This document shows, piece by piece, positions 1-64,000 of a stretch of DNA of 64,000 bases (positions are counted from its first letter, which is position 1; each line of letters opens with the position of its first letter). The DNA comes from Candidatus Gastranaerophilales bacterium (GTDB lineage Bacteria; Cyanobacteriota; Vampirovibrionia; Gastranaerophilales; Gastranaerophilaceae): contig CALUYS010000008.1 of NCBI GenBank assembly GCA_944325065.1, positions 1 to 64,000 of the forward strand, written 5' to 3'. The position numbers and the translations under genes are program-made. A model generated the notes under the pieces. That model did no database searches. It saw only the letters and a program-made list of their open reading frames with translations, and was not told the origin of the DNA.

Positions 1-53
1 ATCCCAAATCAAATCCCATTTTTCTCAAAATAAATATATACATACACAAAAAT

Positions 54-78
54 CGCCATATTTATGGCGTTTTTTTTT
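54..78 (+). terminator. Rho-independent terminator of an upstream gene
   Basis: A six-base-pair stem CGCCAT / ATGGCG with loop ATTT is followed by a run of nine T. It probably ends transcription of a gene lying left of the window. A run of A before the stem means it could also work on the opposite strand. Confidence 0.75.
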
Positions 79-436
79 GAAAAGGTTTTGTTTTTAAAAA
101 TTATTGGATAAAGTGTAAATAAATTTAATACAATAAGTTTTAGAATCTATATATCAGTTTGATCTAAATAAGCTAGAATATAGTTATAATCTCATTCCAA
201 ATTTATTTTACAATTTAACCAATTTAATTAGGTTTTAATTTGTATACAGACTTATCATATATGTTATCACAAACTTTACAGTTTATGATTTAAATACTAT
301 TCAGGAGAACAATTTTAACTTGTATATAAATTTTTAAGTTTTTTATTTTCAACTTTCGTAACAAAGTTTATAAAATTAATTTGAAAAATTGTGTATTTGT
401 AATAAAATAAGATATATTGTATAAATAATAATTAAA
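79..436. other. Non-coding leader upstream of glyQ
   Basis: About 360 bp of very AT-rich sequence without a credible gene. I looked for a T-box leader (specifier stem plus the conserved GGTGG-type antiterminator bulge), which some glycyl-tRNA synthetase genes carry, and saw none. Apart from the promoter candidate near its end I see no structure. Confidence 0.5.
381..408 (+). promoter_or_regulatory. Candidate sigma-70 type promoter for glyQ
   Basis: TTGAAA (381-386) and TAAAAT (403-408) are separated by 16 bases and lie about 40 bp before the glyQ start. In sequence this AT-rich such matches occur by chance, so support is modest. Confidence 0.3.
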
Positions 437-448
437 GTGGGAATAAAA

Positions 449-1336
449 ATGTCATTAACATTTCAGGAATTAATATTAAATTTATCTAAATATTGGAGTG
501 AATATGGCTGTATAATCCAACAGCCATACGATATTGAAAAAGGAGCGAGTACAATGAATCCTGCCACATTTTTGCGTTCATTGGGACCTGAACCTTGGAA
601 TACTGCAATGGTGGAACCTTGTCGAAGACCAACTGATGCAAGATATGGTGAAAATCCAAATCGTTTGGGACATTATTTTCAGTATCAGGTTATTTTAAAA
701 CCATCTCCTGATAACGCTCAGGAATTATATTTGGATTCTTTAAAAGCAATGGGGATTGATTTATCAAAACATGATGTTCGATTTGTAGAGGATAATTGGG
801 AGTCTCCAACGCTTGGAGCATCTGGTGTCGGTTGGGAAGTATGGCTTGATGGTATGGAAATTACTCAATTTACATATTTTCAACAAGTTGGAGGGCTTGA
901 AGTTAAGCCTGTGGCTCTTGAACTTACTTATGGACTTGAACGTATTGCTATGTATTTACAAAATGTTAATTCTGTTTTTGATGTAATGTGGAATAAAAAT
1001 ATAAGATATGGGGAAATATATTTACAAAATGAAATAGAACAGTCAAAATATAATTTTGAAGTTTCAAATGCTAAAAGCTTATTTCAAATGTTTGATTTGT
1101 ATGAGAGTGAAGTAAATTCATGTATAGATGCAAATCTTGTATTACCTTCTTATGATTATACTTTAAAATGTTCCCATACATTTAATTTGCTTGATGCTCG
1201 AGGCGTAATAAGCAAAGATGAGAGAATAAACTATATAAATCGTGTTCGTAAAATGGCTTCAAAAGTTGCAAAATTATATGTAAAACAAAGAGAAGAGTTA
1301 GGATATCCATTAATAAAAAATATAAATTATAACTAA
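449..1336 (+). CDS. glyQ: Glycyl-tRNA synthetase alpha subunit
   Basis: GlyQ is the catalytic subunit of the heterotetrameric bacterial glycyl-tRNA synthetase and charges tRNA-Gly in the cytoplasm. The protein is recognisable along its whole length: the N-terminal block with [16 protein letters not shown], then [15 protein letters not shown], the motif [18 protein letters not shown], and the stretch around [17 protein letters not shown]. At 296 residues it has the usual length. I chose ATG at 449 because the purine-rich AAAGTGGGA lies just in front; an in-frame GTG at 437 is possible but falls inside that site. The beta subunit gene glyS is not next to it, so the subunits must be encoded apart, as is usual in cyanobacteria. 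The next genes are permeases and probably unrelated in function. Confidence 0.95.
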
Positions 1337-1360
1337 AAAATTAAGGAAGTGAGATAGTTA

Positions 1361-2923
1361 TTGTTAAAAAAAATATTAAAAAATATTACAAAGATTAAAA
1401 ATCCTGATGATATGATAGAAAATGCCAAAAAAGCAGGTTTAAATAAAACACTAACTGCATTTGATTTAATAATGTTAGGTGTTGGGGCAATTATAGGATC
1501 AGGTATATTTACAGTTGTTGGGATTGCAGCTGCAGGGGGATCGCAAGGTCCAGGTGCTGGGCCTGCTCTTGTTATTTCTATGGTCATTGCCTCAATAGCT
1601 TGTATTTTTTCAGCTTTATGTTACTCAGAATTTGCTTCAATGATACCAGTTGCCGGAAGTGCATATACATATACTTATGCAACAATGGGAGAATTTGCGG
1701 CTTGGATTGTTGGGTGGGTGCTTCTTCTTGAATATGCTATTGGTTTTATTGCCGTTGCAAGTGCTTGGACAGGCTATCTTATTCAATTTTTAAAAGGGTT
1801 TACTTTTTTGCCTCAGTTTATAAAAAACCCTCCAATATGGCTTGTAAATGATTACCAAAGTGCTTTTGCTTTTTGTAAAAAAAACGGTTTAAATCCAATA
1901 GATGAAATTCCTTATTTTGGTAGTATACCAATTTCATTGAATCTTCCAGGGATATTAATGGCATTAACTTTAATGTTTATTTTGGTGAAGGGTATAAAAG
2001 AATCAACAAAAATGGCTTCATTGATGGTATTGATAAAAATAAGCGTAATAATGATGTTTATTATTACTGGTGCATTTTATGTAAAACCAGAAAACTGGAT
2101 GCCTTTTGCACCAAATGGTTTTAGCGGCATATTTATGGGTGCATTTATTATTTTCTTTGCCTATATTGGCTTTGATGCCATTGCAACAACAGCTGAAGAA
2201 GCTAAAAACCCTCAAAAAGATTTGCCTATAGGGATTATAGGGTCATTGTTATGTTGTACAATTATATATGTTCTTGTAGCACTTGTTTTAACAGGCATGA
2301 TACCGACAAATCAAATAGATTTACATGCCCCAATAGCTCATGTCATGCGACTTGTAGGACAAGATTGGGTAGCAGGATTGATATCTTTAGGAGCTTTAAC
2401 TGGTTTATCTTCAGTCTTATTAGTTTTATATCTTGCAACTACCCGTGTTTTATATGCAATGAGTAGAGATAATTTCTTACCGAATATCTTCCAAAAAGTT
2501 CATAGCAAATATAAAACTCCACATATTATAACTATATTTGTGGGTGTTTGTATCATCGTTGGGTCATTGTTTTTTAATATAAATATCGCAGCTGAAATGT
2601 GTAATTTCGGTACATTCACTTCTTTTATTATTGTTTGCATAGCTGTATTGATTTTAAGAAAAACAGAACCTAATAGGTATAGACCTTTTAAAGTTCCATT
2701 TTCACCATTATTTCCTATCTTAGGGATTGTTTGTTGTTCAGGTTTAATGATATATTCAATGAAATTTTTGACAACTTCTCGTTTGCTTTTTCCTATTTGG
2801 CTTTTAGTCGGCACTTTAATATATTTTAGTTACGGTTATCAAGTTAATCGTAAAAATGAATGTAATCACATTAAAAAAATAAATAATTATCAAAAAGATA
2901 TTGAGATTGAGTCAAAAGTATGA
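1361..2923 (+). CDS. APC-family amino acid permease (copy 1)
   Basis: A polytopic inner-membrane amino acid transporter of the APC superfamily, closest in style to the cationic amino acid/YfnA-like group. The N-terminal signature GVGAIIGSGIFTVVGIAA is the substrate-binding unwound helix of the family, and the internal block FFAYIGFDAIATTAEEAKNP is the conserved loop after helix 6. I count about twelve to thirteen hydrophobic segments in 520 residues, normal for the family. Translation starts at TTG (1361), preceded by AAGGAAGTGAG. It overlaps the next gene by four bases (ATGA), so the two are co-translated. Substrate cannot be read from the sequence. Copy 2 is a tandem paralogue. Confidence 0.9.
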   Translation: MLKKILKNITKIKNPDDMIENAKKAGLNKTLTAFDLIMLGVGAIIGSGIFTVVGIAAAGGSQGPGAGPALVISMVIASIACIFSALCYSEFASMIPVAGSAYTYTYATMGEFAAWIVGWVLLLEYAIGFIAVASAWTGYLIQFLKGFTFLPQFIKNPPIWLVNDYQSAFAFCKKNGLNPIDEIPYFGSIPISLNLPGILMALTLMFILVKGIKESTKMASLMVLIKISVIMMFIITGAFYVKPENWMPFAPNGFSGIFMGAFIIFFAYIGFDAIATTAEEAKNPQKDLPIGIIGSLLCCTIIYVLVALVLTGMIPTNQIDLHAPIAHVMRLVGQDWVAGLISLGALTGLSSVLLVLYLATTRVLYAMSRDNFLPNIFQKVHSKYKTPHIITIFVGVCIIVGSLFFNINIAAEMCNFGTFTSFIIVCIAVLILRKTEPNRYRPFKVPFSPLFPILGIVCCSGLMIYSMKFLTTSRLLFPIWLLVGTLIYFSYGYQVNRKNECNHIKKINNYQKDIEIESKV

Positions 2924-4473
2924 ATCATATAAAACAATTTAGGAATAATTTACTTTCAAAAAAAACAGCCGATGAATTTATCGATGAGTCGAACAATTCA
3001 AAATTAAAGAAAAATTTAAATGCTTTTGATTTAATAATACTTGGTATTGGAGCTGTTGTTGGTACAGGTATTTTTACAATAATAGGTATTGCGGCTGTTG
3101 GTTCTACACCTGAATTTGGAGCTGGACCTTCTGTGGTTTTGTCAATGATTTTAGCTGCCGTTGCTTGTGTATTTACAGCTTTTTGTTATTGTGAGTTTGC
3201 CTCAATGATGCCTGTTTCAGGAAGTGCATATACATATACTTATGCAACAATGGGAGAATTTGCAGCTTGGATTGTTGGGTGGATTTTGATGCTTGAATAT
3301 GCAGTTGGTAATATTACAATTGCTTGTGCTTGGACAGATTATTTTTTACAATTTTTAAAAGGGTTCCCATTTCTTCCCAACTGGATGCTTAATCCTCCAA
3401 TATGGCTTGTTAATGATTATAGAAGTGCAATTGAAGTTTGTCATAAATCAAATTTAAATCCAGATTTAATTATTCCAAAGCTTTTTAATCTAATACCTTT
3501 TTCAATAAACTTGCCGGCAATATTATTGCTTGTTGCAGTTACACTTATATTAGTTCGAGGGGTAAAAGAATCAACAAAAGTTGCTGGTTTAATGGTATTT
3601 GTGAAACTTGCAGTAATTTTTCTATTTATTGGCGTTGGTATGTTTTATGTAAAGCCACACAACTGGATGCCTTTTTGTCCAAATGGTTTTAAAGCTATAA
3701 CAATGGGAGCTTTTATAATCTTTTTTGCTTATGTTGGGTTTGATGCTATTTCAACAGCTGCTGAGGAAACAAAAAATCCACAAAAAAATTTGCCAATAGG
3801 TATATTAGGAACTTTATTTATATGTACTACAATTTATGTTCTTGTTGCACTTGTTTTAACAGGTATAATGCCGCAAAGTATGATTGATATTCATGCTCCA
3901 ATCGCAAAAGCAATGACATATATTAATCAAAATTGGGTTGCCGGGTTAATTTCAATAGGAGCTTTAACTGGTTTAAGTTCTGTTATTATGGTTTATCAGC
4001 TTGGAACAACACGTATTATATATTCAATGAGTCGGGACGGATTTTTGCCTCCTTTTTTAAAAAATATTCATCCAAAATTTCATACCCCGCATATAATAAC
4101 TTATTTATGTGGAGCACTTGTCATAATAGGTTCTTTATTTATGGATTTAAAAGTATCAGCTGAATTATGTAATTTCGGCACATTCACTTCTTTTATTATT
4201 GTTTGCATAGCTGTATTAATTTTAAGAAAAACAGAACCTAATAGGTATCGACCTTTTAAAGTTCCATTTTCACCATTATTTCCTATATTGGGTATTGTTT
4301 TAAGTGCAGGATTAATGTTATATTCGATGAAATTTTTAGAAATATCTTCAATTTTATTTCCAATATGGCTTTTATTAGGTGTAATTTTTTATTTTATGTA
4401 TTGTTATAAAAATAAAAGATTAGATATGAATAGTAAAAATTCAAATGAGATTTTGACTTTAAGTAAAAAATAG
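2920..4473 (+). CDS. APC-family amino acid permease (copy 2)
   Basis: A paralogue of the preceding permease with the same architecture: GIGAVVGTGIFTIIGIAA near residue 45, FFAYVGFDAISTAAEE in the middle and about twelve to thirteen membrane segments in 517 residues. The start ATG overlaps the stop of copy 1. Identity between copies is uneven. Around residues 110-125 and 415-450 they are almost identical even at the DNA level, including silent positions, while the loops between have diverged. This points to tandem duplication followed by local gene conversion. Different loop residues suggest a different or broader substrate range, but that is inference. Confidence 0.9.
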   Translation: MNHIKQFRNNLLSKKTADEFIDESNNSKLKKNLNAFDLIILGIGAVVGTGIFTIIGIAAVGSTPEFGAGPSVVLSMILAAVACVFTAFCYCEFASMMPVSGSAYTYTYATMGEFAAWIVGWILMLEYAVGNITIACAWTDYFLQFLKGFPFLPNWMLNPPIWLVNDYRSAIEVCHKSNLNPDLIIPKLFNLIPFSINLPAILLLVAVTLILVRGVKESTKVAGLMVFVKLAVIFLFIGVGMFYVKPHNWMPFCPNGFKAITMGAFIIFFAYVGFDAISTAAEETKNPQKNLPIGILGTLFICTTIYVLVALVLTGIMPQSMIDIHAPIAKAMTYINQNWVAGLISIGALTGLSSVIMVYQLGTTRIIYSMSRDGFLPPFLKNIHPKFHTPHIITYLCGALVIIGSLFMDLKVSAELCNFGTFTSFIIVCIAVLILRKTEPNRYRPFKVPFSPLFPILGIVLSAGLMLYSMKFLEISSILFPIWLLLGVIFYFMYCYKNKRLDMNSKNSNEILTLSKK

Positions 4474-4500
4474 ATAATAATATTTTTATTATCTTAATTT
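4473..4500 (+). terminator. Weak hairpin after the permease pair
   Basis: An eight-bp AT-only stem GATAATAA / TTATTATC with a five-base loop overlaps the stop codon of permease 2 and is followed by a T-rich stretch. It may be a weak terminator or attenuator before the exported-protein gene; the stem has almost no GC. Confidence 0.3.
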
Positions 4501-4518
4501 CAGGGGAATTTATTTTAT

Positions 4519-5652
4519 ATGAAAAGAATAAAAAAAATAATAAGTTTTTTTCTACTCCAAATGTTTATAATTAACTTTGCATTTTGTTCAAATTGTTATT
4601 GTTTTGCAAGTGAAAATAGTAAGAAATTAGAAGGTCATGCTCAATTTTATGAATATAATGATAATGAAGTTAAAAACATATTTACAGGTGAAACACATAA
4701 AATAAAAACACGTGATGTAATAAAAATGACAGTATCAGAAGTTTTATCATCAGGTTTTACTCAAGAAGGTGATGAATTTTTTGCTCAGATAACAGAGGAT
4801 GTTGAAGGCAAAACTGGTGTTGTTTTGCCTGTTGGCACAGTAGCACATGGAACAGTAAAAGAAATGGAGGATTCAAAACGTTTAGGTCGTGATGGTTGGA
4901 TTGAAATAAATTTTGATTATCTGGTGACACCTGACGGTAGACAAATTCCAATTGAAGGAAAAATGTCAACAAAAATGCATCCTATTGCTGGTGTTGCAAA
5001 AACAGTTTTAGTAGATACAGGATATACCTTAGCAGGTGGTGTTGTCGGTGGTTTTGCTGCTTTAAACCTTCTTGGAGTTGAAGCTGCTATTGCATCTCAA
5101 GGATATACAATAGCAGGTGGTGCAGCTATTGGTGGTGCAATTGGGCTTGGTATAAGTTTATTTCGCAAAGGTAAAGATGTTTTAATTTCTCCTGGTGATG
5201 AAATTAAGGTTAAAGTACTTACACCAATTGATTTACCTGTTATTGCAGATGAAGCTTTAATGGTTGATGAATTAAAATATGAAGGACTTGATGTAAAAAT
5301 AACAAACGTGAAGCTTGAAAAAGATCCCTTTGGTGAAATGAATACTTATAATTTGTCTTTGATCATTTTAAATAATACTGATAAATCCTTTTCAAGTTTT
5401 GACCTTGCATTAATAAGTGAGTTAAATCGTGTATTTTATCCTTCTGTTTTTGCAGATAACACACTTTTAATGAAGACAATAAAACCACAAGATAGAGTCT
5501 CAGGTCGCCTTGCATTTTCAGTAGATAATCCAAAAAATAATCACTGGCTTGTGTTTTTTGATCGTACTACTCGTAAACCTCTTGCAAAAATTTCAATTGA
5601 TAATGCGATACGTCTTGCAAAACAGAAAGAACGTGAGAAAAAAAATAATTAA
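4519..5652 (+). CDS. Exported protein of unknown function with a glycine-rich central segment
   Basis: I do not recognise a family. The first about 33 residues form a signal peptide (basic KRIKK, then hydrophobic FFLLQMFIINFAF, with cysteines nearby). Residues about 35-150 are polar and beta-rich with GDEFFAQITEDVEGKTG and VLPVGTVAHGTVKEM, resembling the small barrel-like folds of envelope proteins. Residues about 155-220 are strongly Gly/Ala-rich and hydrophobic (GGVVGGFAALNLLGVEA, GGAAIGGAIGLGISLF), either one or two membrane segments or a glycine-zipper. The rest is soluble. A good AGGGGA site precedes the ATG. The protein is probably in the envelope. It sits between permeases and ahcY without obvious functional link. 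Confidence 0.75.
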   Translation: MKRIKKIISFFLLQMFIINFAFCSNCYCFASENSKKLEGHAQFYEYNDNEVKNIFTGETHKIKTRDVIKMTVSEVLSSGFTQEGDEFFAQITEDVEGKTGVVLPVGTVAHGTVKEMEDSKRLGRDGWIEINFDYLVTPDGRQIPIEGKMSTKMHPIAGVAKTVLVDTGYTLAGGVVGGFAALNLLGVEAAIASQGYTIAGGAAIGGAIGLGISLFRKGKDVLISPGDEIKVKVLTPIDLPVIADEALMVDELKYEGLDVKITNVKLEKDPFGEMNTYNLSLIILNNTDKSFSSFDLALISELNRVFYPSVFADNTLLMKTIKPQDRVSGRLAFSVDNPKNNHWLVFFDRTTRKPLAKISIDNAIRLAKQKEREKKNN

Positions 5653-5679
5653 ATTTTGTAATAAAATTTTATGTGATAA

Positions 5680-6999
<1,320 letters not shown>

Positions 7000-7035
7000 A
7001 ATAATATCTCTTGAACCGAGAGAATATAAACGTAT

Positions 7036-7065
7036 TTTACACGTTCAATGATTTGACTTTATACA
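7036..7065 (+). promoter_or_regulatory. Candidate strong promoter in front of a non-coding RNA
   Basis: TTTACA (7036-7041) and TATACA (7060-7065) are spaced by 18 bases. No coding sequence follows; transcription would begin near 7071-7073, at the first base of a region able to fold into a long closed RNA. Confidence 0.45.
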
Positions 7066-7071
7066 CTAATG

Positions 7072-7250
7072 CGGGCTGTTTTTTGTTTGATTATTCTTGC
7101 CTGTGAACTCAATCTTAATTTTATTCAGGTATCTTTATGTGGGGTTTTATGTTATTTCGGATAAGAAAGCATAACTTCCCCTTGTAATACCTTTGGCATT
7201 TACAACTAATAATATGGAAAAAAGGAGTAAAACAAAAAATGAACAGACCT
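7072..7250 (+). ncRNA. Candidate structured non-coding RNA, possibly 6S-like
   Basis: There is no plausible gene here, yet the ends can pair. GGGCTGTTTTTTGTTT at 7073-7088 is complementary, with small bulges, to AAAACAAAAAATGAACAGACCT at 7229-7250. Inside, an apical arm at about 7130-7190 has GGTAT pairing with ATACC, GGGG with CCCC and a seven-bp stem TTATGTT / AAGCATAA-type, leaving unpaired segments between arm and closing stem. A long hairpin of about 180 nt with a central bubble is the architecture of 6S RNA, the RNA polymerase regulator. A promoter is positioned for this 5' end. No sequence signature of tmRNA, RNase P or SRP RNA was found. The RNA is fairly likely; the 6S identity is a guess. 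Confidence 0.4.
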
Positions 7251-7500
7251 ACAAGGTTGTGAAGATGCGAAGCATCTTGGTATAAAAATAATATGGCAAA
7301 AAAGCAAAAAAGATGGTTGTTACTAAAACAAAAAACAACCTTAGTTTCGTCGCAACAACCGTGAGAGTCAAAAACATTTAATGCATATACAATCAAATTG
7401 TGTTAAACTAACAAATTTATAAATATTTAAAACTTTAAAGTACAAGTTATCTTTAATTTAATTTATACTAAAATTTTTAATATACCTCTAAAAGGGGTAA
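7251..7500. other. Non-coding region with two small hairpins
   Basis: Contains AAGATGC-GAA-GCATCTT at 7262-7278 and GGTTGTT / AACAACC at 7315-7321 and 7334-7340. Neither is followed by a convincing T-run. The first resembles short dispersed palindromes; its copy number cannot be judged here. A minus-strand reading frame of 91 codons across 7121-7396 looks like a shadow, rich in Phe and Cys without domain pattern. Confidence 0.35.
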
Positions 7501-7504
7501 ACTA

Positions 7505-7741
7505 TTATATTTTTAATAAATGTGAAGTTTTAAGAAAGTCTTGTAATTTTTCAAGTTCATATTTTAAAATAAAGCATAATTTTTCTATATCTGCCCAGTT
7601 TAGATCTTCATTAAGTCCAACATAAATACATTTATGTAAAATCTTTGAAATACTTCTTAGGCTTCCTAATATATAGTCTTTCAAGTGTATTTTTTAATTC
7701 ATCTATTTTTCAATATTATTTGTGTCTATTTTATTAGTCAT
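7505..7741 (-). pseudogene. Small gene with two in-frame stop codons
   Basis: Reading the minus strand from ATG at 7741 gives MTNKIDTNNIEK, a TAG, two residues, a TAA, then about 63 codons without interruption ending at 7505. The second part (YILGSLRSISKILHKCI, NEDLNWADIEKLCFILKYE, ELEKLQDFLKTSH) is helical and amphipathic, looks like true protein, and uses codons as its neighbours do. An AAGGA lies upstream of the ATG. I interpret it as a small helical protein gene inactivated by two nonsense changes; restart at a TTG (codon 20) could still make about 59 residues. I do not recognise the family. Confidence 0.45.
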
Positions 7742-7880
7742 TTTACGTTCTTAATCCTTATTAACTACAACAATTAAGTATAGACTAATATATTACGTCA
7801 AAACAAATAGTATACAATTTTATCAATATGTAAATTAAATAATTAAAATAATAATCAAAATTGTTAAGCACAATTAATAT

Positions 7881-9326
7881 TTACTTTAGTACACTAATTT
7901 CTTTGTACTTTCTTAAATATGGCAAATGAGCATCTGTTATAAGTTCACCTGGTACCAAAATAAAAATTCCAGGAGGACACTCAGCAATAATTTGAGATGA
8001 AATACGACCAATTGAGTCTTCAAGACTAACCTTTTCACTTTCCATATAAAAAGCTTCACGTGGTGTCATTTTAATTATTGGAGTTAATAAAGGCATAAAT
8101 TTTAATTTTTCCATATATGAAATATCATGATAATTTGAAATTGCTATTTTTTTTATTGACTGAACAAAATATTTTACTTCATCAAAGTTATTTCCTATAT
8201 TTAAAAGTGCTAAAAAACCATAATCCGTGGTTGATTCAATTTCGATATTGAACTCGGTTTTTAAAATTGTTTCTAATCTTGCACCTGTGAATCCATCAAT
8301 TGAAATAAATAATTTAGTAGGGTCAATTTTAAAATCTTTATTATTCGATAGAACATGGACATTTTGATAATCTTTTAATTCATTTCGAACATATATAGCA
8401 TTATCAATTGCATTCTCAATTAATTTTTTACCATCATCACTTTCTAAATATGCACGAGCAGCATCAATACTAGCTAGCAAAAGAATAGATGGACTTGTTG
8501 TATGAAGAAGTCTTAAATTATGTTTTAACCTTTCAATATCAATAATGCTATCTTTTGCAACATGTAAAATAGAACTTTGAGAAAAACTACCACCTGTCTT
8601 ATGCATTGAATGGACAACTGCAGATGCTCCTAAATGTAATGCTGATGTTGGAAGTTTTGGACTAAAATTCCAAAGACAACCATGTGCTTCATCTACAATT
8701 AATGGTATATTATAATATTTACAAATATCTGAAATTGCTTTTATATCGGAAACAATACCTTCATATGTTGGGCTTGTAATCCAAACAAGTTTTATATCAG
8801 GATTTATTTCAAGTTCATTTTTGACAGCTTGAGGATCTATTTCACCCCAAATAGAATATTTTTCGTGTTTTTTTGGTGTTATCCAAATAGGATTTGCACT
8901 TGACATAATCATTCCTGTAACAATAGAACGATGACAATTACGACCAATTAAAACTTTATCATTGGGTTTTATTAATGTAAGAGCCAAAGCCATATTGCCA
9001 ATGGAAGAACCATTTAAAAGAAAAAATGATTCCTTTGCCCCAAAAGCTTTTGCTGCAAGTTCTTGTGCTTCTTTTATTGGCCCTGTTGAGGGATGAAGAG
9101 TACCTATACTTTCAAATTCATCAGTTGAATCCAAAGTCGCTGCATCATATTTAGAAAGCAAAACTTTAAAATCAGGCAAAATTCCAGAACCTTTTGTGTG
9201 CCCAGGGATATGAAACTGTATCGAACCACCACTTATTGCACTACGTTTAATTGCTTCTAATATTGGCGCATATGTTTCAGTTCGGTTGTTACCTGATTTT
9301 ATTTTTTTTGCTTTTTCTGAACCCAA
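7881..9326 (-). CDS. Orn/Lys/Arg decarboxylase family PLP enzyme
   Basis: A fold-type I pyridoxal-phosphate enzyme of the Orn/Lys/Arg decarboxylase family, making a polyamine precursor (cadaverine, putrescine or agmatine) from a basic amino acid. Signs are the N-terminal FHIPGHTKG, FFLLNGSSIGN (cofactor phosphate region), IVDEAHGCLW (Asp that contacts the PLP ring nitrogen) and SMHKTGGSFSQ, whose Lys binds PLP. The C-terminal domain ends with ECPPGIFILVPGELI. At 481 residues it is the short form without the wing domain of E. coli enzymes. Start is TTG at 9326 after AAGGTTGAG. Substrate cannot be decided from sequence alone; arginine is common in this short group. It is a single gene with no polyamine partner nearby. 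Confidence 0.9.
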   Translation of the reverse strand: MGSEKAKKIKSGNNRTETYAPILEAIKRSAISGGSIQFHIPGHTKGSGILPDFKVLLSKYDAATLDSTDEFESIGTLHPSTGPIKEAQELAAKAFGAKESFFLLNGSSIGNMALALTLIKPNDKVLIGRNCHRSIVTGMIMSSANPIWITPKKHEKYSIWGEIDPQAVKNELEINPDIKLVWITSPTYEGIVSDIKAISDICKYYNIPLIVDEAHGCLWNFSPKLPTSALHLGASAVVHSMHKTGGSFSQSSILHVAKDSIIDIERLKHNLRLLHTTSPSILLLASIDAARAYLESDDGKKLIENAIDNAIYVRNELKDYQNVHVLSNNKDFKIDPTKLFISIDGFTGARLETILKTEFNIEIESTTDYGFLALLNIGNNFDEVKYFVQSIKKIAISNYHDISYMEKLKFMPLLTPIIKMTPREAFYMESEKVSLEDSIGRISSQIIAECPPGIFILVPGELITDAHLPYLRKYKEISVLK

Positions 9327-9417
9327 TTTATTTTCTCAACCTTAATTTTAATATATACATTTATTAATGCATAAATATAGAAAAAATTCTAATATTAAAA
9401 AGAATTATTAAAAAATA

Positions 9418-10224
9418 TTAAGATTGATCTTCAAGTGTACTTGGTGTGAAAGCTATTACACCTGTATGATCATCACCATTTATTTTGTCATTCAAAAATA
9501 AACCTTTTGTTTTACCTTCGCTTTTTTCAGTATAGTGATAAAAAGTATTTTTGGTTGTTGTATTATTTATACAAACAAACTTATTCGCTAAACTGATTTC
9601 TTTGTTTTCACTATTATTATAAAAATTAGAAAAAACTGTTTTAGCTTCTGAATCATACTCATAATGTAATACTTCATTATTTATTTCCATTTTTTGTGAT
9701 TGATCTTTGTTTATAATGAAATTAGTAGTTTTATCTATATATTTTAATTTTATTTCAGGGTCATTTTTATAAAAAGTTACATTGAACTTTTTTTCTAAAT
9801 TATTATTTTTATCATAAAATGTTATATTTGTAAAATCATCATTATTTATTATTTCGGCAACTTCTGTTTGGTTTTCAAGATAATAATGCATATCCATTGT
9901 ATCTTTTTGATTTTCATTAAAATTCTTAGCAAAACCTCTTCTTGTTTCTTCACTACTTTTAATTTCTGCAGCTCTTTGAATATTATTATTTACTTGCATT
10001 TGAATTTTGTTTATTTCTTGATTTTCTTTTTGCATTGTTTTAGATATATCTTGGAATGTCAGTGTTCTATTTACTAAAACTCTTTTGGCAGGGTTTTCTG
10101 GTAATGGAGTGTCACTTGTTTCCCTCTTCTTTGACGTAGTTATTACATTAGAAATTTGTCCATTAGTTGTTAACTTTGACATAATTTTTGTGGGTGTTTT
10201 TAAATTTAATTTTATAGATTGCAT
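9418..10224 (-). CDS. Hypothetical protein, Asn/Lys-rich
   Basis: No family recognised. There is no signal peptide or membrane segment. The start ATG follows AAGGAATAAAAA. The N-terminus (MQSIKLNLKTPTKIMSK) is short and basic with an I-K-L-N pattern recurring in other unknowns here. Residues about 75-110 form a probable helix with coiled-coil character (QKENQEINKIQMQVNNN), and the C-terminal half repeats beta-like strands such as ITFYDKNNNLEKKFNVTFY. It may be a secreted or surface-associated protein; nothing in the neighbours tells its role. Confidence 0.65.
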   Translation of the reverse strand: MQSIKLNLKTPTKIMSKLTTNGQISNVITTSKKRETSDTPLPENPAKRVLVNRTLTFQDISKTMQKENQEINKIQMQVNNNIQRAAEIKSSEETRRGFAKNFNENQKDTMDMHYYLENQTEVAEIINNDDFTNITFYDKNNNLEKKFNVTFYKNDPEIKLKYIDKTTNFIINKDQSQKMEINNEVLHYEYDSEAKTVFSNFYNNSENKEISLANKFVCINNTTTKNTFYHYTEKSEGKTKGLFLNDKINGDDHTGVIAFTPSTLEDQS

Positions 10225-10307
10225 GTTTTTTTTTATTCCTTATTTAAACTATTACATTACAAATATTAATATAAAAAAAATATTATAAAATAGAATGTAA
10301 CAAAAAA

Positions 10308-10682
10308 TTAAGGAGATATATTTTCTAAGAATTTTAATTTTTCGATTTTATCATCAACCCAATATATCGTTATATTTGATTTTAAAATGTCTTCATTAGT
10401 TTCTTTTTTAAAAATGGCATATTTTAAATCAATAAAATTTATTTTTTGAAGTTTTACTATATAAAAATTAGAAGAACCACAATTTTTACAGAAATTATTC
10501 AAAGGTTTTATAATATTATTTTGAATAATAGTTTCCCGTTTTATATTACAGCAACTGCATCGAACCATATACCAATTGCAAAAAACATATTCACCACAAT
10601 CTGGGCAATAACCAGAGTCAATATATGGCGAAATTTGTTCATGCTTGCATTCTTTTCTGTTAAAAAATATTATATTTTTCAT
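10308..10682 (-). CDS. Small protein with several zinc-ribbon Cys pairs
   Basis: A 124-residue cytoplasmic protein with CPDCGEYVFC, CSCCN and CKNCG, i.e. three C-x2-C type knuckles suited to bind one or two zinc ions. Just before them is HEQISPYIDSGY. The C-terminal part is a mixed helix/strand segment without known motif. The ATG at 10682 has no strong ribosome binding site. Function is unknown; zinc ribbons of this kind bind nucleic acid or serve as protein contacts. Confidence 0.7.
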   Translation of the reverse strand: MKNIIFFNRKECKHEQISPYIDSGYCPDCGEYVFCNWYMVRCSCCNIKRETIIQNNIIKPLNNFCKNCGSSNFYIVKLQKINFIDLKYAIFKKETNEDILKSNITIYWVDDKIEKLKFLENISP

Positions 10683-10795
10683 TATTGATTATTTTTTAAG
10701 ATAATTCTTTAAAAAGTCAATTAAATTTTGATTTTTATTTTGGTTATATTATAATAAAACATATTTGTTAGTTTAGTTTTTAAAGAGGTTATATT

Positions 10796-11611
10796 TTGAC
10801 TATTCAGTTGGAAAATAAACAGTGTTTGATTGCTGGTGATGGGAATTTGCCAATAGAATTTGCAAAAAATGCTAGAAATAGTGGCTTTGAGGTTATCGCC
10901 ATTTCATTATCCTCAGACAATAGAAATAAATTAAAAAATTATTGTAGCAAGGTATATAATTATGGACCTGGTGAGATAAAAAAAATTAAACAAACATTAA
11001 AAGATGAAGGAGTGAAACAGCTTACATTTTTGGGTAAAGTTCATAAAGGTCTTTTGCTTCGTCGACCAAAGTTTGATATGGAAGCTTTGGAGTTGTTAAA
11101 AAACGCACCTAAACTTAATGATGATGCTGTTATGTTAACAATTGTAAATGAACTTGAAAAAATAGGTACAATTGTTTTAGACCAAACAATATTTATAAAA
11201 AGCTTGCTTATCCCAAATGGAATACTTGGCAAAACACAACCAAATGAAGAACAACTTAAAGATATTGAATACGGATTTAAGTTAGCTAAAGAAATGGGAA
11301 AACTTGATATTGGACAATCTGTTGTTATAAAAGATAAAATGATAATGGCTGTTGAGGCTATTGAAGGAACAGATAGATGCATCCAACGTGGATGTCGCCT
11401 TGCAAAAAAAGATGCTGTTATTGTTAAGGTCTCAAAACCAAATCAAGATAAACGATTCGATATCCCAACAATCGGGGTAAATACTTTAAAAACCATGAAA
11501 AAATTTAAAGGAAAAGTTCTTGCTGTTGAAGCTGGTGAAACCATTATTGTTAATCAAAATGAATTAATAAATTATGCTAATAAGAATAATATTGTTATTA
11601 TGGCTGTATAA
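10796..11611 (+). CDS. lpxI: UDP-2,3-diacylglucosamine pyrophosphatase LpxI
   Basis: LpxI hydrolyses UDP-2,3-diacylglucosamine to lipid X and UMP, the fourth step of lipid A synthesis, replacing LpxH in many bacteria. The N-terminal domain begins CLIAGDGNLPIEFAKNAR, a Rossmann-like pattern of the family. The C-terminal catalytic domain carries AVEAIEGTDRCIQRG with the conserved EGTD, and RFDIPTIGVNT. The 271-residue length is typical. Translation starts at TTG (10796) after AAAGAGG. Lipid-A partner LpxB follows 34 bp downstream on the same strand, so the substrate-product pair is encoded together. Confidence 0.92.
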   Translation: MTIQLENKQCLIAGDGNLPIEFAKNARNSGFEVIAISLSSDNRNKLKNYCSKVYNYGPGEIKKIKQTLKDEGVKQLTFLGKVHKGLLLRRPKFDMEALELLKNAPKLNDDAVMLTIVNELEKIGTIVLDQTIFIKSLLIPNGILGKTQPNEEQLKDIEYGFKLAKEMGKLDIGQSVVIKDKMIMAVEAIEGTDRCIQRGCRLAKKDAVIVKVSKPNQDKRFDIPTIGVNTLKTMKKFKGKVLAVEAGETIIVNQNELINYANKNNIVIMAV

Positions 11612-11645
11612 AAAAAAACTAATTTGATTTTAAATTGGAGCAAAA

Positions 11646-12797
11646 TTGAAAAAAAAGAGAATTTTTATTATTACTGGTGAATTATCTGGCGATTTGCATG
11701 CAAGTTATGTTGTAAAAGAAATTAGAAATTTAGATAATGACATTGAAATTGAAGCAATAGGAAGTGATAATCTTAAAAATCAAGAAGTTAAACTTTTTGA
11801 AGATCACAAGAAAATGAGTGCGGTTGGTTTAAGTTTCAAGATTTTATTAGACCATATAAAGCTCGGAAAAAAATTAATAAATTATTTAAAAAACGACTAT
11901 AAGCCTGATTTGATTTTACTTATTGATTATGGTGGCTTTAATTTAAATATATCTAAATTTTTAAAAAAGGAAGGTTTTAAAGTTTTTTATTATATCCCTC
12001 CACAAATTTGGGCTTCAAGAAGTTATCGAATAAATACTATTAAAAAATATGTAGATAAAGTTTTAACTATTTTTCCATTTGAAAATGCAATTTATGAAAA
12101 AAAAGAAATTGATGTAACATATACAGGTCATCCGCTTATTTATGAAATACCTCAAATTGTTGAAGCAAGAGAGAATTTTTTCGCTCGATATAATCTTGAA
12201 AAAGATAAAAAACTTGTTTCAATTTTTCCTGGTAGTAGAAAGTTTGAATTAAAACAATTGTTTAAAATATTTATTGACTCAAAAAAAAATATCGAAAAAG
12301 CAGAAAAAGAAAAAGTTCAGTTTGTTCTTTCGCAAGCAAACAATCTTGATGATAAATTATTTAACAAATACGTTCAAAAATATGCAAAAGATGAAAATAT
12401 AAAAATAATAAAAGGTGAAAATTATCATCTATTAAAATATTCAGATGCATTAATTTTGGCTTCAGGCACTGTGGCACTTGAAGCAGCTATATATCAAACA
12501 CCTTTTCTTGTAGCTTATCGCGGACCTTGGATATTTTATTTAATATATTTAATAGTAAGATGCATAAAAATGGTTTCACTACCAAATATTATTTTAAACA
12601 AAATTATAATTAAAGAGTTAATTCAAAATAAGTGCAATAAAAAACAAATTGCAAATGAAATACTAAAAATATTAAATGATGATTTATATCGTCAAGAAAT
12701 AATATTAAATCTAAGCCGTGTTAAAAACATGCTTTCTAATAAAAATTCAAGTTATGAAACAGCAAAATGTATTTTAGAGTTTTTAAATAAACAATAA
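11646..12797 (+). CDS. lpxB: Lipid-A-disaccharide synthase
   Basis: LpxB is the GT-B fold glycosyltransferase that joins lipid X to UDP-2,3-diacylglucosamine to form the lipid A disaccharide at the inner membrane. Family blocks are visible in order: FIITGELSGDLHAS at the N-terminus, MSAVGLSF, LIDYGGFNLNISKFLK, YYIPPQIWASRSYR, TYTGHPL, and the donor-binding SGTVALEAAIYQTPFLVAYR. Length 383 is normal. Start is TTG at 11646 after GGAGC. Together with lpxI it shows the organism makes lipid A. Confidence 0.95.
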   Translation: MKKKRIFIITGELSGDLHASYVVKEIRNLDNDIEIEAIGSDNLKNQEVKLFEDHKKMSAVGLSFKILLDHIKLGKKLINYLKNDYKPDLILLIDYGGFNLNISKFLKKEGFKVFYYIPPQIWASRSYRINTIKKYVDKVLTIFPFENAIYEKKEIDVTYTGHPLIYEIPQIVEARENFFARYNLEKDKKLVSIFPGSRKFELKQLFKIFIDSKKNIEKAEKEKVQFVLSQANNLDDKLFNKYVQKYAKDENIKIIKGENYHLLKYSDALILASGTVALEAAIYQTPFLVAYRGPWIFYLIYLIVRCIKMVSLPNIILNKIIIKELIQNKCNKKQIANEILKILNDDLYRQEIILNLSRVKNMLSNKNSSYETAKCILEFLNKQ

Positions 12798-12947
12798 ATT
12801 ATACCATTGTATTAAAATTATAAAAATGATATATTGGGATATATAGATGATTAATTGTAAAAAAATGTAAAAAAATATTAAAATTAGGCAATATTTTTTA
12901 TTTATGAACATTATATTAATTAAAATTTAAAAAAGGTATGATAAGAA

Positions 12948-14834
12948 TTGTTTTCAAAGTATAACTCACAAAATAAATATAATAATAATGAACAATTAAA
13001 TACTGATAAAAAATTAAGCAACAGACTTAAAAGTGAAAATTCAAATCCAATAGGGTCTTCAATTGTTAATAAAATCAATAGTTTAAATTTATCAACAAAT
13101 GCAAACAATAGACTTTATGGTGGTTATTATAGCTCATCAAGTAAGGTTGCTAAGAAAGTTGATATAAATGAATTTGTATCAATAATAAATGAAATATTTT
13201 CAACAAAAGATGATATTTCCGAGGTTTTTTATTCAGTTCATAATCTTTGTTCCAATTGTTTAAATACAAATTATACAGCATTAGGGCTTTTAAATTTGCA
13301 AAAAAATTGTATAAATTTAAAGCTTATTGATAAACTTGATAGTGTCTATTCAAATCGTTTATTAATAACAAACGATGTAAATCCTGCGGTAAAATCATAT
13401 TTAACAAGTGAAGTTATTATATGTGACAATTCATCATTTTTATCAGTTGTACATTTAAAACAGGATCATTGTTTTATTTTACCTATTATCGTTAAAAATG
13501 AAACAAAAGGTGTAATTTTATTTGGAAGCCAGAATAAAAATTTACCTCTTGGTGAATTAAAACTTATTTCAACAATGATGGGTATGTTTGTTCAGAATAG
13601 AAATTTAGAACAAAAAGTAATACAAAATGCTGATAATGATGTTCTGACTGGTTTATATAATTATCGTAAAATTCAGCAAATATGTAATGTTGAACTAGCT
13701 AAGGCAAAAATTGATAATTATCATTTATCAATAATAATGCTTGATATAAATAATATGATGTCAATAAACAAAGAATTTGGATGTCAAAAGGGTGATGAAA
13801 TAATTCAAATTGTAGCAAAAAAGATAAAAGAACTTATAAATTTTGATAAGTATTATGCTTCACGTTATGTTTCAGATGATTTTTGTATAATAATGCCAAA
13901 TACTGATGAAAACGAAGCTAATGAATTTAGTGGTCGGATAAAATATTCACTATCCTGTCAAAATATTGATGATGTTGGACCTATCAAAGTTTCAATTGGA
14001 GTTATAACTGTTAATCAGATAAATGAAGATTTCGATGTTGAAAAAGTTTTTTCACTTGCAAAACAGGCAATGTATATTTCAAAAAGCAGATCTTATGAAA
14101 CAGGTGAATCCGCTATTATAAAATCATCACAGTTTAAATTCTGGGATGAAGATGCTTTAAAATCTTATGCTTCTGTTTTAACTAAACAGTATAGTCATAT
14201 GGGTGCAAATTTTGAAGAAGAACTTATAAACCAAATTAAAAACGAAGATATTCTTTCGCAGGTGCATTTGATTGACCTTGTTACACTTCTAGCATCAGCT
14301 ATTGATGCAAAAGATGAGTATACCAAAGGGCATTCCTTATCGGTATCACGATATAGTGAAGCTCTTGCACGTGCTTTGAATCTTCCTGAAAAAGAAGTCG
14401 AACAGATAAAACTTGGTGCGTTGCTTCATGATGTTGGTAAAATCGGAATCCCTGAGCATATTTTGAAAAAAAACGACAAACTTACTGATGAAGAATGGAA
14501 AATAATGAAAGAACATCCTGTAATAGGTGCTGAAAAAGTATTAAAATCAAATGCTTCACTTCATAAACTTATACCTATTGTAAAATATCATCACGAACAC
14601 TTCGATGGTTCAGGATATCCTGATAAATTAAAAGGAGAAAATATTCCACTTGTAGCAAGAATCGTTGCCGTGGCAGATGCATATCACGCACTAATTTCAG
14701 ATAGACCTTATAGAAAAGGATTGAGCATTGAAAAAGCCTGTGAAATTCTACGTATTGGCTCAGGTATCCAGTGGGATTCAAATTTAGTACGAAAATTTAT
14801 TGAACTTGCACCTTCACTTTCAACAAAAGTTTAA
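12948..14834 (+). CDS. Degenerate GGDEF plus HD-GYP signalling protein
   Basis: A cyclic-di-GMP phosphodiesterase candidate. After a polar N-terminus of about 60 residues comes a GAF-like sensor region (about 65-215), then a GGDEF domain (DVLTGLYNYRKIQ, LDINNMMSINKEFG) in which the active-site loop is VSDDF instead of GGDEF, so it should not make c-di-GMP. The C-terminal HD-GYP domain is intact: KDEYTKGHSLSVSRYSE, HDVGKIGIPEHIL (near residue 497) and HHEHFDGSGYP (near 547) contain the metal-binding and GYP residues. No membrane segment, so it acts in the cytoplasm. Start TTG at 12948 follows AAAAGGTATG. A possible target in this window is the MshEN-containing pilus ATPase. Confidence 0.88.
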   Translation: MFSKYNSQNKYNNNEQLNTDKKLSNRLKSENSNPIGSSIVNKINSLNLSTNANNRLYGGYYSSSSKVAKKVDINEFVSIINEIFSTKDDISEVFYSVHNLCSNCLNTNYTALGLLNLQKNCINLKLIDKLDSVYSNRLLITNDVNPAVKSYLTSEVIICDNSSFLSVVHLKQDHCFILPIIVKNETKGVILFGSQNKNLPLGELKLISTMMGMFVQNRNLEQKVIQNADNDVLTGLYNYRKIQQICNVELAKAKIDNYHLSIIMLDINNMMSINKEFGCQKGDEIIQIVAKKIKELINFDKYYASRYVSDDFCIIMPNTDENEANEFSGRIKYSLSCQNIDDVGPIKVSIGVITVNQINEDFDVEKVFSLAKQAMYISKSRSYETGESAIIKSSQFKFWDEDALKSYASVLTKQYSHMGANFEEELINQIKNEDILSQVHLIDLVTLLASAIDAKDEYTKGHSLSVSRYSEALARALNLPEKEVEQIKLGALLHDVGKIGIPEHILKKNDKLTDEEWKIMKEHPVIGAEKVLKSNASLHKLIPIVKYHHEHFDGSGYPDKLKGENIPLVARIVAVADAYHALISDRPYRKGLSIEKACEILRIGSGIQWDSNLVRKFIELAPSLSTKV

Positions 14835-14974
14835 AATTTTTGATATTTTTTAATAAATGCTTTACATAATGATTTTTTAGTGTATTATAAATATATATTA
14901 CTTATCATAAAATCCTCAACTGTTAAATGCAGATTTTAATGTGTTATAACAAGTTGAATAAAAGGAGAAACTAA

Positions 14975-15244
14975 ATGGCAAATATTAAATCAGCAAAGAA
15001 AAGAATTTTAATAGCAGAACGTAATAGATTAAGAAATGTTGCTTTTAAATCTTCGATAAAAACAGCCGTTAAAAAAGTGGTAAAACTTGCAAGTGAAAAA
15101 AATATGGATGCTTTAAAACTTGAATTATCAAACTTATACAAATTATGCGATAAAGCAGTTTCAAAAGGTATCTTACATAAAAATACAGCAAGTCGCAAAA
15201 AATCACGTGTTACTAAAGCTGTTAATAAACTTATTGCTGCTTAA
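14975..15244 (+). CDS. rpsT: 30S ribosomal protein S20
   Basis: A small basic, all-helical primary binder of 16S rRNA. MANIKSAKKRILIAERNR is the canonical S20 beginning, and the C-terminal SRKKSRVTKAVNKLIAA is also typical. Length 89 residues is normal. AAAGGAG lies upstream of the ATG, and a strong bidirectional terminator follows. The 140-bp leader carries no clear autoregulatory structure that I can prove. Confidence 0.96.
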   Translation: MANIKSAKKRILIAERNRLRNVAFKSSIKTAVKKVVKLASEKNMDALKLELSNLYKLCDKAVSKGILHKNTASRKKSRVTKAVNKLIAA

Positions 15245-15269
15245 AAATTACATTTTAAGTTGACTTCTG

Positions 15270-15302
15270 AAAAAACGAATACTTTTTAAGTATTCGTTTT
15301 TT
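15270..15302. terminator. Bidirectional terminator between rpsT and the usher operon
   Basis: A perfect ten-bp stem ACGAATACTT / AAGTATTCGT with loop TTT, preceded by A-run and followed by T-run. It lies between two convergent transcription units and so can stop both. Confidence 0.9.
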
Positions 15303-18291
15303 ATAATTTATAAATATACTCTAAATTAACATTATCAATAATCACAAAATCTTCATATTTGCAGGGTATTTCAACAATAAAATTTTTTGATTCAGTTGTT
15401 GGTTCTATTTTTAATAATTCAAGTAACTCGTCAACTATTTTTATTTGATATTTGCCTGGTGCTAAAGATGAAAATGAAAATGTTCCATCATCATTTAGAT
15501 TGGTATAATCAATTTCTTTATTATTTGCATCAAAAATACTAACAACAAGGTCATTAAATTTTAAATATTCGCCATATTCGTTCTTTATCGTAACTGTGCC
15601 TTCTATTTGACCTGATGAGCTTATCAAACCAAATTCTATTGGTGTTAATTTTCCATTTTCGACTTTTACATGACGATTTGGTTTAGTATTTTTGTGAACA
15701 TTTAAAAATGTAGGTAAATTATCTTCACATAAACTTACATTATATATCCCTTCTTCAAGTGGAACAATTTTTGTTGTTCCTTTTTTATCTGTATAAATAG
15801 GATTATGAAGATTTTCAAATTTGATTGGTATATTTGCAATATAAGGTTCAGTTTCGTCTTTTATTCCGTTTAAGTTTATATCAAGAAAAGTTTTCGCAAC
15901 AACTTTGCCTTTGTTTATATTGTTCAATCCTATTGGTTCAAGGGATTTATCACCAAATCCATAAACTTCTCCAAAATCAACATTCACGCTATGACGCATG
16001 TTTGACGGAATATAAATATTATTTATCATTACAAAAGGAACTACACTGTAATGGTATGCAAGACTTACTGTTGAGCCAGATTTTAAACGCTTGGTTATCC
16101 CTATCCCAAAATCAGTACCTTTATTTGTTCCACTATAATGATAGGCGGCATTTATATTCAAGCTTATATTCTTTATCATTGGGCTATTGTATGAAATTTT
16201 GATTTGCTTATAATCATTTGTTATGCTATCTGACTTTGTTTTAACTATATTATGTGATATTGTTGCATTACCAAATTTCTTACCGATTGGAAAACTTATA
16301 TCAGTATATATATCTTGGTATTTTGAACTATAATTTATAAAATCAGATTGATTGTATATATTTTTATAGCTATTTTGTCTAATTCCCGTGTTTATATTTA
16401 TATTTTTATACCGTTTTGATAATGATGCTTCAAACATACCAGTTTGAATTTCGCCTATTTCATTTCCACCTTCTTTGTTTGTTAGTTTTATATTTAAATT
16501 TGGTATTTTTTGAAAATTAGTACGAAAATATAAATTATAATCATCAATTTGCATTTTACCGCCATTAAAATAATCTGAAAAATTAGTTAAATATTTTGAA
16601 TAACTTCCTTGGAACATGCATTTTTTTATTGTAGTTGAAAAACTTACATCCCCTCCTAATCTATCCCAATAAAACCCCCCATTTGACATATTGCCTGCAA
16701 CATAAAAATCTTTTGAGGAAGAAAAAATACTTCCTTTGATTTGTGTTTTATTATTTGGATTAAAACACGATTCCCATTTTATATAATATCCTAATCCGCT
16801 TGAAAGATTTTCAATTTGGGTTGTATTTTGACTTAAGCCTAAATAAAATTTTGAATTAAGTTTGTTATTATGATTCATATTTAATATATTCATTTGTGTA
16901 ATCCCTTCATAGTTGTTAGGATTACGAAAGTTTGTAAAGTTTAAATAGTTTTTATTGCCAAAAATACTTTGTAAATATTTATTCTCATTATTTTCAGATA
17001 AGATACTATCAGCTATCAAAAAACTTTCATAGCTTATTTTATCATTTAAAGGTTTTTGATATTTTGTGCCTAAGACAAGTTTTTTTGCGTTGGATTCATA
17101 AATATAGTCATTCATTGCAAAAATACGATTTTGATAACCTGAAATTCCTGCTATTATATCTTTTTTAGACTCAAAATCTTTTGTATTATTTATTTTTTCA
17201 TAATCAATATTTAAAATCTCACGACTATTTCCGTTTGACATAATTTCATTTAATTTTATATTTTTTATTTTGTTATAATAACCAAGGTTTTTTAATGTAT
17301 AATAACCATTATAGGTGTCTAAATTTTTTATAAATTCACCATCATTTATTGAAACCTTTATAACTGAACCTTTAGTTACTTTCCCTTCTAATTTATTTAT
17401 ATCAGTTTTTTGATAGGTTTTATTATCAATATCTTTAATTTGAACCCCTAAAATATCATGTGACATTGAAAACCCATCAAATTCCCAACTTTGTGGCTTG
17501 CCAATTGTATATTCAAAATTTTCTGTTTTATTTCGATATTGGGGTGTAATTCCTGAAAAACCCAAAAGATTATCATTATAACTATTTGTCCCAAGTTCAA
17601 GTGAATAATCCCCTGATTTTATTTTGCCATTTAATGTTAAATTTAAGTTGTTATTGTAGTTTAAATTTGTATCCCGGTTGTTTTGATATATTTGAGAATA
17701 TGTATCTGATAGCATACTTTGCCTTATTGAAAGACTATCAAATGTTATTGCTTTTTGTTTTCTAGGCAAATAAATATCATCATATCCCCTAGCTTTTTTT
17801 TCTTCTTTAACTAAAAAACCTTTAAATGCATTTTCATTAAGTTTATTATTATTGGCAACAATGTCATCTTTAGTTTTAACATACGTTATAAAATTTATAA
17901 AATCCGAGGTAAATTTATACCCCAAAATTTGAGAAAATGCTTTATCAACAATAAAATATTCATTTTTAATATCAGTAATTCCATTTTTGATATAGAAGAT
18001 TTTATAATTTAATTTATTATTATTTTTATATAATTGATTATTTATGATTTTAAACTCACCAAAACTTATGCTTTTTTGAGCATGGTTTTGAGTATAGTTT
18101 ATATTAAATAAATCAAGAATAACTTTTAAAGGCAAATAAATTTCATTATTTTGTGCTACTACTTCAATTTCATATTCATTTTCATTATCTACATTTATTG
18201 TAGAAATTATATTTTCAAACCCGAAGCAAGAATTTATACTTGCAATAGAAATAAAGAAAAGAAAAATTATTGAACTTAAAAACTTTAGCAT
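15301..18291 (-). CDS. Usher-like outer-membrane protein of a divergent chaperone-usher system
   Basis: A 996-residue secreted protein with signal peptide (FLSSIIFLFFISIASINSCFG). Residues about 30-120 resemble the 'copper amine oxidase N-terminal-like' module (NNEIYLPLKVILDLFNI). The long middle is made of alternating beta strands, as expected for a large barrel; near residue 320-370 a stretch (INDGEFIKNLDTYNGYYTLKN) matches the style of the usher plug/middle domain. Near residue 800 FLDINLNGIKDETEPYIANI is the calcium-loop/SdrD_B-like module typical of archaic and cyanobacterial ushers, followed by two Ig-like C-terminal domains. Its start overlaps the upstream pilin-like gene (TAATG). Chaperone and pilin-like genes upstream support the assignment. 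Role: outer-membrane pore for pilus assembly. Sequence divergence is high, so moderate confidence. Confidence 0.65.
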   Translation of the reverse strand: MLKFLSSIIFLFFISIASINSCFGFENIISTINVDNENEYEIEVVAQNNEIYLPLKVILDLFNINYTQNHAQKSISFGEFKIINNQLYKNNNKLNYKIFYIKNGITDIKNEYFIVDKAFSQILGYKFTSDFINFITYVKTKDDIVANNNKLNENAFKGFLVKEEKKARGYDDIYLPRKQKAITFDSLSIRQSMLSDTYSQIYQNNRDTNLNYNNNLNLTLNGKIKSGDYSLELGTNSYNDNLLGFSGITPQYRNKTENFEYTIGKPQSWEFDGFSMSHDILGVQIKDIDNKTYQKTDINKLEGKVTKGSVIKVSINDGEFIKNLDTYNGYYTLKNLGYYNKIKNIKLNEIMSNGNSREILNIDYEKINNTKDFESKKDIIAGISGYQNRIFAMNDYIYESNAKKLVLGTKYQKPLNDKISYESFLIADSILSENNENKYLQSIFGNKNYLNFTNFRNPNNYEGITQMNILNMNHNNKLNSKFYLGLSQNTTQIENLSSGLGYYIKWESCFNPNNKTQIKGSIFSSSKDFYVAGNMSNGGFYWDRLGGDVSFSTTIKKCMFQGSYSKYLTNFSDYFNGGKMQIDDYNLYFRTNFQKIPNLNIKLTNKEGGNEIGEIQTGMFEASLSKRYKNININTGIRQNSYKNIYNQSDFINYSSKYQDIYTDISFPIGKKFGNATISHNIVKTKSDSITNDYKQIKISYNSPMIKNISLNINAAYHYSGTNKGTDFGIGITKRLKSGSTVSLAYHYSVVPFVMINNIYIPSNMRHSVNVDFGEVYGFGDKSLEPIGLNNINKGKVVAKTFLDINLNGIKDETEPYIANIPIKFENLHNPIYTDKKGTTKIVPLEEGIYNVSLCEDNLPTFLNVHKNTKPNRHVKVENGKLTPIEFGLISSSGQIEGTVTIKNEYGEYLKFNDLVVSIFDANNKEIDYTNLNDDGTFSFSSLAPGKYQIKIVDELLELLKIEPTTESKNFIVEIPCKYEDFVIIDNVNLEYIYKL

Positions 18292-18920
18292 TATGGTATA
18301 TTATCCAGATACACTAAGACTTCAAATGTATTATTACCATCCAAAGCAGTTTGGCTATCGTAAGTTCCGGGTTTGGGTGTTGGTGAAATATTCAAGGAAA
18401 TATTTGTATTTCCTTCATTAATACTACAATTATAAAAAGATTGATTACTTCCATCAATTTGGTATTCAATAGTACCAGAGTTATCAATATTTAAAGAACC
18501 CATATATGCAATTGCTTCTTCATTATTAATTGAATTTGAATTAGATAGTTTGCAATCATTTATAGAACTTGCACTTGGAGGATATGTACTGTTTGCAAAT
18601 ACCATATAATATTGGCTTTGATTTGATATCCCTGTTTGATTTGACGCAAAGGCACTTTGTGCTGTATTGTTTAAATCATTAACTATTGCTTTAAGTTGGA
18701 TATTATTTATGCTTTCATTTGAAGAAACTAAAAAATTGATGTTCAAATTTGACCCTAAATTTCCACTATCAGGGTCAATATTTGTAGTAAAATTACCTGA
18801 TATATCAACAGAAACAGTTGGTGTAACTTCAATTAAAAGGTTATTAACCGCAACTGTATCAGCTTGTGCTTTATTTACAATAAAAAGTATACAAATAAGT
18901 AAAAATTTAAAAAGTTTCAA
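18291..18920 (-). CDS. Pilin-like exported protein (third subunit, most divergent)
   Basis: I place the start at TTG 18920, ten bases after GGAGG; the longer frame to 19001 would overlap the previous gene and begin with a non-signal sequence. This gives MKLFKFLLICILFIVNKAQA as a clean signal peptide and a 209-residue protein, matching the size of the two upstream paralogues. The mature part is beta-rich with Asn/Ser/Thr, contains PDSGNLGSNLNINFLVSSN comparable to the D..G.L...L.PGF.I.SN block of the other two, and ends in a strand. Two cysteines could form a disulfide. Being last before the usher and most divergent, it may be a tip or adaptor subunit. Its stop overlaps the usher start (TAATG). 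Confidence 0.68.
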   Translation of the reverse strand: MKLFKFLLICILFIVNKAQADTVAVNNLLIEVTPTVSVDISGNFTTNIDPDSGNLGSNLNINFLVSSNESINNIQLKAIVNDLNNTAQSAFASNQTGISNQSQYYMVFANSTYPPSASSINDCKLSNSNSINNEEAIAYMGSLNIDNSGTIEYQIDGSNQSFYNCSINEGNTNISLNISPTPKPGTYDSQTALDGNNTFEVLVYLDNIP

Positions 18921-18951
18921 AACAAAAAAGCCTCCATCTATAAATTTATGT

Positions 18952-19587
18952 TTAAATAAAAGATAATGTAATTGTTGCTTGATAGCTTCCTGCTTCATCA
19001 CAAGTTGAGTATGTGTTTGTCAAGGGGACTTCACCTGCTGGTATTTCAAGATTTAATGGTATTGCTCCACGTTTTAACAAAGTAATATCCCAACGATTGT
19101 AGTTATTGTCATAATATACTTTCATAACGTTTGGTATATTTTCTAAATTTGTCATACGGTAAGCTATTACATTAGGGTTATTATCAGAATTTAACGCTCC
19201 ATTAAATTTTTTTACACAATCAACACAATAAGATTGGGGCAAGGCATTTGAATTTGTAAGAGCTATATAGTGATAATCAAGACTAAACAAAGGAAAGAAA
19301 AATGCATTAACGGTACCTTCTTGAGTGTTACAAGTTGCGGTCAATTGTAATGATTTTTCAGTATTTGAATTTGTTGTTATTAAAAATCCTGGTGTTAATG
19401 AATTGCTTAATTTCCCATCTTGTGTATCAATATTTGCACTTAGCTGCCCACCATTTGTAGTTATTGATTTTATCTCACCATTTGTGGCACTTAATTTTGT
19501 TATAGGTGTTTGAGCAGCAAATGTTTTTGATATTGAGATTGATATATAAAATATCAATACTAGTAAAAATATATTGTATTTTTTCAT
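18952..19587 (-). CDS. Pilin-like exported protein (second subunit)
   Basis: A 211-residue secreted protein with signal peptide ending near KTFAAQ. It is clearly related to the next upstream gene: both have G-x-I-x-x-I, an ID-x(3)-G-x-L-x(3)-L-x-PGF-x-I block, G-x-VNAF, Y-IAL-x-N, a NPNVI-x-Y block and the ending E-x-GSYQA-x-I-x-LS. Such short beta-rich proteins ending with an alternating hydrophobic strand are what chaperone-usher pilins look like. It has four to five cysteines (CVDCVKK, CDEAG) that its neighbour lacks, suggesting extra disulfides. Confidence 0.7.
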   Translation of the reverse strand: MKKYNIFLLVLIFYISISISKTFAAQTPITKLSATNGEIKSITTNGGQLSANIDTQDGKLSNSLTPGFLITTNSNTEKSLQLTATCNTQEGTVNAFFFPLFSLDYHYIALTNSNALPQSYCVDCVKKFNGALNSDNNPNVIAYRMTNLENIPNVMKVYYDNNYNRWDITLLKRGAIPLNLEIPAGEVPLTNTYSTCDEAGSYQATITLSFI

Positions 19588-19623
19588 TTTTTTAAACTTT
19601 CAATATTATATGTAAAAATATTT

Positions 19624-20259
19624 TTAATTATAAGAAAGAATGACAATAGCTTGATAACTTCCTGATTCATCATTGCCGTTAAATGTATTCGGTTTTGCAC
19701 TAGCTGCAGGCACTACAAGTTGTGTAATTGTATCACCCTGATGTGATAGATTTACATCATAATAATTACCAGAGGAATTCCAACTATATTCAAGTTGACC
19801 TTCAATATTTGTTGGTGGTGTCACAGCATAACATATTACATTGGGATTCAATGCTGCTTGAGGTGAATCACTTTGTGCATTGGTTATTGCTTCGCTTGTT
19901 GGTGGTGTTGTAATATTTGATAAAGCTATATAAACATTCCCGTTTGATGATGAAAATGCATTAACCTCCCCAGATGTTGATGTTGTTGTGGCTGTTAGTG
20001 TCAAAGCTTGTGTTGTTCCTATGTTTGATATAATCTTAAAACCAGGATCTAATGGTGATGTAAGACTTCCTGTGTCATCAATTGTTGTTGATGTAGTTCC
20101 ACCATACGATTCAACAGCTGAAATAGTTCCTAATACTGCTGTTACCGTTTGTGATGCTATTGGTGCTGCTTTTACTTCATTAATATTCAATAAAGAAATT
20201 AATGTTGTAGCTAATAAAAATGTTGGCATTAATGATTTTTTCTTATTTTTATTTATCAT
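19624..20259 (-). CDS. Pilin-like exported protein (first, probably major subunit)
   Basis: A 211-residue Thr/Ser/Ala-rich secreted protein with signal peptide (TFLLATTLISLLNINEVKA). The mature N-terminus APIASQTVTAVLGTISAVES is a probable donor strand, and the C-terminus GSYQAIVILSYN a probable final strand. An excellent GGGAGGAG site stands before the ATG, the strongest in this operon, which fits a highly produced major subunit. It lies directly after the chaperone gene. Paralogue of the next gene. Confidence 0.7.
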   Translation of the reverse strand: MINKNKKKSLMPTFLLATTLISLLNINEVKAAPIASQTVTAVLGTISAVESYGGTTSTTIDDTGSLTSPLDPGFKIISNIGTTQALTLTATTTSTSGEVNAFSSSNGNVYIALSNITTPPTSEAITNAQSDSPQAALNPNVICYAVTPPTNIEGQLEYSWNSSGNYYDVNLSHQGDTITQLVVPAASAKPNTFNGNDESGSYQAIVILSYN

Positions 20260-20294
20260 AAAAAACTCCTCCCAAAGTTAAAACTTTTCCTTTT

Positions 20295-21146
20295 TTATAT
20301 ATTATTCATATTACTTTTTAAGATATTAAAACTTGTTTCTTTTTTTAATATTTTTTCTTTGTTATTTTCATCCATATATGTAAGAACCAATTTTAGATTA
20401 TAATTTTTATCATTATTTAAATTACAATCTTTTAAATCAATTTTTTGTTCTTTTTCAAGGTAAGAACCTATTCCACCTGGGATATTTGAAGAAATGACTT
20501 TGAACTTTTTTAATAAGTTATTGTTATTATCAGTAATATAACCCCATCCGTTATATCGAACTTTACTTGTGCCATTTGATGAAATTTTATAAGTACAATT
20601 TAAAATCCCATTATTTTCATTAGCATTTAAAGTCAAAATTTGTGCTTTTTTGGTGAAATTGCCTTTATTGACATAAATTGGTACACCTACTCTTGTCTTT
20701 ACAAGTATTTTCCCACCAATATTACCATTTAATTTGCTAAGTAAGACTTCTTTTGTATTTACATCCTCCAAAAAAAGCATTAATCTTGATTCACCATTTT
20801 GAAGCGTTTTTAATCCTGTAATTGTAAGTCGAACTTTTTGAGGTTGACCATTTTGACAGGTAAATTCCATTGGATAAAATTTTATTTTGCCCATTAAAGA
20901 TTCTTTTTGACCATTATCTTTTAATTCAATAAATCGTCCTTTTTCATCATATTTAAAAAATACAGGATATAATTTAAAACGTATTGTTTCATTTATCCCA
21001 CCTGAAACATTAAATGCTGTTGAAATATAGTCTTTTTTTGTTGTATTTGCATTAAGTTCAATTGTTGATGGTGCAATTTTTATTGCTGCCTTGACTTCTA
21101 TAAGTGAAAAAAATAACATTAAAATTAATAAACATAATTTTTTCAT
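20295..21146 (-). CDS. PapD-like periplasmic pilus chaperone (divergent)
   Basis: A 283-residue secreted protein with signal peptide (LCLLILMLFFSLIEVKA). The mature part starts AIKIAPSTIELNAN, the usual first strand of PapD-type chaperones, and shows two Ig-like domains: the first with RLMLFLEDVN and the second after VKTRVGVPIYVN, corresponding to the conserved 'vr.r.gvpi(y/f)v' strand that marks such chaperones. The C-terminal domain is longer than in typical PapD. Position between an exported protein and pilins on one strand supports a chaperone role. Stop and start with the upstream gene are two bases apart. Confidence 0.65.
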   Translation of the reverse strand: MKKLCLLILMLFFSLIEVKAAIKIAPSTIELNANTTKKDYISTAFNVSGGINETIRFKLYPVFFKYDEKGRFIELKDNGQKESLMGKIKFYPMEFTCQNGQPQKVRLTITGLKTLQNGESRLMLFLEDVNTKEVLLSKLNGNIGGKILVKTRVGVPIYVNKGNFTKKAQILTLNANENNGILNCTYKISSNGTSKVRYNGWGYITDNNNNLLKKFKVISSNIPGGIGSYLEKEQKIDLKDCNLNNDKNYNLKLVLTYMDENNKEKILKKETSFNILKSNMNNI

Positions 21147-21148
21147 AG

Positions 21149-22060
21149 TTAATAAGTTTCCAATCTATATTCAAATTCTTCTAATTTAGAGCCTGATTTT
21201 AAAAAAGTATCTTTTGGACCTTTTATTAAATAATCAAGATTTATGAATTGTTTATCCAATTTTTTAATTGAATCGTTAAATGTTGCTTTTCCGCTTGCAA
21301 CAAGTACTTCATCATTATTTAATAAACAAGTAAAGTTATTATTTAAATTGGTGACAATTTCATTTTGGGTATTTAAAATTTTAATATATGGTGTAATTTT
21401 TAAACTGTTATTAATGTCATTGGTTCTACGTTTCACATATAATTTCCAGTCTTTATTTGAGGTAATATATAAAGTTACTGGCATTTTCAAGTTTTGTTGT
21501 GCGTTTTTTTGTAAGATATTTTCCTTATCAATTTTTAGATTGATAAATTGATTCGAAAATTCTATTTTTGTAATTTCATCTATTTCGAAATTATAGTTAT
21601 AAATATTTTGAGCAATAATATTTTGGTTATTATCAACTAAAGTAAATTTTATATCACAAGTGTAAAAACCTGGTCTATCAATATCTTGTGTATTTATAGC
21701 AAAGTTAAAATTTAAATTATTTACTCCATTTGACGTATTATCAGAATTTTTAATCTCAACTTGTTTTGAATTTTCAAAATTATTAAATGGAATTTGTCCT
21801 AAATTTGATATTTCAAAACGTGATAATGGAATATAATAATTTGGGTATGTTTGGTTTTGAATATTTAAGTCAAGAACTTGTGCATAAAGTTTCCAAGGGC
21901 TATTTGAATAAAATGACAAATTTACTTGTTGCATTATTTTGTTCCCAAATTTTTGACTTTGTGAAATTTTTTCAAAATGTAAATTATTTGCAAAAACTAA
22001 ATCTGAACTTAGAATTATTATATTTATTGTTAAAACTACAATATATTTAAATAACTTCAT
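21149..22060 (-). CDS. Exported protein with two similar Ig-like halves
   Basis: A 303-residue secreted protein with signal peptide ending near DLVFAN. It has an internal duplication: VNLSFYSNSPWKLYAQV in the first half and VTLYITSNKDWKLYVKR in the second, both followed by a polar stretch and strands. First gene of the operon; the next gene begins immediately after its stop. It may be an extra chaperone-like or surface subunit of the pilus system. I do not recognise a named family. Confidence 0.65.
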   Translation of the reverse strand: MKLFKYIVVLTINIIILSSDLVFANNLHFEKISQSQKFGNKIMQQVNLSFYSNSPWKLYAQVLDLNIQNQTYPNYYIPLSRFEISNLGQIPFNNFENSKQVEIKNSDNTSNGVNNLNFNFAINTQDIDRPGFYTCDIKFTLVDNNQNIIAQNIYNYNFEIDEITKIEFSNQFINLKIDKENILQKNAQQNLKMPVTLYITSNKDWKLYVKRRTNDINNSLKITPYIKILNTQNEIVTNLNNNFTCLLNNDEVLVASGKATFNDSIKKLDKQFINLDYLIKGPKDTFLKSGSKLEEFEYRLETY

Positions 22061-22236
22061 ACAATAAATCCTGTTTCTGTATATGACTTGTTTTTTTATT
22101 TTTCATTTTAAAAAAGATTTATCACTTGCCCAGATATATATAAAATATGGATAATATAAAATTTATCCTTTTGTATAATAAAAAAAACTAATTTATAAAT
22201 TAAGTTGTCTATATAAATGTCGAGGAATAAATAATT
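22061..22236. promoter_or_regulatory. Divergent promoter region
   Basis: A 176-bp AT-rich gap between the head of the minus-strand pilus operon and a plus-strand exported protein. Both promoters must lie here. No palindromic operator stands out. Confidence 0.35.
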
Positions 22237-23184
22237 ATGAGAAAAAAAATATTCAGCCTTTTTATAATAATGGGTTTACTTTTAAGTCATATTAATAATA
22301 GTGTAAAAGCTAATAATGCAAAAAGCCCAATAGCTGCTCAACATTTATCAGCTTATTATGTTAAAAATCCAAATATTGCTATTACCGAGCCAAATGATGA
22401 AAATTCTATAACCCCAACCATTTCAAATACTGAAAGTAATCCTCTTAGTGTTAGTAATGCTAGTGACGACGGAAGTAGTGGCTTATCAACAGGTGGTATT
22501 GTTGGTATAGCTGTTGGAACAGGAGGTGGTGTAGCAGCAGCAGGTGGTGCATTAGCTTTAGCTCCAGTTTTTTTAGCAGGACTTATACCAAATGGAATTA
22601 TAGGAGCTGCAGCTCCTATAAGCAATTATGATGAATCAAAAAACTACTTAAGGCAAATTCTGCTTGAGAACTATAAACCTGAGGATATTCAAAAAATAAT
22701 CAATCAAAAACGTATAGATAATAATTTTTATATAACCCAAAATGATACAGCATTAAATAATAACGGATTTAATATCCAAGAGTTTAAACTTCCAAATGAA
22801 CTATTTAATTATAAACAGGTTAAAATGAATGTAATAATGTATTCAGATCCATATCGAGATATTGAAACAGATCCTGAACTTGCCTTTGAAGCTTTTAAAA
22901 ATATAGAACTTAAAACATTAAGTAAAAAATTTGAAACCCAACAATTTTTACATAACTATATTATGAATAGATATAAATTGCCTTTAAATATAAATCTTAA
23001 AAATTATAATGTAGGTAAACAAACACTTTCAGGGATAATTGATATGACAAAACTTAATACAAATAACAACAACTGGATTGTAGTTCGGTATACAAAGGGT
23101 GGATTTAACGGCCGTAAAGCAAAGCTTGAAACTCCGACACAGATTGTTTATGCTTATCTAGTTGAATTAATTCCTATTAAATAA
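22237..23184 (+). CDS. Exported protein with glycine-rich membrane segment, unknown function
   Basis: The N-terminal 25 residues are a signal peptide (FSLFIIMGLLLSHINN). A polar linker follows, then a Gly/Ala hydrophobic segment at about 87-125 (GGIVGIAVGTGGGVAAAGGA) that could cross a membrane. The C-terminal 190 residues are soluble, with helices (LRQILLENYKPEDIQKII) and later strands ending VYAYLVELIPIK. No known motif. It is transcribed away from the pilus operon and might belong to the same surface system, but this is only proximity. Confidence 0.7.
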   Translation: MRKKIFSLFIIMGLLLSHINNSVKANNAKSPIAAQHLSAYYVKNPNIAITEPNDENSITPTISNTESNPLSVSNASDDGSSGLSTGGIVGIAVGTGGGVAAAGGALALAPVFLAGLIPNGIIGAAAPISNYDESKNYLRQILLENYKPEDIQKIINQKRIDNNFYITQNDTALNNNGFNIQEFKLPNELFNYKQVKMNVIMYSDPYRDIETDPELAFEAFKNIELKTLSKKFETQQFLHNYIMNRYKLPLNINLKNYNVGKQTLSGIIDMTKLNTNNNNWIVVRYTKGGFNGRKAKLETPTQIVYAYLVELIPIK

Positions 23185-23215
23185 AAAAATAAGCAAAAGG
23201 AAGTTAAATTAAATT

Positions 23216-23953
23216 TTACTTTTGGTCAGTTAAAATAAAGAGACTAACAAGATCATTTATATTACTAACTTGTTTTTGATATTCCATAGCTTGTTTTTCA
23301 AGTGTTTGCATATTTAATTTATATTCTTCAATAGTTGACACGCAATCACGAATGGCATCATTTAAATCATCTTGCACACTTTGAGCTTCACTTAAAACAC
23401 TTGTCATTGAAATTCCAAGTGCTTCTAGTGTTTGTCTGATAATTTGAGCACCAGTTTGTTTGGTTACACCACTTGGAAGTTGTTTTATAAGATTTTTTAA
23501 AACAGAAACATTTGATGGCAATTCAAATTCTTTAACAGGAGGTACTTTACCTGTAACTGATGATTTTATTTTATCATTAAAATCATTATTTATATCAGTA
23601 TGTTCAAAAGTTGCATTGTAATCCCATCCACCCTGAATAGGGTCTTTTAGTATATTTATTTGTGGTTCTTGATTATTTTTTTCGAGAATAGACTCATTTT
23701 TATTGTCAATTATGTCATCAATTGTTGCCATTTGTCCTAAGGAAGGTTTAAAGCTATGTTCTTCAATATTTTGAGTTAATGCTGAAGATTCAATAATATC
23801 ACTAATAGATTTACTATTGCTGATATTAACATCATCACTATCACTGTTATTTAATTCAACATTATTTATTTGATTATCAAGTTCTTGTTGTTTTTTTAGT
23901 GCCTCGACTATTTTTTTACCGACACCTTCGGGTAGTTTCTCATTTGATGACAT
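23216..23953 (-). CDS. Hypothetical protein with C-terminal coiled coil
   Basis: A 245-residue cytoplasmic protein. The first 125 residues are acidic, Ser/Asn-rich and probably disordered. From about 145 there is a compact part (VLKNLIKQLPSGVTKQTGAQ, IIRQTLEALGISM) leading into a long heptad-like helix (YKLNMQTLEKQAMEYQKQVS) and a short hydrophobic end LVSLFILTDQK. No catalytic motif is visible. It is monocistronic between convergent and intergenic spaces. Confidence 0.65.
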   Translation of the reverse strand: MSSNEKLPEGVGKKIVEALKKQQELDNQINNVELNNSDSDDVNISNSKSISDIIESSALTQNIEEHSFKPSLGQMATIDDIIDNKNESILEKNNQEPQINILKDPIQGGWDYNATFEHTDINNDFNDKIKSSVTGKVPPVKEFELPSNVSVLKNLIKQLPSGVTKQTGAQIIRQTLEALGISMTSVLSEAQSVQDDLNDAIRDCVSTIEEYKLNMQTLEKQAMEYQKQVSNINDLVSLFILTDQK

Positions 23954-24224
23954 TTTTTTCTCCCTTAAAAACTTTTTTAATTTAGTTTTAATTATAACGA
24001 AAAAAATATAATTTTTAAATTAACTATTAAGTTTTATTGCGAAAAATAAACTTTTTTTTATTGCAGATTAAGCCAAAAAAGCTAATATAAATTATTGTAT
24101 ACCTTGTTCATTGACTATTATATACATAATAAAATAATTAATATCTACTTTGATGTTTTTCTTTTAATAAAGATAATCTTAAAAAGATAAAATATAGCTT
24201 TTGATAGTTTTTTTAATTATATTT

Positions 24225-25466
24225 TTATTTCCTCAAATCACTTGCAAGTTTATGTGCATAAAGACCTTCTGTTTGTGCAAGTATTGAGGCAGTTTTTGCC
24301 AGATGTCTTGCGTTTAAACGACTTGACATTTGGTAGGTTTGGATTTTAATGTAATCAAAAACAGATAAACCGCCAGTATACTTTGCAACTCCATTTGTTG
24401 GCAACGTGTGATTTGTGCCTGATGTATAATCTCCAAAAACCTCCGCAGAATAATTGCCAATAAATAAAGAACCATAGTTATAAAATAAATGCGATTTCTC
24501 CTTTGCGTCTTTAATACATAATTCCAAATGTTCAGGTGCTTTTTTATTTGCAACATCAATAGCTTCTTCTAAATTATTACAAATAATACAAAATGAATTC
24601 CCAAAAGATTTTTGTGCTATTTCCTTTGTCTGTAATAATTTAAGCATATTATTTGCAATTTTACAAACTTCTTTTCCGATTTCAATATCGAAAGTGACAA
24701 GAATAGCTCGTGCATCTAGGTCGTGTTCACATTGAGATAACATATCAGCTGCTATAAATTCAGGGTTAGCTGTTTCATCAGCCACAATCATAACCTCAGA
24801 TGGACCAGCTAAAAAGTCTATACCACATACTCCATAAACTTCTTTCTTAGCTGCTGTTACATATTTATTCCCTGGGCCTACAATTTTGTTAACCCGTTTT
24901 ATAGTTTCTGTTCCATAAGCAGCAGCTGCAATAGCTTGAACACCTCCTATTTTATATATTTTATTTGCACCTGATAAATGAGAGGCAACAATTGTTTCTG
25001 GTTTTATTTTAGGTGAAAATGCATAAATTCTTTGCACCTTTGCTACTTTTGCAGGGATTATTGTCATTATCGCACTTGAAGGAAGTGGATAATTCCCACC
25101 TGGAATATAACACCCTACAGATTCAAGTGGGATAATTCGATGACCAAGTTTGCAGCCATATATTTTTGTATCAAGTTTTTTTATGCTGTTTAGTTGTCTT
25201 TTGGCAAATGTTCTAACATTTTTTATTGATTTTTTCATTGCCTTGATTTTGTCTTCACTTACAAGGCTATAGGCTTTTTCAATTTCTTTTTCTGATACTT
25301 CAAAGTTGTCAAAACTGCACTTGTCAAAAAGCTGACAGTATCTGTTGATGGCATTGTCACCATTTTGCTTAACATCATTTATAATATTTTTAACGTTTTC
25401 TTCTACATTATAATCAAGTGTTTCAAAAAAAGAGTCATCTAATTCGTTATAACCAATAATATTCAT
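24225..25466 (-). CDS. hisD: Histidinol dehydrogenase
   Basis: HisD performs the last two oxidations of histidine synthesis, L-histidinol to L-histidine, with NAD and zinc. Family blocks are complete: GCYIPGGNYPLPSSAIM, VGPGNKYVTAAKKEVYG, GIDFLAGPSEVMIVADE, SQCEHDLDA (zinc ligands Gln and His), APEHLEL and GTNHTLPTNG. Length 413 is within the range. The start is six bases after the stop of the upstream synthase gene, so the two are in one operon. Other his genes are not in the window. Confidence 0.96.
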   Translation of the reverse strand: MNIIGYNELDDSFFETLDYNVEENVKNIINDVKQNGDNAINRYCQLFDKCSFDNFEVSEKEIEKAYSLVSEDKIKAMKKSIKNVRTFAKRQLNSIKKLDTKIYGCKLGHRIIPLESVGCYIPGGNYPLPSSAIMTIIPAKVAKVQRIYAFSPKIKPETIVASHLSGANKIYKIGGVQAIAAAAYGTETIKRVNKIVGPGNKYVTAAKKEVYGVCGIDFLAGPSEVMIVADETANPEFIAADMLSQCEHDLDARAILVTFDIEIGKEVCKIANNMLKLLQTKEIAQKSFGNSFCIICNNLEEAIDVANKKAPEHLELCIKDAKEKSHLFYNYGSLFIGNYSAEVFGDYTSGTNHTLPTNGVAKYTGGLSVFDYIKIQTYQMSSRLNARHLAKTASILAQTEGLYAHKLASDLRK

Positions 25467-25471
25467 AATTT

Positions 25472-26779
25472 CTACACAACCGAAATATTTAACCTTGTTT
25501 CATTATCAATACGTTGTTTCAATGCTCCTGTTGGCAAGTAGTAAGGTGTAACAGTCAATATTTTTGCAGCGATATCTGGATAATAATAAATAAATTTTAA
25601 TTCGCTGTCAGTCAAAGGTCTTTGTGTGTGTACGTTTGCATAGCGGCAAAGTTCAAGAATATTGCGTGCTTCATCTTCGTCGTGAAATTCAAGTTCAAGG
25701 TTTTCATAGACATTTCTGAACCCTTTAATACCACCATATTCCCCAATAGTAATCATACGACCTGTTTCAATAATTTCAGGTTCTCCACGACCTAACTCCT
25801 CAAAATCATATAATTCATAGTTGCGTCGGTCTTTTAAAGCACCGTCAGCATGAATACCGGATTCATGTGCAAAAGCATTATCTCCAACTGCCACTTGATT
25901 TATAGGGATATCTAAATGAAAAGCATAGGCTGTATATTTTGCAAGTTTCCAAGCTTTTGACAAGTCAATTTGAGGGTCTATCTTATATTTATCCTTAAAT
26001 CCAGATGATTTCATAACTGAAAGTAAACAAGAAACTAAATCAGCATTTCCTGCACGTTCTCCCATACCGTTTATTGCTGTATTTATATAAGCATCAACAC
26101 CTGCATCAATTGCAGCCTTTGCCCCCATTACCGAACACCCAACTGCCATACCTAAATCATTATGAAAATGAAGCTCTATATCCATTTTTGTTTCTTTTGC
26201 AATGGTATAAATTCTATCATAAGCAGTAAATGGATCATCAAAACCTAAAGTGTCACAATAACGAAACCTTCTTGCACCAGCAATTTTACATTCGTTTGCA
26301 TATTTTATTAAATAATTTAAATCACTTCTTGAAGCATCTTCGGCATTTACTCCAATCATTTTAGCATTACATCTCTTTGCTTCTTTGACAGCATCAACTG
26401 TCATTTTTAATATATCATCCAGAGTTTTTTTCCCTTGATATTTGCCATTTGTCATTTGTTCAGATGTAGATTGCGACAAATTGCAATATTGAAGACGAGG
26501 TACGTTTTCAAATGAATGGTTAACATCCTCTGCCATTGCTCTCATCCATCCAGATAGTTTTGTCTTTGTAATTACGTTACGATAAACAAGATCCATATTT
26601 GCATTTAAATAATTTATTTCATGTTCAGTTGTTGGAAAACCAAACTCTGATTGTGTTATTCCCATATCATTTAGCATTAAGTTTATTATAGTTTTTTGTA
26701 GTTTTGCCAAACCCAAACGTGATGTTTGTACTCCATCTCGATTTGTAACATCAATAAAATAAATTATGTTTTCGCCCAT
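25472..26779 (-). CDS. LeuA/NifV-family acyl-CoA condensing enzyme (homocitrate synthase-like)
   Basis: A DRE-TIM metallolyase that condenses acetyl-CoA with a 2-oxoacid. Metal and signature residues are visible: FIDVTNRDGVQ at the start, ELHFHNDLGMAVG (HxH), and the second signature INGMGERAGNADL. HESGIHADGALKDRR is typical of the homocitrate/isopropylmalate group. At 435 residues it lacks the C-terminal leucine-sensing domain of LeuA, which favours homocitrate synthase or a related activity over leucine synthesis. No nif, lysine or leu genes are near; the partner is hisD. The exact substrate stays open. Confidence 0.85.
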   Translation of the reverse strand: MGENIIYFIDVTNRDGVQTSRLGLAKLQKTIINLMLNDMGITQSEFGFPTTEHEINYLNANMDLVYRNVITKTKLSGWMRAMAEDVNHSFENVPRLQYCNLSQSTSEQMTNGKYQGKKTLDDILKMTVDAVKEAKRCNAKMIGVNAEDASRSDLNYLIKYANECKIAGARRFRYCDTLGFDDPFTAYDRIYTIAKETKMDIELHFHNDLGMAVGCSVMGAKAAIDAGVDAYINTAINGMGERAGNADLVSCLLSVMKSSGFKDKYKIDPQIDLSKAWKLAKYTAYAFHLDIPINQVAVGDNAFAHESGIHADGALKDRRNYELYDFEELGRGEPEIIETGRMITIGEYGGIKGFRNVYENLELEFHDEDEARNILELCRYANVHTQRPLTDSELKFIYYYPDIAAKILTVTPYYLPTGALKQRIDNETRLNISVV

Positions 26780-26886
26780 ATTGTGTTAAACCTCAAATTC
26801 CTACTTGACTCATTATACTACATTATTTTATTATTGATAATAGTATTTTATGTTTTTATTAATTTATGTAAAGTATTGAGGTTTTT

Positions 26887-27948
26887 ATGAGCCGTTTTTT
26901 TATGGAAAAAGAAATATTTGAAACTGGCTTAGTTCTTGAAAAAATAGCCTTAAAGTATATTATTAACAACAATATTGATTTTGGGTTTGAAATTGAAAAT
27001 AATATAAAAAAACTCATTTTTATTGCATCTGGCTCTTCTTATAATGGTTGTCAAATTGCGGGAAGATATTTATTCGAAAATTTAAATATTGATTATGAAT
27101 GTTATTACTCAAGTGAGTTTTTAATTTCAAAACCTAAAATATATGAAGACGAAGAGGTTTTATATATTTTTGCTTCACAATCTGGTGAAACCACTGACAC
27201 ATTAAACGCTTTAAAATATGTCAGCAAATATACTAGCAAAACCTTTGCTTTTGTAAATAACGATAATTCTATAATTTATAATATCGCAAAATATAAAATA
27301 AATACATTTGCAGGAATTGAAAAAAGCATAGCTTCAACAAAAGCACTTTGTGCACAAATTTTTTGTATTATACTTTTGGGTTATAGGTTGAAAAATGAAT
27401 TTAATCCAAAATTGCTTGAAATCCCAAAGTTAATAAAAATGTTTTTAAATAACTATAAAGAAGGGGAAAACAGTATAAAATTTGAAATACAAAAATTAAC
27501 TAGTGAACTTAAAAATATATCATCGTTTGTCTTTTTGGGATCGCAAAATGATTTAAATATTGCAAATGAAGCTGCATTAAAATTATCAGAAACTAGTTAT
27601 ATAAACTCAATTGCATTTCCTTTTGGTGAGTTTTTGCATGGACACCTTGCTATTTTAAATAAAAATATTCCTGTTCTTGCTATAACTTCACAGTCTTTTA
27701 AAGATTTTGAGTTTGAATGTTTAGATAAAATAAAACAAAAGTATCCAAATACTTTAATAACTAATCTTGCCAATCAAAAAAGTTGTTATAATAAAGCTCA
27801 ATTTAGTTTTTTATATGACAGTTGTGATAACAAAATTTATGAAATTTTTATAAAGCTTATTATAATACAATTATTTGCGTTTAATATTTCAATTAACTTG
27901 AAGCATGATGTTGACAATCCAAATGGTTTATCTAAAGTTGTCAAATGA
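26887..27948 (+). CDS. SIS-domain sugar isomerase/deaminase, GlmS C-terminal half without glutaminase
   Basis: Two SIS domains as in the isomerase half of GlmS: LIFIASGSSYNGCQIAGRY, the sugar-phosphate loop ASQSGETTDTLNAL, and EKSIASTKALCAQ in the first; VFLGSQNDLNIANEAALKLSE and FGEFLHGH in the second. The 353 residues lack the N-terminal Cys-nucleophile glutamine amidotransferase. Such proteins act as glucosamine-6-phosphate deaminases or similar aldose-ketose isomerases. Start ATG follows GAGG. Followed by a membrane protein gene on the same strand. Confidence 0.85.
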   Translation: MSRFFMEKEIFETGLVLEKIALKYIINNNIDFGFEIENNIKKLIFIASGSSYNGCQIAGRYLFENLNIDYECYYSSEFLISKPKIYEDEEVLYIFASQSGETTDTLNALKYVSKYTSKTFAFVNNDNSIIYNIAKYKINTFAGIEKSIASTKALCAQIFCIILLGYRLKNEFNPKLLEIPKLIKMFLNNYKEGENSIKFEIQKLTSELKNISSFVFLGSQNDLNIANEAALKLSETSYINSIAFPFGEFLHGHLAILNKNIPVLAITSQSFKDFEFECLDKIKQKYPNTLITNLANQKSCYNKAQFSFLYDSCDNKIYEIFIKLIIIQLFAFNISINLKHDVDNPNGLSKVVK

Positions 27949-28023
27949 AAAAGTATTAACTAAATTTTGACACTATATATTTTTATTGTTAATATAAGTA
28001 TAATTATTTCTAGGGGTAGGATT

Positions 28024-29640
28024 ATGGATAAAATATGTAGAAATATAAAACCTGTGTTATTTTACATAACTATGTTTGGATTTTTGTTTGCAATGAGTTG
28101 TTTTTTTAATGGTGTTGATCCTGATTATTGGGCAAGATTACTTCAGGGCAAAGCTTTTTTTGAATTAGGACACATCTTAAAGCAAGATCCTTTTTCATAT
28201 ACAAATACTTTACCTTGGTATGACCACGAATGGGGTTCAAGTGTTGTTTTTTATTTTATTCAAAGTCATTTTGATTGGCTAGGAATAATATTTTTAAAAA
28301 CTATTTTATTGTTTTTAATTTTATTTTTTATCATACAGTCAATAAAACTTCAAAATGTAAAATATACTAAAACTCCATATAATATAATAATATTCTTTTT
28401 TATTTTACATAGTATGTATACCTTAATAACATCCGGCATAAGATGTCATTATTTTACATTTATGTTTTTTACAAGTTTTATATACATTCTTGAGCTAGTC
28501 CGTCATAAAAATAAAAATAAACTACTTTTTTTAATCCCGCCACTAATGATAATATGGAATAATCTTCATGGTGGTTGTGTTTCAGGTTTGGGACTAATTT
28601 TATTGTATGCACTTGGAGAATTTTTAAATAAAAAACCATATGCAAAATATCTTTATACATTTTTGGCGTCATCTTTAATGTTGTTTATTAATCCATATGG
28701 TATTGAATATGTTAAATATTTAATACAAGCAACAACAATGAAACGTCCTTTAATTTTAGAATGGCAAAATCCTTTTCTTGAGAGAAAAGCTAATGAACTT
28801 TTAAAATTTAAAATAAATTATATAATTGGATTTTTTCTTTTATTTGTATCATTTGTAAAAAATAAAATTATAAATAAGCAAAATGTCGATTATACAAAAT
28901 ATTTAATATTAATTATTACAGCGTATTTAAGTTTTAAGCATATAAAGCATTCACCATTTTTTGTAATAACTATGTCAATATTTTTGTATGATGAATTTTA
29001 TTTTGTGTTTAACACATTAATATATAAATTAAGAAATTTGTTGCATTTGAATAATAAAACTTTTGTTAATGTCGTAATTTTACTAAAAGAAATTTTAATG
29101 TATAGCTTTTTACTTGTCGCATCTTTTATTTTAATATTTGCTTCACCATATAAACCTGCTATAGTTGGTTCATTTTACCCATATAAAATAGTTGAATTTT
29201 TAAAAATCAATAAATTAAACGGCACAATACTCAATGAATTTGGTCTTGGTAGCTATTTATGCTATAAATTATATCCATATAATTTAATATATATGGACGG
29301 TCGTTATGAAGAATTATATTCAAATAATACTTTCATGATTCTCCAAAATTTTTATTTTGGAACAAAACAATGGGAAAAAGCTATAGAAATAGAACCAGCT
29401 TATATTATTGTTAATGAAAAAGCAAAAGTTTATGAAAAATTAAAAAACGACAAGAAAAAAAGATATGTACCAATATATCAAGATAGGGTTTATATTTTAT
29501 TTACAAAGACAAAATATAAACAAAAAAATTATATACAGCCTACTAATAATTTAAATTATTATAATGACCATATGTTTGATATTAGATTTAAATATACAGA
29601 TAAAATATATCGTGATGGTAAATTAATTGAATTTAAATAA
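28024..29640 (+). CDS. Polytopic membrane protein, GT-C-like architecture, function unknown
   Basis: I start at ATG 28024 because AGGGGTAGGATT precedes it; an in-frame TTG at 27967 has none. The 538-residue protein has about ten to eleven membrane helices and a soluble C-terminal domain of about 130 residues. The first loop contains GVDPDYWARLLQGKAFFE and WYDHEWGSS, with acidic residues in the position used by GT-C glycosyltransferases, but I cannot confirm that. The C-terminal part includes LNEFGLGSYLCYKLYPYN and YMDGRYEELYS. A role in surface polysaccharide or lipid glycosylation is a guess. Confidence 0.75.
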   Translation: MDKICRNIKPVLFYITMFGFLFAMSCFFNGVDPDYWARLLQGKAFFELGHILKQDPFSYTNTLPWYDHEWGSSVVFYFIQSHFDWLGIIFLKTILLFLILFFIIQSIKLQNVKYTKTPYNIIIFFFILHSMYTLITSGIRCHYFTFMFFTSFIYILELVRHKNKNKLLFLIPPLMIIWNNLHGGCVSGLGLILLYALGEFLNKKPYAKYLYTFLASSLMLFINPYGIEYVKYLIQATTMKRPLILEWQNPFLERKANELLKFKINYIIGFFLLFVSFVKNKIINKQNVDYTKYLILIITAYLSFKHIKHSPFFVITMSIFLYDEFYFVFNTLIYKLRNLLHLNNKTFVNVVILLKEILMYSFLLVASFILIFASPYKPAIVGSFYPYKIVEFLKINKLNGTILNEFGLGSYLCYKLYPYNLIYMDGRYEELYSNNTFMILQNFYFGTKQWEKAIEIEPAYIIVNEKAKVYEKLKNDKKKRYVPIYQDRVYILFTKTKYKQKNYIQPTNNLNYYNDHMFDIRFKYTDKIYRDGKLIEFK

Positions 29641-29678
29641 AAATAAAATAATGTTATTAAAATTACAAGAGGTATAAA

Positions 29679-30245
29679 ATGGCAAAAAATACATTAAAAA
29701 TATTACTTGATGGAAATAAAAATTTTGTAGAGGGTACGCCGATGGCGATGAACAAATGTTTGACAACATTACAAAGATATGCACATAGACAAGCACCACA
29801 TGCTATAGTGTTGTGTTGTTCAGATTCTCGAGTTGTGCCAGAAATCATATTTGATGTGGGTATTGGGGAACTTTTTGTTATTCGCTCAGCTGGCATTGCT
29901 TTGGGACCTAATATTATAGAAAGTATTGAATATGGAGTTGAACATTTGAATATTCCACTTCTTATTCTTTTGGGACATGATGATTGTGGTGTAATGAAAT
30001 ATGCAACTGATAATTACCCCGAACCAAAAGAATTTAAACATTTAATGAGTACAGTAATACCTGTTTTAAAAGCAAACGATTGTCATAATGATCTAGCAAA
30101 AGCTCATACAAATTATGTGGCAGAAGTTTTACTCCAAAAGTCTAAAATATTAAAAGATGCTTACAATAATAATAAACTTTTAATAGTTAAATCGCACTTT
30201 AGTTTTGAAACAGGTAAAGTTGAAATTTTAAATAATAATACTTAA
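29679..30245 (+). CDS. Beta-class carbonic anhydrase
   Basis: Interconverts CO2 and bicarbonate using zinc. The zinc ligands are visible as Cys in CCSDSRVVPE (with the Asp-Arg pair) near residue 46 and His/Cys in GHDDCGVMKYA near 99-102. VIRSAGIALG is the usual segment between. The 188 residues are a minimal beta-CA; no signal peptide, so cytoplasmic. AAGAGG precedes the ATG. The long non-coding gap after it suggests it ends its transcription unit. Confidence 0.93.
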   Translation: MAKNTLKILLDGNKNFVEGTPMAMNKCLTTLQRYAHRQAPHAIVLCCSDSRVVPEIIFDVGIGELFVIRSAGIALGPNIIESIEYGVEHLNIPLLILLGHDDCGVMKYATDNYPEPKEFKHLMSTVIPVLKANDCHNDLAKAHTNYVAEVLLQKSKILKDAYNNNKLLIVKSHFSFETGKVEILNNNT

Positions 30246-30490
30246 GTCTAATAAAAAAGAGTAATACAAAAATGAACTAAAACCCGTTAATAAATCTCAA
30301 TGCAATGAAATAATATTAAAATATAACAACATATAATTATTTTAAGAATTAAAATTTTTCAAAAATGATTGTTGAAAATATATAAGAATTGTAAGCTTGA
30401 ATTTTTTTTTTAAAATTGTTTTTTTAAAATTTTCAGTTAAATTTAAAATTTAGTTTTTATAATTTTAAAAGTCTTAATAATTGTATAATA
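30246..30490. other. Non-coding, nothing evident
   Basis: About 245 bp of AT-rich sequence with runs such as AAAATTTTCAGTTAAATTTAAA. I see no gene, repeat or strong hairpin here. Confidence 0.4.
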
Positions 30491-30524
30491 TAAAAACCGT
30501 TTTTAATAACAAATAAAAACGGTT
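30491..30524 (-). terminator. Terminator after tRNA-Leu
   Basis: On the minus strand an 11-bp stem AACCGTTTTTA / TAAAAACGGTT with a short loop is followed by T-rich sequence, directly downstream of the tRNA gene. Confidence 0.8.
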
Positions 30525-30532
30525 ATAATATA

Positions 30533-30613
30533 TAGGCGAGGAGAGACTCGAACTCTCACACCAAAGGCGCTAGATCCTAAGTCTAGTGCGTCTACCAATT
30601 TCGCCACTCGCCC
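30533..30613 (-). tRNA. tRNA-Leu (anticodon UAG)
   Basis: On the minus strand the 5' acceptor GGGCGAG pairs with CTCGCCT; the anticodon arm is CTAGA-CTTAGGA-TCTAG with anticodon TAG. A long variable arm (GCC-TTT-GGT) and the T arm GAGAG-TTCGAGTC-TCTC are present. The class II shape with long variable arm fits leucine. CCA is not encoded. About 81 nt. Confidence 0.96.
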
Positions 30614-30681
30614 ATTTTGACTTTAGGATATTTAAATATTATAATATTCAAATGTCTTTGTCAATATTATAAATTATAACT

Positions 30682-31761
30682 TTATTTTTTAGAGGTATCA
30701 ATATCGCCTTTGAAGCGATGGCAGCAGTTGATAAATGTGTTTTTAATAAAATCCACACAAGATAAAGCGAATGATTTTACTTTATCCATACAAGTTTTTA
30801 CTTTTTCTTCTTCATCTTCATCTTCTTCTTTAGGTAATTTGGGCTTATTTATTATTTCTTTTGGTGGTGTTTGTTGCGTTGCAGGTGTTTCATCGGGTGT
30901 ATTTATTTCTTGATCTTTTGTTGTTTCTTTTGGGTTTGAAGATGATTTTATTTCCATACCTTGGCACCAGCCTTCCCATATAGCTTCATCTAGCTTGTCA
31001 GATTCAAGACCATTATTACCCCAAAAATTATGTGAGGGTATTCCACCTTCAACAAAATCTTTTGTAGTTGCTTTTTTATTTTCTGCATGAGCTTCTAATA
31101 CAACATTTAACATATTTGCACTACGGCTATTTTCACTTGCGAAAGTTATATTTTCATAGTTTTTTTGCTTTTTAATATTTGTTGCAAGATTTTTCATATA
31201 TTCTTTTAACTCATTATAATCTTTGAGTTGGGTTAATTTTAATTCACCTCCATAAATTATATTGTCTTTAAACTTGCTTTGTGCAAGGGTTTTAATACCA
31301 TTTTGATCTTTTTTGTCCATTATAACAATCAATCCTTGATGAGAACTTGGGAGTTTACCCAAACTTTTTTCTCCACAATGAGAATTCATTGTCATAATAC
31401 TTTTAACTCCGCCAATAGCATCTTTTGCACCATTTTTGAATTCAGTTGTCCGACTATTATATAACCCTTTTGTATTTGTTTTTAATGGAATATATCCGAG
31501 CTTTGTTGCTAAGAAACTAGCTGCCAAAACTGTTGCACTTGTAATTATGCCTGAACCAATAAATTTTAACCAAAATGGGATTGTTTTTTTATTCTGAGGC
31601 TGTATTCTTAAATTTTTTTTTTGTAGTTCAATTGAATCAAAACCACCATCAGATAAACTCAACAAATTATTATTTTTTTTAGTTTGATCTTGAGTTTTAG
31701 GTTTATTTTGTATTTCAGAAGTAAATGCATTATTTGTGTTTAAGTTAATTTGATTTAACAT
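30682..31761 (-). CDS. Single-pass membrane protein of unknown function, acidic C-terminal linker
   Basis: A 359-residue protein starting MLNQINLNTNNAFTSE, a polar N-terminus resembling that of other unknowns in the window. Residues about 63-88 form one membrane helix (FWLKFIGSGIITSATVLAAS). The following 180 residues are a soluble mixed alpha/beta domain (GLIVIMDKKDQNG, SENSRSANMLNVVLEAHAE). Then comes a Pro/Thr/Glu-rich linker (PKLPKEEDEDEEEKVKTC) and a C-terminal helical hairpin with several Cys. Function not recognised. Confidence 0.7.
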   Translation of the reverse strand: MLNQINLNTNNAFTSEIQNKPKTQDQTKKNNNLLSLSDGGFDSIELQKKNLRIQPQNKKTIPFWLKFIGSGIITSATVLAASFLATKLGYIPLKTNTKGLYNSRTTEFKNGAKDAIGGVKSIMTMNSHCGEKSLGKLPSSHQGLIVIMDKKDQNGIKTLAQSKFKDNIIYGGELKLTQLKDYNELKEYMKNLATNIKKQKNYENITFASENSRSANMLNVVLEAHAENKKATTKDFVEGGIPSHNFWGNNGLESDKLDEAIWEGWCQGMEIKSSSNPKETTKDQEINTPDETPATQQTPPKEIINKPKLPKEEDEDEEEKVKTCMDKVKSFALSCVDFIKNTFINCCHRFKGDIDTSKK

Positions 31762-31857
31762 TTTTTATAGATTCATCTTTATACCACATATTCTTTAAGT
31801 ATAATTATTAAAAAAATATGCTAAAAAATTAATTGATATTAAGAAAAATTTACAAAA

Positions 31858-32580
31858 TTAAATACCACAAGTTAATCCTGCACACAAATTTATACTTTGT
31901 CCTGTTATTCCTTTTGCATCGTTAGAAATCAAGTATAAAATAAGCTTAGCTATTTCATAAGTTTCTACGAATCTTTTTTGGGGTATTAATTCAATAGGGA
32001 AATCACTTTCTTCAATTGAATCAATGCCCATATCGGTTTTTACCCATCCTGGGTTGATGAGGTTAGCTGTTATGTTATATTGTGCTGTTTCCAATGCAAT
32101 AGCTTTTGTAAAACCGATTAATGCACTTTTGGAGCCTGAATAAATGCTTGCATTTGCTTCCCCCATTATTCCAGATATTGACCCTATATTTATTATTCTG
32201 CCCCATTTTTGTTTTTTCATATATGGAATAGCAAATTTTGTTAATTCAAAAGGAGTTTTGATATTCACATTTAAGATTTGTTGAATGTTATTAGCTTTTT
32301 CAATGGGATTATATTCATATAACCCAGCATTATTAATAAGAATATCAATTGTATTAAAATATTTTTTATATTCATCAAATAGTTTTTGTGGAGCATTTGC
32401 TAAAGACAAATCACAAGCTAAATAGTTACATTTAAGATTTTGGGCTTCTTTTTTTAGTTTTTTTTCATCACGACCAGTAATGAAGATGTTTATTCCGTTT
32501 TCTTTAAATATTTGTGCTATTTTAAGACCGATTCCGCGAGTTGATCCTGTAATTAGAGCATTTTTTTTATGTTTATCCAT
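31858..32580 (-). CDS. Short-chain dehydrogenase/reductase (FabG-like)
   Basis: A classical SDR NAD(P)H-dependent oxidoreductase. Visible are the cofactor loop ALITGSTRGIGLKIAQ, INNAGLYEYNP (NNAG), the catalytic Ser in NIGSISGIMGEAN and YSGSKSA (Tyr-x3-Lys). The ending GQSINLCAGLTCGI is the usual C-terminal block of FabG-type reductases. 240 residues. Substrate cannot be assigned: it could be a 3-oxoacyl-ACP reductase or a sugar/alcohol dehydrogenase. It lies directly downstream of the HIT-protein gene on the same strand. Confidence 0.9.
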   Translation of the reverse strand: MDKHKKNALITGSTRGIGLKIAQIFKENGINIFITGRDEKKLKKEAQNLKCNYLACDLSLANAPQKLFDEYKKYFNTIDILINNAGLYEYNPIEKANNIQQILNVNIKTPFELTKFAIPYMKKQKWGRIINIGSISGIMGEANASIYSGSKSALIGFTKAIALETAQYNITANLINPGWVKTDMGIDSIEESDFPIELIPQKRFVETYEIAKLILYLISNDAKGITGQSINLCAGLTCGI

Positions 32581-32608
32581 TTTTTTATATTATTTCTGCT
32601 TATTTTTT

Positions 32609-32941
32609 TTACCCTGGTGGCCAATTAAGTTTTCTACCTGATAGCATGTGAAAATGTATATGCATAACTTCTTGTCCTGCATTTTTACCTGTATTTAATA
32701 CAACACGATAGTCGCTTATTTCTTTTTCTTTTGCAACAGTTTTTATTGCATCATATATTTCTTTTATTAAAATTGTATTGTTTAATTCATTTAAAGATTC
32801 AATGTGTTCTTTGGGTACAAACAATATATGAGTTGGTGCTTGTGGATTTATATCATTAAATGCAACTAGTTTTTCATTTTCGTAAATAAAATCCGTATTA
32901 AAATCACCATTAATTATTTTACAAAATATACAATCATTCAT
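32609..32941 (-). CDS. hinT: HIT-family nucleotide hydrolase (HinT-like)
   Basis: A small purine nucleoside phosphoramidase/AMP-lysine hydrolase type protein. It has CIFCKIINGDFNTDFIYEN at the start, FNDINPQAPTHILFVPKEH, and the catalytic histidine triad HIHFHML, ending LNWPPG as in HinT. 110 residues, normal. Cytoplasmic. Co-oriented with the SDR gene 28 bp downstream. Confidence 0.93.
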   Translation of the reverse strand: MNDCIFCKIINGDFNTDFIYENEKLVAFNDINPQAPTHILFVPKEHIESLNELNNTILIKEIYDAIKTVAKEKEISDYRVVLNTGKNAGQEVMHIHFHMLSGRKLNWPPG

Positions 32942-32982
32942 AAGATTATTTATAGATTATCTTTTTGAATTTGTCAAATAAT

Positions 32983-34962
32983 TTAAAATAACTTAAACAT
33001 TGATCCACTATTTGATGGTTTGACTGCTTTGATGATACATCCAAAGTGATTATCACAAGGTTGTATTTTGTTAAATTGTGTAACTATATTTCCATTTTCA
33101 TCTTTGCAAGAGCAATATTGTGAGAATTTATCGCCTGTATATTTCATAGCTTCACAAAAGTTAAGTGGTTTATCGTTTATTTTTTCTATCTTAAATGTTT
33201 GTGGGTTTCTTGTAATCACATTAAATTTAAGAGGTGTATTTGGATCATTTGCCAGATATCCGACAGGTATTATTTTGTTGCCAAACTGTTCAAAGACAAA
33301 AATATTTTTATTCATTTCACCCTTGTTAAAAGTTGTATCTATGGCTGCGTAGATAAAGTGAGCTAAATAAGTTTCATTGTCACTTTTGCTTGATTCTGTT
33401 TCTATTTCATTACTTTCTAATTTACCTTCATTTATATCCAACGAACTTATAGCAGCTTTTGTTTCTTTTGGAAAAGATGAATTTTGTGTAAAGAAATTGT
33501 TCCATTTATCATAATAAGCTTTTGAAATATCTGCACCTTGGTATGTAATTTTGTTAGAAACAATACCATAATAATAAAGTACCTTCTGGATTTTTTGCTC
33601 GTACTCACTATGATAATGTTCCTTTGATAATTCTAAAGCAGTATCTATATAATCTTGACAAGAATTACCAATTGATGTAATAATTGGTGAATAGACTTTT
33701 GGCTCAAGATACATGGCACTATATTGTCGTTGTGTAGCCTTTAAGTCTCCTTCTGAGTAATATTGATATTGATTATCCGCTATTTTTTGTAATTTGCAGT
33801 TTACTCCTCCTTTTCGAATTTGCAAACTACCATTGCATCTAGAATTACCTTTTGGCTTACAAGAGTTAAAACATTTTATGCTATAACTATCACCCTCAGA
33901 ACCAGCAACTGCTGATTTATAAACATTTTGCTTAGCATCACACCTACTATCGTTTGCATCATGTGGGTAACATGTACTGCTAGGAGTACCGTTAGATTTG
34001 AGAGTGATAGTCCTACCCCCACGGATGCAAGCATAAACCATAGCACTACAACTTGACTGCGGCACATCGTAAGAAGGACAAATTGCATCCTGTGTAATAA
34101 TTGGTACAAGATTATATATACCTTTATAAATTATTTGACCATTTGTTAATGTTATAAAATTTAAATAAATATTATTAATTGTTTTTAAAGCGTTTTGCAA
34201 GTTATGTTTTGTATCAACATCAAACATATTGTTATTTTGTGTATTACTATCATTATTATCTTCTTCTATTTCTTCAATCTTAGTGCAAGTATAAGTATAT
34301 TTTTCATCTGTATTATTCTTTAACAAATCATTTATAGCTATAGTTGGTTGTGCATTACAAGTTATAATATTCTCTTGAAAATTAGTATTATCTATACATT
34401 GATTTAAATTTGGATTATAAGTCGGAGTAAATATTTCAGAATAACTACCATCATTATGAACATTAAATGAATAATTTCTTGAGCAGTTATAACTTACCGT
34501 TTTATGTCTTGGATTTCCATTTGCTTCATTTTTAACACTATTTTCACAATCGACCAAACCGATGAGATTGGCATCTTTTGCAAAAGCTTCACAATAACTT
34601 TTTGCATCTAGCCCTTTTAAAATTTCTTCTATTGTTTTTGGTGTTGTTGAACCATCATCTGACGTTGAACCATCACCTGACGTTGAACCATCATTTGACG
34701 TTGAACCATCACCTGATGTTGAGCCATCACCTGATGTTGAGCCATCACCTGACGTTGAGCTATTTGCCTGATCAAGTAATTTCTTTGTTAATAATTTCCC
34801 TTGATTATCCAAATTATTATATAAGTTATATACATACATTGGAATTTTTTGGTCTAAATTATGTTGAATAACTTTTGTTGTTACAAGATATAAAAAACTG
34901 ATTAATGTCATAACAAGAATAACTTCAATAAAAGTGAAACCTTTTCTATTCATTTTCAACAT
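32983..34962 (-). CDS. Large cysteine-rich type IV pilin-like protein with internal repeats
   Basis: The N-terminus MLKMNRKGFTFIEVILVMTL is a class III/type IV prepilin signal: cleavage would fall after Gly at position 8, leaving Phe and the essential Glu at +5, then a hydrophobic helix. At 659 residues it is far larger than a major pilin. Residues about 66-105 are a six-residue tandem repeat (S-T-S-[GND]-D-G). The remainder is a Cys-rich domain (at least 25 Cys, e.g. CPSYDVPQSSCSAMVYAC) likely with many disulfides. It probably is a minor or tip pilin, or a pseudopilin, exported by the GspD-E-F machinery encoded 11-17 kb further on. SD GGGAGAG precedes the ATG. Confidence 0.8.
   Translation of the reverse strand: MLKMNRKGFTFIEVILVMTLISFLYLVTTKVIQHNLDQKIPMYVYNLYNNLDNQGKLLTKKLLDQANSSTSGDGSTSGDGSTSGDGSTSNDGSTSGDGSTSDDGSTTPKTIEEILKGLDAKSYCEAFAKDANLIGLVDCENSVKNEANGNPRHKTVSYNCSRNYSFNVHNDGSYSEIFTPTYNPNLNQCIDNTNFQENIITCNAQPTIAINDLLKNNTDEKYTYTCTKIEEIEEDNNDSNTQNNNMFDVDTKHNLQNALKTINNIYLNFITLTNGQIIYKGIYNLVPIITQDAICPSYDVPQSSCSAMVYACIRGGRTITLKSNGTPSSTCYPHDANDSRCDAKQNVYKSAVAGSEGDSYSIKCFNSCKPKGNSRCNGSLQIRKGGVNCKLQKIADNQYQYYSEGDLKATQRQYSAMYLEPKVYSPIITSIGNSCQDYIDTALELSKEHYHSEYEQKIQKVLYYYGIVSNKITYQGADISKAYYDKWNNFFTQNSSFPKETKAAISSLDINEGKLESNEIETESSKSDNETYLAHFIYAAIDTTFNKGEMNKNIFVFEQFGNKIIPVGYLANDPNTPLKFNVITRNPQTFKIEKINDKPLNFCEAMKYTGDKFSQYCSCKDENGNIVTQFNKIQPCDNHFGCIIKAVKPSNSGSMFKLF
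34646..34753 (-). repeat. 18-bp tandem repeat (six copies) inside the prepilin gene
   Basis: Six head-to-tail copies of an 18-bp unit, GTTGAACCATCACCTGAC on the plus strand with one or two changes per copy, encode six Ser-Thr-Ser-Gly-Asp-Gly-like units. Period is a multiple of three, so copy-number change keeps the frame and only alters linker length. Confidence 0.92.
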
Positions 34963-35021
34963 ATTAAATATACTCTCCCTTATTATGTTATATTATATTG
35001 TATACCACTAATTCTTTGATT

Positions 35022-35708
35022 TTAAACGAAATATTTTTGTGCTTTTTCAAAATCAGCTTCAGTATCAATGTCAAGAAAAGTTGGGTCTTTATATATTATT
35101 GGATTTTCGCCTATAAAATCTTTAACTTTTAACATTACATCTGTTCTTATTATATATATCGAACCTGTTTCTACAAAACGTTTAAAATGCAAATGATTAT
35201 CCTGTCGCCTTGGACGGTTACGATAATCATACATACATTCCAACCGGTGATTTTCATCAGGACTCATTCGCCAAGTTGCATGTGTTGTCCCTGCTTCAAT
35301 AGCTGCAAAAATAGAATCGCAATTTTTATCTTTAAAAAATAGCTCAAAAGCTTCATCAATATGTGTTTCTGTTCTCAATGGACAAGTCGCTTGAAGAAGA
35401 ACTACAACATCCGGCATATAATTCTCCTTATCTCTTAATTGTTTTAATACATCAAGCATAACAGGACTTGTTTTTGTCTCATCTTTTGCAAGCTCAACCG
35501 GTCTATCTACAACTTCAGCATTATAACTTAAGCATATATTTTTAATTTCAACATCTTCTGTCGATACACAAGTCCTTGTAATATATTTTGATTTTATAGA
35601 TGCATTAATAGTATGTGCTACAAGCGGAATACCACCAAGTAATTTTATATTCTTCCTTTTTACACCCTTTGAACCACCGCGTGCCGGTATAATTGATAAT
35701 ATTTCCAT
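35022..35708 (-). CDS. CMP-sugar synthetase (acylneuraminate cytidylyltransferase family)
   Basis: Activates a nonulosonic acid such as neuraminic, legionaminic or pseudaminic acid as its CMP derivative for surface glycans. LSIIPARGGSKGVKRKNIK is the CTP-binding P-loop-like motif of the family; LLQATCPLRTETHIDEAF, GSIYIIRTDV and FLDIDTEADFEKAQ are further family blocks. 228 residues, typical. No NeuB/PseI or other nonulosonic-acid gene is in the window. Its ATG overlaps the stop of the upstream regulator (TAATG), so both are translated together. Confidence 0.9.
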   Translation of the reverse strand: MEILSIIPARGGSKGVKRKNIKLLGGIPLVAHTINASIKSKYITRTCVSTEDVEIKNICLSYNAEVVDRPVELAKDETKTSPVMLDVLKQLRDKENYMPDVVVLLQATCPLRTETHIDEAFELFFKDKNCDSIFAAIEAGTTHATWRMSPDENHRLECMYDYRNRPRRQDNHLHFKRFVETGSIYIIRTDVMLKVKDFIGENPIIYKDPTFLDIDTEADFEKAQKYFV

Positions 35709-35899
35709 TATTCTAAAACTCTCTCCAATTCTTGAGCTTGAATCATGGCTTTTTCATTTATCGTATTCATTGAATTCTTACGGATGTAACCACGTAAGGC
35801 TTCACGAATAAGTTCACTTCTTGTTCGACCTTCAGATGTCGCAACTTTATCTATCTTACCTAAAAAATCTTCAGGCATTGATACTAGCACTTTTGCCAT
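35708..35899 (-). CDS. Ribbon-helix-helix (CopG-type) regulator
   Basis: A 63-residue protein beginning MAKVLVSMPEDFLGKIDKVA, the beta strand that contacts DNA, then GRTRSELIREALRGYI, the two helices of a CopG/MetJ/Arc-type fold. It should bind DNA as a dimer. Position directly before the CMP-sugar synthetase with one-base overlap suggests it regulates its own operon. No toxin gene of the RelE type is adjacent, so it is not an obvious antitoxin, though that cannot be excluded. Confidence 0.85.
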   Translation of the reverse strand: MAKVLVSMPEDFLGKIDKVATSEGRTRSELIREALRGYIRKNSMNTINEKAMIQAQELERVLE

Positions 35900-36172
35900 A
35901 CTCCCTCCCTTATTTATATATATTTATTATATCATTTTGCTTAGTTATTTCAATACAACTTTTATATGACGTGGTCCTAATTTGTCATTAACAGTCCAAA
36001 AAAACTTAATAATATATCAACTTGGAAGAAAAGCGTTAAAAAACTAACTAAACGTTGAACATATCCTGAACAGCTCGAAAATAAACACGCAAATCATCAC
36101 CCCCCCCTTCGCTTCCAAAATGACGGACAAGTCTAGTTTTCATCTAATTTAGTATTTAAATCACTATTTTTA
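35900..36172. other. Non-coding region with remnants of a dispersed repeat and a C8 tract
   Basis: Carries eight C (36100-36107) followed by TTCGCTTCC, and TCCTGAACAGC. On the minus strand this reads CCGTCATTTTGGAAGCGAAGG, in the style of intergenic palindromic repeats known in many bacteria. AACGTT/GCGTT inverted pieces flank it. The promoter of the regulator-synthetase pair should lie at its left edge. Confidence 0.4.
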
Positions 36173-36215
36173 TATAAAAAAACTAACTATAAAAAATTAT
36201 AGTTAGTTTTTATTT
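36173..36215 (-). terminator. Terminator of gap
   Basis: A 12-bp perfect stem AACTAACTATAA / TTATAGTTAGTT with loop AAAA, flanked by A-run and T-run, just downstream of the gap stop codon. It can work in both directions. Confidence 0.88.
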
Positions 36216-36236
36216 TATTTTTTTATAGGTTATAAA

Positions 36237-37726
<1,490 letters not shown>

Positions 37727-38716
37727 ATGGATATTAAATCTTTAAATAAAATTAAATTTGGTGTAAATGGTATACCAAGTGATGAAATTGAATTAATTGC
37801 TCAGAAATATATAGCACAGGGTAATGATTGTTTAAAACGCAATGATTTTAATGGTGCTATTGTCAAGTTTAATATAGCAAAAAAACATGCTCAAAATCCT
37901 CCTGAAGCTTTTTTAGGATTAGGTCGAGCATACAAGTATAAGAAGGACTTTAATAATGCAGAAACAAACTTCAAAATTTATCTCGAACAAAAACCAGATG
38001 ATGTCGAAATCATTGTTCAACTTGGTGAAGTCTTTAAAGAAAAAGGTCAATATTACCAAGCATGTAACCAATTTGAAAAAGCTCTTAAAATAAATCCAAA
38101 TGACGATTCAGCAAGACGTCAATTATTATCAACTTCAAATGATATTTTGTTTATATACTCTCCTCAAAGTGGTCTTTATGAAAATAAACGTTATGCCAAA
38201 GAAAATATGAAAAATGCACTTAATTTGGCTTTGAAGGCTTTGCCTAAAAACTATACAAACGATATGAAAGATCTCAAGGTCGGATTTGATTATACAAGTG
38301 AATTAGGTGGACGAAGTAATATTGCTCAATATGAGCATAAAAAAAGAAAAATAACTGTAACTTCTGATTATATATATGCTTCACCAAATTTGGTTGCTTC
38401 GTATTTAATACACGAATTTGTCCATGCAAAAGATAATGACCCATATACTTCAATATGTGAAGAGCAGGATGCTTATCGTGCTCAAGCAGAATTTTGGGTA
38501 TATAATTCTAATAATGTCCAAGATCCTGAAATGGATTATGTTGCTTCTTTATATAAACAATCAGCTAAAGCTTTAAATGATAGGGTCGAAGAAATTTATA
38601 CTCTTCGAGATCCGTCTATTAATAAAACTTCTCCAAATCATCCTAAAAACCAATCAATCAATGCTAATTCTTTAAATCCAAGTCACACCCTAAAATATTC
38701 TTCAATAATTGCTTGA
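37727..38716 (+). CDS. TPR protein with HExxH putative metallopeptidase domain
   Basis: Residues about 22-135 are three to four tetratricopeptide repeats (e.g. AFLGLGRAYKYKKDFNNAET, LGEVFKEKGQYYQACNQFEK). The C-terminal half has LVASYLIHEFVHAKDNDP with HEFVH, a zincin zinc-binding motif, followed about 15 residues on by CEEQDAYRAQAEFW where a Glu may be the third ligand. No signal peptide, so it would be cytoplasmic or secreted by another route. The N-terminus MDIKSLNKIKFGVNG resembles other unknowns. A zinc protease with protein-binding repeats is the best reading; activity is not proven. No clear SD before the ATG. Confidence 0.7.
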   Translation: MDIKSLNKIKFGVNGIPSDEIELIAQKYIAQGNDCLKRNDFNGAIVKFNIAKKHAQNPPEAFLGLGRAYKYKKDFNNAETNFKIYLEQKPDDVEIIVQLGEVFKEKGQYYQACNQFEKALKINPNDDSARRQLLSTSNDILFIYSPQSGLYENKRYAKENMKNALNLALKALPKNYTNDMKDLKVGFDYTSELGGRSNIAQYEHKKRKITVTSDYIYASPNLVASYLIHEFVHAKDNDPYTSICEEQDAYRAQAEFWVYNSNNVQDPEMDYVASLYKQSAKALNDRVEEIYTLRDPSINKTSPNHPKNQSINANSLNPSHTLKYSSIIA

Positions 38717-38760
38717 TTTAAAACAAAATTCGTTGTATAGTTATTTTATAAAATAATAAT

Positions 38761-38837
38761 GGCGGGTGTCGCCAAGTGGTTAAGGCCTCGGATTGTGGTT
38801 CCGATATTCGTGGGTTCGAACCCCATCATCCGCCCCA
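38761..38837 (+). tRNA. tRNA-His (anticodon GUG)
   Basis: Acceptor GCGGGTG pairs with CATCCGC, with the extra G at -1 opposite C73 that is unique to histidine tRNA. The anticodon arm TCGGA-TTGTGGT-TCCGA gives GTG. The T arm is GTGGG-TTCGAAC-CCCAT-like. CCA is encoded. Confidence 0.97.
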
Positions 38838-39319
38838 TTTTAAAATAAGTGGCTTGTTATAATTTCTATAATCCAAGTAAAATAATCATATTTATTTTAT
38901 ATTTATCAAATTCAACTGTTTATTATTTTTGTTTTTTATTTTTAGCATTCTATTTTTTATACAAAGTTTTTAATTTTTTTTGTTAAAATTTTATTTGTAG
39001 CTTTTGATTTTCATGGTAATACTAAATGTTTTTAATTATTCTTTTCTTAGTTTTAAAGTAACATTTTGTATTTTTAACAAATAATTTTACAAATAAAATT
39101 ATCTAGCTTTCTAGTCTGTTTTTTTATTATTTGTTCTTTCCGTACCAAATATTTATTCAATTTAGTTTATAATTTCTCTAGTCATATAGAAAGCGTACTA
39201 TTGTCAAAGTAAAATTTTTATCTTTAATATATTTTCTTATAATTTTTTTGTTTTTTTAAAATAATATTTTAGATTTTTCAAAAAGTGTTTCAATGTAGTT
39301 AAAATTTGACTGTTAGAAA
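38838..39319. other. Non-coding, T-rich, nothing evident
   Basis: About 480 bp extremely rich in T on the plus strand. No continuous frame, no repeat and no tRNA. It could be further decayed sequence belonging to the pseudogene that follows. Confidence 0.35.
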
Positions 39320-39644
39320 ATGGATTTAAATTATATTATTGATGGTGCCTTTATAAAATTAAAATATGATAGATGATTAAGACGTGTTGGAATAAATTAT
39401 TATCAACTATCAGATTATCCAAAAGTTTTTTAATAAATTTATGATAAACATGTTAAAGATACACAAAATGTTATTAAATTTGGTTATAAAGTAAAAGGAT
39501 AGCTTGATGTATTGATAATGAAAATAGTGGTAATATCTATTTGAAAAAACTTTAAATCTTTATAGACCTTATATTTATGAAAAAAAATTAAATCGAAAAA
39601 TAATTCTTTCAAAATCTAAAATATATAAAAGGATTATATGTTGA
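39320..39644 (+). pseudogene. Decayed gene of unknown family
   Basis: From ATG 39320 one frame reads protein-like sequence: MDLNYIIDGAFIKLKYDR, TGA, LRRVGINYYQLSDYPKVF, TAA TAA, IYDKHVKDTQNVIKFGYKVK, then TAG. Later, in a shifted frame, DNENSGNIYLKK and then NLYRPYIYEKKLNRKIILSK continue to a stop at 39642-39644. The sequence has the amino acid make-up of a real protein but at least four stops and one or two frameshifts. Its 3' end overlaps the end of the MBOAT gene on the other strand. Family not recognised. Confidence 0.4.
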
Positions 39645-41024
39645 ATTTGCTATTTTTGATGTTGATAGTATTAAAAATATTATTAATGTTAGATTTAAAA
39701 TACATTTTACAATTTTATTATTTTCGTATTTTTGTATTTTGTTCATCAATAATGGTGTTGATGATATTATTGCAATGATTAAGATGAAAATATCAAAGTT
39801 ATTTATATAATTAAAAATATTAGAATTTATTGTATTAGTTTTTATTAAGCCAAACATATTCATTATATATTTTATAGCATAAGTCATATTCTCAGATCTA
39901 AAAATTACCCATAATAATAAAAAGGAGATTATTGTATAAAGATGTTTTATAAAATTCACTACAATATTATTTTTATTTAGGGGAACATCTTTTGTATTTA
40001 TTTTAAATAATTTTTCTAAAATTATAATAAATCCATTTAGGATACCCCAAAAAATAAAATTCCAAGCTGCACCATGCCAAATTCCGGTAAAAAGAAATAC
40101 AATAGCAAGATTTCTTATAGTTTTTATTTCTCCTTTTCTATTTCCGCCCAATGGGATATAAACATATTCTTTGAACCAAGTTGAAAGAGAAATATGCCAT
40201 CTTCTCCAGAATTCCGTTAAAGATTTTGATATATAGGGATAATTAAAGTTTTCTTTAAAGCGGAATCCAAACATTAAGCCAAGTCCTATTGCCATATCCG
40301 AATATCCTGAAAAATCAAAATAAAGCTGAAGGCTATAACTTATAGCTCCAAGCCAAGCTATAATGAAATTAAAGTTTTCAGGTGAGAGAATAAATATTTT
40401 ATCAGCTATTGCTCCCATTGTATTTGCTATTAGCATTTTTTTTGATAGCCCTACAATAAACCTTTTTACTCCTTCGCTTACTTTTTCAAATGTCACGTCA
40501 CGATTTTCAATTTGGTTGTTTATATCGTGATATTTTACAATAGGACCTGCTATAAGTTGAGGGAAAAGACAAATAAATAGTGCAAGTTTGTAGATATCTT
40601 TTTGTGCTTTTGTTTCGTTACGATAAACGTCTACTATATAACTTATAGATTGGAATGTATAAAATGATATCCCCAATGGCATTATAATTTCAAGCAAGTC
40701 TATATGTGCATTTAAGACGTTATTTATTGTTTCAAAAATAAAATTAAAATATTTAAAATATATTAGAAAACCTAAATTTGTTATTATTGTTAAAGTTAAT
40801 ATTTGTTTTTTGTACTTTGGATATTTTTCTATAAATATTGCTCCATAATAATTTATAATAATTGTAAGTAACATTATAGCAAGATATTTTGGTTCACCCC
40901 AAGCATAAAAAATAAGACTTGCTATTAATAAAATTGTATTATGAAATTCTTTTTTACTTAAAAAATATATTAAACATAAAATTGGTAAAAACATATAAAT
41001 AAATGTCATGGAACTAAAGAGCAT
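39609..41024 (-). CDS. MBOAT-family O-acyltransferase (AlgI-like)
   Basis: Transfers an acyl group, usually acetyl, across the inner membrane onto an exported polysaccharide. About eleven hydrophobic segments in 471 residues. Family motifs: MPLGISFYTFQSISYIVDVY, LQLYFDFSGYSDMAIGLG, SKSLTEFWRRWHISLSTWF, and the catalytic His in FLFTGIWHGAAWNFIFWG. It is encoded directly downstream of an AlgJ/AlgX-like gene, its normal partner, which is disrupted. Whether the transferase still has a partner elsewhere is unknown. Confidence 0.92.
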   Translation of the reverse strand: MLFSSMTFIYMFLPILCLIYFLSKKEFHNTILLIASLIFYAWGEPKYLAIMLLTIIINYYGAIFIEKYPKYKKQILTLTIITNLGFLIYFKYFNFIFETINNVLNAHIDLLEIIMPLGISFYTFQSISYIVDVYRNETKAQKDIYKLALFICLFPQLIAGPIVKYHDINNQIENRDVTFEKVSEGVKRFIVGLSKKMLIANTMGAIADKIFILSPENFNFIIAWLGAISYSLQLYFDFSGYSDMAIGLGLMFGFRFKENFNYPYISKSLTEFWRRWHISLSTWFKEYVYIPLGGNRKGEIKTIRNLAIVFLFTGIWHGAAWNFIFWGILNGFIIILEKLFKINTKDVPLNKNNIVVNFIKHLYTIISFLLLWVIFRSENMTYAIKYIMNMFGLIKTNTINSNIFNYINNFDIFILIIAIISSTPLLMNKIQKYENNKIVKCILNLTLIIFLILSTSKIANSTYNPFIYFRF

Positions 41025-41027
41025 ATA

Positions 41028-42758
41028 TTATTGTCCTTTTTCATAATCTTTCCTATATAAATAATTAAGTCGGTTTATACCACTTTCAGATAAACAAATT
41101 ATAAGTACATCAGGTTTATATTTTTTTATTTCATTTTCAAAACGTTTCATATTAAAATTTTCATATTCATTGCCATTTGGTGTACTTGCAAATAATTCTA
41201 TTGTTTCTTTAAAAGTATAGGATAGAAAATTTGTTAGATTAAGTCCGAAAGAATCACCAACCAACATTACTCTTTGTTTATTCGGTGCATTTTTATAAGT
41301 ATAATGGTATTTTAAAAGATTAGGATTTTTGGATAAAATAATCTTTTGTGACTTTATTGATTTGCAATCTTTATACGAATAAATTTGATATTTTACATCA
41401 AATACTTTTTCATTATTCAGCTTTAATAATTGATATTGTTAATTACTACCTTCTTTGTTATTGTTATAATCTATATTATAGTCATTTTCTTTTGTTGCTT
41501 TTATATTTGGATATTTTTCTTTCATTTTATTAATTAAAATATTATATCCAATAAAACTTCCTTTTTGAGTCCAATGGTGATCGGCTTTATAGTATAATAA
41601 ATCCTTATCTATGTTATTTTTAAATGCATCATAAGGATAAAGAATATCAATTTTTGTATTATTTTTAACTACCTCAATAAGCTCTTTAACAACTTTAGGC
41701 TCGTTTGTAGGTGTTAATGATGAATTCATTTCCTTATAATAAAGTGAACATTTTGTTGGAACAACCATTACATATAGTTCTATATTATTATTTTGAGAAA
41801 ATTCTTTTAATTTTTTTAAGCTATATATATAAGTATCCTGATCATTTATATTATATTGTGCAAACTTTGATGGCCAATACATCCAATTTGTTCTTTTATT
41901 CCAGCAAGCATATTGTGTACAATAAAAATATGGTTCAAAACTTTGTTGGATTTTTTGATTGATGGTTATTGTTTTTTCTCTTAAAGCAAAACGATCATTA
42001 AACCAATTATTAAAATCTTCACCAAATTTCCAATTTATTTCTCCATTTGATTTAATAAAGCCATTCCATTTTGCTAGTGTTCTATTTTCTTGTATTGAAA
42101 TATCATTTTTATTAATATGACTCATTGGAATAAAAAGTATTATAAAAAATGAAGTTAAAAATATGATATCAAGTCGTGAGGCTTGTTTTAGTGTTTTGAA
42201 ATTGGATATATAGTTCACAAGTTTCCAAAAAAACAAATAAGAGATTACTAATGTAATTATAAATATTTCAAATTCAAATTTAATAGAAGGGTTAATATTT
42301 AGTTTATTTTTGTATATCAATTCAATTTTATCATTTTTTGGATAAAGAATAACTGAGTTGTCTTTTGTTTTTATAGAAGCACCAATTGCAATAAAAGCAT
42401 CTTTTTGAGAGGGAATAAGATTTATTTTTCCATTTTTTATATTTAAATTACTTATTTTTATTGGTGTTTTGTTGTCTAAATTATTAAAAATAAGCTTTAT
42501 TCTTTTAGGGTATTTTACACGTGCAATTTCTATTTTTGCGTGTTGAAAGTTTTGGTTTGAGTTAATTGTTATATAACCGTTTTTTACTTTCTTAAATTCA
42601 TCATTGTTTTTCTTATTGAGCTGTATTTGAACGTCATAAATCCCATTCCCTAAAATGTCAAAATCAATTGGAATGGGTCTAAATTTAAGCCATGATTTAT
42701 TTGTTATAATTAAAAATATAATTGTAAGTAATAAACTTATTAAAGTACGTTTTTTTAT
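41028..42758 (-). pseudogene. AlgJ/AlgX-like SGNH acetyltransferase partner, disrupted
   Basis: One continuous minus-strand frame from 42758 to 41028 reads as a 576-codon protein with two defects. Its natural start, seven bases after GAGGG, is ATA (42756-42758), and the frame has a TAA at 41439-41441. The N-terminus after ATA is KKRTLISLLLTIIFLIITNK, a membrane anchor; a beta-rich domain and another hydrophobic stretch follow. Then come the AlgJ-type parts: FNDRFALREKTI, YKADHHWTQKGSFIGY (catalytic Asp-His region) and, beyond the TAA, MLVGDSFGLNL (the SGNH-like GDS serine block). Residues continue in the same frame after the stop. A weak internal TTG restart is possible, but the full protein needs both defects bypassed. 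Confidence 0.75.
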
Positions 42759-42913
42759 TTTTTATCCCTCTTGTTTGTTATTTTAATATTATTTTAATTA
42801 TAGTGTTTATTATAACAAAAAAATAAAAATAAAATTATTAAAAAAGACTTGATATAATATTATGTTTTTTATATTATATAGTAACAAATATTGAGATGAA
42901 AAGGAATATAAAA

Positions 42914-43267
42914 ATGAATTCGACTATTGAAAATTTAACTAAAAAATATACTCAAAAAGAGCTTCCACAAATGAATCCTGGGGATACTGTCAAAGTATTT
43001 GTACGTATTGTTGAAGGTGGTAAAGAAAGGACACAGGCTTTCGAAGGTATTATCATCAAAAGACGTGGAAGTGGTGTTAATTCGACTATTACTGTTCGTA
43101 AAATTTTTCAAGGTGTTGGGGTAGAAAGAGTATTTGCTATATATTCTCCACGTATTGAAAAAATAAATGTTCTACGTCGTGGTGATGTTCGTCGTGCTAA
43201 GCTTTATTATTTACGTGATAGAATTGGTAAAGCTACTCGTATTAAAGAAAAAATAGAAAAAAGATAG
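42914..43267 (+). CDS. rplS: 50S ribosomal protein L19
   Basis: Binds 23S rRNA at the subunit interface. [47 protein letters not shown] and the basic C-terminal [20 protein letters not shown] are canonical. I start at ATG 42914 because AAAGGAA lies directly before it; the upstream ATG 42896 would place that site inside the gene. 117 residues. RbgA follows nine bases after the stop. Confidence 0.96.
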
Positions 43268-43276
43268 TTTTTAGAA

Positions 43277-44131
43277 GTGAACAACATTAATTGGTTTCCA
43301 GGGCATATTGCCAAAGCTATTAATGAACTTAAGACTAAACTAAGTCTTATTGATGTAGTTGTTGAATTAAAAGATGCTAGAATACCTTTAAGTTCTTCAT
43401 ATATAGAATTAGATAAAATTATCGGCTCAAAACCCCGTTTAGTTATTCTTAATAAAGCGGATTTAGCCGATATTTTTATGGTTAAAAAATTTGTTGAATA
43501 TTTTAGAAATAATCTTGATACAAATGTTTTGACGACTTCCTCTCATAATCATTCAGATGTTAAAACAATTATTGATGCCATTTTAAATTTGGCAAAACCT
43601 CAAATTGATAAGCTTGTTGCTCGTGGTCTTAACCCAAGATCAGCTAGAGTTATGGTTATTGGTATGCCAAATGTTGGGAAATCAAGCTTTATTAATAAAC
43701 TTGTCAAAAAAGCAAAAACTAAAATTGGAGCTAAAGCTGGGGTTACTCGTCAATTAAGTTGGGTTAGGATTAATCCAAAAATTGATTTACTTGATACACC
43801 AGGCATTATTCCTATTAAACTTGAGAATCAGCTTAGTGCAATAAAATTAGCATCAGTTAATGGGGTTTCTGAAAATGCATATTCACACGAATTTGTAGCT
43901 TCTGAACTTTTAAAAATATTATATGATAAATATCCAAATGAACTTAAATCTTTTTATAATCTTAATGTTGATAATTCATTAATTGACCTGCAAATGATTG
44001 CAAAATCAAGAAATCTTCTAGTAAAAAAAGCCGAACCTGATATTGAACGTGCTGCTTTTATGGTTTTAAATGATTTTCGTAATGCTAAGATAGGCAAATT
44101 TACATTAGATGAACTTCCAAATGATAATTAA
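43277..44131 (+). CDS. rbgA: Ribosome biogenesis GTPase RbgA/YlqF
   Basis: A circularly permuted GTPase needed for late 50S assembly. The order G4-G1-G3 is seen: LVILNKADLAD comes first, then MVIGMPNVGKSSFINKL and LLDTPGI. The N-terminus NNINWFPGHIAKAINELK is typical of YlqF, and a C-terminal helical domain of about 100 residues binds RNA. Start is GTG. Close spacing behind rplS fits a shared role in the large subunit. Confidence 0.94.
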   Translation: MNNINWFPGHIAKAINELKTKLSLIDVVVELKDARIPLSSSYIELDKIIGSKPRLVILNKADLADIFMVKKFVEYFRNNLDTNVLTTSSHNHSDVKTIIDAILNLAKPQIDKLVARGLNPRSARVMVIGMPNVGKSSFINKLVKKAKTKIGAKAGVTRQLSWVRINPKIDLLDTPGIIPIKLENQLSAIKLASVNGVSENAYSHEFVASELLKILYDKYPNELKSFYNLNVDNSLIDLQMIAKSRNLLVKKAEPDIERAAFMVLNDFRNAKIGKFTLDELPNDN

Positions 44132-44269
44132 TAGTTTAAACTATATAAATATTTAAAATTATCTAATGTTATTATTTTTATTTAAATCTAAATTTATATT
44201 TAATTCGAAATGCAAAGCTAAAGCTTATTTACAAGTTTTTTTGAGGTTTCACGTATGTTATTTTTTTAA

Positions 44270-44494
44270 CTAAAATACTTTAATTTTATTTAAATAAGCA
44301 TAAGTTTTCTCCAAATTAAACTCAGTATCATAACAAACATATTCAAATTTTTCATGAACTTTTGGTATATTTTCTTTAATAAAAAAAGTTAAAGCCTTAG
44401 AATCTTGACCACCGGATAGACTCAATAAATGATATTCTTTGTCAAACATTTTTAATTGCTTATAACGATTTTTATCAAACTCATTCATACTCAC
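44270..44494 (-). pseudogene. Truncated PP-loop (PAPS reductase/DndC-type) gene
   Basis: Only 74 residues. LLSLSGGQDSKALTFFIKE is the SGGxDS ATP-pyrophosphatase loop of the phosphoadenosine phosphosulfate reductase family, and YVCYDTEFNLEKTYAYLNKI follows as in intact members, but the protein then stops and the C-terminal two thirds are missing. GAGGAG stands before the ATG, so the front end is intact. I take it as a 3'-truncated remnant, perhaps of a DNA-modification or sulfur-assimilation gene. Confidence 0.6.
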
Positions 44495-44637
44495 TCCTCA
44501 ATTTTACATTAACTTTAAACTTTTTTAGTATAAACTAATTTTAAATATATTAAAATTCGTAGAATTATTTAAGTAAAATTGTCTAAGTGTTATGTTTTAA
44601 AATAGAAAATTATAAATGTTAAATAACCGATTTTGCC

Positions 44638-45681
44638 TTATTCATTATTTTCTTGACGCTTATTGTAAATAAGAGATGATATAAATGCAAGTGTTATGAA
44701 TATCAAACCAAGCAAGCCAGTTACAATTTCACTTATTTCAATTTTGGTAGAAATCATCATAATCAAAGCCAAAGTGCCAATTGCCCAATGAGCACCGTGT
44801 TCAAGATATATATATTGTTTTAATGTTTGTTTTTCAACTAACATTATAGTTAAACTACGGACAAACATAGCACCAATAGCTAGACCTATCATTATGATTA
44901 TTAAATCTTTACTTATTGCAAATGCACCCAAAACACCATCTAAAGAGAACGACGCATCAAGTAATTCTAAATATATAAAACTTATTAAACCAGCTTTAAA
45001 AGACGTATTTATAGCACCCTCAAAACGACCTTGTGTTTTCTTTTGCATAAAATCACTTAAACCATGCACCAAAAGGTATAAAACAAGACCGCATAAGCCT
45101 GAAATTATAACAGGTAGTCTATGTGTTATAGGTTGAAAATGTTGCATTAAGTATATTAAAAATATACAAATACACGTTTCAAGACCTTCTATTTGTCCAC
45201 AACAACTTAATCTTTTTTCTAGTGATGTAATCCAATGTATTTTTTTATGCTCATTAAACATATAATGTAAAAATAACATCATCAAGAACACACCACCAAA
45301 CGCCAAAATTGAAGCGTGTGTTTGATGAAGGTAATATGTATATTTATTAATATCAAATAATGCCATTTTAGCTGTTTCTATTATTTTAACTTGAGCAAAT
45401 GTCGATACGATTATTATTGGAAATAAAAGTCGCATTCCAAAAACTGCTATCAATATTCCCCAAGTTATAAATCGATGTTGCCATTTTGGTGTCATATGTT
45501 CAAGTTTGACAGCATTAACAACAGCATTATCAAATGATAAACTTATTTCAAGTACACTTAATATAAAAACAATAAATAATGTTTTTAAGCCTGAACCACA
45601 GAGCTGATGTTCACTATAAAAATAAGCTATAATTAGTCCTATAATTGTTACAATTATTGAACCTTTAAAATATTTAATCAT
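44638..45681 (-). CDS. DUF475/TerC-like integral membrane protein
   Basis: A nine to ten helix membrane protein related to TerC, a family linked to tellurite resistance and metal homeostasis. Conserved acidic-polar motifs in membrane segments are LEISLSFDNAVVNAVKL and YLELLDASFSLDGVLGAF. I start at ATG 45681; the longer frame to 45756 overlaps gspF and begins with a Cys/His-rich string unlike the family. 347 residues. It follows gspF on the same strand but probably acts separately. Confidence 0.85.
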   Translation of the reverse strand: MIKYFKGSIIVTIIGLIIAYFYSEHQLCGSGLKTLFIVFILSVLEISLSFDNAVVNAVKLEHMTPKWQHRFITWGILIAVFGMRLLFPIIIVSTFAQVKIIETAKMALFDINKYTYYLHQTHASILAFGGVFLMMLFLHYMFNEHKKIHWITSLEKRLSCCGQIEGLETCICIFLIYLMQHFQPITHRLPVIISGLCGLVLYLLVHGLSDFMQKKTQGRFEGAINTSFKAGLISFIYLELLDASFSLDGVLGAFAISKDLIIIMIGLAIGAMFVRSLTIMLVEKQTLKQYIYLEHGAHWAIGTLALIMMISTKIEISEIVTGLLGLIFITLAFISSLIYNKRQENNE

Positions 45682-45709
45682 TTTTATTTTTCTCTTTTTT
45701 ACTAATAAA

Positions 45710-46942
45710 CTACATTTCGTAACTTTTGAATATTGGCAAGTACAATGATAATGCAAGGAATAGTACCATGCTACCTATAACTATCAACATTAATGGTTCT
45801 ATCATTTTTGTAATTGTGTCAATAACTTTATCAAGCTTTCTGTCAATATATATAACACATTGATTTAACATTTCTCCAAGGCGACCAGATTGTTCACCTA
45901 TAGCCAGTAAGAAAACCATCATTTTAGGAATTAAAATTATATTTTTTAAAGCAACACTTAATCGTTGCCCTGTTTGTATTTTTTTTGATGCTTTTTTTAA
46001 TTCTTTATTCAATAGACTATTTGTAATTGTTATATTTCCTAAATATAAGCAATCAATAACTGGGATACCTGCATCAAATGCAACTTGCATTACTGCAAAA
46101 AAATTAGATAAATTTGCAGCAACTAATAAGTCTTTTAGAATAGGTATTTTTAACAATAACTCATCAAGTTTATTTTTTGTTGTTTCATTTTTTAACGTAC
46201 AATAAACACCTCCAACAATGGCTATTATGGCTATTGGGATGATAATCCAGTAAGCCTTTAAAAATTCTCCTAATTGTAGACATATCTTTGTATAAATTGG
46301 AAGTTTGTCACCTAAATTATTAAACATATCTTTAAAAGCAGGAAATACAAACATTAACATTATCATTAATGCAGCAATTGCTAAACATATTACAAAGACG
46401 GGATATATTAAAGCTCCAATTACACGGCTTTTTATATTTTCTTGTTTTTCTAGTAATTCTTCTAAACGAGAAAGTGTCTTTTCCATTTCTCCTGAATCCT
46501 CACCAGCTTTTGTTAACCCAATATAAACATGACCAAATATATCAGGATATCTAGCTATAGTTTCAGAATATGTTGACCCTGCTAATATTTGTGTTTTTAT
46601 TGCACCAGCTGCTTCTCTTAATTTTGCTGAATCTGCTTCATTTTCTAAAAATACAAGTGATTCCACAACTGGAACGCCGGATTGCATAAGTAATTTAAAT
46701 GTTGATGTAAAATTTATTTTTTCATTTGTAGAAAGTTTATGTAATTTAACTATTTTTATATTTTTCTTATTGTCTTCTTTTTTATTTCCACTTTTAGTTT
46801 CTTCATAAACATTTAAAGGGATAAAACCTAAATTTTTAATCTCTTGACGAGCTTCACGAGCATTTGCAGCTTTGATTTTTCCATTAACAATTTTTTTTTC
46901 GTTATTTTCTTCTTTAACAGCTTTATAATAAAATATACCCAT
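45710..46942 (-). CDS. gspF: Type II secretion/type IV pilus inner-membrane platform protein (GspF/PilC)
   Basis: The polytopic platform that couples the ATPase to pilin assembly. The N-terminus IFYYKAVKEENNEKKIVNG and AANAREARQEIKNLGFIPL are typical, and the two T2SSF domains each contain the pattern seen at GVPVVESLVFLENEAD and AGIPVIDCLYLGNIT, ending in GEQSGRLGEML. Three membrane helices. 410 residues, normal. Encoded 13 bp after gspE. Confidence 0.94.
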   Translation of the reverse strand: MGIFYYKAVKEENNEKKIVNGKIKAANAREARQEIKNLGFIPLNVYEETKSGNKKEDNKKNIKIVKLHKLSTNEKINFTSTFKLLMQSGVPVVESLVFLENEADSAKLREAAGAIKTQILAGSTYSETIARYPDIFGHVYIGLTKAGEDSGEMEKTLSRLEELLEKQENIKSRVIGALIYPVFVICLAIAALMIMLMFVFPAFKDMFNNLGDKLPIYTKICLQLGEFLKAYWIIIPIAIIAIVGGVYCTLKNETTKNKLDELLLKIPILKDLLVAANLSNFFAVMQVAFDAGIPVIDCLYLGNITITNSLLNKELKKASKKIQTGQRLSVALKNIILIPKMMVFLLAIGEQSGRLGEMLNQCVIYIDRKLDKVIDTITKMIEPLMLIVIGSMVLFLALSLYLPIFKSYEM

Positions 46943-46955
46943 TTATATAAAATCC

Positions 46956-49004
46956 TTAATCATTTACCGGACCTAAAACACGAAGAAATTCTTTTATAGT
47001 AGTTTCTCCATTTATAATATGTTGATAACAAGAATCTTGTAGTGTTTTCATCCCTGCTTTTATTGCAGCATCTTCTATATCTAATTCAATTGCATTACGT
47101 GCTATCATTTTCCTTATATCTTTTGTTATTCTTAATATTTCATAAACACCTAAACGTCCTTTATATCCTTGATAATCACATTCTTCACAACCCTTAGCAG
47201 TATATATAGTTGTATTCATAAACTCTTCATATTTACTACTATCAGAAACTATCAATTTTGCATCATCTAATGTTGGTTTATATTTTTCTTTGCACTTTGG
47301 ACATAAACGACGAACTAAACGTTGTGCAATAATACCAGTTAAAGTAGAAGCTACTAAATAATCTTTTGCTCCCATTTCTATCATACGTGTTATTGTTGCC
47401 GCAGCACTATTTGTATGAATTGTGCTTAATACTAAATGGCCTGTTAATGCAGCTGAAATAGAAACATCAAGTGTTTCCATATCTCGTATTTCACCTACCA
47501 TTATTATATCGGGATCTTGACGTAAAATTGCTCTCATATTTGATGCAAATGTTATATCAGCTTTTTTATTTATTTGACTTTGATTTAAACGTTCAATTTT
47601 TATTTCAACTGGATCTTCAATAGTAGTAATATTAACTTCTTCCTTATTTAAATTTTTTAATATAGAATATAATGTTGTTGTCTTACCACTTCCTGTTGGA
47701 CCTGATGCTAATATTATACCGTTTGGTGATGCAATAATTTTATATAATTCATCCATATCGTGTTTATTTGCACCAATCAAAGATATTTGTTTGTCATCTG
47801 AAGATATTGAAACTGCAGGTGCTAATACACGAATGACCATCTTTTCTTTACCTGCTACAGGGATTGTATTTAGACGGAAATCATATGAAATATTTTTATA
47901 TTTTAATGAAAATGTTCCATCTTGAGGACGTCGATGTTCTGCTATATCCATTTTGGCTAATACTTTATATCGAGTTATTATTGCAGATTCAACACGAGGT
48001 GGCAAGCGTAGAACTTCTTTTAATATACCAGCTATACGAAATCGTACAGCATAACCTTGAAACCTAGGCTCAATATGAATATCACTTGCACCCATATCAA
48101 TAGCATCGCAAATAATCTTTGTGTTAAATTTTGCAACACTACCTGTTGAATCACGTATTTCTCGTTCTATTAATTCAGAAAAAGTCTCATCATTCTCAAA
48201 TGTAGCTTCTTCTTCCATTGTTTTTATTATATCTAAAGTTTCTTTATTATTCTTGTTGAAATAAGTTTCAAGTAAATTTTCAAATTCTTGACTTGTCATT
48301 AAACGCACTGTTATTTTTAAACCAGTTAAATATACAACCTCGCTTAATGCTCTTCTATCATTTGGATTTAACATACCAAGAACTAAATTCTTATCTTCTA
48401 ATTCTATTGGTATAACTCTGTGTAATCTTATAAAATCTTCAGGTAATAAATTAAGAACATCTTTTGAAATTTTTAAATTATTAGTATTAATAAAATCCTT
48501 ACCTGTTTGAAAAGTTAAAAATTCCCGTAAATCATCTGCTGAAATATAATTCTTTTGAACTAGCACTGAACCTAATGGAAGTTTTAGCTGCTTTGATAAT
48601 ACTAAACATTCATTTAATTGATCTTGAGTTATTAATTCTGATTCAATTAATAACTCTCCTAACATTTTTTTTGGTTGATTTGCACCACTTTTCTTTAATT
48701 TATTTAAAAACTTACGAGCTTTTTCACTAATATGATAAACATTATGTTGATACCATGTTATTAAGTCGTTTAATATATTTGAAGATAAGGCAATAAATTT
48801 ATAATTTTTTTCTTGACCCAATATTCCTTTTATAAATTGTTCAGATTCAAGCGTAAATTTTTTGTCATCTGTTGCAATATAATAATTATTATTTCGTAAA
48901 CACATGGGTATAAAACTATACTTAACAAAATCAAGATAGTCAAACTTTGATGCTAAATCAATATCTATATTATCTTTTAGCTTTTCAATTAAGTCAGTTG
49001 TCAT
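46956..49004 (-). CDS. gspE: Type II secretion/type IV pilus assembly ATPase (GspE/PilB) with MshEN domain
   Basis: The hexameric motor for pilin extension. N-terminal MshEN-type region (about 113-235) contains MLGELLIESELITQDQL and LPLGSVLVQKNYISADDL, the repeated pattern that in MshE binds cyclic di-GMP. The ATPase domain has IIDP-equivalent segments, GPTGSGKTTTLYSILK (Walker A), IRQDP-like region and VGEIRDMETLDVSISAALTG (Walker B/His box), plus the CPKCKEKY / GCEECDYQGYKGR zinc tetracysteine. 682 residues. Located between gspD and gspF. Confidence 0.94.
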   Translation of the reverse strand: MTTDLIEKLKDNIDIDLASKFDYLDFVKYSFIPMCLRNNNYYIATDDKKFTLESEQFIKGILGQEKNYKFIALSSNILNDLITWYQHNVYHISEKARKFLNKLKKSGANQPKKMLGELLIESELITQDQLNECLVLSKQLKLPLGSVLVQKNYISADDLREFLTFQTGKDFINTNNLKISKDVLNLLPEDFIRLHRVIPIELEDKNLVLGMLNPNDRRALSEVVYLTGLKITVRLMTSQEFENLLETYFNKNNKETLDIIKTMEEEATFENDETFSELIEREIRDSTGSVAKFNTKIICDAIDMGASDIHIEPRFQGYAVRFRIAGILKEVLRLPPRVESAIITRYKVLAKMDIAEHRRPQDGTFSLKYKNISYDFRLNTIPVAGKEKMVIRVLAPAVSISSDDKQISLIGANKHDMDELYKIIASPNGIILASGPTGSGKTTTLYSILKNLNKEEVNITTIEDPVEIKIERLNQSQINKKADITFASNMRAILRQDPDIIMVGEIRDMETLDVSISAALTGHLVLSTIHTNSAAATITRMIEMGAKDYLVASTLTGIIAQRLVRRLCPKCKEKYKPTLDDAKLIVSDSSKYEEFMNTTIYTAKGCEECDYQGYKGRLGVYEILRITKDIRKMIARNAIELDIEDAAIKAGMKTLQDSCYQHIINGETTIKEFLRVLGPVND

Positions 49005-49036
49005 TTTATTATTTTTATTTCTTTTTTACTTTAATA

Positions 49037-50998
49037 TTATAAATCTTCAGATTCAATTATTTCTTCTTCCGTATCTTTTATTATATGAGGAGTAATTGTA
49101 ATAACAAGTTCTGATTTTTCAGTTTCTTTTTGTGAATTACGGAAGAAAAAGCCCAAAACCGGTATATCACCCAATAATGGTGTTTTACTTATGTTTTGTT
49201 TTTCAGTTTCTTGTATCAACCCACCTAATACAAGTGTTTCTCCATCTTTTATCCTAACACCTTTTAAATCTAAATTACGACGTTGAAGTAACGTTGCTGC
49301 AAGCTCTTGTTGACCAAACTGATTTTGTTGGTATACAGGCTCTTTTATTGTTGAATACATTGGCTTTATATTCAATGATACATAACCATCAGGGCTTATA
49401 AATGGTACCATTGCTATTTTCATACCGTTGTCATTACCTATTTCATATTCTTTTTGTGTTCCACCATACATACCTACACTACCTGTTTGTAATATTTCAG
49501 ATGTAACTTTCTTTACATAATCAGATGATAAGTCTATGGTTGAGTTTTGACCGTTTGTGATTAATATTTTTGGTGTGGCTAAAACACGACCTTTGTTATT
49601 TTCAATTAAATAATTTAAGCTTTGTGAAATTACAGGCGATGTTCCCCATTTATATATTGTATCAACTAAACCTGGGATACCTCCGTGATTAAATTTTCCA
49701 GGTGTCCCACCCCAGAATATTGGCGTATTTGTTCCAGTTGTCAAACCATTGCCTCCAACTGAACCTGAAAACCATTTACTATATACATTCCAAGTGTTAT
49801 TAAATTCTTTTGAACCAGCATCCGTTAATTCAATTATAGAAACTTCAACAAATGCTTGGGCTTGCTTTTTATCATTTTTCTTTATAAAATCTCTTACCAT
49901 TTCAATTTGTGCATCTGAACCACCTATCATATTGATTGTTCCCAATTGTGGTAAATACATTATTGTTAATGATGTATCACTAAATGATTTAAGCTCTTTC
50001 GAATCGGTATTACCTGAAATTTGACAAGCAACTACTCCACCACCAACAACAACTCCTGTTGTCGTTAATGTTTGTGGTGTTATCTCACCTATTTGACCAC
50101 CTTGAGTTTGTTGTGTTATTTGTGCTTGTTGGGCTTTATATTCAACTGTATTCTGTGGACTATCTGCATCTGTTATCTGTTGAAAACCACTAAAAGTCCC
50201 TGTATCACCACCACTTTTTTTCGTTAAATCCAAAAATAAAGACTCGCATATTAACTTACCCATTTCTTTTGGCGTCGTATGATTGACTTTAAATGTTGTT
50301 GTCTTCGGTTTTTTATCTAATACTCTAACAACATTTAATGCCATTTGATAATCATTATCAGATCCTATAATCATTACCTCATTTTGACTTGGATTACTTA
50401 CAGCTGTTTCTGAATTTGATAAACCAGGTTTATTTAATCCAAATATATTAGTATTTAAAAAATCAGCAACTTTTACAGAATTTGCATATTTTATTGGAAT
50501 AATATTTATTTTTTGTTTTGATACCTTTAATGTTTTGGCGGCTTCATTTTTCATAACAAGTAATGTGCCATTTTCAATAACATATGACAATTCTGCCATT
50601 TGTGAAATCATTTCCATTGCATTATTTAATGTTACACCCACTAAATCAAGCGTTATTTGACCTTCAACTGAGCTATGAAATACAACATTCAAGCCTGCTT
50701 TATCTGCAAACATTCTCAACACCTGTTTTACATCTGAATCACGCAAGCTTACCGTTATTAGTTGGTTACCATTTTTTAAATTTATTGAACCATTTAAATT
50801 TATTTTTTTACCACTCTCATAATAATCTTTATATGTTGTATTTAAACCACCATTTATTTGATTGCTACTTGTATCCACAACATTATTATCTATCTGTGAA
50901 GCATTAACTTTTATACCATATGGTATTTCCATTGTATATGATGATATTAGTGCAAGAAATGCCAAAACTTTTATTATTCTACTATTAGCTTTGCCCAT
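49037..50998 (-). CDS. gspD: Secretin (GspD/PilQ family)
   Basis: Outer-membrane channel for pili or secreted proteins. Signal peptide (VLAFLALISSYTMEI), then an STN-type domain with SLRDSDVKQVLRMFADKAG, N domains (IIPIKYANSVKVADFLN), and the C-terminal secretin domain with LATPKILITNGQNSTI and VRIKDGETLVLGGLIQE ... PLLGDIPVLGFFFRN, ending with ELVITITPHII. 653 residues. Its ATG is two bases from the stop of the upstream GspC/PilP-like gene. Confidence 0.95.
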   Translation of the reverse strand: MGKANSRIIKVLAFLALISSYTMEIPYGIKVNASQIDNNVVDTSSNQINGGLNTTYKDYYESGKKINLNGSINLKNGNQLITVSLRDSDVKQVLRMFADKAGLNVVFHSSVEGQITLDLVGVTLNNAMEMISQMAELSYVIENGTLLVMKNEAAKTLKVSKQKINIIPIKYANSVKVADFLNTNIFGLNKPGLSNSETAVSNPSQNEVMIIGSDNDYQMALNVVRVLDKKPKTTTFKVNHTTPKEMGKLICESLFLDLTKKSGGDTGTFSGFQQITDADSPQNTVEYKAQQAQITQQTQGGQIGEITPQTLTTTGVVVGGGVVACQISGNTDSKELKSFSDTSLTIMYLPQLGTINMIGGSDAQIEMVRDFIKKNDKKQAQAFVEVSIIELTDAGSKEFNNTWNVYSKWFSGSVGGNGLTTGTNTPIFWGGTPGKFNHGGIPGLVDTIYKWGTSPVISQSLNYLIENNKGRVLATPKILITNGQNSTIDLSSDYVKKVTSEILQTGSVGMYGGTQKEYEIGNDNGMKIAMVPFISPDGYVSLNIKPMYSTIKEPVYQQNQFGQQELAATLLQRRNLDLKGVRIKDGETLVLGGLIQETEKQNISKTPLLGDIPVLGFFFRNSQKETEKSELVITITPHIIKDTEEEIIESEDL

Positions 50999-51000
50999 GT

Positions 51001-52380
51001 TTATTTCTCCTGGTCATTATTCATATTTATTATTTTGCCTTTTATATTTTTATATCGTCCGCCAAATTGTTTACCTAAATTTGAATTTACGTTATAATTT
51101 ATTCCTTCATCAGTTACTGCCTGACCTACACTTACTCGATATATATTGTTACCTTGTTTTAATATAACTTTATCAGGAGTTATACTCATAACATAAAACC
51201 CAGCTAAACGATCTCCTCTGCGTACAAGTTGATCTTGTCCGTCGTAATTTAATATAGCCTGAGGATTCTCTTTATCATATAATATACCTGATACTTTTGT
51301 TTCCATCATGGTTGAAACTTCAACTGTTTCATCAATTTCGCTGCCATTTGGCGGTACTATTATTTCATATGCACCTAAAGAATTACCATCCTCACCATCT
51401 ACATTCATCGTTGGTAAAAATGGATTTGCACATATTGTTATATTAGCTGACTGCGAAGTCTTTTCTTCTTCATCAAAGACTACCATTTTTGCCCGCTTAT
51501 TTTTATTTTGTAACTCACTATTTTGTTCTTGTAAAATTGTTTGATCTGTTTTAGATAAATCAACAAGATCCTTCATTTCTGTATCATTTATACTATTAGA
51601 TTTTATACCACTTATTTTATTTTTTACTTGAGGTAAATTTAATACTGCAAAAAATGCTACAACGGCAAAAATAACCATTAATATTGGCATAAAATTTCTT
51701 TTTCTTTGTGAGCTTTGAGGCTCTTGATACTCTTGATTATATCCATCTTGATAATTCGTTGAGTAAGTTGTTTCTTCACGATTTCTTCTATATTCTTCCT
51801 CTTGAGACTCTTCCCCCACTTCTATCAAATCTTCTTGTTCATAAGGCTTCTCTGGCTCATCTATTGGGGCATATGTGCTATAATCCCCATAACTTATCTC
51901 GTTATTTATCTCATTATTATTGTTATTATCATATTCAAATAATATCTCATCATCCTGCATTATTTGATTATTTTCATCACTAATTTCATTTTGAATCCCT
52001 ATTACATTTTCTTCATCTGTAATATCATTATAATCAACGGCTTCTATTTCATTTGGAATATGCTCGTTTATATTTGAATATGTTTCTTCTTCTATATTTG
52101 GTGTATTAAAATTTGTATCCTGAGTATTCTCATATAATAATTGCTTATGATATAAATCATCAGTTTCATTATTAGATGTCGTATTAAATTGATATAAATC
52201 ATCATTCTTAATTGGAATTTGTGAGTCATTTATATCAATTTTTATCTCAGAATCATTTATTTCAATAGCTAAATCTTTTAGTTCATTTAGTGAACTATCA
52301 TCATTTAAATCATTATTATTGGTTATATTACCATATATATTTTCATCATCTGACTGATTCAATATTCTATACCTTCTCAC
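51001..52380 (-). CDS. GspC/PilP-like bitopic pilus/secretion component
   Basis: First gene of the operon. Residues 1-220 are an acidic, Asn/Asp/Glu-rich low-complexity cytoplasmic segment; one membrane helix follows (FMPILMVIFAVVAFFAVL), then a periplasmic part. The C-terminal 95 residues (VSGILYDKENPQAILNYDGQ, VRRGDRLAGFYVMSITPDK, YRVSVGQ) resemble the HR domain of GspC and the lipoprotein PilP, which dock onto the secretin. Gene order with gspD, gspE and gspF supports the call. The long acidic tail is unusual for the family. Confidence 0.75.
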   Translation of the reverse strand: MRRYRILNQSDDENIYGNITNNNDLNDDSSLNELKDLAIEINDSEIKIDINDSQIPIKNDDLYQFNTTSNNETDDLYHKQLLYENTQDTNFNTPNIEEETYSNINEHIPNEIEAVDYNDITDEENVIGIQNEISDENNQIMQDDEILFEYDNNNNNEINNEISYGDYSTYAPIDEPEKPYEQEDLIEVGEESQEEEYRRNREETTYSTNYQDGYNQEYQEPQSSQRKRNFMPILMVIFAVVAFFAVLNLPQVKNKISGIKSNSINDTEMKDLVDLSKTDQTILQEQNSELQNKNKRAKMVVFDEEEKTSQSANITICANPFLPTMNVDGEDGNSLGAYEIIVPPNGSEIDETVEVSTMMETKVSGILYDKENPQAILNYDGQDQLVRRGDRLAGFYVMSITPDKVILKQGNNIYRVSVGQAVTDEGINYNVNSNLGKQFGGRYKNIKGKIINMNNDQEK

Positions 52381-52535
52381 TTAATTTTAACTATTTTATA
52401 TTTTACCAGTTATTATACAATATTATATCATATAAGCAAACTATTTATTTTTTTTTTATCAATGTTTAATTTTAAATTATGAATAATTAATATTAAATCA
52501 TTGTTTTTTTCTTTTTTATATTATACACTTTTTTT

Positions 52536-54257
52536 ATGGTTAATAGATTAAATATTATCTCGCCTATAAAATCACCTGATGATATAAAAATACTAATAGA
52601 AAAAACATCTTGTCGTGATTTCTATGTATATTATGACAAATTTTTTGATGATAACTTCATATATATATATGATTTTATTAAAATAGCTCACCAATTTGAT
52701 TCTCGTATTTATGTTAATTTTAAACACGATATTTCAGAAAATCTTCAAGATAAAGTTAAAAAATTTGTCAAATTCTTAAAAACAACTCATATTGATGGCA
52801 TTTTTATTAATAGCTATACTCTTTTACAGGTTATTAAAGAATTAGAAGATAAACAGAATCTTAAAACTCCTTTTCGAATTATAATTGATTCTTATTTTGA
52901 TATACATAATCTTTATGGAATTGAGTTTTTAAAGTCTTTTCATGATATTGATGAAATTATTATTACTGAAGAAATTTATTTAAAAAATATACAAAAAATT
53001 AAGCAATGCACATCTATTAATATTTCGGTCGATTCTGATAATTTGCCGTATTTTGCTTCTGAAATTAAACATTTAAACGCTATTTCAAATGTTGTTATCA
53101 AAGGTAAGTTTAAGACAAGTGAAGAAATTTTAAATGCTTGTGTTTTAATTGAAAATATACTAAATGACCCCATTTCTTATCAAAATTATAAATTACCTTT
53201 TAAACATTTAAGAAAAAGCTATTATAAAACCAATCATTTTTCGGGCGAAATTATTTCAATAAACGGTAACGATTTTAATTTTAGTTCACATATTCAAAAA
53301 CATTCCTGGAATTTTAAAACTTCGAGGTTAAAAAAAAATATCGATTATTTTCAATTAGAACTTCCAAAAATAAATTTAAGGCTTTCAAGTTTAGCTCAAA
53401 TTAAAAATCTTGAATCGTTTATTAAAAAAATCGGATTTAATCCTGTTTATTCAATTGAATATGGAGAAATTATAAGTACTTATGACCTTGCTTTTAAAAG
53501 TTTTAATGATATTATGCATTCAGTTAAACTTTTTTGTCTTAAATATAATATTAATTTAAACGTTAGTACTCCCAGTATTTTAATAGAAAGAGATTTTGAA
53601 AGAGTTTTTGATTATGTTAAGTCTTTGCTTATATCAAACCCTAAACCTGGGACTTGTATTATTAATAATATAGGCTACTTTTGGGCATTTATTAACGATA
53701 AAGATTTATCCTCATTCCCAATTGAAATAGGTGATGGTATAAATATTATTAATAGTTCCTCCGCTGCTTGTCTTTCTCAATTAACTAAGAGTATTAATTG
53801 TATTGACTTTTCACAAATTGAGGATTTTGATATTTTAAAAAATTATATTGCTAAGCTTGATAAATCTATTGTTCGTAAAAAATATAAAATAGGAGGAAAT
53901 GTTAAAATACCTTCACTTGGGCTTTGCCCTCTAAATAATGATTCTGCAATTATTTCTCGATTATCCTGTCAAGCACCTTGTCATAATGGAAATTATGCCA
54001 TATTTGACCCATCTTTAAATAAAATTTTTCCATTTACAACTGATGGGTTTTGTCGAATGCATATGTATAAAGACGAAATTCTTGAAAATTATAATTTAGT
54101 TTCTGAACTTCAAAATATTGGTATTAATGAATTTGTATTCGATTTAAATACATTTAATGGAAATTATGTTTCTATATTCTTAACTAAATTTTTAAACTTC
54201 TTATATTCCCAACAAAATCCTGTTCATTTGCCCCAACATAGTTGCACCTTGAAATGA
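52536..54257 (+). CDS. Peptidase U32-like protein
   Basis: 573 residues with a TIM-barrel-like N-terminal half and a late Cys-containing block: IPSLGLCPLNND, LSCQAPCHNGNYAIFD and GFCRMHMYK. Conserved Cys in U32 proteins such as UbiU/UbiV and TrhP bind an iron-sulfur cluster and support hydroxylation reactions rather than proteolysis; four Cys here could do so. The assignment rests on this pattern and general layout and is not certain. Its last 57 bp overlap the end of the convergent gene at 54201-54683. No gene nearby clarifies its substrate. Confidence 0.55.
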   Translation: MVNRLNIISPIKSPDDIKILIEKTSCRDFYVYYDKFFDDNFIYIYDFIKIAHQFDSRIYVNFKHDISENLQDKVKKFVKFLKTTHIDGIFINSYTLLQVIKELEDKQNLKTPFRIIIDSYFDIHNLYGIEFLKSFHDIDEIIITEEIYLKNIQKIKQCTSINISVDSDNLPYFASEIKHLNAISNVVIKGKFKTSEEILNACVLIENILNDPISYQNYKLPFKHLRKSYYKTNHFSGEIISINGNDFNFSSHIQKHSWNFKTSRLKKNIDYFQLELPKINLRLSSLAQIKNLESFIKKIGFNPVYSIEYGEIISTYDLAFKSFNDIMHSVKLFCLKYNINLNVSTPSILIERDFERVFDYVKSLLISNPKPGTCIINNIGYFWAFINDKDLSSFPIEIGDGINIINSSSAACLSQLTKSINCIDFSQIEDFDILKNYIAKLDKSIVRKKYKIGGNVKIPSLGLCPLNNDSAIISRLSCQAPCHNGNYAIFDPSLNKIFPFTTDGFCRMHMYKDEILENYNLVSELQNIGINEFVFDLNTFNGNYVSIFLTKFLNFLYSQQNPVHLPQHSCTLK

Positions 54258-54683
54258 ATTAGCTGCATTTGATATTTGGCTTGTTGTATCTTGAAAATAT
54301 AAATCAAGTTTGTTATATAAGTCTTGATAGTAAACTTTTTTTTCTTCGCTTGTATTATTATCATTAATACGTTCAAGCAAACTTTCTTCAATATTTGTTC
54401 TATCTACACTGATATCTTTATCTTGTGAAAGCCCAAGTTCGGTTAATATAAAATAATATTGTGGATATGTCTGTATACCTTGACTTTTTACATTCTCTTC
54501 TTCAGCTGTTGAAACTTTACCAGCCTCTTTTGTCAAATATTCTTCTAAAGTAGCTTTATCAACTTTTTTATCACCGCTTGTTGATAAACCATATGCTTGT
54601 AACATCTTTTTTATATATTCATATTCACTGTCATAGCTTGTTGTATATGAACCCACAGACGTCGAACTTATTGCATCAACCAT
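54201..54683 (-). CDS. Small helical protein of unknown function
   Basis: 160 residues, soluble, Ser/Thr-rich N-terminus (MVDAISSTSVGSYTTSYDS) then mostly helices (YEYIKKMLQAYGL, ATLEEYLTKEAG, VYYQDLYNKLDLYFQD) and the end GATMLGQMNRILLGI. AGGGG precedes the ATG. Its 3' end overlaps the U32-like gene tail to tail. N- and C-terminal style recalls small axial or secreted filament subunits, but I have no firm evidence. Confidence 0.65.
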   Translation of the reverse strand: MVDAISSTSVGSYTTSYDSEYEYIKKMLQAYGLSTSGDKKVDKATLEEYLTKEAGKVSTAEEENVKSQGIQTYPQYYFILTELGLSQDKDISVDRTNIEESLLERINDNNTSEEKKVYYQDLYNKLDLYFQDTTSQISNAANSFQGATMLGQMNRILLGI

Positions 54684-54834
54684 GTTTTACCCCTATATTT
54701 ATATATTATTTATATATTACGGATATATCGGGCAAAAACTTTAATATTTTTTTAAATTGTTACAAAACTTTACAAAATATGATATATTAAGCAAATTATT
54801 TTATCACTAATTTTATGTTATTAAAGGGCAAATT

Positions 54835-55779
54835 ATGCAACAAATCAATTTTAATAATAATTTAAGATATAAATATTCATTTAAAAAACAACAATCTGAT
54901 GAAGAAAAAGTCAAAAAAAGACAGAATATTTTATCATCTTTGTTGTCTAGTGCTTTAGTTATTGCAGATTATTATATTGTTGCTAATATTCCGCCTAAAA
55001 TATCAAAAAGTATTATAAAAAAGATGATTAATATCAATAAATCTTTATCAAGTTCACAAGTTAAGAGTTTTGAAAAAGCATTTGATAAAGCATTTAAAAA
55101 ATCAAAATTAGATGAATTTGGTGTTTCTATCTTTAAATGTAATGATTTAACAGTAGATATGTATAATATAAAAGAACATATTAAGAAAAATATAACTTCA
55201 AAATGGTTAAAAAAAGATTCTCTTGAAGCTTATTATAATACTATTTTGGAACATATGAAATCTGATAATTCTTGTTACACTTTTTTTGATAAGACTATTT
55301 ATACCTCAAAAAATACACGCCTTTCTTTATTTCATGAAATGGGACATGCTTATAATCATAATAAAACAATTTTTGCTAGAGCTTTACAAAAATCTAGAAT
55401 GTTGTATCAATTTTTGATTGTTCCTATATCTTTTACTTCAATTTGTTTAGCTACAAATGAAAAAAATAGTCAACAAAAAGAAAATAAGTCAAAATTAAAT
55501 AGTTTATTATTAAAACTGCAAAATTCTTTTGTTAAATTGTCTCCTTTAATTTTATTTTCATCTTTTTTGCCTATGCTCATTGAGGAAGGTCTTGCTAGTA
55601 TTCAAGGACAAAAGTTTGCCAAAAATGTTCTTGATAAGAATATATATAGTAAAGTTAAACATACAAATTTCCTTGGATTTTTAACTTATTTATTCTTAGC
55701 TTCTTTTTCTTCAATTGTTTTGTGGATTAGCTTAAAAATTAAAAATAGATTTTTAGATAAACAACTTAATAAAACTTAA
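54835..55779 (+). CDS. Membrane-associated HExxH putative metallopeptidase
   Basis: 314 residues. LFHEMGHAYNHN (near residue 180) is an HExxH zinc motif; about 70 residues later MLIEEGLASIQGQKFAK offers the Glu-x2-[AS] third ligand seen in several zincin families. Two or three hydrophobic helices surround it (ILSSLLSSALVIADYYIV, FLIVPISFTSICLA, FLGFLTYLFLASFSSIVLWI), so the site may sit at the membrane. The N-terminus MQQINFNNNLRYKYSF is of the same style as other unknowns. Substrate unknown. Confidence 0.68.
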   Translation: MQQINFNNNLRYKYSFKKQQSDEEKVKKRQNILSSLLSSALVIADYYIVANIPPKISKSIIKKMININKSLSSSQVKSFEKAFDKAFKKSKLDEFGVSIFKCNDLTVDMYNIKEHIKKNITSKWLKKDSLEAYYNTILEHMKSDNSCYTFFDKTIYTSKNTRLSLFHEMGHAYNHNKTIFARALQKSRMLYQFLIVPISFTSICLATNEKNSQQKENKSKLNSLLLKLQNSFVKLSPLILFSSFLPMLIEEGLASIQGQKFAKNVLDKNIYSKVKHTNFLGFLTYLFLASFSSIVLWISLKIKNRFLDKQLNKT

Positions 55780-56134
55780 TATAATTATGTTATTATTTTT
55801 TAATTATATTATTTAAAATTGCATTATCATTTTTTTTGATTAAATCTTGAAAATATTTAATATCACTTAATTTTATAAGTTTAAATTTTTTATTACTACA
55901 CTATTTAATTTAAGTATTTTTACTTACACAGTTTATCCGTTATCAAAATAATTAAGTATAAAAACGGACTTTAAAAAATGTAGTAAATATGTATACTTGA
56001 AATATAGCTTAAATTAAAGCTATATTCTTTCGGAGGTAGATACAAGCCCTTTTGATGGCAAATTTCATTTCTTCGAAAATTACATAAAGGGATAATTGTC
56101 TTTAGTGTTATTTTTTTTTAAAAGGAGATTGAGT
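55780..56134. other. Intergenic region with a perfect inverted repeat
   Basis: At 56001-56010 and 56017-56026 AATATAGCTT and AAGCTATATT form a ten-bp stem with a six-base loop, followed by CTTT. It may be a weak terminator for the upstream gene. Downstream GGAGGT could start only a ten-residue peptide. No tRNA or att-like duplication seen. Confidence 0.4.
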
Positions 56135-56551
56135 TTGGGATATTTACATTGTTGCGGTGCTTTACGTAAGACACGAACTTTTGAAATTGACGACAGATAT
56201 AATAAATATAAAATGTGTCTATTGGATATTCTTGAGCAATGTCCAATTTGTCAGAATTATATTCTTCAACTTACAAGAGTTGATTTTTTGAATAATATTA
56301 GTTTTATACGTAAACGAAATAGCAAAGCTATTAAGTTTTATCTTAAATTAAAACCTTTTATTATTCACGAATTTGACAAATATAAGATTCCTCAAGGTAG
56401 TAAATTTTTTCTTTATTATAATGAATTTGGTTCCAAGAAAAGATGTTATAGTTCTTTACAATCACTCAAAATAGGTAAATTTGATAATTTTGAAAATGTT
56501 ATTAAAGCTAATCTGATCAACAAAATTCCAAATTTTTCTTATAATAAATAA
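56135..56551 (+). CDS. Small Cys-containing protein, phage-region type
   Basis: I place the start at TTG 56135, seven bases after AAAGGAG; the longer frame from 56096 has no site. The 138-residue protein begins MGYLHCCGALRKTRTFEI and has CPICQNYILQLTRVDF, so two Cys pairs (CC near the start and C-x2-C) may bind zinc. The second half is basic, ending in IPNFSYNK. I do not recognise a named family. It lies at the left edge of the phage-like genes and may belong to them. Confidence 0.65.
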   Translation: MGYLHCCGALRKTRTFEIDDRYNKYKMCLLDILEQCPICQNYILQLTRVDFLNNISFIRKRNSKAIKFYLKLKPFIIHEFDKYKIPQGSKFFLYYNEFGSKKRCYSSLQSLKIGKFDNFENVIKANLINKIPNFSYNK

Positions 56552-57024
56552 TTTTTTATTATTCCATTAAAAAATGGTATTATATCTAGTAAAAAATATG
56601 TTAGGAATAATAGAAATAATATCACTGCCATAAATTTTTGTATATCATTAAAAATAAATACAAATGCTCGTGGTTTTTTTAAACTTTCTACTAAAACATC
56701 ATGTTCCCATTTGTTTGGTGCTATTGGTAATTGTTTTTCTATCTCTTCTAATACTTGAGCGTATTTTATCTTAATCAAATAGGAATATGTATCTTGATTT
56801 AGATACCATAAAATTGAAATACCCATTCCTGCAAATGATAAAAATAATGAGAATATTATTGCTAAGTTTGGAAAGAATTGTTTAAACAATACTAAAACAA
56901 TACACAAACCACATACTACTAAAAAATAATGCCGATTTGTTTGGAATGAACGATCTATAAATTTATCTTTTGATTCTGTGTATATTCGATATTGTTCAAG
57001 AATTATATTTGCTTCATTTTCCAT
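56539..57024 (-). CDS. Small membrane protein with two membrane regions
   Basis: 161 residues. DRSFQTNRHYFLVVCGLCIV starts a membrane hairpin at about 32-75, then a soluble middle (YLIKIKYAQVLEEIEKQLP), and a third hydrophobic helix near 130-152. The layout of a helix-rich linker between a pair of membrane helices and a C-terminal one is seen in SLATT-type and holin-like proteins, but I cannot assign it. It overlaps the end of the convergent small Cys protein by 13 bp. TAGGAG precedes the ATG. Confidence 0.65.
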   Translation of the reverse strand: MENEANIILEQYRIYTESKDKFIDRSFQTNRHYFLVVCGLCIVLVLFKQFFPNLAIIFSLFLSFAGMGISILWYLNQDTYSYLIKIKYAQVLEEIEKQLPIAPNKWEHDVLVESLKKPRAFVFIFNDIQKFMAVILFLLFLTYFLLDIIPFFNGIIKNYLL

Positions 57025-57208
57025 TGTTTATACTCCTAATTATAATTATTTTGACTATTTATATATAATTATATTTTTTATTTATTGTCAAGTTTTTATT
57101 TCATTTTATATAAATTTTTATGGAAAATATATATCTCTTTTAGCATGATTTTTAAGATATAATGTCGCAAATTTAATTCTCCTACTTATAGTTAAGGATT
57201 ATATTATT

Positions 57209-57412
57209 ATGAAACTCTCAAATCGAGAAATTGAAATTTTATCATATTTGCCATACGGTCTTACAGATAAAGAAATTGCATCAAAATTAGGTATTTCAAA
57301 CCGTACTGTTCAAACTCATGTTAATCGTATTTTTATTAAACTGGGTGTTAGAAATCGAGTTAGTGCAGCTTGCTTTTTCATACGTAATTTTCAAGATAAA
57401 GATGTAATTTAA
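57209..57412 (+). CDS. Stand-alone LuxR/GerE-type helix-turn-helix protein
   Basis: 67 residues forming just a GerE DNA-binding domain: LSNREIEILSYLPYGLTDKE, IASKLGISNRTVQTHVNRIF and KLGVRNRVSAACF. There is no receiver or sensor domain. It is divergent from the membrane protein gene and directly upstream of the terminase small subunit, 40 bp apart, so it may regulate the phage-like genes. AAGGATT precedes the ATG. Confidence 0.88.
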   Translation: MKLSNREIEILSYLPYGLTDKEIASKLGISNRTVQTHVNRIFIKLGVRNRVSAACFFIRNFQDKDVI

Positions 57413-57451
57413 TTAACTTTTCTATTTATATTTTATTTTGTTGAGGTATTT

Positions 57452-57946
57452 ATGAAGAAAAAACTAACTAATGTCCAAAGAAAATTTATTAAAGTTTATC
57501 TTGATACTCTCAATCCTGTTAAGTCAGCTATTGAAGCAGGTTATTGTGAAAAAAATGCTTCTTCTGTTGCTCAAATGCTTCTTGGGAATGAAGCAATTAT
57601 TAATGAAATTAACTTAATATTATCTTCTCAAACCAAAACTTTAAATATTTCAAAAGCTTACATTGTTAAAAAATTAGTGGATATTATTGAAAATTCTTTA
57701 AATGATTCACTTGATGAGTATAATTTTGATGAACATTTATCTTCTTATAATCGTGGAAAAAATGGAACTAAATCTTTAAAAAAACAAAAAGATGTTGCTG
57801 TTGCTTTAAAAGCTCTTGAAAATTTGTGCAAACAACTTGATTTTTCATCTTCTCATTCAAAATTTGATGACAAAGATGATAACTATGATGAACTATCTTC
57901 TCCTCGAATTAATATTATAAACAATCTTGATGAAACTAGGCTATAA
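57452..57946 (+). CDS. Phage terminase small subunit
   Basis: Recognises phage DNA for packaging. LTNVQRKFIKVYLDTLNPVK and SAIEAGYCEKNASSVAQML form the helix-turn-helix of the Terminase_2 family, followed by VNEI-like oligomerisation helix (INEINLILSSQTKTLNISKA). 164 residues. A large terminase gene should follow but does not; the next gene is a virion connector-like protein after a hairpin. This marks the region as a phage remnant or a domesticated module. Confidence 0.85.
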   Translation: MKKKLTNVQRKFIKVYLDTLNPVKSAIEAGYCEKNASSVAQMLLGNEAIINEINLILSSQTKTLNISKAYIVKKLVDIIENSLNDSLDEYNFDEHLSSYNRGKNGTKSLKKQKDVAVALKALENLCKQLDFSSSHSKFDDKDDNYDELSSPRINIINNLDETRL

Positions 57947-58037
57947 TTTTTTATTTCCTATTCTTTCTATATATTATTATTTTTTTATGATTAATGTTTT
58001 CCTTTTAGTTATTATAGCATGTTGTGTTATTAATTTT

Positions 58038-58062
58038 GTCATCACCTTTTTTAGGTGATGAC
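58038..58062 (+). terminator. Perfect hairpin after the terminase gene
   Basis: A nine-bp stem GTCATCACC / GGTGATGAC with loop TTTTTTA, followed by TTCTTATTAATTT. It looks like a terminator with a weak T-run, or an element within the phage operon. Confidence 0.6.
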
Positions 58063-58101
58063 TTCTTATTAATTTAAATTTAGAAAAAAAGAGGTATTTT
58101 T

Positions 58102-58731
58102 ATGAATTATTTAGAACTTGTTAATAAAATTTTAATCGAAATGAATTATAGGACTGTTCTTAATTTTGATGAGCTTGTTAAGCAGGACCATGTTAAAATT
58201 AAACAGATTTTATCACGTATTAATACCGAAATTTGTACGTCCTATGATTGGGATTTTTTACTTCGGGAATCTTCTTTATCCATTCCTCCTTATACTTCTA
58301 AAATAGTTAATCCTATTTTTGGACGTATTGATTCACTTTCTATTGATGGAATATTTTATCGTTTCCAACCAAATTATAAAAAACTTTTATATAACGAATC
58401 GGGTTCACAGTCTTTTTCTGTTTTTGATAATTATATTTTAATTCCTAAATTTGATGAACCTAAAACTGCAATGGTTACCTATTATACAGATAATTCAGTT
58501 GTAGATATTAATGGGAAGGAACAAGCTGTTTTTGAAAATGAAACTGATGTTTCTCTTTTACCTTTACCTTACGCTGAAATGGTACTTGTTTATGGAACTT
58601 GTATGAAATTTAAAGGAAATCCAAATCATGTCAAGTTTAAGTACTGGTTCTCTATGTTTAATGATGCACTTGCCAATTTAAGAGCAAAATCAGTCCGTTC
58701 TTCTTATGATTTTCCATTTATTTCTATTTAG
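58102..58731 (+). CDS. Phage head-tail connector/adaptor-like virion protein
   Basis: 209 residues. The N-terminal part (NYLELVNKILIEMNYRT, ILSRINTEICTSYDWDFLL) has the layout of phage connector proteins, which begin with a helical segment and a conserved W-x-F-L; the middle is beta-rich and LPLPYAEMVLVYGTCMKFKG with the C-terminal helices completes the pattern. Assignment is by overall pattern only. AAAGAGG precedes the ATG. It should be part of the same remnant as the terminase gene. Confidence 0.55.
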   Translation: MNYLELVNKILIEMNYRTVLNFDELVKQDHVKIKQILSRINTEICTSYDWDFLLRESSLSIPPYTSKIVNPIFGRIDSLSIDGIFYRFQPNYKKLLYNESGSQSFSVFDNYILIPKFDEPKTAMVTYYTDNSVVDINGKEQAVFENETDVSLLPLPYAEMVLVYGTCMKFKGNPNHVKFKYWFSMFNDALANLRAKSVRSSYDFPFISI

Positions 58732-58764
58732 TAAATTGTAATTTTATGAAAGGATTATTTTTTT

Positions 58765-59121
58765 ATGAAAAATAAAGATAATGTTGATAATATTATTCGT
58801 TCTTCTTCTTTATCATTTGATGAATTAATGATGCAAAAATTTGCACAAGAAGCTAAAACAGAAATTGAAGAACAAAAAAATAAAAAAGATAACGAGCTTA
58901 TTGTGGATTTTAAATTACTCCCAAAGGAGTATATTTTTTCGATAAAAAGTGTCTATAAACTTTTTAACAGGATAAATAAAACTCAATCATTTATTAATGG
59001 TGTCCAGTTTGAAAGTTATGTTGCCAATAATCCTATTTTAAAGAAAAAATTACTTGATAAAAAAATTGATTGTTTTGCCAATGAACAATATTACATAAAT
59101 TTTTATAATGCACGGATTTAA
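58765..59121 (+). CDS. Small hypothetical protein of the phage-like segment
   Basis: 118 residues, highly charged. An N-terminal coiled segment (FAQEAKTEIEEQKNKKDNEL) precedes a compact part (FSIKSVYKLFNRINKTQS, FINGVQFESYVANN). No known motif. AAAGGA precedes the ATG, and a strong terminator ends the unit. Confidence 0.6.
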   Translation: MKNKDNVDNIIRSSSLSFDELMMQKFAQEAKTEIEEQKNKKDNELIVDFKLLPKEYIFSIKSVYKLFNRINKTQSFINGVQFESYVANNPILKKKLLDKKIDCFANEQYYINFYNARI

Positions 59122-59168
59122 TTTTTTTCATTTAACACTTCTATTTTTTTATATACCCACATATATGT

Positions 59169-59195
59169 GCCTGTCTTATTAGACAGGCTTTTTTT
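59169..59195 (+). terminator. Strong terminator closing the phage-like genes
   Basis: An eight-bp GC-containing stem GCCTGTCT / AGACAGGC with loop TATT and a run of seven T. Confidence 0.93.
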
Positions 59196-59288
59196 GTTTA
59201 AAGTATTTTTTTCGGCTTTTTGCGTTGTTGTTTAAGTGATGGGTTGCATCTATTGCTATTGCCATATAAACAATCGAACAATTCCTTG

Positions 59289-59364
59289 GGGTTGTACACC
59301 CGGTTTCGCCACGGCGATATTTTATTAATGCAGGGGGGGGGGCGAAGCCGCCCCCCTACAACCC
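59289..59364. repeat. Nested palindrome with G10 tract
   Basis: Outer arms GGGTTGTA (59289-59296) and TACAACCC (59357-59364) pair. Inside, G10 (59333-59342) runs into CGAAGCCGCCCCCC, which folds as GGC-GAA-GCC plus six G-C pairs with one mismatch. The direct repeat ACACCCGGTTTCGCC occurs here (59296-59310) and again at 59584-59598. GC content is far above the surroundings. Confidence 0.7.
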
Positions 59365-59420
59365 TATGCAAAAAAAATTTTAATTAATTGGATTTAAAAG
59401 GAAATACAATAAAAGTCACC

Positions 59421-59546
59421 TGTCATCCTGAAAAAACTAAAAATCAAGCCATGTAACGACGTAGATTTTGTTTTGTTCAGGAACTTGTCAATGTGTGATG
59501 AACACATCCAACGTTTTTAAGATGCTGAAACAAGTTCAGCATGACA
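59421..59546. repeat. 126-bp element with inverted ends
   Basis: TGTCATCCTGAA at the left end and TTCAGCATGACA at the right end are inverted repeats with 11 of 12 matches. Inside is AAGATGCTGAAACAAGTTCA, a short palindrome style common in dispersed intergenic repeats. It has no coding capacity. Confidence 0.5.
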
Positions 59547-59659
59547 ACTAGGCGTGAAATGAAAAGGAATAAAGCAAAAACACACACCCGGTTTCGCCGC
59601 AAGTAATGTGCTTAAAACCCGGTCACTCAATTTTGTTAGAAAAAATTAAAGGAGATTTT

Positions 59660-61531
59660 ATGAATCAAATATCAGATATAAATGGCGATAAGATTTTAAT
59701 TAAAGGGTATATAAAAGCTGACGGTACGAAAGTGTCTTCTTATTGGCGTCGTTTGCCGGGCAAAGCCTTATTGACTATATTTAATGGTGATAAAAGTCAA
59801 AATCCAAACGGTTTCGTTGGAGATGAACATTATGACCCATATTTTCAAATGGATGACAAAGGTTTTTTAGAACGATTAAGAGAATCTATTGAAAAAATGC
59901 CGGAAAGTGAAGCTCGTAATAACCTTCTCAATATTGTAAATAAATTTGAAGGTATTGGAGTTATGCAAGATGGACAAGGTAATAATGGCGCAGAAAAGTT
60001 AGAAGAGATTAAACAAAAAGTGACTGAAATAATAAGCTATTTGCCTGACGGCAAAGTGAAAGATGCACTATCTGCCACAAATGCAGTAGCTCAAAGTTTA
60101 ATGAGTTTTGATGGCATATGGAAACAATTACCTGACAATCCTGACGAAGAAGCAAAGGAAATTTTAAAACAAGAAATAGAATTTGTTGTAAAAAGTGTAG
60201 GTCAAATGATTGAGGGAGATTTTCTTGAGGTTGATTGGGGTCATCTGGTTCAAACACTTGGTATCGGTGAAGCATTGAATACTGTTAATCCGATTTTCGG
60301 ACAGGTTGTTACAATGGCAGCTGATGTTGTGCCAAAGGTAATCAATATAGTCAAGGCTTCAAAAGGTGAAAATAAGGATTTGCTTAAAATAATGACAAAT
60401 GCACTTGGTCTTTTACCTTCTGTTGGGTCTGTGTTTGGACAAATAGGTTCAAAAGTTGGTGAAAAAATATTGGAAAATCCTAAACTCAATGAACTTTATC
60501 GTGATTTAAAAGGTATTGACACTGTTTCCAAACGTTTTGATGCATATATTAAAAACGATATGCCCGAAGGTTCTATTAAAGAACTTAATCGCCTTGTTGA
60601 CTTAAGTGACGGGCTTCAAAACAAAGCCTATCAACTTGAAGGTCAAGTTGAAACTTCAAATGAGTTAAAAAGTTTTCGTCAAAAACTATTCCAACCGACT
60701 CAAATGACAGGTGCGGCTGCACCTTTGACATTAAACGGCGGGGTGGATAATTATGACGAACTTATGCAACAACAAGACCTTATTCTTCTTAAAAACCTAT
60801 ATCCTGATATTATGAGTCAAGTAGATGTTGGACAATTGCCTACGGCTATTAATAATTACAATCCATTGGATGTTGTGAATGATTTTAAGGATGATATTAA
60901 TAAAAACATAAACAATTATCTAAAAGATTATAAAAATACAAATTTAAACGAAAAATTGCAAGGTATTGTTTACGAAAATCTTCTTCATCCTTTCTTGCCA
61001 ATGGCAGCTAATAGTACAAGAAATGGTATGCATAATTTGAATGAAGCTAAAATAGATACTAATGCTAAAATTTATGAAAATTTAAATGATGTTGAAGATA
61101 AAAAAGTGGTTGATTTTTTGCAAAATACTGTTAAAATTCCTAAAAATGTTAAAGGCATAAATTACAATGCAAAATCATATGTTTCCAAAAACCTTGGAAA
61201 TTCACCTGAAATTAGCAAATTTATAATTGACAACTTTGAAGCATTGGAAGATAATAAAATATCTCAGGCTCCTGTTGAATGGCGATATGATTCATCTGAT
61301 AAAATAAATAGTTTAGATAGATTTTTTGCATTTCAACATGCTACAATAATGAATCCAAAAATTGATTCTAATGGTGTATTTACTGCTAAAATTATTGATT
61401 ATACTGATTTTGAATATCGAAATGGAAAATCTGTAATTAATATTCCAAATAATTGGGGTTATAATATGCAACAAAAAGGAAATTATAAAAATTATTTTAA
61501 TGTAATTGAAATTGAAAGGAGATTGCGATGA
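59660..61531 (+). CDS. Full-length polymorphic toxin-like protein with replaceable C-terminal domain
   Basis: I start at ATG 59660, after AAAGGAG; an upstream in-frame ATG lacks a site. The 623-residue protein has three parts. Residues 1-335 are a family-less N-terminal region, beginning with IKGYIKADGTKVSSYWRR (a D-G-T-x-V pattern also common in phage proteins) and a helical Gly/Val-rich part (SVGQMIEGDFLEVDWGHL). Residues about 338-366 are the junction block SFRQKLFQPTQMTGAAAP followed by LTLNGGVDNY. The rest is the variable C-terminal domain, with PNVKG-like segment, LGNSPEISKFIIDN, HATIMNPKIDSNGVFTA and IIDYTDFEYR, related to the two shorter copies downstream. No signal peptide is apparent. 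The stop overlaps the next gene by four bases. Delivery route is unknown. Confidence 0.75.
   Translation: MNQISDINGDKILIKGYIKADGTKVSSYWRRLPGKALLTIFNGDKSQNPNGFVGDEHYDPYFQMDDKGFLERLRESIEKMPESEARNNLLNIVNKFEGIGVMQDGQGNNGAEKLEEIKQKVTEIISYLPDGKVKDALSATNAVAQSLMSFDGIWKQLPDNPDEEAKEILKQEIEFVVKSVGQMIEGDFLEVDWGHLVQTLGIGEALNTVNPIFGQVVTMAADVVPKVINIVKASKGENKDLLKIMTNALGLLPSVGSVFGQIGSKVGEKILENPKLNELYRDLKGIDTVSKRFDAYIKNDMPEGSIKELNRLVDLSDGLQNKAYQLEGQVETSNELKSFRQKLFQPTQMTGAAAPLTLNGGVDNYDELMQQQDLILLKNLYPDIMSQVDVGQLPTAINNYNPLDVVNDFKDDINKNINNYLKDYKNTNLNEKLQGIVYENLLHPFLPMAANSTRNGMHNLNEAKIDTNAKIYENLNDVEDKKVVDFLQNTVKIPKNVKGINYNAKSYVSKNLGNSPEISKFIIDNFEALEDNKISQAPVEWRYDSSDKINSLDRFFAFQHATIMNPKIDSNGVFTAKIIDYTDFEYRNGKSVINIPNNWGYNMQQKGNYKNYFNVIEIERRLR
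60671..60756 (+). repeat. Junction block, copy 1 (86 bp)
   Basis: Encodes the conserved block that separates the N-terminal region from the variable domain. The second copy lies at 63037-63122: 80 of 86 positions agree and all six differences are in third codon positions and silent. Confidence 0.92.
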
Positions 61532-62028
61532 ATCTGTTTAATAATAAAGATATTCGTAATTTATTGTTAACAATATTTACTTATATAGCGATGACATTTA
61601 TACCTTTATTATTAACTATCTGCTTAATATTAATTTATATAAAAGAAGTAAATGGCGAATATCTTAATTCAGGTCTTATTGTTGTATTAGTTTTACCGTG
61701 CATAATTGCTTATACCTTTAAGTTGCTAATTTTACCAATAATAAGTTTTATTATTTATAAAAGAAGTACTAACCCATATATAAAATATATATTTCAAACT
61801 TTTAAAATACCCTTTTTATTATTGATTTGTGTAATAATTTTAGATAAATGCGTTTACTTTAGTATGTCACGTTTAATTAATGCAAATGCTTATATTTATG
61901 TTAAATATTACATTTATCTGCCACTTTTTTCTTTTTTAAGTATTTATTTGCCTTTTTATATAGTTTCATTTTTTTGTGCATTAAAATATAAGTTTTTTAA
62001 TAACAAAATAAATAGACAAAACCGATAA
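61528..62028 (+). CDS. Polytopic membrane protein, candidate immunity protein 1
   Basis: 166 residues with four to five membrane helices (LLLTIFTYIAMTFIPLLLTI, LIVVLVLPCIIAYTFKLLIL, and two more towards the end). Its ATG overlaps the toxin stop (ATGA) and has AAAGGAG before it, so it is translated in step with the toxin, as expected of an immunity protein. A membrane protein as antidote would fit a toxin acting at or outside the inner membrane. There is no similarity to a named family that I can recall. Confidence 0.7.
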   Translation: MNLFNNKDIRNLLLTIFTYIAMTFIPLLLTICLILIYIKEVNGEYLNSGLIVVLVLPCIIAYTFKLLILPIISFIIYKRSTNPYIKYIFQTFKIPFLLLICVIILDKCVYFSMSRLINANAYIYVKYYIYLPLFSFLSIYLPFYIVSFFCALKYKFFNNKINRQNR

Positions 62029-62290
62029 AATAGTAATAGAGTTAAATCAAGATAAAAACTTGCATTTTTCAATTGGTCATGGAACAATATTGAACCCCTA
62101 TATAGATAAGCAAGGCTATTTTAACGGTGTTTTGTATGATATTTATGATTTTGAGCTTTTACCATATTATTATAAAAATGATTATTATAATTATAGATTA
62201 ACATTAGCTAATAATGGAGCTTATGCTCTTCAAAATAGGAAAATGATAGATAAGTACTATTTATTAGTCCCAATAAAATTTAAATTATAA
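62012..62290 (+). pseudogene. Displaced C-terminal toxin fragment (cassette 2)
   Basis: In frame after a stop codon, about 92 codons encode DKIVIELNQDKNLHFSIGHG, ILNPYIDKQGYFNGVLYDIY and DFELLPYYYKN, ending LLVPIKFKL. This aligns with the last about 75 residues of the full-length protein. There is no proper start codon; a TTG at 62060 without a good site would give 76 residues. The 5' end overlaps the immunity gene 1 end. It is a tail left behind when a newer cassette was inserted. Confidence 0.75.
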
Positions 62291-62297
62291 TAAAAAC

Positions 62298-62338
62298 AAG
62301 TCAAGCCGAATATTTATACAATTTGGCTTGACTTTTTA
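62298..62338 (+). terminator. Terminator after toxin cassette 2
   Basis: Stem AGTCAAGCC (62299-62307) / GGCTTGACT (62325-62333), extended by AAT/ATT, followed by a T-rich run. The right arm contains TTGACT, which also fits a promoter -35 box for the next gene. Confidence 0.85.
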
Positions 62339-62356
62339 TTGAACTTCAAATATTAT
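62328..62356 (+). promoter_or_regulatory. Candidate promoter of immunity gene 2
   Basis: TTGACT (62328-62333) lies within the terminator stem, and an ATATTAT-like -10 region follows after about 17 bases. Transcription would begin almost at the ATG of the next gene, which also lacks a clear ribosome binding site, so the message may be nearly leaderless. Confidence 0.35.
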
Positions 62357-62362
62357 TAATGA

Positions 62363-63037
62363 ATGATATTTATAAAAGACACATTAAGTTTTATATTTCA
62401 AGTTTTGCTTATCATATTTGTTAACTTATTTGTTGCAGATATAACGATACCATTTATATTGGTTGTATTCGCTGCTTTTGTAACTAGATATGATACAGTT
62501 AGTATATTAGGTCTAGATGTAAAATGTGTAGATATTTACATTATTTTACTTATGGTTATAACTATTTTAAAATACATCTCTTTACCAATTTTATACAATA
62601 TTTTATATAAAATTAGCAAAAATAAAATAATTTTAGGTTTTATAAATTTATTAAAAATCAATATATTTTTTAAAATATTTATTTTATTTTTAACACTTAT
62701 TGTAACTTATTTGATTCATATTTTTATTGGAAGTAATTTTTCTTTTTCTTTTATATTATTTGATATTATATTTTTTGGTCTCTTCGGCAGTTATTTATTT
62801 CTGTTTCTTTGGTGGGAGGTTGAGAAATGGTGGAAGAATGATTGTGACAAATGGTATGGTTCGAAAAGAATTAAAAATACAAAAATATATTTAGAAATTA
62901 ATAAAATATTTAATAAAATTCAAGATTTTAATTATCAAAATTTTCAAAAATGTCAAAAAATTGTTTTTGTTATTTTAACTCCAATTTGCAAATTTCTAGA
63001 AAAAATTAAAAAAGTGCTAGGTAAAAAGGTATTTTGA
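62363..63037 (+). CDS. Polytopic membrane protein, candidate immunity protein 2
   Basis: 224 residues, about four to five membrane helices in the first 150 residues (FQVLLIIFVNLFVADITIPF, IYIILLMVITILKYISLPIL, FFKIFILFLTLIVTYLI) and a basic amphipathic cytoplasmic tail rich in Lys and aromatic residues. IIFVNLFVAD near residue 20 recurs as IILVNFLFAD in the third membrane protein at the window end, so these two are related. It probably belonged to toxin cassette 2. Its stop codon overlaps the first codon of cassette 3. Confidence 0.7.
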   Translation: MIFIKDTLSFIFQVLLIIFVNLFVADITIPFILVVFAAFVTRYDTVSILGLDVKCVDIYIILLMVITILKYISLPILYNILYKISKNKIILGFINLLKINIFFKIFILFLTLIVTYLIHIFIGSNFSFSFILFDIIFFGLFGSYLFLFLWWEVEKWWKNDCDKWYGSKRIKNTKIYLEINKIFNKIQDFNYQNFQKCQKIVFVILTPICKFLEKIKKVLGKKVF

Positions 63038-63813
63038 GTTTTCGTCAAAAACTCTTCCAACCAACTCAAATGACAGGAGCTGCCGCACCTTTGACATTAA
63101 ACGGCGGAGTGGATAATTATGAACAAATGTTATTAGATTTAGTAAAGTTAGATAACTTACCACCACCTGAATTTAAGTATAATGGTTTTTTGGATAATTA
63201 TTTTAGAAGTAATCCTATTAATGCTAAAGCAATTATTAATGCTGGAATGTTCTTTGAACCATTGACTGGATATGATGCAAGTAATATGTGGAATATTTCT
63301 TCTTCAAAATTTGATGACAAAGTTGTAAATAATTATATGTCTCAAAATGGCTCTGTTATTAATAGCATTAATGAAATTAAAGTGCCTGAACTTAAACAAG
63401 TTGTTCAGAAGAAGGTTTTTGAACAAATGGGCATGAAAGATTCAAAGGGGCTTATCTATCATAATGATAGTAATTTGTCTAAGGAAATAGCAAATTCTAA
63501 AGAATTTACAAAATTTATAGCTCATAATAAAGATTATTTGCAAAAAGGTGGAGTGATTAAAAAAGATTCACTTAGACTTAGTTCAACAAAAAATCTATAT
63601 TTGTCATTAAATAATGTTGATATACTTGGTACTCACGTTGATAAAAATGGAGATTTAGTCTCGATATGTTTTGATACTTATGATTTTAATAAAAATGACC
63701 CAAAACAATTAGTTCGTATTGCATATGCTGCACAATATGGAAAAGTTATTGAAAATTTTTATAATCTAATAATTATCAAAATACCTAAGAACCAATGGGA
63801 AAAATACAACTAG
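63034..63813 (+). CDS. Orphan toxin C-terminal cassette 3 beginning at the junction block
   Basis: 259 residues starting at TTG 63034 directly with SFRQKLFQPTQMTGAAAP; no N-terminal delivery region is present. The variable domain follows: FFEPLTGYDASNMWN, DSKGLIYHNDSNLSKEIANS, KFIAHNKDYLQKGG, THVDKNGDLVSICFDTYDFN and the ending IIIKIPKNQWEKYN. It is related to the C-terminal domains of the other two copies. An AAAAGGT lies close to the TTG, which overlaps the stop of the preceding gene (TTGA), so weak coupled translation is possible, but the cassette more likely is a silent donor for recombination with the full-length gene. Confidence 0.75.
   Translation: MSFRQKLFQPTQMTGAAAPLTLNGGVDNYEQMLLDLVKLDNLPPPEFKYNGFLDNYFRSNPINAKAIINAGMFFEPLTGYDASNMWNISSSKFDDKVVNNYMSQNGSVINSINEIKVPELKQVVQKKVFEQMGMKDSKGLIYHNDSNLSKEIANSKEFTKFIAHNKDYLQKGGVIKKDSLRLSSTKNLYLSLNNVDILGTHVDKNGDLVSICFDTYDFNKNDPKQLVRIAYAAQYGKVIENFYNLIIIKIPKNQWEKYN
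63037..63122 (+). repeat. Junction block, copy 2 (86 bp)
   Basis: Second copy of the conserved block, starting at the second codon of cassette 3, i.e. the cassette begins exactly where homology with the full-length gene begins. Confidence 0.92.
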
Positions 63814-63838
63814 TCATATGACTAGTTGTATTTTTTTA
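63802..63838 (+). terminator. Palindromic terminator over the stop codon of cassette 3
   Basis: A perfect palindrome centred at CATATG (arms AAATACAACTAGTCA and its complement) contains the TAG stop and is followed by seven T. Confidence 0.92.
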
Positions 63839-63860
63839 TTAATATGTTAATATCTAACTT

Positions 63861-64000
63861 ATGAAAAAAATAAGTTTCAAAAAATTTTTAATTAACTATT
63901 TTAACATTATTTTAGTGAATTTTTTGTTTGCAGATAGTAATATTATAATACTATTAGTAGGAACTTTTTTTTCACTTGTATTCCCTTTTGTTGCAAATTT
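63861..64000 (+). CDS. Start of a third membrane protein, candidate immunity protein 3 (cut by window end)
   Basis: From ATG 63861 an open frame runs to the window edge: MKKISFKKFLINYFNIILVN then FLFADSNIIILLVGTFFS. Two hydrophobic stretches are visible. I-[IF]-x-VN-[FL]-x-x-AD matches the beginning of the membrane protein at 62363. It should be the antidote matching cassette 3. Confidence 0.65.
   Translation, partial: MKKISFKKFLINYFNIILVNFLFADSNIIILLVGTFFSLVFPFVAN

Follow-up and report, generated by a model that had tools for sequence, protein, structure and literature searches.

The six co-oriented genes that run on the minus strand from position 22060 to position 15301 of the window, by which we mean the whole 64,000-nucleotide stretch of Gastranaerophilales DNA analyzed here, very probably encode a chaperone-usher pathway that would assemble a surface fiber. 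We made this assignment because the largest protein is predicted to adopt the usher fold with its plug domain, and because profile comparisons link both the usher and the chaperone to cyanobacterial chaperone-usher systems. The system is a divergent branch linked to those systems and is unnamed by Pfam or NCBIfam. A sequence-only reading of this DNA had judged the genes to be far from textbook families, and indeed no Pfam Usher, PapD, or Fimbrial match passes threshold. Furthermore, hhalign comparisons with single E. coli FimD, FimC, FimA, EcpC, EcpB, and other proteins gave no match, and PDB sequence searches with single proteins and profiles returned nothing usable. Therefore, the assignment depends on the predicted fold and on profile-profile comparison. 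The system is ordinary in kind and unusual in distance, and its one surprising feature is the loss of the plug in related ushers.

All six open reading frames of the sequence-only reading are present on the minus strand, at 303, 283, 211, 211, 236, and 996 residues, except that the fifth (pilin-like subunit C) really has 209 residues (Table 1). Its homologues begin 27 codons after the GTG at 19001 from which it had been listed, at a TTG at position 18920 that is preceded by GGAGG, and the supposed overlap of the genes for subunits B and C is therefore an artifact of start calling. The tight spacing otherwise stands, as the genes are separated by short gaps. The proposed extent of 15301 to 22060 is correct for the six genes but too narrow for the unit, to which a divergently transcribed companion gene, whose family adjoins the operon in 17 loci, also belongs. 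Promoter-like matches in the region between the divergent units were no more common than in shuffled sequences.

Table 1. Features of the chaperone-usher locus in window coordinates.
Feature	Coordinates	Strand	Length and basis
Two-domain exported protein, probable tip adhesin subunit	21149..22060	-	303 aa; AF2 fold, Foldseek, 21-member family
PapD-like periplasmic chaperone	20295..21146	-	283 aa; hhalign, sub-threshold PapD_N in family
Pilin-like subunit A	19624..20259	-	211 aa; one family with subunits B and C
Pilin-like subunit B	18952..19587	-	211 aa; family common to A and C
Pilin-like subunit C	18291..18920	-	209 aa from TTG 18920; listed as 236 aa from GTG 19001
Usher	15301..18291	-	996 aa; AF2, Foldseek, hhalign
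Plug-domain coding segment, usher residues 296-374	17170..17406	-	AF2 model; missing in sister clade
Divergently transcribed companion gene	22237..23184	+	315 aa; family adjoins operon in 17 loci
Intergenic region between divergent units, probable promoters	22061..22236	.	176 bp; coordinates and sequence
Terminator-like inverted repeat (hairpin)	15270..15302	.	Between rpsT (+) and usher gene (-)

Relative to the nearest relative, which is from the same genus and has an usher 81% identical to that of the window, dN/dS values for all six genes range from 0.09 to 0.26, indicating that the open reading frames are real, selected genes. The 1.86-Mb genome carries a single copy of the operon, and no stray pilins or additional copies of the first gene were found elsewhere in it. 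An outer membrane is implied by LpxI and, as read from sequence, an LpxB-like protein encoded in the same window. The window also holds type IV pilus or type II secretion genes at 46956-50998 on the minus strand (a T2SSE ATPase with MshEN, and a secretin), which give the organism a second candidate pilus system. A plus-strand gene near the operon (12948-14834) reads as a degenerate GGDEF plus HD-GYP protein, and in locus L032 a homologue is likewise encoded close to the operon.

The AF2 model of the 996-residue protein (pLDDT 77) comprises an N-terminal domain (NTD, residues 26-139), a barrel (about 182-779), a plug (about 296-374), and two C-terminal domains (CTD1, 795-891; CTD2, 894-994). 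The plug contains an inserted beta domain at about residues 300-363, which comes after six barrel strands, with some 20 more strands following up to residue 779. The usher-like barrel that had been proposed for this protein is thus borne out by the model. The question of whether a structure prediction would give a 24-strand barrel with a plug is answered in part, because the plug is there and about 26 long strands, not exactly 24, were counted in the barrel region. A barrel lacking the plug, which had been named as evidence against the proposal, is not what the model of this usher contains.

When the model was compared with the PDB by using Foldseek, the ten best matches were all FimD or PapC, the top one being FimD (3rfz_B, E 4.6e-21), followed by SdrD and other barrels at E values of 1e-10 to 1e-4. 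We regard as scarcely credible the notion that the protein is a general outer-membrane channel of the TonB-dependent or LptD-like kind and that the operon encodes an unrelated secretion system. BtuB, LptD, and ZnuD do appear among the fold matches, but at about 1e-6 to 1e-4, whereas the ten best usher matches score 1e-21 to 1e-12. Moreover, a plug after six strands combined with an NTD, CTD1, and CTD2 is found only in ushers, and chaperone and pilin genes adjoin.

Profile comparisons agree with the usher assignment. The usher profile matched cyanobacterial PF00577 ushers with an E value of 8e-10, and in this alignment the inserted domain falls on the plug-like segment of those ushers and a portion of the NTD on their N-terminal domain. 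The match to class-level relatives was stronger (E 6e-39), and in two of these (L134 and L135) the usher gene adjoins a chaperone gene. Control proteins were matched by neither the usher nor the chaperone profile. The Pfam usher model gave no match passing threshold in any of 18 usher family members. Pfam does report SdrD_B at residues 913-953 (E 5e-9) and, below threshold, Cu_amine_oxidN1 at residues 40-129 (E 0.005), and the same N-terminal region of the class-level relative L133 passes the cut-off for the copper-amine-oxidase domain. The copper-amine-oxidase-like region noted in the sequence-only reading is therefore a true sub-threshold match but not a separate module; it corresponds to the usher NTD, because the PF00577 profile alignment covers part of that domain. 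Likewise, the calcium-loop motif F-L-D-x-N-x-N-G is present near residue 803 but lies inside CTD1 rather than forming an extra part, and the D-x-N-x-N-G loop is conserved in the wider group.

The adjoining chaperone was matched by hhalign to chaperones encoded beside cyanobacterial PF00577 ushers (E 3e-9), one of which (L115) itself matches PapD_N at 5.5e-13, and to class-level relatives (E 1e-29). No PapD match passes threshold in Pfam, and PapD_N is the most common sub-threshold Pfam match in the family (5 of 16 members). The description of this protein as PapD-like was accordingly sound. Archaic chaperones anchor the subunit carboxylate by a conserved Arg in strand F1 together with an Arg and a Tyr in domain 2 (PMC4654587). 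In the chaperone family examined here, R121 is conserved in 15 of 16 members, and R197, Y249, and Y257 are also conserved. Judged by position rather than structure, these residues may be equivalent to CsuC Arg89, Arg174, and Tyr196.

The three pilin-like subunits belong to one family, for which the operons provided 38 members, with two or three per locus elsewhere. There was no match to the Pfam SCPU or Fimbrial families among these 38 proteins. By visual inspection, their N termini exhibit a conserved Q-T-V-x-A-x-L-P/G pattern that resembles a donor strand, and the amphipathicity of this segment, evaluated as an N-terminal beta-moment, was no stronger than in shuffled sequence. The pattern recurs (E 1.5e-7; full-length alignment E 2.5e-8) in a second family of pilin-like proteins of about 160 residues that is divergently encoded beside 15 loci (e.g. 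L035:12171-12653 and L136:4401-4877) and is absent from the clade of the window. The companion gene of the window (dN/dS 0.13) encodes a signal peptide, a linker, a Gly-rich hydrophobic segment (residues 83-117), and a C-terminal domain, as judged from hydropathy. Many of its relatives carry conserved cysteines after the Gly-rich segment, and the companion from L033 has the N terminus ASQTVSATL, similar to those of the pilins. Our guess is that the companion might have an accessory or anchoring role in the same fiber.

The protein encoded by the first gene is best read as the tip adhesin subunit, on the strength of its predicted fold. The sequence-only reading had described a two-repeat exported protein, and the AF2 model (pLDDT 83) contains two Ig-like domains; there is no free N-terminal extension, and the first strand directly follows the signal peptide. 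No Pfam match names the protein, whether it is searched alone or as a family. With Foldseek, the best match was to a CfaB-CfaB tandem (4e-8), then to CfaE-CfaB fusions, and then to FimH, CupB6, and CsuE, and it is this resemblance of the two Ig domains to pilin tandems and tip adhesins that suggests the role. CsuE and CupE6 also consist of two Ig-like folds (PMC10104325).

Two other roles for this protein were considered. The product of the same pathway could be an amorphous, thin coat comparable to Caf1 or the Myxococcus spore coat instead of a pilus with a tip adhesin, with the first gene encoding another coat subunit. This option seems unlikely to us, even though each operon has two to three pilin paralogues of similar length, no lectin is recognized, and the leading fold match is a tandem of major pilins. 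As would be expected of an adhesin, the gene occurs in one copy at the first position of the operon, its dN/dS exceeds that of the chaperone gene within one pair (0.112 versus 0.039), and its product also matches FimH, CupB6, and CsuE. We give little credence to the proposal that the protein is a second chaperone, like EcpE of the E. coli common pilus. Its two Ig domains, its about 280 mature residues, the adjoining chaperone gene, and a weak resemblance between its profile and that of the chaperone family (E 1e-4) would fit this role. However, pilins and adhesins lead the listed best Foldseek matches, among which there is no chaperone, and the invariant Arg/Lys set of the chaperone family is not common to the first protein. 

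In the explanation that we favor, the pathway would operate as follows. Subunits would be exported by Sec, and in the periplasm the chaperone would hold the three pilin-like proteins as well as the two-domain subunit. The usher would recruit the chaperone complexes via its N-terminal and C-terminal domains, and the plug would leave the pore as the two-domain subunit enters first, as the tip adhesin. The pilins would then polymerize by donor-strand exchange. The tip position, the adhesive role, and the contribution of the divergent gene are likewise proposals.

Archaic chaperone-usher systems have been reported in Cyanobacteria (PMC4654587), and the cyanobacterial PF00577 loci resemble the locus described here in having a homologous usher and chaperone, as established by profile comparison, with small secreted subunits adjoining. 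They differ in that their ushers are detectable by Pfam and span about 770-860 residues, whereas the 996-residue usher is missed, and in that their pilins have 150-180 residues compared to 200-210 in the separate family examined here. The two-domain gene at the start of the operon is a further difference. Relative to FimD and PapC of type 1 and P pili, the usher model has the same order and fold of NTD, barrel, plug after strand 6, and two CTDs, but the usher is larger, shares only about 11% identity in the fold alignment, and has transthyretin/SdrD-like CTDs with the D-x-N-x-N-G loop; also, some of its relatives are plugless. The first protein shares two predicted tandem Ig-like domains with the tip adhesins CsuE, CupB6, FimH, and CfaE, but differs in lacking detectable sequence similarity and in being encoded first, upstream of the chaperone. 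For the archaic Csu and CupE pili (PMC10104325), a single operon likewise encodes several pilins, a chaperone, an usher, and a two-domain subunit, yet the genes are ordered differently, and in the suggested check against Csu-type families none of the solved Csu proteins was matched by sequence. The locus may plausibly belong to the archaic class; its profiles link it to cyanobacterial chaperone-usher loci, and comparison with single E. coli sequences gave no signal from which a class could be assigned. Note that the cyanobacterial chaperone-usher-like operon in L134 (L134:3451-9029, plus strand) encodes an usher and a chaperone that match the family of the window and not Pfam Usher or PapD_N, together with one pilin that has a weak SCPU match.

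By using a new usher query, we found the usher in 23 of 146 genomes and 15 of 41 genera of one Gastranaerophilales family; PF00345 (PapD_N) was detected in none of 142 genomes of the same family. Iterated profiles applied to fetched loci revealed that the order of first gene, chaperone, two or three pilins, and usher recurs in about 15 genera. The operon is a module, since its flanking genes mostly differ from locus to locus. Its distribution is patchy, probably owing to repeated loss, as suggested by split or broken copies in other species (L036 in G037 and L048 in G010) and by remnants in G101, G169, and G176. A literature search, incomplete in its coverage, found no report joining chaperone-usher systems with Melainabacteria or ushers with Gastranaerophilales.

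The plug is missing in 8 of 24 full-length relative ushers (6 of 17 in the first alignment). These eight (L042, L043, L044, L045, L046, L047, L138, and L139) have 913-919 residues, with about 15-20 residues in place of those matching window residues 292-349 and most of 350-374. In a tree computed with the plug region removed, they form one clade with 100/100 support that spans six genera, so a single loss explains all. We searched nine genomes for a plug relocated to another gene and found none, nor did any plug-like sequence turn up elsewhere in the genomes with plugless ushers, and the same search detected the plug in two plugged controls (E about 1e-28). In the two plugless pairs with computable dS, dN/dS is 0.04-0.06, although dS itself is high, and the operons are complete.

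PapC lacking its plug forms large open channels of about 3 to 7.3 nS (PMC10418385), and therefore plugless ushers either have another gate or an open pore is tolerated. We lean slightly toward the view that they are functional assembly platforms whose barrel need never be unplugged for pili to be secreted, perhaps with another gate or shut by the fiber, the NTD, or the CTDs. If true, these ushers would represent a naturally occurring chaperone-usher system that lacks the plug. An outer membrane that tolerates a plugless usher under purifying selection would directly test whether the plug serves only as a gate in the resting state, and the loss within one clade offers a matched comparison in which the role of the plug is directly testable. 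For these gut-dwelling, non-photosynthetic relatives of Cyanobacteria, the operon provides a candidate adhesive fiber that standard annotation has missed.
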